From Planctomycetota bacterium (lineage in GTDB: Bacteria; Planctomycetota; Phycisphaerae; Sedimentisphaerales; Anaerobacaceae), in NCBI GenBank assembly GCA_012719085.1, contig JAAYBA010000425.1, positions 1-32,926 on the forward strand: DNA of 32,926 nucleotides, in the 5' to 3' direction. Made by a program: the position numbers and the translations under genes. The notes under the pieces were generated by a model, which was given only the letters and a program-made list of their open reading frames with translations, made no database searches and was not told where the DNA came from. This document shows, piece by piece, positions 1 to 32,926 of the stretch (position 1 is its first letter; the number at the start of each line of letters is the position of its first letter).

Positions 1-84
1 CCGAACCCAAACCCGTGTCCGAACCCAAATCCGTGCCCGAACCCAAACCCGTGTCCGAGCCCAAACCCGTGTCCGAACCCGTAC
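1..84 (+). repeat. 18-bp tandem repeat (4 full copies plus a partial)
   Basis: The unit ccgaacccaaacccgtgt starts at 1, 19, 37 and 55, with a partial copy at 73-84. The period is a multiple of three and stays in frame with the upstream gene, so it encodes a repeated hexapeptide. It is truncated by the window start, so the true copy number is unknown. Confidence 0.9.
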
Positions 85-180
85 CAGAACTCGTCATGGT
101 ACTGGAGTAACTACAGCCACGTGTCCTACTATAGTGTCCACTACGGCCCCGTGTACTACGGCAACTGCTGGACACAATAG
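1..180 (+). CDS. 3' end of a protein with PNPNPC tandem repeats (partial)
   Basis: Frame 1 is open from the window edge to a TAG at 178-180, so only about 59 C-terminal residues are visible. The first 28 or so are a hexapeptide repeat (PNPNPC, three times, then PSPNPC, then a broken unit), encoded by an 18-bp tandem repeat. A short tail rich in Tyr, Trp, Ser and His follows (SSWYWSNYSHVSYYSVHYG). Differences between the DNA copies are mostly silent (aac/aat, tgt/tgc), which suggests that the peptide is what is maintained. A terminator follows about 50 nt downstream. I do not recognise the family. Regular Cys spacing and Pro/Asn richness suggest an extended, possibly disulfide-linked surface or spacer segment, but this is inference. 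The N-terminus lies outside the window. Confidence 0.7.
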   Translation, partial: PNPNPCPNPNPCPNPNPCPSPNPCPNPYQNSSWYWSNYSHVSYYSVHYGPVYYGNCWTQ

Positions 181-233
181 TCGTTCGCGACCGGGGCGAA
201 GCTGAGCAGATCGGCAGAAGCCGGAACTGCGTC

Positions 234-286
234 CGGCCCGGCGGTGAGTTGCAGAAGAAGTTCACCGCCGGCGCCGGGCCGTTTTA
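234..286 (+). terminator. Rho-independent terminator
   Basis: CGGCCCGGCG-GTGA at 234-247 can pair with TCAC at 262-265 and CGCCGGGCCG at 272-281, leaving a 6-nt CGCCGG bulge and a 14-nt loop. TTTT follows at 282-285. It lies about 50 nt after the stop of the repeat gene and probably ends that transcript. Confidence 0.75.
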
Positions 287-411
287 TCGATTGTCCCACG
301 CCTCCGCCGACGCATGGGTCAACCGATTGGTTGCAGGGTAATCGCCGCGCAGTGGCGATGTCGGACACACACGGGTGGCCGGCAGGATACTCCGCTTCCG
401 ACACAGATTTC

Positions 412-1518
412 TCAGGCACCCTCCGAGGCCCCGAATACCCGGACAGTGTTTTTACCGGATTGCTTGGCGTTGTAGAGGGCGCGGTCGGACCGGCTGGTAA
501 TATCCTCTGGATTGGCGTCGGCACCATACTGGCCTACGCCAACGCTGATCGAAAGCGGCACCTGAACACTTTGCCAGGTCACCGACGAGGCGGCAACCGC
601 CTCCACGATGCGACGAGAAACCACAATGGCTTCGTCCAACGACGTGTTCGGCAGAATGACGCTAAACTCATCGCCTCCGTATCGCGCTGCCAGGTCGATC
701 AGGCGGATGCACTCCTTGATCCTGCGGCTGATTTCCCGGATCACCTTGTCGCCGGCCCGGTGGCCGTAGGTGTCGTTGATGGCCTTGAGATTGTCGATGT
801 CGGCCATGATCATGGAAATCGTGCCGCCGTACCGACGCGAGCGCCACAACTCACGTTCCAGGGTCTCGTAGAATGTCTTGTGGTTCATCAGGCCGGTCAG
901 ACCGTCGAGCGTGGCTTGGCGTTGCATCTTCTCAAACAGCTTGATATTCCCGATCGAAGCCCCGATCAACTGCCCCAGCAATTCAATCAGTGAGATATCT
1001 TCCTGTGTAAAGGCAGCCGGCTCGGCCTTGTCGGCCAGATTGAGCACGCCAACCACCCCGTCGTGACAGATCAGGGGAACGATCGCACAGTTGCCGGTCA
1101 TGTAGTTCTCGGCAAAGGCGCGCTGAGACCGTTTGATGACCGGCTTGTTGTACGTATCGATGTCGCTCGTCAGAATCAGCTCCTTGCTCTTGACCGCCAC
1201 GACCATCGGAGACGGCGGGGTCTGATTCAGCGACACGATCTTGTTGATGGGAAACGGATGATTGCATCGCACCAGATGCAGGATGTGGTTCGGTTCATCC
1301 AGGGCATAGAGTGACGCGAAGGTCGATCCGACGAGCGCGGGGATCTTCGTGACGCAGACATCCGCGATTCGATCGATGTCCAGGCTGTTGATCTGGCGGG
1401 CCAGAGGTGTGACCCGTTCCAACAGCGACATCGGACGCGCGGGGCCGGCCTCGTGTCTGTTTGGTTCGGCGATTCGTTTCGTCATGGCAAAGACATCAAC
1501 CTGATTTCCATCGACCAT
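412..1518 (-). CDS. GAF-GGDEF diguanylate cyclase
   Basis: Makes the second messenger cyclic di-GMP from two GTP. Of 368 residues, about 35-195 look like a GAF sensor domain (NCAIVPLICHDGVVGVLNLAD is typical of its second half), and about 200-365 form the GGDEF domain. The active-site motif is intact (RYGGDEF, 281-285). RLID at 272-275, five residues before GGDEF, fits the RxxD inhibitory site, so product feedback is expected. There is no signal peptide or TM segment, so it should be a cytoplasmic, ligand-sensing enzyme. The ATG at 1518 is preceded directly by an in-frame TGA, with AGGAAG about 14 nt upstream; the internal ATG at 1485 lacks a ribosome site. Proximity to flagellar genes fits a motile/sessile switch, but that link is inference. 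Confidence 0.9.
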   Translation of the reverse strand: MVDGNQVDVFAMTKRIAEPNRHEAGPARPMSLLERVTPLARQINSLDIDRIADVCVTKIPALVGSTFASLYALDEPNHILHLVRCNHPFPINKIVSLNQTPPSPMVVAVKSKELILTSDIDTYNKPVIKRSQRAFAENYMTGNCAIVPLICHDGVVGVLNLADKAEPAAFTQEDISLIELLGQLIGASIGNIKLFEKMQRQATLDGLTGLMNHKTFYETLERELWRSRRYGGTISMIMADIDNLKAINDTYGHRAGDKVIREISRRIKECIRLIDLAARYGGDEFSVILPNTSLDEAIVVSRRIVEAVAASSVTWQSVQVPLSISVGVGQYGADANPEDITSRSDRALYNAKQSGKNTVRVFGASEGA

Positions 1519-2104
1519 TCATCTCAACACCGCTTCCTATCGTCCAATCCGCGGCAGTCTGTTGGCAAAAAATCGCAAATGCTCTCGTGGACCGACGCGG
1601 GAAAGCGACAGACCGCGTGCGCGCCGTCCGAATGCACGGAACCCAAGGCGTTATAGGGCCTTCGAGCGGCCTGCCGCACGCTGGAAGCCGAATGCCGGGG
1701 ACGACACGATCAAGGAAGAGGAAGATTTTTCCTGAAAAATCCCAAAACCAGTTGACAGGCCGATAAGCGCCTTTTACATTTTGCAAAATGCAAAAGTTAT
1801 TTGAATGGCGTTGGACGGTTCGATGGTTGTCGTGCCGATCCTGCAACAGAAAGGCACCGCAGGCGACGCCGTGGTATGGTTTGTGTGCTTCGAGACGCCC
1901 TGGAGTGGGAGGCCACCTTAGACAGATGGTTATTTCCCTTCGGGACGTGTTTGTTTGAGTCGGATGCGATGGCATGGCCCTCCGTGATGACAACAGTGTT
2001 TCGTCTTGTTCTACCAGCCGTTCTGCAATGGGGACGTTCGCTTTGGGGCGCGCCGGCTGTTCGTATCGTCACAATCTGAATCTGTGGATATTCGAGCCGC
2101 ACCT
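1519..2104. other. 586-nt gene-poor region with palindromes and a promoter-like element
   Basis: No convincing protein is encoded here; the ORFs at 1801-2079 and 1496-1993 have no recognisable sequence and unconvincing starts. The middle is AT-rich against a GC-rich background. It holds an inverted repeat GATTTTT-CCTG-AAAAATC (1724-1741), a TTGACA-17-TACATT element (1752-1780), and a 14-bp perfect palindrome CATTTTGCAAAATG (1777-1790). If that promoter serves the MerR gene, the leader is over 300 nt. Confidence 0.6.
1752..1780 (+). promoter_or_regulatory. Putative sigma-70 promoter overlapped by a palindrome
   Basis: TTGACA at 1752-1757, 17-nt spacer, TACATT at 1775-1780. The palindrome CATTTTGCAAAATG (1777-1790) covers the -10 box and the predicted start point. 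TTTTGCA-AAA-TGCAAAA (1779-1795) is a second overlapping inverted repeat. This is a plausible operator position for a repressor. GCCGATAA (1759-1766), the sigma-28 -10 sequence, lies in the spacer but without TAAA at the right distance. Confidence 0.5.
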
Positions 2105-2485
2105 ATGAGTTGGGACAAAACGAGTCACAGGCTACAAGTACCAGCCAAACGCTATCGCATCGGCGAACTGGTGCGATGCAGTCCCTTCTCCCGGCAGACG
2201 ATTCACAACTACACGATCATGGGACTCATCCGCGAAGCGGAGTGGACCGAGGGGGGGCACCGACTGTACGACGAATCCGTCTTTGATCGCCTTTCCCGGA
2301 TCATGGAACTGCGAGAGAACATGAGTCTGGGCGAGATCCGTCGCATATTGAATGAAGAAGACAGAAAGGGCAAAGGGTTGCGTGGGGACAGCCCCGGCGG
2401 GCCTCGGCACGTCGAACGTGCTGCTGGGACCAATGAGAATCCCCTGTCATCGGGAGGAGGCTTCATGTCGCCCGAGGCAACGTAG
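2105..2485 (+). CDS. MerR-family transcriptional regulator
   Basis: DNA-binding regulator of about 126 residues. About residues 15-80 are a MerR-type winged helix: YRIGELVRCSPFSRQTIHNY gives the helix-turn-helix, then MGLI, the wing (EGGHRLYDES), and MSLGEIRRIL, the usual approach to the dimerisation helix. The remaining 45 or so residues are Gly/Arg/Ser-rich and do not resemble a known effector domain; no Cys pair for metal sensing is visible. The ORF track begins at 2006, but the first sensible ATG is 2105; the ribosome site there is weak (CGAG). It lies between the diguanylate cyclase and the flagellar genes. Its target and inducer are unknown. Confidence 0.75.
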   Translation: MSWDKTSHRLQVPAKRYRIGELVRCSPFSRQTIHNYTIMGLIREAEWTEGGHRLYDESVFDRLSRIMELRENMSLGEIRRILNEEDRKGKGLRGDSPGGPRHVERAAGTNENPLSSGGGFMSPEAT

Positions 2486-2775
2486 CCGCGTGCCTCCGAA
2501 GGTGGTGCAGGACGCGCGTGATCGACTCCGTGAAGGTTCGCCGCTTCACGGAGCGTAAAGGAAAACCGAAAGGATCAAGGATGAGACAAACGGTTTCAGT
2601 GCGAGTGATACAGTTCAATGGCCTCCCTGTCCTTGCATGCGGATTCACCGCGACGGCAATACCCGAGTTTTCCCCCATCGGCCTGTGGTGTATGGAATCC
2701 CCGCGCTTCGCCGGCAATGCATCGTTTCGCTCTGACGTTCGGATCGCGTGAGATCGTCCTGCAGAAGGAGTGCCT
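2486..2775. other. Intergenic region with a strong hairpin
   Basis: A 10-bp perfect stem CTCCGTGAAG/CTTCACGGAG (2526-2535 and 2544-2553) encloses the loop GTTCGCCG. No T-run follows on either strand, so it is not a classic terminator. A 56-codon ORF (2581-2751) has an ATG behind AAGGATCAAGG, but its product resembles nothing I know and I do not call it a gene. The 3' end holds the flgB ribosome site. Confidence 0.5.
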
Positions 2776-3267
2776 ATGGACCTGTTGTCTCCTATCCCCG
2801 ACAATCTGACCGAGCTCTTGATGAAGATCATCCGCTTCACGGAACTTCGGCGCGACGTGCTGTATCGCAACATGCACAACACGCGGACGCCGGGGTTCAT
2901 ACCGCAGGACATGCCCGTGTTGGAGTTCGTCGGCGTGCTCAACGGCGCGATTGCCGAACATCTGCAAAGCCGTCGTCTGCTGTTCTGCGACACCGAGAAC
3001 ATCCGGTTCGGCCCCAACAGCACGATGGAGGTCCGACCGCAACCCGACCCGGATGCCCAAGCCCTGCTCGAACGCAACCGCGATGAGTATCTTCAGTTGC
3101 AGGTCAACAAGCTCCTCGAAAACTCCCTGAACCGCAAGATTGCCAAGGAGCTGCTGACGCTCAAGTGCGGCGCCCCGCTGGGTGTGGGTCGCCTGTCCAT
3201 TGCGGAAACCACCGCTCACGACGGACTTCTCGATGATCTGTCGAGCCCCGACGAAACCACGGACTGA
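2776..3267 (+). CDS. flgB: FlgB-like flagellar rod protein
   Basis: Predicted proximal-rod component of the flagellar basal body, acting in the periplasm. The 163-residue product keeps the FlgB N-terminal signature (LRRDVLYRNMHNTRTPGF, equivalent to the usual R-x-x-vLxxNiaNxxTPGy) and a C-terminal helix (NKLLENSLNRKIAKELLTL) like the FlgB NSLxY helix. The middle and the acidic C-tail (DDLSSPDETTD) diverge, and it is longer than the usual 130-140 residues. The ATG at 2776 sits 5 nt after AAGGAG; the GTG at 2770 used by the track overlaps that site. flgC and fliE, the usual neighbours, are absent; FlhG follows after 11-23 nt depending on its start. A degenerate paralogue is possible. Confidence 0.65.
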   Translation: MDLLSPIPDNLTELLMKIIRFTELRRDVLYRNMHNTRTPGFIPQDMPVLEFVGVLNGAIAEHLQSRRLLFCDTENIRFGPNSTMEVRPQPDPDAQALLERNRDEYLQLQVNKLLENSLNRKIAKELLTLKCGAPLGVGRLSIAETTAHDGLLDDLSSPDETTD

Positions 3268-3278
3268 ACCAGAGGCTT

Positions 3279-4136
3279 GTGCCCGCAACCATGGGAAACC
3301 ACGCAGTCAATCTGCAACAGGCATCCGGCGGCGGCCGACCGGCGGCGCGCGTGCTCGCCGTCACCAGCGGCAAGGGCGGCGTCGGCAAGACGAACATCGC
3401 CACCAACCTGGCATTGTGCATGGCCGCCACGGAGAAACGCGTGCTTCTGCTCGACGCCGATATCTCGCTGGGCAATCTGGATCTGCTGTTGAACGTGCGA
3501 AGCAAGTACAACATCTCGCACGTGATCAACGGCTCCAAGCGGATTGAGCAGATCATCCTGCCCGGACCACAGGGCCTTCAAGTGATTTGCGGGGCTTCCG
3601 GTCTGGACCAACTGGCCGACATCAGCGAAACGGAGCAGCATCGGCTGCTTGAACACCTCTCCGGCCTGCAATACGGCAGTGACACCATTGTGATCGATAC
3701 GGCAGCGGGGATCTCGAACTCGGTCGTCAGTTTCTGTCTTGCCGCCGATCATGTGCTCGTGGTCACGACGCCCGAGGCCACCGCCATGACCGACGCCTAT
3801 GGGATGATCAAGGTCTTGGTCCGAAAACGCTATGAAGGCCCGATAAGCGTGGTGGTCAACATGGCGCACAGTCTGGCCGAAGGAAAGAGAATCTATCAGC
3901 GTCTGGCCGACGTCGCGGCCCGATTTCTTCAGGCCGACCTCTATTACGCCGGGGTCTTGCTCAAGGACGAACGCCTCTGTGCGGCCGTACGCTTGCGCCA
4001 GCCCGTCGTATTGGCCTATCCCAAGAGCCAGATCGCCTCTTCGTTCAACGCCTTGGCGACCCGCCTGGGGGGAATCGATTGCAGTAACCGGGGCAATGGG
4101 AGTTTTTTCCGGAGAGTGTTTCGGTGGCTGACCTAA
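3279..4136 (+). CDS. flhG: FlhG/MinD-like ATPase controlling flagellar number
   Basis: SIMIBI-class P-loop ATPase (FlhG, also called FleN or YlxH) that normally limits flagellar number and placement with the GTPase FlhF. Of 285 residues, the deviant Walker A motif is SGKGGVGKT (30-38), followed by LLLDADISLGNLDLLL (Walker A' type) and DTIVIDTAAGIS (switch II/Walker B region). The C-terminal FFRRVFRWL may be a short amphipathic membrane helix. The N-terminal DQAxxLR motif that activates FlhF is not recognisable; only NLQQAS is present. The start is GTG 3279 (AGAGG close by) or ATG 3291. It sits between flgB and fliA on the same strand. FlhF is not in the window, so pairing with it is assumed, not seen. 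A generic MinD is the alternative. Confidence 0.8.
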   Translation: MPATMGNHAVNLQQASGGGRPAARVLAVTSGKGGVGKTNIATNLALCMAATEKRVLLLDADISLGNLDLLLNVRSKYNISHVINGSKRIEQIILPGPQGLQVICGASGLDQLADISETEQHRLLEHLSGLQYGSDTIVIDTAAGISNSVVSFCLAADHVLVVTTPEATAMTDAYGMIKVLVRKRYEGPISVVVNMAHSLAEGKRIYQRLADVAARFLQADLYYAGVLLKDERLCAAVRLRQPVVLAYPKSQIASSFNALATRLGGIDCSNRGNGSFFRRVFRWLT

Positions 4137-4160
4137 AGTCTTGGCCCAGGCGGCCGATAA
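4134..4160 (+). promoter_or_regulatory. Sigma-28 (FliA) promoter upstream of fliA
   Basis: TAAA at 4134-4137, exactly 15 nt, then GCCGATAA at 4153-4160. This is a perfect match to the known sigma-28 consensus TAAA-N15-GCCGATAA. It overlaps the flhG stop codon (TAA 4134-4136). The predicted start is near 4168, giving a leader of about 95 nt before the fliA GTG. It implies positive autoregulation of fliA. Confidence 0.75.
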
Positions 4161-4261
4161 AGGATCTTGTGGGCATCGCTCTGTCCGAAGCAGGATCGTG
4201 AGCGGGCAAGACCGGCATCGCACAAAATGGATTGGGCTGCGGCACGTAACGGAGACGACTT

Positions 4262-5059
4262 GTGAAGACACAGACAGCGGCGAAGACGGACAAGAAGCTC
4301 GCAATCGATGAAGTATGGGAGCGTTTCCACGACAGTCGCCAGGACTGCTACCGCAACCTGCTCATGGAGCATTATCGGGACCTTGTCCGGCACGCCGCCG
4401 AGCGACTCCACAGTAAACTCCCGGACAAAGTCGAGATGGACGACCTGGTCAGTGCCGGCACGTTCGGTCTGATGGACGCCATCGACGCATACGACCCCGC
4501 GCGGGGCGTGAAGTTCGAGACCTATTGCGCTCCGCGAATCAAGGGATCGATCCTCGACGAATTGCGCAGCATGGACTGGGTCCCCCGCCTGGTGCGTGCC
4601 CGCGCCCATCAGTTGGCCAAAGCCACCCACGCCCTGGAGATGCACCTGGGTCGCAAGCCCGACGAACATGAGCTGGCCGAGGAGTTGAACATGGACATGG
4701 ATGAGTTCATTCGCCTCCAGCGCGACGCCAATGCCACCAGCCTCGTCTCCCTGAGCACCAAGTGCGGCGACGGGGATGGAGAGAGGGACGTCTGTGAGAT
4801 CGATGTCATCAAGGACAATCGCAGCGAGGACCCGCTCATCGAGGCCCAGAAACGCGACTTGAAGAGCCTTCTGACCAAGGGCCTGACTCGCGCCGAGCGG
4901 CTGATCATCGTGCTGTATTACTACGAAGAGATGACGATGAAGGAAATCGGCGCGACGCTGGATCTGTCCGAGTCGCGGGTTTCTCAGATGCACTCATCGA
5001 TCCTCGCCCGACTCAAGGCCCAGATGAACACCCGCAAGAAGGAATTCGCCGTCGAGTAG
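4262..5059 (+). CDS. fliA: RNA polymerase sigma factor FliA (sigma-28)
   Basis: Sigma-70 family factor that directs RNA polymerase to late flagellar and chemotaxis promoters. The 265-residue protein has region 2 (about 30-105; MDDLVSAGTFGLMDAIDAYDP and VKFETYCAPRIKGSILDELR are the core-binding and -10-recognition segments), region 3 (about 110-165, after DWVPRLVRARA) and region 4 (about 205-255; MTMKEIGATLDLSESRVSQMHSSI is the -35-binding HTH). The GTG at 4262 follows GGAGA by 6 nt. It lies 125 nt after flhG. An exact sigma-28 promoter in that gap suggests the factor feeds its own expression. FlgM, the anti-sigma factor, is not visible nearby. The FliA assignment rests on the region 2-3-4 layout without region 1 and on the flagellar context. 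Confidence 0.92.
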   Translation: MKTQTAAKTDKKLAIDEVWERFHDSRQDCYRNLLMEHYRDLVRHAAERLHSKLPDKVEMDDLVSAGTFGLMDAIDAYDPARGVKFETYCAPRIKGSILDELRSMDWVPRLVRARAHQLAKATHALEMHLGRKPDEHELAEELNMDMDEFIRLQRDANATSLVSLSTKCGDGDGERDVCEIDVIKDNRSEDPLIEAQKRDLKSLLTKGLTRAERLIIVLYYYEEMTMKEIGATLDLSESRVSQMHSSILARLKAQMNTRKKEFAVE

Positions 5060-5215
5060 AACGGCCCCCCCTCCGCAACAGACTACAGCAGTGCCATGTC
5101 CTTTTCCGTGGGGGACGCAACACGAAGGCGCTGTCCGTATCCATCCACTCCAAGCCGAATCGACGCCACGGATTTGCTGCGCCTGCCGTCACGAATCGGG
5201 GGTGCACTTCTGGGA

Positions 5216-5223
5216 AGAAGTGC
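5216..5223 (-). other. Half of a hairpin at the tRNA-Leu 3' end
   Basis: On the minus strand, GCACTTCT (5216-5223) pairs perfectly with AGAAGTGC (5204-5211) around the loop TCCC. The first three bases of the stem, GCA, are the last three of the tRNA, so the hairpin competes with acceptor-stem closure. No T-run follows. It may be a processing or termination element. Confidence 0.5.
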
Positions 5224-5305
5224 CCGGGACTGGATTCGAACCAGCACGAGCCGAAGCTCACTAGCCCCTCAAGCTAGCGCGTCTGCCAAATTCCGCCACC
5301 CGGGC
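5221..5305 (-). tRNA. tRNA-Leu(GAG)
   Basis: An 85-nt class II tRNA on the minus strand. The acceptor stem GCCCGGG pairs with CCCGGGC, followed by discriminator A. The anticodon arm is CTAGC-TTGAGGG-GCTAG, with anticodon GAG at 5268-5270. The long variable arm (TGAGC-TTCG-GCTCG) is typical of leucine tRNAs, and the T loop is TTCGAAT. CCA is not encoded. A good promoter lies just upstream (5318-5346), leaving a 5' leader of only about 6 nt. Confidence 0.95.
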
Positions 5306-5317
5306 GACAAGTGATTG

Positions 5318-5346
5318 ATTATTGACGATTGCTCATCGGTTGTCAA
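5318..5346 (-). promoter_or_regulatory. Promoter of tRNA-Leu
   Basis: On the minus strand: TTGACA (5341-5346), 17-nt spacer, AATAAT (5318-5323). Transcription would start near 5311, just before the tRNA 5' end. Confidence 0.8.
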
Positions 5347-5402
5347 CCGGGATTCGGGCGGAACGCGAAAAATGGGCGGTGGTCCCGAACGAAGCTGCCC
5401 GC

Positions 5403-6101
5403 CTACACACCCCGACAGTCGCTCCAGAGCAGCACCTGCAGGCGGTGACCGAAGCGATACCCCGTTTCCTGACACAGCTGGACGACCTGCGGCGTCCTGG
5501 CCAGGAGTTCCTCCCGCGTCCTGGCCTGAGGCATCAGGAGAATGCGGTCCGGGGGCACAGGCGGCAAACCATCCAGGAGGCGGCAGATCTCGCTGACATC
5601 GTCTGCGGCCTCGACCACGAACTTCAGTTGGCAGACATAGGTTTCCATCAATGCCGCCAAGGCCTCCGGATTGAGTCGCTGCCGGTCATGGGTCTGGGCA
5701 AGGGCCGGCTCTGCGGGGGCCGAATTGGTCATCTTCGGACTGATACTCATCAGGTCGCACGCCAGATCGGGCGTGAAGAGCCCCCCCGCCGTCTCGATGG
5801 TCACATGCATCCGTCTGGCTCGAAGGCGCCCCGTCAACTCCACCAGGCCCTCTCTGGCCGCAAGATCGGGTCCGACCATCGGCTCGCCGCCGGTGAGCAC
5901 GACGTGGCCGCAGGGATGTTTCCCAATCGCCTCCACCAGGTCGTCCATACCATATTCGTCGCCGGCCGAGAAATCCCATGCGTACCTCGTATCGCACCAT
6001 CGACACCGCAGGGGACAGCCGGCCAGTCGCACGAACAAGCTCGGCGTCCCGCTGAGAATCCCCTCGCCCTGCAAGGAATGAAATATCTCGATGACGCGCA
6101 T
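5403..6101 (-). CDS. queE: 7-carboxy-7-deazaguanine synthase QueE
   Basis: Radical SAM enzyme that contracts 6-carboxy-tetrahydropterin to 7-carboxy-7-deazaguanine, the third step of queuosine precursor (preQ0) synthesis. The 232-residue product has the start MRVIEIFHSLQGEG typical of QueE, the 4Fe-4S motif C-x3-C-x2-C (C29, C33, C36; GCPLRCRWCDT), and TGGEP for SAM binding. The track begins at a TTG (6128) inside the queC coding end; the ATG at 6101 fits the family start and lies 11 nt after the queC stop, with GGGA 6 nt before it. Co-directional and probably co-transcribed with queC. QueD, which supplies its substrate, is not in the window. Confidence 0.93.
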   Translation of the reverse strand: MRVIEIFHSLQGEGILSGTPSLFVRLAGCPLRCRWCDTRYAWDFSAGDEYGMDDLVEAIGKHPCGHVVLTGGEPMVGPDLAAREGLVELTGRLRARRMHVTIETAGGLFTPDLACDLMSISPKMTNSAPAEPALAQTHDRQRLNPEALAALMETYVCQLKFVVEAADDVSEICRLLDGLPPVPPDRILLMPQARTREELLARTPQVVQLCQETGYRFGHRLQVLLWSDCRGV

Positions 6102-6112
6102 GGGAAGTCCCG

Positions 6113-6814
6113 CTATCGACCGGGGCAAACGTAGGCGACCGGATCGGTCAGCCCCGCCTCGGCAAAGCCCTTTAACCGCAATCGACAGGAATCACACCGG
6201 CCGCAGCTTCGCCCTTCTGCATCCGGATCGTAGCAACTATGTGTCAAAGCGTAATCGACCCCCCGCCGCGTGCCCTCTCGGATGATCTCGGCCTTGGTCA
6301 TCGCGATGATTGGCGTATGGATTCGGTACCGCCCCCTGCCCTCGACAGCGGCAGCCGTCGCCAGATTGGCCATCACCTCGTAGGCCGCCACGAATTCCGC
6401 CCGGCAATCGGGATATCCGCTGTAGTCCGTCGAGTTGACTCCGATGAACAGGTCGAACGCCCCGAGGACCTCCGCCCATGCGAGGGCGTAGCTGAGAAAG
6501 ATCGTGTTCCGGGCCGGCACATAGGTCACAGGGATGTCCGCTGCGGCCAGGAGATCGCGGTCCTTGGGCACGTCGATGCGACCGTCGGTCAGCGCCGAGC
6601 CACCGAAGGCCGCCAGATCGATCGTCACGACGCGATGCTCGACGGCGCCCAGCGAGGCGCATACCCTCTCGGCGGCCTGTATCTCCCGCCGATGACGTTG
6701 CCCGTACAGGAACGTCAGGGCGTAGCAGGCATACCCATCGTCGCGGGCGATCGCCAGCGTCGTGGCCGAATCCAATCCCCCACTGACCAATACGACAGCC
6801 TTCTTCTGCGGCAC
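6113..6814 (-). CDS. queC: 7-cyano-7-deazaguanine synthase QueC
   Basis: ATP-dependent enzyme that converts 7-carboxy-7-deazaguanine to preQ0 with ammonia. The 233-residue protein has the PP-loop SGGLDS (11-16) near its N-terminus and a C-terminal zinc site ([18 protein letters not shown]). [17 protein letters not shown] and [12 protein letters not shown] are typical QueC segments. The GTG at 6814 is chosen because GGGAGAG lies 6 nt before it; the TTG at 6820 in the track would be only 2 nt from that site. A TTGACA-17-TACCAT promoter lies about 80 nt upstream. It is first in a queC-queE operon and diverges from queF. Confidence 0.95.
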
Positions 6815-6903
6815 AGGCAACTCTCCCGACCACGCCGCCGAGACGAAGAACAGCCTTCTCCCGTCGGGGAATCGGGCGGCGTCCCGGTCTGCCGGTCAGG
6901 AGC

Positions 6904-6932
6904 ATGGTATCGCGTCCATCCGGCCGTGTCAA
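6904..6932 (-). promoter_or_regulatory. Promoter of queC-queE
   Basis: On the minus strand: TTGACA (6927-6932), 17-nt spacer, TACCAT (6904-6909). The predicted leader to the queC GTG is about 80 nt. I searched it by eye for a preQ1 aptamer and saw none. Confidence 0.65.
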
Positions 6933-6986
6933 AGACCTCCGGACAGCCCACAGGCCCGTATTCGCCGTCTCTGCGCCGGTTCTTGC

Positions 6987-7015
6987 TTGTCACACCAACG
7001 TCGATGCGCTATACT
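6987..7015 (+). promoter_or_regulatory. Promoter of queF
   Basis: TTGTCA (6987-6992), 17-nt spacer, TATACT (7010-7015). The start is near 7022, about 25 nt before the queF ATG. It is back to back with the queC promoter, which starts about 55 nt away. Confidence 0.75.
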
Positions 7016-7045
7016 GAACACCTACAGAACGACAAGGATCGGGGT

Positions 7046-7411
7046 ATGACTGAATCTGGCACAATTGAGTTGTTCGACAATCCGCGTCCCGGACGCGATT
7101 ACCGGATCGCGATTCGCTGCCCCGAGTTCACCAGCGTGTGTCCGAAGACGGGCCAACCCGATTTCGGCGAGATCACCGTCGAATACTGCCCCGAGAAGCA
7201 CTGCATCGAGTTGAAAAGCCTCAAGTTCTACTTGCAGGGCTATCGAAACAAGGGCATCTTCTATGAGTCGTTGACGAACGAGATCCTGGACGATCTGAGC
7301 GGCGCGTGCAGACCGCGATGGATGACGGTGACGGCCCGCTTCACGCCCCGTGGCGGCATCACGACGGACGTGACGGCCGAGTATCACGCGCAGGGCCATC
7401 GCTTGACGTGA
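7046..7411 (+). CDS. queF: NADPH-dependent 7-cyano-7-deazaguanine reductase QueF
   Basis: Reduces the nitrile of preQ0 to the aminomethyl of preQ1, the last step before insertion into tRNA. The 121-residue length and single domain fit the short (type I, YkvM-like) form. The signature [14 protein letters not shown] contains the nucleophilic Cys (C32) and the general acid Asp (D39); [22 protein letters not shown] is the conserved substrate-binding stretch. The track merges it with a long upstream shadow ORF starting at 6239; the true start is ATG 7046, with AAGGATCGGGG just before it and a promoter 30 nt upstream. It is followed after 9 nt by the zinc-ribbon gene. Confidence 0.95.
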
Positions 7412-7420
7412 GGTCTGAAA

Positions 7421-7921
7421 ATGTCGATCAAGTTTCATTGCGAGCACTGCGGGAAGAAAATAGATGCCCCGGACAGCGCCGGCGGCAAATGGGGCAAATG
7501 TCCGGCGTGCCACAACCGGATCTACGTCCCCCAGATGGAGGCCGACGAGGAGTTGAAGCTGGCCCCGATCGACGAGACCGAAGAGGAACGTCAGAAGCGG
7601 CTTCTTGCGGAAACGTTCCAGTTGACGCAAAGCATCCTTCAGGAAAAGGACGTTCCCGAGGGCGACCCGTTATCTTCACCGGCACAGGAGATCAACGACG
7701 AGAAGATGACCGAAGCAATCGTCCGCTACCTGCGTCAGATGGTGGACGGCGATCTCGACGCGGCCCAGCGGACTGCTGAGACCATCGCGTCGGATCGTCG
7801 CAAGGCCCGAGATATCCTCGGCCAGATGGCCACAGGCGATCCTCCCGACGCCGAATTGGCCGACGTCCCACCCCAGGTCCTCTCCGGGCTCATCCGAAAC
7901 CTGCGGACGCGCCTCAGTTAG
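7421..7921 (+). CDS. Zinc-ribbon protein of unknown function
   Basis: Small cytoplasmic protein of 166 residues. The N-terminus has two CxxC knuckles (C7, C10 and C27, C30; HCEHCGKKI and KCPACHNRI) with a Gly-rich linker, a zinc-ribbon module that I associate with planctomycete proteins. The rest is charged and helical, with an acidic stretch (EADEELKLAPIDETEEERQ) and a predicted helical C-terminal half. No catalytic motif or TM segment is visible. It starts 9 nt after queF behind GAGG, so it is probably translated from the queF mRNA. Whether it has any role in queuosine synthesis cannot be told from sequence. Confidence 0.75.
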   Translation: MSIKFHCEHCGKKIDAPDSAGGKWGKCPACHNRIYVPQMEADEELKLAPIDETEEERQKRLLAETFQLTQSILQEKDVPEGDPLSSPAQEINDEKMTEAIVRYLRQMVDGDLDAAQRTAETIASDRRKARDILGQMATGDPPDAELADVPPQVLSGLIRNLRTRLS

Positions 7922-7937
7922 GCTCCCTGCCCCCCCC

Positions 7938-8007
7938 GTCTTTTCCGTCCGAAAAGACCCCGCCCCGTCGCGCGGATCAGGGTTTCTTTTTCGGACCGAC
8001 AGCGGTC
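7938..8007 (+). promoter_or_regulatory. Structured region with alternative hairpins
   Basis: GTCTTTTC (7938-7945) pairs with GAAAAGAC (7951-7958). The same right arm, within GTCCGAAAAGA (7947-7957), can instead pair with TCTTTTTCGGAC (7985-7996) with one bulged T. A third hairpin, GACCG-ACAG-CGGTC (7994-8007), overlaps the second. This mutually exclusive layout resembles a terminator/antiterminator switch, although no T-tract follows. It could also simply be the 3' end of the upstream transcript. Confidence 0.4.
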
Positions 8008-8032
8008 ATATCCCCCCCCCCAGCATCGGCGT

Positions 8033-8061
8033 TTGGCACATCTGAGGCCATGGCGTACATT
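8033..8061 (+). promoter_or_regulatory. Promoter of the glycogen-synthase-like gene
   Basis: TTGGCA (8033-8038), 17-nt spacer, TACATT (8056-8061). The predicted start near 8068 lies after the ATG at 8050, so that upstream start cannot be used from this promoter. This supports the start at 8119. Confidence 0.5.
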
Positions 8062-8118
8062 TTAGGTGTGGATTCGCGCACTCGCTTCGACGTATGCCAA
8101 CGTTTGGGGAGATCTCAC

Positions 8119-9894
8119 ATGGCCGCAGAAGGCATCGCGGTACACGTCACCCATGAAGCCGCCGCCAAGGTCGGGGGAATCGGCGCCGTTCTTCAGGGCT
8201 TCTTCACGTGTCCATCCTATCTCGACGCGATCGGCCGGTCGATCCTCGTCAGCCCCCTGTTCACGACGGAAGGCTCCGTCCAGGATCGGTTGGGCCAAGA
8301 CGGCGAGGTGCTGTATTCGTCGGTCGACGGCCTGATCAATCCGAGCTACAGCCATGCGTTCGGCCGCATCGAGAGTCTCTACAACGTGGGCATCGTGTAC
8401 GGACGGCGCACGTTCCTCGACGAACAGACCGGAATTCGCAGCGCGCCTGAGGTATTGCTGATTGACGTGCGCTACATGGACGGCGGCATGGTCAACGAAT
8501 TCAAGCGGCGACTGTTCGAGGAATTCGGCATCCAGAGCCAAATGCACGAGCACCTGTGGGAGTACGAGCAGTACGTGCGGCTGGCGGCCCCGGCCATCGC
8601 AGCGCTCAAGGCGCTGGGCGCGGCCGAAGGACGAACCACCGTCATCTCTCACGAATTCATGGGCATGCCCACCGTCCTGGCGGCGATCCTCGAACCCTAT
8701 TGCCGCTTCCGGACCGTCTTCTACGCCCACGAGGTGGCGACCGTGCGGCGCATCGTCGAAGAGCACCCGGGCCACGATACAATGTTCTACAACGTCATGG
8801 AGCAGGCCCGGCGCGATCGGCTCTACGTCAGCGACGTCTTCGGCAACCAGGCAACGTATTTCAAGCACTCGCTCGTCGAGGCCTCGAAATACTGCGACCA
8901 CATCTATGCGGTCGGAGACTACGTGGCGGACGAGCTGCGCTTTCTGGCGCCGGAGTTCGAATCGGCCGATATCGACATCGTCTACAATGGCATCCCCGCG
9001 CACCAAATCGATATCGCAGACAAGCGTGCGTCCAAGGACAGACTCCAGCGCTATTGTGAAAGCCTTCTGGGGTTTCGGCCGGACTATGTGTTCACCCACG
9101 TGACGCGTCTGGTCCGCAGCAAAGGGCTTTGGCGCGACCTGCGCGTGCTCTACGAGATGGACGAAACGCTGCGGCAGCAGGGACAGACGGCGGTCTTCCT
9201 GCTGCTGAGCACCGAGGTTTCACGGCGGCGCAGTTGCGACATCCATCATATGGAATCGACCTATGGCTGGCCCGTCGCCCACCGGGAGGGCTGGCCCGAC
9301 CTGTCCGGCGGAGAGGCCAATTTCCACACGGCGATTCAGCAGTTCAACGCCCGCAGTCGAAGCATCAAGGCCATCTTCATCAATCAGTTCGGGTTCGATC
9401 GCCACTGCTGTGGCAGCAGGGTCCCTCTCGACGTGGAGTTCATCGACATCCGAAAGGGCAGCGACGTCGAATTCGGACAGAGCATCTATGAGCCGTTCGG
9501 CATCGCCCAACTCGAACCGCTCACATACGGAAGCCTCTGTGTATTCACGGGCGTTTGCGGGTGCGCCGGCTTCGTTCGTGACGTGACGGGCGGACAGTCG
9601 GTCAGCAATGTCCTCCTGGCCGACTACGCCGATCTCGGCGACCGCTCCTACGGGGATATCGAAGACCTGCTCACGATCGACCGGCACGTGCGCGATCAGA
9701 TCGAGACCGCCGAAGCGGCCCGGCTGGCGAAAGAAATCGTCGCGCGCTTGCCCAGGGACGACGCAGAACTGGAGACGATGATCTGTGAGGGGTACCGTCT
9801 GGCCTACAACATGAGCTGGGACGTTGTGGTCCGCAAGTATCTGCTCGCCGACCTGTCCTGTGCCTTCGACAAGCCGGTCCCCTGTCGGAATTGA
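8119..9894 (+). CDS. Glycogen/starch synthase-like glycosyltransferase
   Basis: Retaining GT-B glycosyltransferase, probably transferring glucose from a nucleotide sugar to an alpha-glucan. The 591-residue protein opens with VHVTHEAAAKVGGIGAVLQGF; the KVGGIG motif (17-22) is the nucleotide-sugar loop of glycogen synthases. The C-terminal Rossmann half has IVYNGIP, THVTRLVRSKGLWRDL and SIYEPFGIAQLEPLTYGSLC (the E-x7-E type site). It is larger than bacterial GlgA (about 480), and its long central region recalls eukaryotic GT3-type glycogen synthases. ATG 8119 follows GGGGAGA by about 7 nt and matches the family start; the track start at 8050 lies inside a promoter. It stands alone, with no glgB or glgC nearby. 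Confidence 0.8.
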   Translation: MAAEGIAVHVTHEAAAKVGGIGAVLQGFFTCPSYLDAIGRSILVSPLFTTEGSVQDRLGQDGEVLYSSVDGLINPSYSHAFGRIESLYNVGIVYGRRTFLDEQTGIRSAPEVLLIDVRYMDGGMVNEFKRRLFEEFGIQSQMHEHLWEYEQYVRLAAPAIAALKALGAAEGRTTVISHEFMGMPTVLAAILEPYCRFRTVFYAHEVATVRRIVEEHPGHDTMFYNVMEQARRDRLYVSDVFGNQATYFKHSLVEASKYCDHIYAVGDYVADELRFLAPEFESADIDIVYNGIPAHQIDIADKRASKDRLQRYCESLLGFRPDYVFTHVTRLVRSKGLWRDLRVLYEMDETLRQQGQTAVFLLLSTEVSRRRSCDIHHMESTYGWPVAHREGWPDLSGGEANFHTAIQQFNARSRSIKAIFINQFGFDRHCCGSRVPLDVEFIDIRKGSDVEFGQSIYEPFGIAQLEPLTYGSLCVFTGVCGCAGFVRDVTGGQSVSNVLLADYADLGDRSYGDIEDLLTIDRHVRDQIETAEAARLAKEIVARLPRDDAELETMICEGYRLAYNMSWDVVVRKYLLADLSCAFDKPVPCRN

Positions 9895-9930
9895 CCCGGC
9901 CCTGTCCGATGTGCGCTCGTCCGACGGCCG

Positions 9931-11127
9931 CTACCTGGATCCTGTCTGGGCGAAGACATCGTACCCTGAGCCTTCGATCTCCGCGATCCAGACCACGACG
10001 TAGCGTCCGTCGGACGCCATCGCCGCATCAGGATACCAGTTCCGCCCAGCCGTCTCGATCGTCACGCTGCATTCATATCCCGACGGGTCGCCTGCTCCCG
10101 TACAGAACTGCCCGCCCACACGGCAACCGGCGCCGCTCGGATCGTGGCAATCCCATGCGATGAGGAAGTCGCTGTCACCGTTCGAAGCGATGCAGGGGCG
10201 GCCCTGATGGCCCTCCATGCAGGTATTGACGACGTACGGGGACGTCATCGGCTCGGCATCCCGATTGAACGGCTGGGCGCAGATATTGCAGGGAAACGGC
10301 CCGATCGCCCAGGTCACGATGAATCCGCCGTCGCCACCAGTCGCCACCGCCGGGCCGTACCACCGGCTGTTCAGGTCGCCCGTCAGGGACATCTCAGGCC
10401 CCAACGGTATGCCATCGGCGTCGAATTGGCGAATCATGATGTACTCACCGTAGGGGCGATTGTAGGTATCGCCCATCCGGCTCCATGCGACGACGAATCG
10501 GCCCGTTTCATCGATCGCCACATCGGGCCATCTCTGCTGCGGCCGATCGCTGATCTCGAACGGGTCGCTCACCGGTGAACCATCGGCCCCGTAGAGGCGG
10601 GCGGCCGCATAATTCCTGCCGGTGTAAGAGTCGCCGTATCGGTTGGTCCAGACGATGACAAAGGCTCCTGTCGAGTTCATCGCGATCCTCGGGTCTGACT
10701 CGAAGACACCTGCGGCGCCCGCCACCGGGATCTCCTCCGTCAGCGGTGCGCCTGCGGCGTCGAACTGCCGGGCCACAACGTCGCAGTCGCCCTCTCGGTC
10801 GGCCACCCATACCACCACAAAATCGCCTCCGGGCGCCATCGCCACCGCCGGGGACCAGGTGTCCACGTCCACGTCGGAGAGATTGACCTTGAATTCGTCG
10901 GTAAGTGCCATTCCGTCGTGGTCAAACCGGCGGGCAAACACCCCGCCCCCACGGCCGTCGGCCACGTGGCTGCGCCAGACCACAACAAAATCGCCGGCGT
11001 CGTTCATGGCCACCGCCGGATAGGTTTGATAGTGCCGATCGTAGCTGTTCACCTGCAACTGGGCCAGCCCGACAACGGCCAGAATCAAGACAATCCCTAT
11101 CGCCGCGCACAATCTTCGCTTGCACAT
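9931..11127 (-). CDS. Secreted protein with seven propeller-like repeats
   Basis: Exported protein of 398 residues with a signal peptide (MCKRRLCAAIGIVLILAVVG, cleaved near LAQ). The mature part consists of seven repeats of about 50 residues built on P-x-V-A-x-D-x-x-G-x-FVVxW (examples: YPAVAMNDAGDFVVVW, SPAVAMAPGGDFVVVW, YPDAAMASDGRYVVVW). This predicts a seven-bladed beta-propeller. Four Cys lie in repeats five and six. There is no catalytic motif, C-terminal anchor or sorting signal. The ATG at 11127 has GGAG 7 nt before it; the track start at 11160 adds residues before the signal peptide. It follows the sulfatase gene after 227 nt, so it may be a separate unit. Function unknown; binding of a polymer or partner is a guess. 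Confidence 0.75.
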   Translation of the reverse strand: MCKRRLCAAIGIVLILAVVGLAQLQVNSYDRHYQTYPAVAMNDAGDFVVVWRSHVADGRGGGVFARRFDHDGMALTDEFKVNLSDVDVDTWSPAVAMAPGGDFVVVWVADREGDCDVVARQFDAAGAPLTEEIPVAGAAGVFESDPRIAMNSTGAFVIVWTNRYGDSYTGRNYAAARLYGADGSPVSDPFEISDRPQQRWPDVAIDETGRFVVAWSRMGDTYNRPYGEYIMIRQFDADGIPLGPEMSLTGDLNSRWYGPAVATGGDGGFIVTWAIGPFPCNICAQPFNRDAEPMTSPYVVNTCMEGHQGRPCIASNGDSDFLIAWDCHDPSGAGCRVGGQFCTGAGDPSGYECSVTIETAGRNWYPDAAMASDGRYVVVWIAEIEGSGYDVFAQTGSR

Positions 11128-11354
11128 GGTTACACTCCAACCAGCGTTCCCCGGAAACAATGGAACCTCGCCTCGTCTTCTTGCCTGTGATGCTCACCGA
11201 CGCCTCACCTCGGCGCGTCTACCCCATAAGACGCAGCCGGCCCGATGATGTTACAGAAAAATGGGACCCATCGGAAAAATCGCGGCTGGTCCGGGGGGTG
11301 CGAACGCCGCCGGAGGCAACGTGCGGATCAGGGATGTGTCCTATCGGCGGGGCG

Positions 11355-12806
11355 TCATGGGAACCGCCATGTCTCCGACGGCTTGTGTGCGGCCTTCATC
11401 AGCGCGACCATCTGCGCGACGATCTCGGGGTTTCGATCGGCCACGTTCGTAGTCTCGCCCAGATCGGTTCGCAGATCGTACAACTCGATCGGCCCGTCCG
11501 GGTCGGCCGCCACGTTCAGACGCACACCCTTCCAGAAGCCCATGCGGACGGCCTGCTTCTTGCCCTGTTCGTGGAACTCCCAGTAGAGGTATCGGTGCTT
11601 CCTCTGGTACACCGGCTTGCCCAGGAGCGTGGGCAGGAAGGAAAACCCGTCCGCGTCGTCCGGCGGGATCGCCCCGGCCAGATCGCAGCATGTGGGCAGA
11701 AGATCCCAAAAGGCGCAGACGTGATCGGTGCCCGAGCCGGCGGCGATCCTCCCCGGCCAGCGTGCGATCAGCGGCACGCGGATTCCGCCTTCGTAGAGAT
11801 CACGCTTGATGCCGCGCAGCGGACCGCTGCTGTGGAAGAACGCCGGATCGGCGCCCCCCTCGGCGTGCGGACCGTTGTCGCTGGAAAACAACACGAGCGT
11901 ATCGGCGTCGATACCGAGTTCCTCGAGCTTATCGAGCAGGCGGCCCACGTCGCCGTCCATCCGCGTAATCATCGCGGCGTGGCCTTTCTGCGGCTCGGGC
12001 CAATCCTCGTCGGCATACGGCCCGTAGGACGGCACCTCCATCCCCGCCCGGCCCGCCTCATTGTTGGCGTGCGGAATGGTCAACGCCAGATACAGGAAGA
12101 AAGGCACCTGGCGGTTTCGCTCGATGAATTGCAGCGCCTCGTCCGCAATCAGGTCGTGGGAGTATTCCACCTTCTCCGTCGCCACGCCCGCGCCGTCGTC
12201 TCGATCGCCTGCGACCTTGTTGGCCAGCGGCACACGCTGATCGTTGCGATAGAGAAACTCCGGATAGTAATTGTGCGCGTGCCTCTGGCAAAGATATCCG
12301 AAGAAGTAGTCGAAGCCTTGGTTATTGGGCGCCCCGGTGCTTGCCGGCCCGCCGAGTCCCCACTTGCCGATCAAGCCCGTCCGATAGCCGCGACCGGCCA
12401 GCAGACGAGGCACGGTGACAGCGCCCGTGGGCAGAGGCAACTGCCCCATCGGCTTGGCCTCCTTGTTGCCGCGTACGTAGGCGTGCCCGGTATGCAGACC
12501 CGTCATCAACGAACAGCGCGACGGCGCGCAGACGGTGCTGCCGGCATACGCATCGGTGAAGAGCATGCCCTCGGCCGCCATCCGGTCGATGTTCGGGGTC
12601 TGGATCGCCTGCTGGCCGTAACAGCCCAGGTCGCCATAACCGAGATCATCGACCAGAATGAAGATGATATTCGGCTGTCCGGGCCCGGCCAGCCGCTTCG
12701 ACCCGCTGGTCCGACAGCCGCCAGACACGAACACGGAGGCGGCGGCCAATCCAGCCGCATGGAGAAAACCCCGTCGCGTCCAACTCTGGTTGCCTGGCTC
12801 GTTCAT
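11355..12806 (-). CDS. Tat-exported sulfatase lipoprotein (arylsulfatase A family)
   Basis: Hydrolyses sulfate esters, probably on sulfated polysaccharide or glycan, outside the cytoplasm. Of 483 residues, the N-terminus has the twin-arginine motif TRRGFL (10-15) and a lipobox-like VSGGC (C31). NIIFILVDDLGYGDLGCYG carries the metal-binding Asp pair. CAPSR (93-97) is the sulfatase signature whose Cys is converted to formylglycine. GKWGLGG and FSSDNGPH are further conserved metal and active-site blocks. ATG 12806 follows GGAGG by 8 nt, correcting the track start (12968). It is 52 nt downstream of the M16 pair and probably shares their transcript. The maturase is not in the window. Substrate cannot be read from the sequence. 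Confidence 0.93.
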   Translation of the reverse strand: MNEPGNQSWTRRGFLHAAGLAAASVFVSGGCRTSGSKRLAGPGQPNIIFILVDDLGYGDLGCYGQQAIQTPNIDRMAAEGMLFTDAYAGSTVCAPSRCSLMTGLHTGHAYVRGNKEAKPMGQLPLPTGAVTVPRLLAGRGYRTGLIGKWGLGGPASTGAPNNQGFDYFFGYLCQRHAHNYYPEFLYRNDQRVPLANKVAGDRDDGAGVATEKVEYSHDLIADEALQFIERNRQVPFFLYLALTIPHANNEAGRAGMEVPSYGPYADEDWPEPQKGHAAMITRMDGDVGRLLDKLEELGIDADTLVLFSSDNGPHAEGGADPAFFHSSGPLRGIKRDLYEGGIRVPLIARWPGRIAAGSGTDHVCAFWDLLPTCCDLAGAIPPDDADGFSFLPTLLGKPVYQRKHRYLYWEFHEQGKKQAVRMGFWKGVRLNVAADPDGPIELYDLRTDLGETTNVADRNPEIVAQMVALMKAAHKPSETWRFP

Positions 12807-12858
12807 GCGATGTTCCTCCAACCAATGCGTTGCGACAATCGAGAGAAATCCCCGTGTG

Positions 12859-14313
12859 TCATCGGACCGGCGGCGGGATGGTGACATCGATCGAACGGAC
12901 TTCGCCCAACGTCGCAAGAGGCCGATCGAAGTCTTCCGGCCGCCCCACCACCAGAATCTGCAGGGCATCGGGCCTCAGATGCGCGCGGGCGGCCCTGAAG
13001 ATATCGGCCCTCGTGACCTTCTCGATCCGTTCTCGGGTCTGCTGCAGGAAGTCGGGCGGATAGCCGTAGAACTCATAGGTCATCAGGCGACTGATGATCT
13101 GGCCCGTGCTGTCAAAGTTGAACACGAACGAGTTCAGGTAGCTGTCCTTGGCCAGCTCCAGTTCCTCGTCGGTCACTTCCTCCTGGGTCATTCTCCGAGC
13201 CTCCTCGCAGATGGCCTCGATCGCGTGGACGGTGCTCTCGGACTTCGTCTGGCAACCCATGGAGAAGACGCCGGGGCGGTCGTAACGTGTGGCGTACGTC
13301 CCGAAGACCGAATAGGCCAGACCCTGCCGCGAACGCACGTTCTTGAACAATCGCCCGGTGAAGCCGCCGCCGAGGATGTGGTTCATCAGCGTCAGCGCCG
13401 CATAGTCCGGGTCGTTCATCCGCCCGCCGATGTGGCCGATGTAGATGTTCGACTGGTTGAGGTCCCCTCGGGCCACGAGGTTCACCGTCGCCCGCCACGT
13501 GTAATCCACCTCGGGTGCGGGCGGCAGGTCCAGATCGATCTTCGCCCAACCGTCGAAGGCCTTCTCGATCCGAGCGATCATCTCCTGCGTGTCGAAATCG
13601 CCCCAAACGGCCAGCATCATGTTGTTGGGCCCGAAGAACCGCCTGTGAAACGCCACCAGGTCGTCGCGGGTGATGCTGTCGATGGTTGCGTACTCGGTGT
13701 GCCGGGCATACACGCTTTCGGGACCGTAGATCAGCTTGTCGAACTCGCGCGATGCAATGGAGCGGGGCGAGTCGTTGCGCCGGGCGATGGCGCTGCGGTG
13801 CTGCATCTTGGCCAGCTCGATCTTGTCCTGGCGGAACGCCGGATGCATCAGCACGTCGGCCAGAATCCCCAGCCCCTTGCCGATATCCTCCTTGAGCACC
13901 GACACCGAGACATATCCCGAATCCTGCCCGATGCCCGTTTCGACCGAAGCGGCAATCTGCTCCAGTTCGTCGTCCAGTTCGTCTCCGGTCCTGCTCGTCG
14001 TTCCGCCGGTGCGCATCACCTCACCGGTGATGTCGGCCAGGCCCACCTTGTCGGCCGGCTCGTAGATGGACCCCACCCGAATCCGGCCGGACAGGGAGAT
14101 CAGCGGCAGCTCATGGTCCTCCAGCAGGAGCAACCGCATCCCGTTGGACAGGGTGACACGCTGCACCTCCGGCACGGCCACGTCGCGAAGGCTCGGGTAT
14201 TTCAGTTGCGTGTGGTCCGTCGCCCGCTGCGCCGTCACCGGCGAGACTGTCAGGCAGAACACCGCCACCGCACAGAGAACCGGTGACAGATGGCATACTC
14301 GTTGGCTTCTCAT
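12859..14313 (-). CDS. M16-family peptidase homologue lacking the zinc motif
   Basis: Exported 484-residue member of the pitrilysin/insulinase family. A signal peptide (cleavage near VTAQ) is followed by two M16 half-domains. Where active members have HxxEH, this one reads D-I-T-G-E (94-98, in KVGLADITGEVMRTGGT), so both His and the catalytic Glu are gone. The C-terminal M16 block is intact (NHILGGGFTGRLFKNVRSRQGLAYSVFG), the conserved R/Y substrate-contact region. This is the pattern of the non-catalytic subunit in two-chain M16 enzymes. It starts 16 nt after the catalytic M16 gene, behind GGGGAG, which strongly suggests a heterodimer. It acts in the periplasm or at the surface. Confidence 0.9.
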   Translation of the reverse strand: MRSQRVCHLSPVLCAVAVFCLTVSPVTAQRATDHTQLKYPSLRDVAVPEVQRVTLSNGMRLLLLEDHELPLISLSGRIRVGSIYEPADKVGLADITGEVMRTGGTTSRTGDELDDELEQIAASVETGIGQDSGYVSVSVLKEDIGKGLGILADVLMHPAFRQDKIELAKMQHRSAIARRNDSPRSIASREFDKLIYGPESVYARHTEYATIDSITRDDLVAFHRRFFGPNNMMLAVWGDFDTQEMIARIEKAFDGWAKIDLDLPPAPEVDYTWRATVNLVARGDLNQSNIYIGHIGGRMNDPDYAALTLMNHILGGGFTGRLFKNVRSRQGLAYSVFGTYATRYDRPGVFSMGCQTKSESTVHAIEAICEEARRMTQEEVTDEELELAKDSYLNSFVFNFDSTGQIISRLMTYEFYGYPPDFLQQTRERIEKVTRADIFRAARAHLRPDALQILVVGRPEDFDRPLATLGEVRSIDVTIPPPVR

Positions 14314-14329
14314 ATTCCCGCTCCCCTAT

Positions 14330-15868
14330 TCAGGATTCGCTTTCGCCGGCCGTGGTTTCGATGATGCCGACCGTTCGGTTCTTCGTCGTAAAACAGGCCC
14401 GGGCGACCCGCTGGATATCCTCGGCGGTGACCCGATCGATCCGTTCGAGTTGTTGGAAGAGGTTTCGCCAATCGCCCGTCAGCACCTCGTAGAATGTCAA
14501 CTGCTCGGCCAGGCCCGAGTTGGAGTCGAGTTGCCGAATCAGAGCCGCGCGGGCCCGTGTTTTGGCCTTTTGCAGCTCCTGCTCGCTGACCGGCTCGTTC
14601 CGCAGCCTATCGATCTCGTCGTAGATCGCCCGTGTGCACTCCTGGTTTGTATGGCCTCTGGCCGGCATGGCGTAGAAAAGGAACAGCCCAGGGTACTTCT
14701 GACCGGGCATGCCCTGGAAGCCGGAGGTGGCCATCGCGATCCGCTTGTCCTTGACGAGACTGCGATACAGACGCGATGTCCGCCCGCTGCCCATAATGTC
14801 CGTGATGGCGTCGAAGACCGCGTTGTCCTCGTGCTGGATGCTCGGCTTGTGGTATCCGATCAGAACGAAGGGCTGGGACGGATCCTCGACGACGACGTGG
14901 CGCTCGCCCGGCTGCGGCGGCTCGACCGTCACGACCGGCCCCGGCGGCGGACGATGGGGAATCCGTCCGAAATACTCACGGGCCAGCGTCTTGACGCGAT
15001 CCGGATCGACGTCGCCGACGATGGCCACCGTCAGGTTGCTCGGCACATAGTGCGTTCGAAAGAACGCCTCGGCCTGCGCCCGGGTCACCGCCTCGATGTC
15101 GCTCATGTGCCCGATGACCGGCTGGCCGTAGGGATGAGCCTTGTACGCCGCCGCAAGGAATTCCTCCAGCAGTTTGCCGACCGGCTGGGTCTCCGTGCGG
15201 AGCCGGCGCTCTTCCATGACCACATCCTTCTCGCTGTAGAACTCGCGCAGAACGGGATTGAGGAACCGGTCCGACTCCATCAGCATCCACAGTTCGAGCT
15301 TGTTGGCCGGCAGACTCACGAAGTAGACCGTGTAGTCGGAACTGGTCCCGGCGTTGAGTCCCACCCCGCCGGCCCGCTTGAGGATCTCGTCGAACTCATC
15401 GTGCACGAGATACTGTTGGGCCTGCTCCTGCGCCTCGGCAAGCCGCCTTTGCAGCTCAGCCAGTTTCTGCTCGTCGGCCGGACCACCCTTGAGCCGCTCA
15501 GCCCGGATCGCCTCGAAGATTTCGTCGATCTTCGCCAGCGCCCTGGCCTCGGCCTCGGGGTCTCTGGTGCCAATCGTTCGAGTGCCCTTGAAGGCCATGT
15601 GCTCGAACAGATGCGCCAAGCCCGTCAGGCCCGTGACTTCGTCCACAGCGCCGACGTTGGCGTGGGTGAAGCACGTCACGACCGGCGCATCGGGCCGCCG
15701 AAGCACGATGAACTTCAGCCCGTTGTCCAGTGTGAATTCGCTCACGCGCGACTCGAACTCCGCCAGGTCCTGGGCGATACCCGACGGCCCCGTCGCCAGC
15801 AACACGACCAGCAACGGCAATACGGCCGAGCCAACCGCCCGCCGCCAACCTGCATATACTCGTCCCAT
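14330..15868 (-). CDS. Catalytic M16 zinc metallopeptidase
   Basis: Exported zinc peptidase of 512 residues. After a signal peptide (cleavage near GIAQ), the inverted zinc motif HLFEH (86-90) is intact and the third ligand is probably E213 in YSEKDVVMEE. The spacing between them, about 122 residues, exceeds the usual 75 or so because of a charged helical insertion (about 105-155, KLAELQRRLAEAQEQAQQY) predicted as coiled coil. The C-terminal half has DIMGSGRTSRLYRSLVKDKR, typical of M16. ATG 15868 has AGGAG 7 nt upstream; the track start at 15907 does not. It is followed after 16 nt by its inactive partner and preceded by the M14 gene 70 nt away. It probably degrades peptides or misfolded fragments outside the cytoplasm. 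Confidence 0.93.
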   Translation of the reverse strand: MGRVYAGWRRAVGSAVLPLLVVLLATGPSGIAQDLAEFESRVSEFTLDNGLKFIVLRRPDAPVVTCFTHANVGAVDEVTGLTGLAHLFEHMAFKGTRTIGTRDPEAEARALAKIDEIFEAIRAERLKGGPADEQKLAELQRRLAEAQEQAQQYLVHDEFDEILKRAGGVGLNAGTSSDYTVYFVSLPANKLELWMLMESDRFLNPVLREFYSEKDVVMEERRLRTETQPVGKLLEEFLAAAYKAHPYGQPVIGHMSDIEAVTRAQAEAFFRTHYVPSNLTVAIVGDVDPDRVKTLAREYFGRIPHRPPPGPVVTVEPPQPGERHVVVEDPSQPFVLIGYHKPSIQHEDNAVFDAITDIMGSGRTSRLYRSLVKDKRIAMATSGFQGMPGQKYPGLFLFYAMPARGHTNQECTRAIYDEIDRLRNEPVSEQELQKAKTRARAALIRQLDSNSGLAEQLTFYEVLTGDWRNLFQQLERIDRVTAEDIQRVARACFTTKNRTVGIIETTAGESES

Positions 15869-15938
15869 CTCACTGCTCCTCAAACCGCATCGTTTCAAGA
15901 TCGTCATGCGCAGATGTCATTTAACCGCCGATCGCCGC

Positions 15939-18599
15939 TCAGTTGTACACGAAATACACCGTGGCCTTGCAGGCCCTGTCGACCCGCACGCGGACCCAGT
16001 GGGCCGAGAAGCCGTCCGGGAACTCGTGGTGCCGGTAGCCTTTGCGGAAGCGGAAGGTCTCGTAGGGTTGCCAACTGCCATCGCCCAGGAAATCGATCTC
16101 CAGAGCGAAACTCACATTCTCGTCGCTGTCGTGGACCATGTGCACGACCTTCTTGTCGAAGCCGGTCATCAGGAACGGGTCGGAGACCTCGCCCGCCTGC
16201 ACGGGCGTATCCCACCACGGGCCGCCCCAGCCGGCGGGCTTACCCATCTGCCAGAGATCGTCGAGGTTTCCGAACCACAACCCGGATTGCGGCTGGCCCT
16301 GGTCGTGGTCGATCTGATCCGACGCCATCACGAACAGTCCGCGCCAGTGGCAGAAATCCGGGACCACCCGCAGATGCGAGCAGATCGGCCGAATCCCCCA
16401 GATCCGACCGCCGTAGGCGAACGGCGGCAGTTCGTAGAACATGCCGTGCACGTCCATCAACAGCCGCTCCGTCACCGCGTGGCGAATCCGCATCCATTCG
16501 GTGTTCCAGGCATGGTCCCAGCTATGGCTGGCCTTCGGCAGCAGGTACCGTTGCCACGTGCCGTTGACCAGGACGCGCAGCACCACGCTCGATTTGGTCC
16601 AGCCGGTTGCGTAAAGAGTGTTCCCGCCGTAGGAACTGCCGCCCGCGCTGGCGTGGACCTCGACGAAGGGATTCCGCTCGACAATCGTCCACTTGTCGCC
16701 GGCCCATTCAGCCAGCCGGCCCGCCTGACGACGGCCGAGAAACTCCTGCTCGTCGTATGTGTTGTTGGCGACCACGACGCGGCCCTGCGCGGTAAAGGCG
16801 CTCTTGAAATGCTCCTTGGCGTCGGTGATCTCCAGTTCTTTCCGCAGATCGAACAGGTTCGTCGCCTGGAGACTATGGACGTCCACCTCCCAGAAGCCCC
16901 CTTCCATCCCCAGGAAGTAGACCTTGTCCTTCGGGTCCTTCAGGTGATCGCACGTCGCGCACAGACGATGGTTCTTCAAGCCTTCAATCGTGCGGACGTT
17001 GCCGTCGATGTCGATCGCATAGGGCCCGATGAACGCCTGCCCGCTGGGCCAGTGCACGAACCGGTTGGCGAAGGTCCCGGTCAGCGTCACCGAGGCCGGG
17101 TGACGTCGCATCGTCATATCCTCGCCGATCTCATAGAGACCGATCCCCTGGCCGCGAATGTGTGCGACATAGCCCACCGCCCAGAGCTTGCCGGCCCAGG
17201 GCACCAGGGCGCCGATCCCCGCCTCGGAGTCGCTGCCGAGCCCGTGGGCCATCACCGTCATGTGTGGAAAGACGCCGCCGACCTGCACGGACCGCGCGGG
17301 CGATCCTTCGGCCGGCCGGTCCTCCACATCGAGGCGTTCGAGATACACCCGCATCGCCCGGGCGAGGCTTCGCCCGAAGGCGCGGGCGCTCTCGGCGGTC
17401 ACCGGCTGGCCCGCCGCGTTGGCATACGGGATCTCGAACGGCGCCGACAATCGCACGCCGTCGATGCCGCCCGCCCATCGACTGCAGCTCTTGCCCGCCG
17501 CATAGTTGCGCCCCGTGTTCCACGCTTTGCCGAACGGCAGATTGTCCGAAACACGATAGACCAGCGGACCTCGCTGAAGCTCTTCGAGCAGACGGCCGAA
17601 TCGGCGTTGCTCCTGCCACATCTGCTCGTCCGAACTGCCGGGGATGTAGATCACCTCGTTGTACTCGCCCCGGATGTACGGACAGTGCAGGTCGAACGCG
17701 GCGCGCAGCTTGCCGTTGGACCAGTTCGGCACAAACGTCCGAAGCGCCGTAACAGAAGGATGGATGCTGGGTCCGATATAGTCGCGGTTGTGGTCGCGAG
17801 GTTTGCGGTTCTTTCCCTGGTCGCCCGCCTCGACGCCGTCCTTGTCCACAAAGGGAATCGCCAGGACCTCGACGTTGCGGCCGAACCAGTAGCCATCGTC
17901 GCTGTCGGACAACACCACGTCGAGCAGGCCTTCCAGAGCGAAGTTGGCCATCGACTCGCACGCATGGTGCCGGGCGGTCAGCAGGACGCGAAATCGCGGG
18001 TCGCCGTCCAGACGGCCGGCATGAACCCGCTCGACCGACCGCCCCTGTCGCGTCTTACACAGCTCCTCAACGCGAAGGTTGGGATGGTTCGCAAAGCCGG
18101 CCAGAAACTCCGTCAGATCGGCCTCGACGTAGGGCACCGCAAAGCAGAAGCGCACCTCGGCCGCATCCTGCGAAAACGCATAGGAGAACGAGTTGCCCCT
18201 GACGGCCTCGGCGCCGAGCCAGGCCCAGGTTCGCCCGCGATTGAGACTGACAGCCGGGCCGCGTACGCCGATCGGGTTGTTGCCGCTGAATTGGAAGCGC
18301 AGCGTCCGGCCCTCGGCCCCGCGCACGCGGAAGTTCCAGTAGAACCACCATCCCTCCGTATCGCGTAGATCGGGCCGCAGATAAACGGTGTCCGCCTCCA
18401 CCCGCTCGACCACAACATTGCCGCCGGGATAGTCCGCATCGACCGTCATGCGAATGGAGACTTCTCCGAAGGCGGCCGGCAGTTCCAGAGCCAGCGCCGA
18501 CAGAGCGAAGACAACGATCATCATACGCATGGCAAGTGATGCGGGAGGCCGGCCGCAGAAAGCTCGCAGGAGGACGCCAAACCGATATGAGCACGCCAT
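15939..18599 (-). CDS. Exported M14 carboxypeptidase fused to a large C-terminal domain
   Basis: Zinc carboxypeptidase-like protein of 886 residues. After a signal region (hydrophobic about 26-44), residues 45-165 form a beta-sandwich like that preceding cytosolic-carboxypeptidase (CCP) domains. The M14 domain follows, with zinc ligands H212-A-C-E215 (in ARHHACESM) and H305 (FDLHCPYIRGE), the segment NRDYIG, and catalytic Glu at E389 (APFEIPYAN). From about 425 to the end is a separate Trp/Gly-rich region with repeated beta motifs (FLGMEGGFWEVDV; LWFGNLDDLWQMGKPAGWGG), probably propeller-like; I know no function for it. ATG 18599 follows GGAAGGG by 6 nt; the track start (18665) precedes the predicted transcript start. 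First gene of the exported-peptidase operon. Substrate unknown. Confidence 0.85.
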   Translation of the reverse strand: MACSYRFGVLLRAFCGRPPASLAMRMMIVVFALSALALELPAAFGEVSIRMTVDADYPGGNVVVERVEADTVYLRPDLRDTEGWWFYWNFRVRGAEGRTLRFQFSGNNPIGVRGPAVSLNRGRTWAWLGAEAVRGNSFSYAFSQDAAEVRFCFAVPYVEADLTEFLAGFANHPNLRVEELCKTRQGRSVERVHAGRLDGDPRFRVLLTARHHACESMANFALEGLLDVVLSDSDDGYWFGRNVEVLAIPFVDKDGVEAGDQGKNRKPRDHNRDYIGPSIHPSVTALRTFVPNWSNGKLRAAFDLHCPYIRGEYNEVIYIPGSSDEQMWQEQRRFGRLLEELQRGPLVYRVSDNLPFGKAWNTGRNYAAGKSCSRWAGGIDGVRLSAPFEIPYANAAGQPVTAESARAFGRSLARAMRVYLERLDVEDRPAEGSPARSVQVGGVFPHMTVMAHGLGSDSEAGIGALVPWAGKLWAVGYVAHIRGQGIGLYEIGEDMTMRRHPASVTLTGTFANRFVHWPSGQAFIGPYAIDIDGNVRTIEGLKNHRLCATCDHLKDPKDKVYFLGMEGGFWEVDVHSLQATNLFDLRKELEITDAKEHFKSAFTAQGRVVVANNTYDEQEFLGRRQAGRLAEWAGDKWTIVERNPFVEVHASAGGSSYGGNTLYATGWTKSSVVLRVLVNGTWQRYLLPKASHSWDHAWNTEWMRIRHAVTERLLMDVHGMFYELPPFAYGGRIWGIRPICSHLRVVPDFCHWRGLFVMASDQIDHDQGQPQSGLWFGNLDDLWQMGKPAGWGGPWWDTPVQAGEVSDPFLMTGFDKKVVHMVHDSDENVSFALEIDFLGDGSWQPYETFRFRKGYRHHEFPDGFSAHWVRVRVDRACKATVYFVYN

Positions 18600-18665
18600 T
18601 TGATTCCCTTCCGGTGGATCGTCGGATATCCCGTCGGCTCGATACTCCTTACCGTCCGGCGGCAC

Positions 18666-18694
18666 ACTATACCCGCCGGCCTGGACCTTGTCAA
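18666..18694 (-). promoter_or_regulatory. Promoter of the M14-M16-M16-sulfatase operon
   Basis: On the minus strand: TTGACA (18689-18694), 17-nt spacer, TATAGT (18666-18671). Transcription would start near 18659, about 60 nt before the ATG at 18599. A 10-bp palindrome TCACATGTGA (18726-18735) lies about 30 nt upstream of the -35 box and could be an activator site. Confidence 0.8.
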
Positions 18695-18879
18695 TCGCCG
18701 GGACATCCTGGATATATGCAATGCCTCACATGTGATTTGACACAGTTTCTGCTTGAGATCGGCCCCGCCGTGAGGCAATATCGCCGATGCGGTACGTCAT
18801 GTCTGCCGCGGTCCCGACGGACACTCGGGGTGTCCGCAAGGCCCATCTGACGCCGGCAGCGCAGCGAAGGGAGGCGACG

Positions 18880-20496
18880 ATGAGCGTTCAAGCGAAGAGA
18901 TCTGTTCTGTTGTCGATCATTGCCCTGATGGGGCTGTCCTGGACCCGACCTGCAAGCGGCCAGATCGGTCCGCCGACGGGATCTCGCGATCTGGTGGTCT
19001 TCGTCGCCCGGGAGAAACCCGATCTATATCGCCTTGTGGGGCAGGAACCCATCCCGTACGGCGCCAGCCGGTTCCACAATCCCAAAGCCATCGTCGCCGA
19101 TCCACAGCAAGGCTGTTTCTACGTGATCGACGAACCCAGGCTGCTGACCGAAAAGGTCAAGATATGGCGCATCGCCGGCGACGGCTCGGCCCAGGTCGTT
19201 CTTCAGGCGGATACCGCCAAGAGTGGCGGACCGTTCGGGCTGGACGTGAGCTTGGGACTCGACCACCAGGGTCGCCCTCTGGTCGCCGATCGCGACTCCG
19301 GCCTGTGGCGTCTGAACCCCAACGGCCAGTTGCAGCAACTGCTCCAGCCCAAAGACAAGCCTCTGATTCGGATGACGGCGGCGACCGGCTGTCAACAGGG
19401 ATGGCTGGTCGCGACGAGCTACCTGCACGAAACGTCGCAGAATGCCGCCGGGATGATTCTGACTCACAAGAACCAGGGCGGACTGTTTCAGATCGACCCG
19501 AAGGCCAATCCCCCTGGCGTGACATGCCTGATCGAGAATCGCGTGCCCGGCGGTGAAGAACACGACACCTACTGGCGAAGGCCTGCCCATCTGTTCGTCG
19601 ATGCGGCCGGTCGGACCGTTCTCGTGGATGCCGGCAGCGCCCGGACGAGCACCGAGCCGATCTACACCGGCGCGCGACGCCGCAGCCAATACACATTGCA
19701 GCGCGTCACCACATCCGTCATCCCTGGAGGCGTCTTCGTCCGCCACCCGGACGGACGGTTTGAAGACCTCACCTTCAAGACTCCCGAGGCCAGCTCGGGA
19801 CCGATGCGCCGACCGACAGGGGCCGCCCAGTGGTCCGATGACACGTACATCGTCGCCGATCCGGAGATGCACGTCGAAGGACTCAACGGCACCGGCGGAC
19901 TGCTGCTGCTGAAGCTCGACGGCTCGCGCGAGGCAAGGTGGCCGTTCGGCTACCACATCCAGCCCGTCGGCGTCGCCATCCTGCGGGACGCCGGCGCGCC
20001 CGCCCAGGCCGCCCCCGTCAGGCCGATCCGGATCGAGGACCTCGTCGGCGCCCACACCGCCGGAAAGATCGTCCGCATCGACAGCGTCTCATGGGAATGC
20101 AAACCCGCGAACACCAACGACCCCGTGATCGGGGTCGGAATGCGCTGGGACGTGCAACCTCGCGACAGGGCCGAGGCCAAGCTGCGATCCATATTCGAAG
20201 GCGCCCGGTGGTCGGTTGCCGCCGACGGAACGCTCGGCTTCTGTGCCAACGGCGTCGATCCTCGCGCCGAAGGAACGCCGCTGGTCATGACCGGGAAGGT
20301 GACCGCAACCGGACAGTTGGTCACCGCCCTGGCACACTATCGCGGCAAGAGCATGTTCGACACGCAGGTCGGTTCGGTGGATGCCCGTTTGCGCAGCGCC
20401 GAACCGGACACCGTCCAGATGGATGTGACCATCAACGTCTTCACCAAGACCGAGCGACTGAAAGGCGCGTTCACCCAGGGGATGCCTGTCAAGTAA
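18880..20496 (+). CDS. Secreted propeller-like protein of unknown function
   Basis: Exported protein of 538 residues with a signal peptide (cleavage near PASGQ). About residues 35-370 read as a six-bladed-propeller-like domain of NHL/SMP-30 type, with blade-like segments such as NPKAIVADPQQGCFYVIDEP, GLDHQGRPLVADRDSGLWRL and RPAHLFVDAAGRTVLVDAGS. About 390-538 is a separate domain opening with IRIEDLVGAHTAGKIVRIDS, with alternating beta pattern and no family I recognise. There is no clear catalytic motif. ATG 18880 follows AGGGAGG closely; the track start at 18787 is not needed. It diverges from the peptidase operon across a 280-nt gap and converges on the C1 peptidase gene. Function not assignable. 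Confidence 0.75.
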   Translation: MSVQAKRSVLLSIIALMGLSWTRPASGQIGPPTGSRDLVVFVAREKPDLYRLVGQEPIPYGASRFHNPKAIVADPQQGCFYVIDEPRLLTEKVKIWRIAGDGSAQVVLQADTAKSGGPFGLDVSLGLDHQGRPLVADRDSGLWRLNPNGQLQQLLQPKDKPLIRMTAATGCQQGWLVATSYLHETSQNAAGMILTHKNQGGLFQIDPKANPPGVTCLIENRVPGGEEHDTYWRRPAHLFVDAAGRTVLVDAGSARTSTEPIYTGARRRSQYTLQRVTTSVIPGGVFVRHPDGRFEDLTFKTPEASSGPMRRPTGAAQWSDDTYIVADPEMHVEGLNGTGGLLLLKLDGSREARWPFGYHIQPVGVAILRDAGAPAQAAPVRPIRIEDLVGAHTAGKIVRIDSVSWECKPANTNDPVIGVGMRWDVQPRDRAEAKLRSIFEGARWSVAADGTLGFCANGVDPRAEGTPLVMTGKVTATGQLVTALAHYRGKSMFDTQVGSVDARLRSAEPDTVQMDVTINVFTKTERLKGAFTQGMPVK

Positions 20497-20526
20497 GATG
20501 GGCGGGTCCCCTACCCATGCGATCTC

Positions 20527-22011
20527 CTACCACATCGGGTCCCAGACGGGCAGCGTCACCACCGGCTGGGCCAGAATCTCGCGGACCTCGTCGGACACGT
20601 CATCGCGATGGACGATGATGTTGTAGACGTTGTCTTCGAACCAGTCGTCGTACATGGTCCAGAGCCCGCCGCTGCCGCGGTCACTGCCCCAACTGTTCTC
20701 CACGAGCCACTTGACCGGCGTGCCATCGACGAGATCAACGCCGATGAACGCCATGCCGTGATTGATCGTGCTGTCGCGCAGCAGGAGCCGCTCGGTCTTG
20801 TTCAGGCCCATGTCGAGGGCATAGACCGATTCGTAATCGTACAGATTGCGGGCCATGATCCCGGCCCGGCTGTCCTGGTCCGGCGAGACGTCGGCAGCGA
20901 AGTAGACCGGCCGGTTGCTCAGCAGCACCTTGACGACGAGGTCCTTGAGCATCTGAATGTCCACGCTTGCATAGCTGGCGTTGCGCCCGTCGTACAGGTT
21001 CTTGGTCATCGCGATCTCATAGTGACCGCCCTGCGGACGGATCGGATCGTTCGCCACGTTGACATACTGATGGAGGTCCAGGCCCACGAACTCCTCGTAG
21101 AACGACTGGGGCGTAAAGGTGCGCAGCGCGCTCCAATCCTGCTCGACCTGATAGCCGTCGTCCTTCTTCTCGCTGGCCTGGTCTTCGGCGGAATCATCGT
21201 CATTCTCGGCCTTCTCCTCATCGCCCTTGGCGTCCTTGCCTTTTGCCTTGTGGCGCCAGGAGAACTCCTCCGGCGGCTCGCCCAGGTTCAGCACGAGCAC
21301 ACGGTACACCTCGGCCAGCATCTTCGGCTTGGCGTCGCGCATCTTCCGGACCGAGCCGGTCTCCTCGTAGATCTCGCGCAGCTCGGCGGCGCTCTTGCGC
21401 AGCAGGCGCGCCAGGGCGCGGTTCATCATGCCCGTGCTCTCCGAACTGGCGGTCTCAGCCATCGCCTCTCTCGGGATCACGCCGTACTTGGTGACCAGGT
21501 CCACGAAGTTCTCCCAATACCCGCCGTCCGAGGCCGGGTCTTTCAGCAAGAACACCATATCGCGGTCCTGAAGGTCCCGATCGCGGTACTCGATCATATA
21601 TTCGAGGAAGCCGTTGGCCTTCTCCATCTTGTCCCAGAACTGAAGGTAGATCTGGGAAAACTCGAAGTCGTCCAGATCGAGCTTGTTGAGCACCACCGGC
21701 TTGATCGTATTGAATCCGGCGAACATCCAGCATCGCCCGCTGCTCTTCTGGTTGCTGATGCCCTTGGTCTTGATCTTGTGGCTGAACTGCTTGTTGTGCG
21801 CCGCGAGAATCTCGCGGTTTTCCGCAATGTCGCGGATGCCCGTGCTGGTCAGCGCGTTGCGCATCGCCCGCGTGTGCGCGTCCATCTGGAACTCGCTTCG
21901 AATCCGCTCGATCTGCGACGGCGCCAGCGCGCCGTCCTGGGCCGCCGCACCGGCCGAAAAGACCATCCACGCCAACAGCACCGCCATCAACCGCACCATA
22001 GCATCTCTCAT
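20527..22011 (-). CDS. Exported C1-family aminopeptidase (bleomycin hydrolase/PepC type)
   Basis: Papain-like cysteine peptidase of the bleomycin-hydrolase group, 494 residues. The catalytic set is intact: oxyanion Gln Q88 and C94 (NQKSSGRCWMFAG), His about 418 (STINHGMAFIGVD) and Asn about 439 (VENSWG). Unlike its cytoplasmic relatives it begins with a signal peptide (cleavage near GAAAQ). Residues 255-287 are a low-complexity Lys/Asp/Glu insertion (KGKDAKGDEEKAENDDDS). The C-terminus ends WDPMW where relatives continue WDPMGALA; that tail lies in the active site and sets exopeptidase specificity, so cleavage mode may differ. ATG 22011 follows GGAGG by 6 nt; the track start (22062) is upstream of it. 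Own promoter at 22096-22124. Confidence 0.92.
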   Translation of the reverse strand: MRDAMVRLMAVLLAWMVFSAGAAAQDGALAPSQIERIRSEFQMDAHTRAMRNALTSTGIRDIAENREILAAHNKQFSHKIKTKGISNQKSSGRCWMFAGFNTIKPVVLNKLDLDDFEFSQIYLQFWDKMEKANGFLEYMIEYRDRDLQDRDMVFLLKDPASDGGYWENFVDLVTKYGVIPREAMAETASSESTGMMNRALARLLRKSAAELREIYEETGSVRKMRDAKPKMLAEVYRVLVLNLGEPPEEFSWRHKAKGKDAKGDEEKAENDDDSAEDQASEKKDDGYQVEQDWSALRTFTPQSFYEEFVGLDLHQYVNVANDPIRPQGGHYEIAMTKNLYDGRNASYASVDIQMLKDLVVKVLLSNRPVYFAADVSPDQDSRAGIMARNLYDYESVYALDMGLNKTERLLLRDSTINHGMAFIGVDLVDGTPVKWLVENSWGSDRGSGGLWTMYDDWFEDNVYNIIVHRDDVSDEVREILAQPVVTLPVWDPMW

Positions 22012-22095
22012 CGGAGACCTCCAGACACCACATCTGCATTTGTCGTCACTTGACGCTCGCACCGAATCGGCATCCTGCCGTCGGCGAAAGGCCTC

Positions 22096-22124
22096 ACTAT
22101 CGGCCCGCTTCGGCCCTCTGTCAA
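22096..22124 (-). promoter_or_regulatory. Promoter of the exported C1 peptidase
   Basis: On the minus strand: TTGACA (22119-22124), 17-nt spacer, GATAGT (22096-22101). It leaves a leader of about 80 nt before ATG 22011. Confidence 0.75.
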
Positions 22125-22175
22125 CCCTTCTGTTCCGTCAATTCGACCGGCGCGACCCCCGCGACGCATTCGGCG

Positions 22176-22204
22176 TTGACGGCCTGGCCGGACCGCTCTA
22201 CGAT
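22176..22204 (+). promoter_or_regulatory. Promoter of the pseudopilin-like gene
   Basis: TTGACG (22176-22181), 17-nt spacer, TACGAT (22199-22204), about 30-35 nt before the ATG at 22243. It points away from the C1 peptidase promoter. Confidence 0.65.
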
Positions 22205-22242
22205 GAAATGCGACAATCTCAGCCGCGATGAAGGGGCAGGCT

Positions 22243-22788
22243 ATGAACGGGCGCAAGAACGATAGATCGAACCATGCTCTCATCCTCATGCGGCGGACGA
22301 ACGGCGGTGCGATCGTCAATCTCGTCGTCGCCGTGGTCTTTTTCGGGCTGCTCGCCCTTGGCGTCCTCTGGCTTCTCAAGATGGTCGGCGACGCGGGGCA
22401 GCAGTATTCCACCGCCATGGTGCAGACCAGCCACAGGGCCTCGGCGTTGAAGTGCCAGAACAATCTCCGCACCATCGCGCAGAGCATCCAGATGTATGCC
22501 ATCGGTAATGAGAGTCTGCCGCCGACCCAGCAGGCTTTGATGGACTACTGCGGCTACGGATCGCGATTGTTCCATTGCGACGAACCCAACGCGCCGCAGT
22601 ACGTCTACATCGCGGGCCAAAGCCCGGACATGCCACCGACGAACGTCCTGCTGTACGAGCCACAGCCCGTTCACGATGGCAAGTGCAGCGTCCTGTTCCT
22701 CGACGGCCAGATCACCATGCTCAGCCCCGAGGAGTTGGAATTCGCGGTCGAGGCCACCGTCGCAATCGTAGAGCGAAGGCAGAGATGA
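22243..22788 (+). CDS. Single-TM pseudopilin-like protein
   Basis: Inner-membrane-anchored protein of 181 residues. A positively charged N-terminal segment of about 22 residues precedes one TM helix (about 24-46, AIVNLVVAVVFFGLLALGVL). The exported part starts with a helix (ALKCQNNLRTIAQSIQMYA), the pattern of type II pseudopilin-like proteins common in planctomycetes. It ends in an H-x-G-x-xLFLDG motif (VHDGKCSVLFLDGQITML), the C-terminal H-x-DG hallmark. A canonical prepilin peptidase site (G-F-T-L-x-E) is absent, so it may not be processed. Four Cys lie in the exported part. ATG 22243 has AAGGGG 6 nt before it; ATG 22228 is the alternative. It ends 7 nt from the converging msrC stop. Confidence 0.75.
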   Translation: MNGRKNDRSNHALILMRRTNGGAIVNLVVAVVFFGLLALGVLWLLKMVGDAGQQYSTAMVQTSHRASALKCQNNLRTIAQSIQMYAIGNESLPPTQQALMDYCGYGSRLFHCDEPNAPQYVYIAGQSPDMPPTNVLLYEPQPVHDGKCSVLFLDGQITMLSPEELEFAVEATVAIVERRQR

Positions 22789-22795
22789 AAACCAT

Positions 22796-23266
22796 TCAGC
22801 CGAGCCGGCCGACCATCCGACAGACCGTTTCGAGATGGACGCGATCGACTTCGTCGAAGGCTGCCGGCTGATCGGAATCGATATCGAGCACGGCCACCAA
22901 CTCGCCCTGCGGCGCGAGCACGGGCACCACGATCTCTGAACGCGTCGAGTGCGAACAGGCGATATGGCCGGCAAACGCGCGGACGTCCGGCACGATCTGG
23001 GTCTGCCGCAGGCGAGCGGCGGCACCGCACACGCCTCGATCGAAAGAGATCTCCAGGCAACCGTGGGGCCCCTGATAGGGACCGACCTTGAGCAGCCCCG
23101 GCGCGACGACGCGATAGAATCCCGTCCAGTCGAACCACTCGAATCGATTGTGCAACTCGCACACCACCGTCGCCATGACCGCGATCAGATCGGTCTCGGC
23201 CACGATCAGCCGCTCGATGCCGCCGATGGCCTGGTCATACAACTGGTGCTTCTCGTTCGGGTCCAT
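22796..23266 (-). CDS. msrC: Free methionine-(R)-sulfoxide reductase (GAF type)
   Basis: Reduces free methionine-R-sulfoxide to methionine, a cytoplasmic oxidative-damage repair step that uses thioredoxin. The 156-residue protein is a single GAF domain. WTGFYRV near residue 47 is typical, and the three cysteines of the fRMsr group are all present in order: C70 (GCLEIS), C80 (RGVCGAA) and C104 (GHIACSH). SEIVVPV and LVAVLDIDSD complete the fold. These cysteines separate it from signalling GAF domains. ATG 23266 lies 23 nt after the DUF1028 gene stop, with weak GGAT before it, so the two are probably co-transcribed. It would share the DUF1028 promoter. Confidence 0.93.
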   Translation of the reverse strand: MDPNEKHQLYDQAIGGIERLIVAETDLIAVMATVVCELHNRFEWFDWTGFYRVVAPGLLKVGPYQGPHGCLEISFDRGVCGAAARLRQTQIVPDVRAFAGHIACSHSTRSEIVVPVLAPQGELVAVLDIDSDQPAAFDEVDRVHLETVCRMVGRLG

Positions 23267-23289
23267 TGCTTATCCGATGGCAGGACGCG

Positions 23290-24099
23290 CTACCGCTCGA
23301 TCGCGCCGTCGGCCCCAGGCGGCGGACAGGGGTGCGTAAACGGGAGGCGGCCACCCGGCCATGCCCCCTTGGCTTCGTGTTCCAGAGCCGCATATTTGCG
23401 GGCCAGTTCGATCACCGCGTCGTCGCTCTCATCGACGTACAGCTCCAGCCAATGCCCCTCGACCCCCTTCTTCGCAACGCGCATCCCCGCCGCCAGACGT
23501 CCGCGATGGTCGCCGCCGGCGCAGTCGCCGGCAACGAGCGCCGCCATCAGGCGGTCGGCGAGGCTGCCCTGCGTCTGCTCGTAGGCCCGGGCCATGGCGA
23601 AGACGACCTCACAACCGGCCAGCGTGTTGCCCTGACAGGCATAGTATCGGCCGCTGGCAGCGCCCCACCACAGACCCGATGGGTCGGCGTCGGCCGGGTT
23701 GCGGTTGGCCGCCCGGCCCGACATGTCGATGATCGCCAGTTGCCGCTTGTCCCGACGCGGGTCGTCCCGAAGCAGCTCGGCAAGGACCTGCTCGGGCAGA
23801 TGCCCCTCGGCCAGCAGGTCCAACGCCCGCTCGGCCCACGCGGGATTGTGCCAATGCTGCGTGCAGAAGGCGCCGACGCCGGCGCGCACGTACGGAACCA
23901 CCTTGCCCACCGCCGGATACCTGCTCGCCACCGCGGCGCCGCAAAGGCCCGTGTTGGGGTCGACCGCCACGATAGAAAACGTCCCGGAGACGGCCGCCGG
24001 GCAATCGCCGCTCAATCGCGCGGTGCGGGGTTCCGGACTTTGCCGGCACCCCCATGCGACCAAGGCAACGAACAGCGATATCGACAACAGCCTCTGCAT
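23290..24099 (-). CDS. DUF1028 family lipoprotein
   Basis: Exported member of DUF1028, a family with an Ntn-hydrolase-like fold and unknown substrate. The 269-residue product begins with a hydrophobic signal ending LVAWGC (C18), a non-ideal lipobox (Trp before Gly), so it is probably a lipoprotein. The domain starts at GTFSIVAVDPNTGLCGAAVASRYP (from residue 39), then GVGAFCTQHWHNP and ACQGNTLAG, all typical of the family. Most relatives start MTFSIV with the Thr next to Met; here Thr is T40, so autoproteolytic exposure would be needed if it is a nucleophile. The track adds 174 spurious residues. ATG 24099 lies so close to its promoter that the mRNA may be leaderless. Confidence 0.85.
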   Translation of the reverse strand: MQRLLSISLFVALVAWGCRQSPEPRTARLSGDCPAAVSGTFSIVAVDPNTGLCGAAVASRYPAVGKVVPYVRAGVGAFCTQHWHNPAWAERALDLLAEGHLPEQVLAELLRDDPRRDKRQLAIIDMSGRAANRNPADADPSGLWWGAASGRYYACQGNTLAGCEVVFAMARAYEQTQGSLADRLMAALVAGDCAGGDHRGRLAAGMRVAKKGVEGHWLELYVDESDDAVIELARKYAALEHEAKGAWPGGRLPFTHPCPPPGADGAIER

Positions 24100-24105
24100 G
24101 GCCTC

Positions 24106-24134
24106 TATAGACACATCCGTTGCGATTCTGTCAA
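24106..24134 (-). promoter_or_regulatory. Promoter of the DUF1028-msrC operon
   Basis: On the minus strand: TTGACA (24129-24134), 17-nt spacer, TCTATA (24106-24111); TATAGA at 24104-24109 gives a 19-nt spacer. The A of the ATG (24099) is 7 nt past the -10 box, so transcription is predicted to begin at or next to the start codon. Confidence 0.55.
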
Positions 24135-24172
24135 GCGCCCGTCCGTGCCGACGCCGACAGGAAAACGCAGAC

Positions 24173-24201
24173 TTGACCGGCCCGAAGACAGGTGATACGG
24201 T
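24173..24201 (+). promoter_or_regulatory. Promoter of the Gfo/Idh-GH/PL-mnmA unit
   Basis: TTGACC (24173-24178), 17-nt spacer, TACGGT (24196-24201). Its start near 24208 gives a leader of about 43 nt. Divergent from the DUF1028 promoter, with the two -35 boxes about 38 nt apart. Confidence 0.65.
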
Positions 24202-24250
24202 GGGACCGTCGGCATGATCCGTTCCACATGATAATAAGGAGTGGCAAACG

Positions 24251-25570
24251 ATGCAGCGCAAACTGACCCGCCGTACCTTCCTCCGCAACGCCGCCTGGGC
24301 CGGCTCAAGCCTGGTCATCCTGTCCAACAGTCGGCTGGTGCGAGGGACCTTGGCCAACAGCAAGCTCAACATCGCCGGGATCGGGATCGGCGGTCGCGGC
24401 GCCGCCAACATCCAGGGCGTGGCGAGCGAGAACCTCGTCGCCCTCTGTGACGTCGATGAGAAGCACGCGGCGGCGACGTTCGAGCAACATCCCGGCGCCA
24501 AGCGGTTCAAGGATTTCCGCAAGATGCTCGACGCGGTGCACAACCAGATCGACGCGGTCGTGATCGGCACGCCGGACCATACGCACGCCCCGGCCGGGGT
24601 GATGGCCATGAAGCTCGGCAAACACTGCTACTGTGAGAAACCGCTGACCCACAGCGTCTACGAGGCCCGGCTGATGGCGAATATCGCCCGCGAGAAGGGG
24701 CTCGTGACACAGATGGGCACGCAGATCCACGCCGAGAACAACTACCGCCGCGCCGTCGAGCTGGTGCAAAGCAACGCCATCGGCCCCGTGCGCGAGGTTC
24801 ACGTCTGGCTGGGGGCCAACTTCGACGGTCCGCCCAAGCCCACCGACATGAGCCAGCCGAACGCGCCGACCGACCATGTGCCCGTGCCGGCAGGTCTCGA
24901 CTGGGACCTCTGGCTCGGACCGGCGCCGTACCGCTTCTACAGCCCCGCCTATGCACCGTTCCACTGGCGATACTGGTGGAACTTCGCCAACGGGCAATTG
25001 GGCGACTTCTTCTGCCACTATTGCGATCTGGCCTTCTGGGCACTGAAGCTGCGGCACCCGACGACGGTCGAGGCCGAAGGACCCGTCCATCCCGAGAGCA
25101 CCGCCAAATGGACCATCGCACGACAGGAATACCCCGCTCGCGGCGACCTTCCGCCTGTGACGCTGACCTGGTATAACGGCGGCGGCTATCCAACGCTGGT
25201 CAAGGAACGGAACGTGCCGCAGTGGTCCAGTGGCGTGCTGTTTGTCGGCAGCAAGGGCATGCTGCTGGCCGACTACGGCCGGCATCAATTGCTGCCCGAG
25301 GCAGAGTTCGCGGGTTTCCAGCCGCCCGATCCATTCATTGCGAACTCCATCGGCCATCATCGCGAATGGATCGAGGCCTGCAAGTCGGGTGGGCCGACCA
25401 CATGCAATTTCGACTACTCCGGCGCGCTGACCGAGGCGGCCCTGCTGTGCAACGTGGCACTGCGCACGGGCGAGAAGCTCACATGGGACGCCGCCAACCT
25501 CAAGGCCATCGGCTGCCCGCAGGCGGATTCGTATATTCAGCGTCCCTACCGACGAGGATGGACGCTCTAA
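24251..25570 (+). CDS. Tat-exported Gfo/Idh/MocA family oxidoreductase
   Basis: NAD(P)-dependent sugar oxidoreductase-like protein of 439 residues. The N-terminus is a twin-arginine signal (LTRRTFLRNAAWAG, RR at 7-8), so it is exported folded, probably with its cofactor. The Rossmann domain opens with NIAGIGIGGRGAAN, and CEKPLTHS has the conserved catalytic Lys of the EKP motif. The C-terminal half (WDLWLGPAP, HWRYWWNFANGQLGDFFCHYCDLAFWAL) is the planctomycete-type Gfo/Idh extension. AAGGAG lies 9 nt before ATG 24251. It is 28 nt upstream of the GH/PL gene and probably co-transcribed, which suggests carbohydrate processing outside the cytoplasm. Substrate unknown. Confidence 0.93.
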   Translation: MQRKLTRRTFLRNAAWAGSSLVILSNSRLVRGTLANSKLNIAGIGIGGRGAANIQGVASENLVALCDVDEKHAAATFEQHPGAKRFKDFRKMLDAVHNQIDAVVIGTPDHTHAPAGVMAMKLGKHCYCEKPLTHSVYEARLMANIAREKGLVTQMGTQIHAENNYRRAVELVQSNAIGPVREVHVWLGANFDGPPKPTDMSQPNAPTDHVPVPAGLDWDLWLGPAPYRFYSPAYAPFHWRYWWNFANGQLGDFFCHYCDLAFWALKLRHPTTVEAEGPVHPESTAKWTIARQEYPARGDLPPVTLTWYNGGGYPTLVKERNVPQWSSGVLFVGSKGMLLADYGRHQLLPEAEFAGFQPPDPFIANSIGHHREWIEACKSGGPTTCNFDYSGALTEAALLCNVALRTGEKLTWDAANLKAIGCPQADSYIQRPYRRGWTL

Positions 25571-25598
25571 GAGGCAGCCGCAGCAGGAGACCGACGAG

Positions 25599-27767
25599 AT
25601 GAACGAACGACGGAGGACGCGAACCGGCCCCGTGTTGGGATGGGTGTTTTTGGCAATGGCGATTCTCTCGTCGGGTTGGGGCCGCGCGGCGCGGGCGGCG
25701 GCGTTGGCGCCGATCGCCCTGCACCCGGAGAACCCCCACTACTTTCTCTGGCGGGACAAGCCCACCATTCTGACCACCTCGGCCGAACACTACGGCGCGG
25801 TGCTGAATCGCGCGTTCGACTATGTCAAGTACCTCGACACGCTGCAAGCCAACGGATTCAACATGACGCGAACCTTCAGCGGCGCCTACTGCGAGCCGCC
25901 GGGCGCGTTCAACATCGAGAACAACACGCTCGCGCCGGCCAAGGGCGAACTGCTCTGTCCGTGGGCGCGCAGCGACACGCCGGGCTATGCCAACGGAGGC
26001 AACAAGTTCGACCTGACACAATGGGAGCCGGAGTACTTCCGGCGTCTGACCGACTTCGTCGCCCAGGCGGGCCGACGCGGCATCGTGGTGGAGATGGTTC
26101 TGTTCTGTCCGTTCTACGAAGACGGCATGTGGGAACTGAGCCCGATGAACGCCCGCAACAACGTCAATGACGTCGGGACTATGCCGCGCACGGAGGTCTA
26201 CACGCTCAAGCACCCCAAGCTGCTGGCGATCCAGGAGGCGATGGTCCGCAGAATCGTCGAGGCCTTGGAAGGCTTCGACAACCTCTACTACGAGATCTGC
26301 AACGAGCCGTACTTCGGCGGCGTCACCATGGACTGGCAGCACCATATCGCCGAGACCATCGCCGGCGCCGAATCGAAGTTCCAGCACAAGCACCTGATCG
26401 CGCAGAACATCGCCAACAAGGCCCAAGTCGTCGAGAACCCGAGCCCTCACGTGTCGATCTTCAACTTCCACTACGCCAAGCCGCCGGTCGCCGTGGCCCA
26501 GAACTACCACTGGGACCGCGCGATCGGCGACGATGAGACCGGGTTCGCCGGCGACGACCGGGTCAAACCGTATCGGCTCGAAGGGTGGGACTTCATCATC
26601 GCCGGCGGAGCCGTCTTCAACAATCAGGATTACTCCTTCGCCGTCGGCCATGAAGACGGCTCGGCCAGGATCAACGCGCCGGGCGGCGGCGGTCCCGAAC
26701 TCTGGCAGCAGTTGGCCATCCTTCGGGACTTCATCAACGGCTTCGATTTCATCCGGATGCGCCCGGACGATTCGGTCCTCACCTCGGATCTGCCCGACGG
26801 CACCACGGCGCGGGCGCTCGTGCAACCGAGCGTCGCCTATGCGATTTACGTCAACGGAAACAATGCAACCAGACTGACCGTCGATCTGCCCAGCGGCGCC
26901 TACAAGGCTGAATGGATCGACACCAAGACGGGGCAGATCGCGGACACCCAATCGTTCACACACGACAGTGGCCTCCATCCGCTCGATGTGCCGCCGTACA
27001 CCGACGACATCGCCCTGCGCATCGTCAGCGCCCAGCGGCCGCGACAGGGATTGCTGTTCGAAAGCGACTTCGAAACCGAAGACCTCAAGGGCTGGAAGAC
27101 GTCGGGCAACGCCCCGCGTGTCACCGGCTCCCTCGCCCGGGCCGGCCGGCAGGCCATGCAGACCTCGCTCGATCGCGACAGAGACAAGGTTTCGTACCGC
27201 ACGGAGGTCAGCGGCCCCGGCGCCGAGGTCGGCAAGGAGTACTGGTACGGCTTCAGCATCCTGTTGCCCGAAGATTACCAGCCCGACGGGATATGGGAGA
27301 TCGTGGCCCAGTGGCACGGCGTCCCCGACTTCGACATCGGCGAAGACTGGCGCAATCCCGTCATGGCGCTGTCTACGACCGGCGGCCGGTGGGGCTGGGT
27401 CAGCCGCTGGGACGCCAAACGCAACACGTTCGAAAGCGGGACTCGCCAGTACGGCGGAACGCAGCACTACGATCTTGGCCCCTACCGCAAAGGTGTCTGG
27501 ACCGACTGGGTCGTCCACGTCAAGTGGTCGTATGGACAGGACGGGTTTCTGCAAGTCTGGAGAGACGGCGACAAGGTGATCGATCAGGACGGGCCCAACG
27601 CGTTCAACGACGAGCGCGGCCCGTATTTCAAGATGGGCCTCTACAAGGGTTGGGCCGATGCCGATCGGCCCAGCGACGCCGTGAGCCGGCGCATCCTCTA
27701 CCATGACGAGTTCCGCATGGGCGGATCGAACGCCGGCTACGACGATGTTGCGCCCGGACCACGGTGA
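25599..27767 (+). CDS. Secreted glycoside hydrolase / polysaccharide lyase-like fusion
   Basis: Exported 722-residue enzyme with a signal peptide (hydrophobic about 12-34). About residues 40-390 look like a clan-A (beta/alpha)8 hydrolase: YYEICNEPYFGG holds the acid/base Glu (E236) and GDDETGF the probable nucleophile (E313). About 400-475 is a small beta domain (GAYKAEWIDTKTGQI), like the collagen-binding-type domain that often follows such hydrolases. About 485-715 resembles heparin-lyase-like polysaccharide lyases (PF14099 type): RTEVSGPGAEVGKEYWYGFSI, IWEIVAQWHGVPD, YFKMGLYKGW. Two degrading activities on one chain suggest a glycosaminoglycan- or uronic-acid-like substrate, but this is inference. 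It follows the Gfo/Idh gene by 28 nt and overlaps mnmA by 4 nt. Confidence 0.82.
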   Translation: MNERRRTRTGPVLGWVFLAMAILSSGWGRAARAAALAPIALHPENPHYFLWRDKPTILTTSAEHYGAVLNRAFDYVKYLDTLQANGFNMTRTFSGAYCEPPGAFNIENNTLAPAKGELLCPWARSDTPGYANGGNKFDLTQWEPEYFRRLTDFVAQAGRRGIVVEMVLFCPFYEDGMWELSPMNARNNVNDVGTMPRTEVYTLKHPKLLAIQEAMVRRIVEALEGFDNLYYEICNEPYFGGVTMDWQHHIAETIAGAESKFQHKHLIAQNIANKAQVVENPSPHVSIFNFHYAKPPVAVAQNYHWDRAIGDDETGFAGDDRVKPYRLEGWDFIIAGGAVFNNQDYSFAVGHEDGSARINAPGGGGPELWQQLAILRDFINGFDFIRMRPDDSVLTSDLPDGTTARALVQPSVAYAIYVNGNNATRLTVDLPSGAYKAEWIDTKTGQIADTQSFTHDSGLHPLDVPPYTDDIALRIVSAQRPRQGLLFESDFETEDLKGWKTSGNAPRVTGSLARAGRQAMQTSLDRDRDKVSYRTEVSGPGAEVGKEYWYGFSILLPEDYQPDGIWEIVAQWHGVPDFDIGEDWRNPVMALSTTGGRWGWVSRWDAKRNTFESGTRQYGGTQHYDLGPYRKGVWTDWVVHVKWSYGQDGFLQVWRDGDKVIDQDGPNAFNDERGPYFKMGLYKGWADADRPSDAVSRRILYHDEFRMGGSNAGYDDVAPGPR

Positions 27768-28819
27768 CGGCCGAAAGACACAACGTGGTCGTCGCCCTTA
27801 GCGGGGGCGTCGATAGTTCGGTCGCCGCCGCCCTGCTGCTCGAGGCGGGCCACCGTGTCCAGGGCGTGTTCATGATCACGTGCGAGCAGGGCCGCCACGC
27901 CCAGGCGGACGCCGAAGAGGTGGCCCGCCGCCTCGGCATCCCGTTGACCGTGCTGGATCTGCGCGGCGACTTCGTGCCGATTCTCGGCTACTTCTTCGAC
28001 GAATACGCCAAGGCCCGCACGCCCAATCCCTGCGTAATGTGCAATCGCCTTGTCAAGTTCGGCAAGCTCTGGGATTTCGCCCGGCAGACGGACGCCGACT
28101 TCCTCGCGACCGGCCACTATGCCAGAGTGCTTGAGCGTGACGGAGAGATGGGCCTCTACGAAGGCGCGAACCCGGCGAAGGATCAGTCCTATGCGCTGTC
28201 GATGATCCGCCGCAACGTGCTCGCCCATGTGCTGCTGCCAATAGGCGAACATTCCAAGGACCAGACCCGCCAGATCGCCGGACGACTGGCCCTGGGCACC
28301 GAGGCCAAGGCCGAGTCACAGGAGATCTGCTTCATCCCCGACGACGACTACGTCGCCTTGCTCGAACATCGCCACCCCGAGTTGGTCCAACAAGGCCAGA
28401 TCGTTGACAGCTCCGGCAAGGTTCTCGGCGCGCACGAGGGCATCCACCGTTTCACCATCGGCCAGCGGCGCGGCCTGCGCGTGGCGATGGGCGAGCCGTT
28501 CTACGTTATCGGTCTCGACGCTCGCAGCAACACAGTGATCCTGGGCCCAAAAGAAGAGGTGATGCATCGCCGCCTGGTCGCCGACGCGGTGAACTGGCTG
28601 GTCGAACCGCCGCAATCGGCCTTCCGTGCGTCCGTTAAGATCCGCTATAACGACCGAGGCAAACCGGCGACGGTGCATCCGACCGAGGACACCGTGCAAG
28701 TGGAATTCGACGAACCCAACATGGCCATCACACCGGGGCAACTCGCCGTCTTCTATTTGGACGAAGGTCCCCTGCGACGCGCCGCCGGCGCCGCCTGGAT
28801 CGAAAGAGCCGATGAATAG
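27764..28819 (+). CDS. mnmA: tRNA-specific 2-thiouridylase MnmA
   Basis: Puts sulfur on the wobble uridine (s2U34) of tRNAs for Lys, Glu and Gln, using ATP and persulfide sulfur. The 351-residue protein has the PP-loop LSGGVDSS (12-19), the first catalytic Cys C93 (NPCVMCNRLVKFG), the second C189 (ESQEICFIPDDDY), and the C-terminal domains (HRFTIGQRRGL, EVMHRRLVADAVNW). The GTG start overlaps the GH/PL stop codon as GTGA (27764-27767), so translation is probably coupled. This puts an essential-type tRNA gene on the same message as a secreted carbohydrate enzyme. No separate promoter was seen in the end of the upstream gene. Confidence 0.96.
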   Translation: MTAERHNVVVALSGGVDSSVAAALLLEAGHRVQGVFMITCEQGRHAQADAEEVARRLGIPLTVLDLRGDFVPILGYFFDEYAKARTPNPCVMCNRLVKFGKLWDFARQTDADFLATGHYARVLERDGEMGLYEGANPAKDQSYALSMIRRNVLAHVLLPIGEHSKDQTRQIAGRLALGTEAKAESQEICFIPDDDYVALLEHRHPELVQQGQIVDSSGKVLGAHEGIHRFTIGQRRGLRVAMGEPFYVIGLDARSNTVILGPKEEVMHRRLVADAVNWLVEPPQSAFRASVKIRYNDRGKPATVHPTEDTVQVEFDEPNMAITPGQLAVFYLDEGPLRRAAGAAWIERADE

Positions 28820-28861
28820 AACCAAGCCAGGCTGTATTCACACACATGAGGCGATCGAGTC

Positions 28862-28890
28862 TTGCCGCCAGACGGAAGATGCGATATAAT
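28862..28890 (+). promoter_or_regulatory. Promoter of the GT9 gene
   Basis: TTGCCG (28862-28867), 17-nt spacer, TATAAT (28885-28890), a perfect -10 box. The ATG at 28902 is 11 nt past it, so the leader would be only about 4-6 nt. The TTG start at 28890 used by the track falls inside the -10 box. Confidence 0.7.
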
Positions 28891-28901
28891 TGGTGGTCAT
28901 C

Positions 28902-29981
28902 ATGGTGCAGACCAGTAACGACATTCTGAGTTTGCTCGAAGCCGAGGGCGCCCAGGCGGCCAAGGAGGCCCAACGAGGCGTCATTCTCCAGCCCGGGGCC
29001 TTGGGTGACTGTATCCTGACGCTGCCGCTGGTCAAGGTGATGACCGAAGCGCTCGGGCTCGGCGGCGTCGACCTCGTCGGACACAGCGAGTACATCGGCA
29101 TCCTGCCGGGCCGCAGTTGCGTCAGCAGCATCCGTTCGATCGATTCGACCGAGTTGCACCGCCTGTTCGTCGAACCGGCCAAGTTTGATCTGGCCGACCG
29201 CGACCCCCTCATCAACACGTTCGCCGACTACGCATGGATCGTCACATTCCTCGGAGAGCCGGACGGACCCTTCGAGCAGAACCTGATCTTCACGGCCAAT
29301 TGCAGCCACAGCGCCGAGATCATCACCCTGTCGCTCAAGCCGCCTCACGACGCCGCCCAGCACGTCGCCGAGCACTACGTCCGCCAGTTCGCCCGCCAGA
29401 GCGGCCTGCCGCAGAACCGCGCCAGCATCGCCGCGACCGAACCGCTGATCCGTGTCACCGACGCCGATCGCGAACGAGGACTCGAACTGCTCGAACAAAG
29501 GGACATCGATCCGTCCAAGCGACTGGTGGTGATCCACCCTGGCAGCGGCGGACGCCACAAATGCTGGCATATCAGCAATTTTCTCCGCATCGCGCAAACA
29601 CTTCGCGACGACGGAATCGAGGTCCTGTTCCTGCTCGGACCGGCGGAGGTGGAACGCTTTGAGAGCATCGACAAGGCGCGTCTGTATGGCGCCGCCCGGT
29701 GCATTGCACATCTTTCGCTCAGCCAGGTCGTCGATCTCCTGGCCTGCACGGATGCCGTCGTGGGCAATGACAGCGGCGTCACACACCTTGCCGCCGGGAT
29801 GGGATTGCGTACGCTTGCCCTGTTCGGTCCGACCGATCCGGCCCTGTACAAACCCATCGGGCCGGCGGTCACGGTCCTTCGGGACCCGCACGATCGATTC
29901 ACCCGGCAGCCCAATCCCGATCTCCAGAAGGCCGTCGTCGAGGCCATTCTCGCGCCCCCTTCCGATGGCCCCATGCACTAA
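28902..29981 (+). CDS. GT9 glycosyltransferase (heptosyltransferase family)
   Basis: Cytoplasmic GT-B transferase of the ADP-heptose:LPS heptosyltransferase family, 359 residues, likely adding a sugar to lipopolysaccharide core or another glycan. RGVILQPGALGDCILTLPLV near the N-terminus is the GT9 opening (GDxxLTLP). The C-terminal half has VVIHPGSGGRHKCWHISNFLRIA and VGNDSGVTHLAAGMGLRTLALFGPTDP, the family's nucleotide-sugar site. No TM segment or signal is present. ATG 28902 is chosen because upstream starts lie in the promoter; GGTGG gives a poor ribosome site, and the transcript is almost leaderless. Donor and acceptor cannot be told. It stands alone between mnmA and the LamG gene. Confidence 0.9.
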   Translation: MVQTSNDILSLLEAEGAQAAKEAQRGVILQPGALGDCILTLPLVKVMTEALGLGGVDLVGHSEYIGILPGRSCVSSIRSIDSTELHRLFVEPAKFDLADRDPLINTFADYAWIVTFLGEPDGPFEQNLIFTANCSHSAEIITLSLKPPHDAAQHVAEHYVRQFARQSGLPQNRASIAATEPLIRVTDADRERGLELLEQRDIDPSKRLVVIHPGSGGRHKCWHISNFLRIAQTLRDDGIEVLFLLGPAEVERFESIDKARLYGAARCIAHLSLSQVVDLLACTDAVVGNDSGVTHLAAGMGLRTLALFGPTDPALYKPIGPAVTVLRDPHDRFTRQPNPDLQKAVVEAILAPPSDGPMH

Positions 29982-30097
29982 TCGGCCTGTCCTGCACACG
30001 GCAACCCTGTTTTTCGAACGGGTCTTCCACAGACGCCGGGGCGAGACGGCTGGTGCCGATCCGGGAGGCGTCTTCACCGCCCACTGAGCCGACTGCC

Positions 30098-30126
30098 TTG
30101 ACCCCTGCCGGTGAAGACACTAAGAT
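30098..30126 (+). promoter_or_regulatory. Promoter of the LamG-discoidin gene
   Basis: TTGACC (30098-30103), 17-nt spacer, TAAGAT (30121-30126). The leader to ATG 30250 is about 117 nt. Upstream, AGACGCC (30031-30037) and GGCGTCT (30067-30073) form a loose inverted repeat. Confidence 0.55.
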
Positions 30127-30249
30127 GAAATGTGAAAGTGAAGAAAATGGGGATTCTACGACAGGTGTGTTGCCTGCCTGGACAGGTCGCGGTCGAAAGG
30201 TCCGACCCGTCACGATTCCTGTTTGTCGCTTGCTGTAAGGAGGACTGTC

Positions 30250-32926
30250 ATGTTCAAGAAACCCATTCCCAGCGCCCTGCACGCATGTCTTCTGGTGGTA
30301 GGGTGCCTGTTCACAGCGATGCCCGTCGCCTACGGCGACAGTGGATACGCTCTGGAGCTGAGTGGGGCGACCGTGACCATTGAGGATCCGCAGGACGTGC
30401 TGCGATTGAGCAGCTACACGTACGAGTCCTGGTTGAAGGACCTGCAAGGTCCCACGGGGAGCTGGAGAAATGTCTTCTGCAAGGGGTCGGGCGACACCAG
30501 TGCCGGCCGAGGCCCGCTGCTGGCGCTGCGTCCCGACGAGCAGGGACTGCATTACGATCACAGCACGGGCAGCGGACAGTCGACGTTGGACGTCATGCAA
30601 GGAATTCGTCCCAACGAGTGGATTCATGTCAGTCTCGTCCTCACGGCGTTGGACGGCGAGCAGCGAATCTACAACAACGGGGTACAGGTCGCCACGAGGA
30701 CGTCGGCCGGTCTGACGAATACTACGCAGGAACCGGTCTTCGAAATGGGCCTGGGGGCCAACGTGGTCCTCGATGATTTTCGGGTGTGGGATCATGCCCG
30801 CACGGAGGCTGAGGTCCAGGAACACATGGCCCAGGAGCTTGAGGGCGATGAAGAAGGACTCGTCGGCTATTGGCGATTCAACGAGGGCATGGGCGCGGTT
30901 GCCTACGACAGTTCGCCCAGTGAGATTCACGGAACGATCGTCAATCCCGTCTGGCGGATGGACGGTGCGCCGGTCGCGCTGGCGGCGCCCCCGGCGTTTG
31001 CCTACGGTCAGTTCCCGGCCCATGGAGCGGCCGACGTGCCTGTCGATGTGGTTCTCGTCTGGAAGCCGGGACAGTTCGCTCATACCCAGGACGTGTATTT
31101 CGGAACCAGCTACAACGACGTCAACGATGCCACCAGGGCGGATCCGCGCGGCGTGCTGGTCAGCCAGGGCCAGAGCGACAGCGCCTACAGCCCCATCGGG
31201 CCGCTCGCTCTGGGGCAGATCTACTACTGGCGCGTGGATACGTTTGAGGCCGACGGCATCACCCTGCACAGGGGCGCCGCATGGAGTTTCACCGTCGAGC
31301 CGATCGCCTATGCCGTCGCAGGCGTGGTGGCGACGAGCAACGGCGTCTCCGAGGGACTGTCCACGGCGCAGCGGACGGTCGACAGCTCGGGCCTGAATGC
31401 CACCGACCAGCACTCCGTCGAGGCCGACGATATGTGGCTGGCTAAGCCCCAGGATAACGAGCCGCTCTGGATTCAGTTTGAGTTCGACAGGCTCTACAAG
31501 CTCCACGAGCTTCTGGTCTGGAACTACAACAGCCAGTTCGAAATGGTTCTCGGCTTCGGGCTCAAGGACGTGACCATAGAGTACTCCGCCGATGGCGTCG
31601 AGTGGAACGTCCTAGCGGATGGGGAGTTTGCGCGGGCCGACGCCCAAGCCGACTACGCCGCCAACACGGTCGTCGATCTCAAAGGGATTGCGGCCCGATT
31701 CGTCCGACTGAACGTCAACAGCGGATGGGGCACCACGGGCCAATACGGCCTCAGCGAGGTTCGCTTCTCCTACATCCCCGTCCAGGCGCGCCAGCCGGAA
31801 CCAATCGACGGGGCCACCAATATCGATCCGGCGACGACCCTGCGCTGGCGGGCCGGCCGTGAGGCCATTTCTCACGAAGTCTACTTCGGCACAGACCCGG
31901 AGGATCTGCCGCTCGTCGATACAGCCACACAGACCGCCTTCGCACCGGCGACACTCGATCTCGGCACCACCTACTACTGGCGCATCGATGCGGTCAGCGA
32001 CGACGTCTGGGCCGGCGGACTCTGGAGCTTCTCGACGCTGGACTTCGTATTGATCGACGGCTTTGAGAGCTACACCGACGATATCGACGCCGGAGAGGCC
32101 ATCTTCGATACCTGGCTTGACGGCTGGGTCAACAACACCGGCTCGACGGTCGGCTATCTGGAAACGCCATTCGCCGAGCGGACCATCGTCCACAGCGGCA
32201 GCCAGTCGATGCCCTTGCAGTACGACAATACGGGTTCGCTGTTCTACTCCGAGACCGTACGCACGTTTGACTCGCCGCAGGACTGGACCGTCAACGGCGC
32301 CGATACGCTGCGCCTGTTCGTCGCCGGTGAGGCGCCGGCCTTCGTCGAATCGGCCGACGGCGCGATCGTGATGAACGGAATCGGTAACGACATCTGGGAC
32401 AACGCCGACCAATTCCGCTACGCGCACAAGAACCTCACCGGCAACGGCTCGATCACGGCCCGCGTCGAGTACCTGGACGCCAGCGCGAACAGTTGGGTCA
32501 AGGTCGGCGTGATGATCCGGCAGAACGCCGAGGCCGGCGCGGTCAACGTGTTCATGGCGCTGACGGGCGGCGACGGCGGCGGTGCGACGTTCCAACAGCG
32601 GATGACGGCCGGCGGCGCGTCGGTCTCTCAGCACACCTACGAAGACGGTCCGTTGGCTCCGCCGTACTGGGTGCGGGTGACGCGTGAAGGCAACACGCTT
32701 CAGGGCTACACTTCGCCGGACGGCGAGACGTGGACGCCGCGCGGCGATACGATCACGCTGGCGATGACGGACCCGGTGCTGATCGGTCTGGCCGTGACCA
32801 GCCACAACGTCAATCAGGCCACCAGCGCCGAGTTCTCGAACGTGGCCTTCACGGGCAACGTCACCGGCGACTGGCAGGTCGCCGAGATCGGCGTCGCCCA
32901 GCCAGCGGGCAACGCGATCGCGCCGC
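30250..32926 (+). CDS. Large secreted LamG/discoidin multidomain protein (3' end outside window)
   Basis: Open from ATG 30250 to the window edge (892 codons, no stop), so absent from the ORF track. TAAGGAGG lies 6 nt before the ATG, a near-perfect ribosome site. Order: signal peptide (cleaved near VAYGDS); LamG-like jelly roll (about 30-235; WIHVSLVLTALDGEQRIYNNG, VLDDFRVWDHA); fibronectin-III-like VYFGT module (about 245-350); F5/8-type-C (discoidin) carbohydrate-binding domain (about 355-510; VTIEYSADGVEWNVL, ARFVRLNVNSGWG); second VYFGT module (about 514-598); then a jelly-roll module with FVLIDGFESYTD and a DUF1349-like beta-sandwich (about 700-870; ITARVEYLDASANSWVKVGVMI). No catalytic site is visible. 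Probably a surface or cell-free glycan-binding scaffold. Confidence 0.9.
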   Translation, partial: MFKKPIPSALHACLLVVGCLFTAMPVAYGDSGYALELSGATVTIEDPQDVLRLSSYTYESWLKDLQGPTGSWRNVFCKGSGDTSAGRGPLLALRPDEQGLHYDHSTGSGQSTLDVMQGIRPNEWIHVSLVLTALDGEQRIYNNGVQVATRTSAGLTNTTQEPVFEMGLGANVVLDDFRVWDHARTEAEVQEHMAQELEGDEEGLVGYWRFNEGMGAVAYDSSPSEIHGTIVNPVWRMDGAPVALAAPPAFAYGQFPAHGAADVPVDVVLVWKPGQFAHTQDVYFGTSYNDVNDATRADPRGVLVSQGQSDSAYSPIGPLALGQIYYWRVDTFEADGITLHRGAAWSFTVEPIAYAVAGVVATSNGVSEGLSTAQRTVDSSGLNATDQHSVEADDMWLAKPQDNEPLWIQFEFDRLYKLHELLVWNYNSQFEMVLGFGLKDVTIEYSADGVEWNVLADGEFARADAQADYAANTVVDLKGIAARFVRLNVNSGWGTTGQYGLSEVRFSYIPVQARQPEPIDGATNIDPATTLRWRAGREAISHEVYFGTDPEDLPLVDTATQTAFAPATLDLGTTYYWRIDAVSDDVWAGGLWSFSTLDFVLIDGFESYTDDIDAGEAIFDTWLDGWVNNTGSTVGYLETPFAERTIVHSGSQSMPLQYDNTGSLFYSETVRTFDSPQDWTVNGADTLRLFVAGEAPAFVESADGAIVMNGIGNDIWDNADQFRYAHKNLTGNGSITARVEYLDASANSWVKVGVMIRQNAEAGAVNVFMALTGGDGGGATFQQRMTAGGASVSQHTYEDGPLAPPYWVRVTREGNTLQGYTSPDGETWTPRGDTITLAMTDPVLIGLAVTSHNVNQATSAEFSNVAFTGNVTGDWQVAEIGVAQPAGNAIAP

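Follow-up and report, generated by a model that had tools for sequence, protein, structure and literature searches.

A gene on the planctomycete contig JAAYBA010000425.1 raises the question of whether a glycoside hydrolase (GH) domain and a polysaccharide lyase (PL) domain on one protein chain make up a single exported enzyme, and whether the oxidoreductase encoded just upstream serves the same pathway. The window, i.e., the whole stretch of DNA that we analyzed, spans 32,926 nt. The fusion protein (722 aa) is encoded by a single open reading frame (ORF) at positions 25599..27767 of the plus strand, on which all features described here lie. It is preceded by the co-directional ORF of a Gfo/Idh/MocA oxidoreductase (24251..25570, 439 aa, starting with MQRKLTRRTFLRNAAWAG and bearing a twin-arginine motif), with a gap of 28 bp. 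On the downstream side, the start of mnmA (27764..28819, tRNA 2-thiouridylase, PF03054 6e-57) overlaps the stop of the fusion gene (GTGA at 27764-27767), and a heptosyltransferase-like gene of glycosyltransferase family 9 follows (GT9, 28890..29981, PF01075 1.4e-28). A scan of the operon for promoters and terminators yielded sites no more numerous than in shuffled sequence, so the argument for co-transcription of the oxidoreductase and fusion genes is their spacing. No uronate catabolism genes or substrate-specific transporters adjoin the fusion gene. The mnmA overlap, as well as the restriction of the oxidoreductase pairing to part of one genus (see below), goes beyond the sequence view taken in the initial annotation. 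We consider it rather likely that the fusion gene encodes an exported carbohydrate-active enzyme in which a clan-A-type GH is joined to a PF14099 lyase, and that this architecture stems from one old fusion, with the lyase as an accessory part and the oxidoreductase as a later arrival.

The N-terminus of the fusion protein carries a predicted Sec-type signal peptide (25599..25703, residues ~1-35) with a basic start, a hydrophobic core and an AxA motif; helix 13-25 of the predicted structure falls within it. The GH domain (25704..27044, residues 36-482) was delineated by the structure model and Foldseek as a (beta/alpha)8 barrel followed by a C-terminal beta domain. In the predicted structure, Asn235-Glu236 comes after the barrel strand 229-233, counted as the fourth, and Glu313 ends the strand 308-314, counted as the seventh, which is the arrangement that defines clan GH-A. 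Both glutamates claimed in the initial annotation were recovered as the predicted acid/base Glu236 (26304..26306, NEP motif) and the predicted nucleophile Glu313 (26535..26537, DETGF motif), and each is invariant in 53 relatives. We read the domain as a clan-A-type, probably retaining glycosidase.

Assignment of the GH domain to a family proved less straightforward. Every Pfam family scored below its gathering cut-off, including DUF6298 (17.6 bits versus 28.1), apiosidase PF13204 of GH140 (17.4 versus 26.5) and cellulase PF00150 of GH5 (13.7 versus 23.5), a result that was counted against our preferred reading. The Foldseek matches were clan-A structures, among them 4n0r, 5msy and 8t9w, and also included PslG. 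The GH140 apiosidase/DUF4038 hydrolases (5msy, 8t9w, 3kzs, 4qfu) and 4n0r likewise combine a barrel with a C-terminal beta domain (E 1e-18 to 1e-14), but their identity to the GH domain is just 14-15%, PF13204 stays below its cut-off, and the likeness is one of fold. The GH domain is distantly related to GH140 and GH5, and no Pfam family fits it. In total, 551 loci related to the domain were found, and its family is present in Planctomycetota, Verrucomicrobiota, Armatimonadota and others.

The lyase domain (27069..27716, residues 491-706) matched the full profile (1-210) of PF14099 with an E-value of 5.3e-42 (144.5 bits, gathering cut-off 29.9), and its model (pLDDT 86), a beta-jelly roll, was closest to the PL20 glucuronan lyase TrGL (2zzj, E 3.9e-15, TM 0.81/0.82), with the PL13 heparin lyase I as the next match. 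TrGL shares both fold and size with the domain; it is only ~21% identical, is fungal and comes without a GH fusion. Heparin lyase I (PDB 3imn and 3ina, the latter an H151A mutant) shares a QWHG motif with the catalytic His151 and a YFKxGxY motif with Tyr357, but it is 15-16% identical and much longer (~370 aa versus 240, TM 0.65/0.43), so that the similarity does not extend over its full length.

The residues were compared individually, with the equivalences of Gln571, His573 and Tyr682 taken from the profile alignment. The QWH motif Gln571-Trp572-His573 (27309..27317) lines up with Gln91 of TrGL and His151 of heparin lyase I, Tyr682 of the YFKMGLY motif (27642..27644) with Tyr200 and Tyr357 of these two enzymes, respectively, and Asp703 (27705..27707) with Asp222, the calcium ligand of glucuronan lyase (PMC3764139). 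The catalytic residues of TrGL are Arg51, His53, Glu55, Gln91, Tyr200 and Asp206 (PMC7601620). Three of them have identical counterparts (Glu536 for Glu55, Gln571 and Tyr682), whereas His53 is replaced by Arg534 of the YRTE motif (27198..27200), Arg51 by Ser532, and the region of Asp206 is variable; of heparin lyase I, both His151 and Tyr357 have theirs (His573 and Tyr682). The initial annotation had allowed for a lyase domain stripped of its catalytic residues; in the window protein most are present (Arg534, Glu536, Gln571, His573, Tyr682, Asp703). Across the fusions, Arg534, Glu536, Gln571, Tyr682 and Asp703 were found in 16/16 and His573 in 14/16, with Gln in its place at two loci (L066 and L067). 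This replacement and the departures from the TrGL set at Arg51, His53 and Asp206 also count against the preferred reading. The domain sits between PL20 and PL13; its likely activity is beta-elimination on a glycan that contains uronic acid.

The fusion architecture was detected in 15 of 80 independent loci, and in 18 of the 89 genomes from the family to which the window belongs; the remaining 65 loci carry the GH alone. An artifact of assembly or reading frame might be suspected, as the window comes from a metagenome-assembled genome of 658 contigs, but the same junction, with open frames, recurs in 15 or more assemblies obtained independently, among them the single-contig chromosomes of L062 (CP070782), G551 and G574. 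We therefore regard the artifact explanation as having a negligible chance of being correct, and a chimeric assembly was ruled out by the identical junctions. Together with the PF14099 match and the clan-A-type model, these counts bear out the initial claim of a GH and a PF14099-like lyase on one chain. A look for close relatives on plasmids found none, with a best GH match of 37% and PL matches of ~27-35% to proteins of the 'heparin lyase I family'.

The pairing of the two domains is real and old in this bacterial family. GH and PL distance matrices correlate (Mantel r 0.76, reached by 0 of 5000 permutations), the GH and PL trees agree in their main splits, and two unfused relatives (L065 and L086) retain decayed PL remnants after the GH stop. 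Because the domains were co-inherited and these remnants persist, the history is one of a single ancient fusion followed by repeated loss of the PL half while the GH was retained. Repeated independent fusions are disfavored by the same shared splits, correlated distances and remnants. Between the window and L061, the dN/dS ratio was 0.087 for PL, 0.107 for GH and 0.116 for the oxidoreductase.

How the lyase domain contributes could be seen differently: it may be a lyase-derived carbohydrate-binding module that anchors the protein to an acidic glycan, leaving the hydrolase as the only catalytic part. The domain is dispensable, as the 65 GH-only loci show, it decayed in L065 and L086, the QWH histidine was lost in L066 and L067, and the structural relative Cip1 is without convincing lyase activity (PMC3764139). 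We nevertheless find this unlikely given the near-complete conservation described above and the low PL dN/dS, since retention of the aligned catalytic residues would be unexpected in a pure binding domain. Under the preferred reading of two active domains, an acidic polysaccharide would be cleaved by the lyase in its uronate-linked stretches, while neutral linkages, in that polymer or in one associated with it, would fall to the hydrolase. A single event in an ancestor of this planctomycete group would have created the fusion, which was then passed on as a unit; the later losses of the lyase half, with the hydrolase staying in place, would make the lyase an accessory activity. The repeated loss indicates that hydrolase and lyase are not obligate partners and, like the lack of substrate-specific neighbors, was counted against the preferred reading.

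We then considered the genomic neighborhood. GT9 is a conserved downstream neighbor of the GH(-PL) gene in 25 loci, and the gene precedes an older mnmA-heptosyltransferase-lpxD-lpxI block. The fusion might act on the cell's own envelope polysaccharide, in homeostasis or turnover of lipopolysaccharide or exopolysaccharide, rather than in foraging. In one clade, GT9, lpxD and lpxI follow the gene on the same strand, with GT9 present downstream in 21 of the 31 loci whose sequence extends far enough, as against none of 27 for the other clade; the stop overlap with mnmA and the structural match to PslG fit as well, and AlgL, an alginate lyase encoded in a biosynthetic operon, provides a precedent (PMC8829089). 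However, many of the order's genomes have the mnmA-GT9-lpxD-lpxI block without a GH gene, and the location of the gene may thus be an accident of inheritance; the lipid A context was for this reason downgraded as proof of an envelope function. The block also carries unrelated genes (MATE, TPR-transglutaminase, FG-GAP). We regard an envelope function as improbable.

The oxidoreductase belongs to PF01408 (GFO_IDH_MocA, E 5.5e-18, 66.2 bits, cut-off 24), with an EKP motif in CEKPLTH. Its putative twin-arginine signal (24251..24343, extent approximate) comprises TRRTFLR and a hydrophobic stretch; TIGR01409 matched weakly (13.7 bits, cut-off 16.7). The export-type signals initially annotated on both proteins are thus present, at least as sequence motifs. 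In sequence, the oxidoreductase most resembles, among characterized proteins, the BT2158-type periplasmic glycoside 3-dehydrogenase (PMC11300592; PMC9007349 served as a further source on the BT2157-BT2160 pathway), with full-length similarity (PDB 8tdf, E 7e-77) and a putative export-type signal in common. Its score against NF058561, the model for BT_2158, was 359.8 bits (2e-107), well under the equivalog cut-off of 750, and no PF06439 partner gene adjoins it.

The initial annotation had suggested that the exported oxidoreductase oxidizes the product of the fusion; on this view the released sugars would be oxidized, probably at C3, and the two proteins would form one pathway. The 28-bp gap on the same strand, retention of the pair in four of six congeners at 90-98% identity, the presence in G167 of a 41% identical oxidoreductase immediately 5' of a GH that lacks the fusion, the known activity of BT2158 and 28 matches in the genome to PF06439, the 3-keto-disaccharide hydrolase family, are all consistent with this. 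The pair is not conserved outside the genus, however, and is missing from the other fusion loci, including those of the congeners G551 and G552; PF06439 has no place beside it, and ~0.1-0.5 chance adjacencies were expected among the loci (the upper figure is an estimate) versus ~2 independent ones seen. Nor does the layout appear uncommon, as had been supposed: Gfo/Idh proteins of this kind abound, with 61 matches to the oxidoreductase in its own genome, and extracytoplasmic 3-oxidation of sugars by such enzymes has already been described (PMC11300592). Pathway coupling is weakly supported because of the narrow occurrence of the pair and these 61 matches, and we hold it to be doubtful. The oxidoreductase gene is an ordinary one that joined the locus recently, after the fusion, within part of a single genus.

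Natural GH-PL fusions have been published before. The CelAly-type GH5+PL31 protein of marine Flavobacteriaceae also joins a clan-A GH to a lyase, is conserved across relatives, and has both activities demonstrated, with cellulose and alginate as the substrates (PMC13235733). The initial suggestion that the 722-aa protein could attack a single polymer in two ways is not supported in that form; in the CelAly-type protein, the one characterized GH-PL fusion consulted, each domain acts on a polymer of its own. The CelAly-type protein differs from the 722-aa protein in its GH and PL families and in phylum, and has a T9SS CTD and binding modules that the latter lacks; with a GH below the PF00150 cut-off and a PL of PF14099, the resemblance is an analogy of layout. 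The combination of this GH with PF14099 is new and, coming from a group that is largely uncultured, extends the short list of natural fusions between hydrolases and lyases that our reading turned up. A GH family lacking a Pfam assignment is also identified and open to characterization. With 16 orthologs fused and many others unfused, two of the latter retaining decayed lyase remnants, nature offers a set in which the contribution of a lyase domain to a hydrolase can be studied. There is also a slim chance that this is a planctomycete envelope-maintenance enzyme, encoded beside heptosyltransferase and lipid A genes, that brings hydrolysis and beta-elimination on one chain to the cell's own uronate-containing surface polysaccharide; if so, retention or loss of the lyase half would depend on whether that glycan contains uronate.

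The fusion gene is a single plus-strand ORF (25599-27767) encoding 722 aa. Residues 1-35 resemble a signal peptide in sequence, residues 36-482 form the glycoside hydrolase (GH) part, predicted as a (beta/alpha)8 barrel followed by a C-terminal beta domain, and residues 491-706 form the polysaccharide lyase (PL) part, covering the whole PF14099 profile (5.3e-42). The ORF, the barrel model and this match bear out the initial annotation of both domains on one chain; its observation was right, its interpretation half right. Upstream, a Gfo/Idh/MocA oxidoreductase gene (24251-25570, plus strand) ends 28 bp before the fusion; downstream, mnmA, whose start overlaps the fusion stop (GTGA), precedes a family-9 glycosyltransferase (GT9). 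Elsewhere, the window carries genes for a ParA/MinD-like ATPase (3279-4136) and a sigma-70-family factor (4262-5059), and, on the minus strand (11355-15907), a sulfatase and two M16 peptidases.

No Pfam family scored above its cut-off for the GH half. The full-length model (pLDDT 84.5, pTM 0.70) matched 4n0r, the GH140 apiosidases 5msy and 8t9w, other DUF4038 proteins and a GH5 mannanase in Foldseek (E 1e-18 to 1e-14, identity about 12-15%), and the sequence profile weakly matched 4n0r and DUF4038/apiosidase neighbours. In the predicted structure, strand 229-233 is followed by Asn235-Glu236, and strand 308-314 contains Glu313; by our own count these would be barrel strands 4 and 7, a clan-A layout. 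Both Glu residues, invariant among 53 relatives, agree with the earlier assignment to a clan-A hydrolase.

The PL-only model (pLDDT 86.1, pTM 0.88) was most similar to the glucuronan lyase 2zzj (E 3.9e-15, TM 0.81/0.82), then to heparin lyase I, followed by PL7, PL14 and other alginate lyases. In profile alignments, Gln571 and Tyr682 correspond to Gln91 and Tyr200 of the fungal PL20 glucuronan lyase TrGL, listed as catalytic (PMC7601620), and Asp703 to its calcium ligand Asp222 (PMC3764139). His573 and Tyr682 correspond to His151 and Tyr357 of heparin lyase I (PL13), of which 3ina is the H151A mutant. Arg534, Glu536, Gln571, Tyr682 and Asp703 are identical across all 16 fusions; His573, in a QWH motif, is replaced by Gln only in L066 and L067. 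The proposed PF14099-like domain is thus a member of PF14099 and looks catalytic; neither PL20 nor PL13 fits it fully. Tandem PF14099 domains occur in open frames of ~680-730 aa in another planctomycete genome (L026, G381:C1:1749166-1753544).

A genome-wide scan yielded 551 GH relatives, and domain content was described for the best 80, from Planctomycetota, Verrucomicrobiota, Armatimonadota, Omnitrophota, Acidobacteriota and others. Besides the window, 15 of these 80 independent loci carried the fusion; the PL domain was not seen in the other 65. A second member of this GH family in the window's genome (L141, G000:C467:9328-11435; 52% identity) adjoins a further, distant GH copy. Of the 89 genomes in the window's family, 18 carry the fusion, 16 of these with a nearly full-length match; all six genomes of the window's genus are among them. 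Every fusion falls within one supported half of the GH tree, the PL tree has the same main groups, and GH and PL distances are correlated (Mantel r 0.76, 0 of 5000 permutations). Past the GH stop of two unfused relatives, a decayed PL start is still readable: 'QAMPSVSDFEN' in L065 (9393-9470) and 'QALLFRSDFESQSFKG*' in L086 (1409-1520), compared with 'QGLLFESDFETEDLKGW'. The simplest history is that the two domains fused once and that the PL half was then lost repeatedly. Since L065 groups with L066 and L067, where His573 is gone, the lyase in that group seems to have decayed before being lost. Between the window and its relative L061, dN/dS was about 0.087 in the PL part, 0.107 in the GH part and 0.116 in the oxidoreductase.

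The oxidoreductase resembles BT2158-type glycoside 3-dehydrogenases, matching 8tdf in full (E 7e-77), but scores below the BT2158 family cut-off (360 vs 750 bits). Its twin-arginine start makes it a candidate for the suggested Tat export; the proposed extracytoplasmic oxidation is not new, because BT2158 itself is described as periplasmic (PMC11300592). Nor did the pair recur widely: it was confined to four of the six congeners (the window's own genome G000, G549, G550 and G532) and was absent from G551, G552 and the other fusion loci. In G167, an oxidoreductase (41% identical) lies upstream of an unfused GH; it is less similar to the window's protein than are paralogs within the window's own genome. 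From genome density, 0.1-0.5 chance adjacencies were estimated among the loci, and about two independent ones were seen. Because this genome alone holds 61 oxidoreductase and 28 PF06439 matches, the adjacency carries little weight, and the link is weak. A more plausible 3-keto-glycoside cluster than the window's own pair is G000:C350:10-6991, where two PF06439 domains come after a tandem array of Gfo/Idh paralogs, three complete and one partial (40-51% identical to the window's oxidoreductase).

Of the 31 loci in the fusion-bearing tree half that offer 4 kb or more of downstream sequence, 21 have GT9 downstream in the same orientation; in the other half the count is 0 of 27. In many of the loci with GT9, lpxD and lpxI come next. 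This neighbourhood leaves room for a possible role of the fusion in envelope maintenance, for which AlgL is a precedent (PMC8829089); however, the order mnmA-GT9-lpxD-lpxI also occurs in genomes of the window's order without the GH gene, so the GH(-PL) gene joined a pre-existing block. The block is conserved at 27764-29981 of the window and in loci L062-L092, often with a TPR-transglutaminase protein, a MATE transporter and a PF06439 gene upstream and an FG-GAP protein downstream.

From the conserved residues and the models, we infer that the protein, once exported, would use Glu236 and Glu313 of its GH domain to hydrolyse glycosidic bonds, probably with retention. In the PL domain, Gln571 and Arg534 would neutralise the uronate carboxylate, and Tyr682 and His573 would remove the proton from C5 and donate one to the leaving oxygen, yielding an unsaturated uronate. 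As a natural GH+PL fusion, the protein is of a known kind; what is new is the combination of domains. Its halves would attack either a single polymer or two associated ones; CelAly, the published GH5+PL31 enzyme, has two polymers as targets (PMC13235733).
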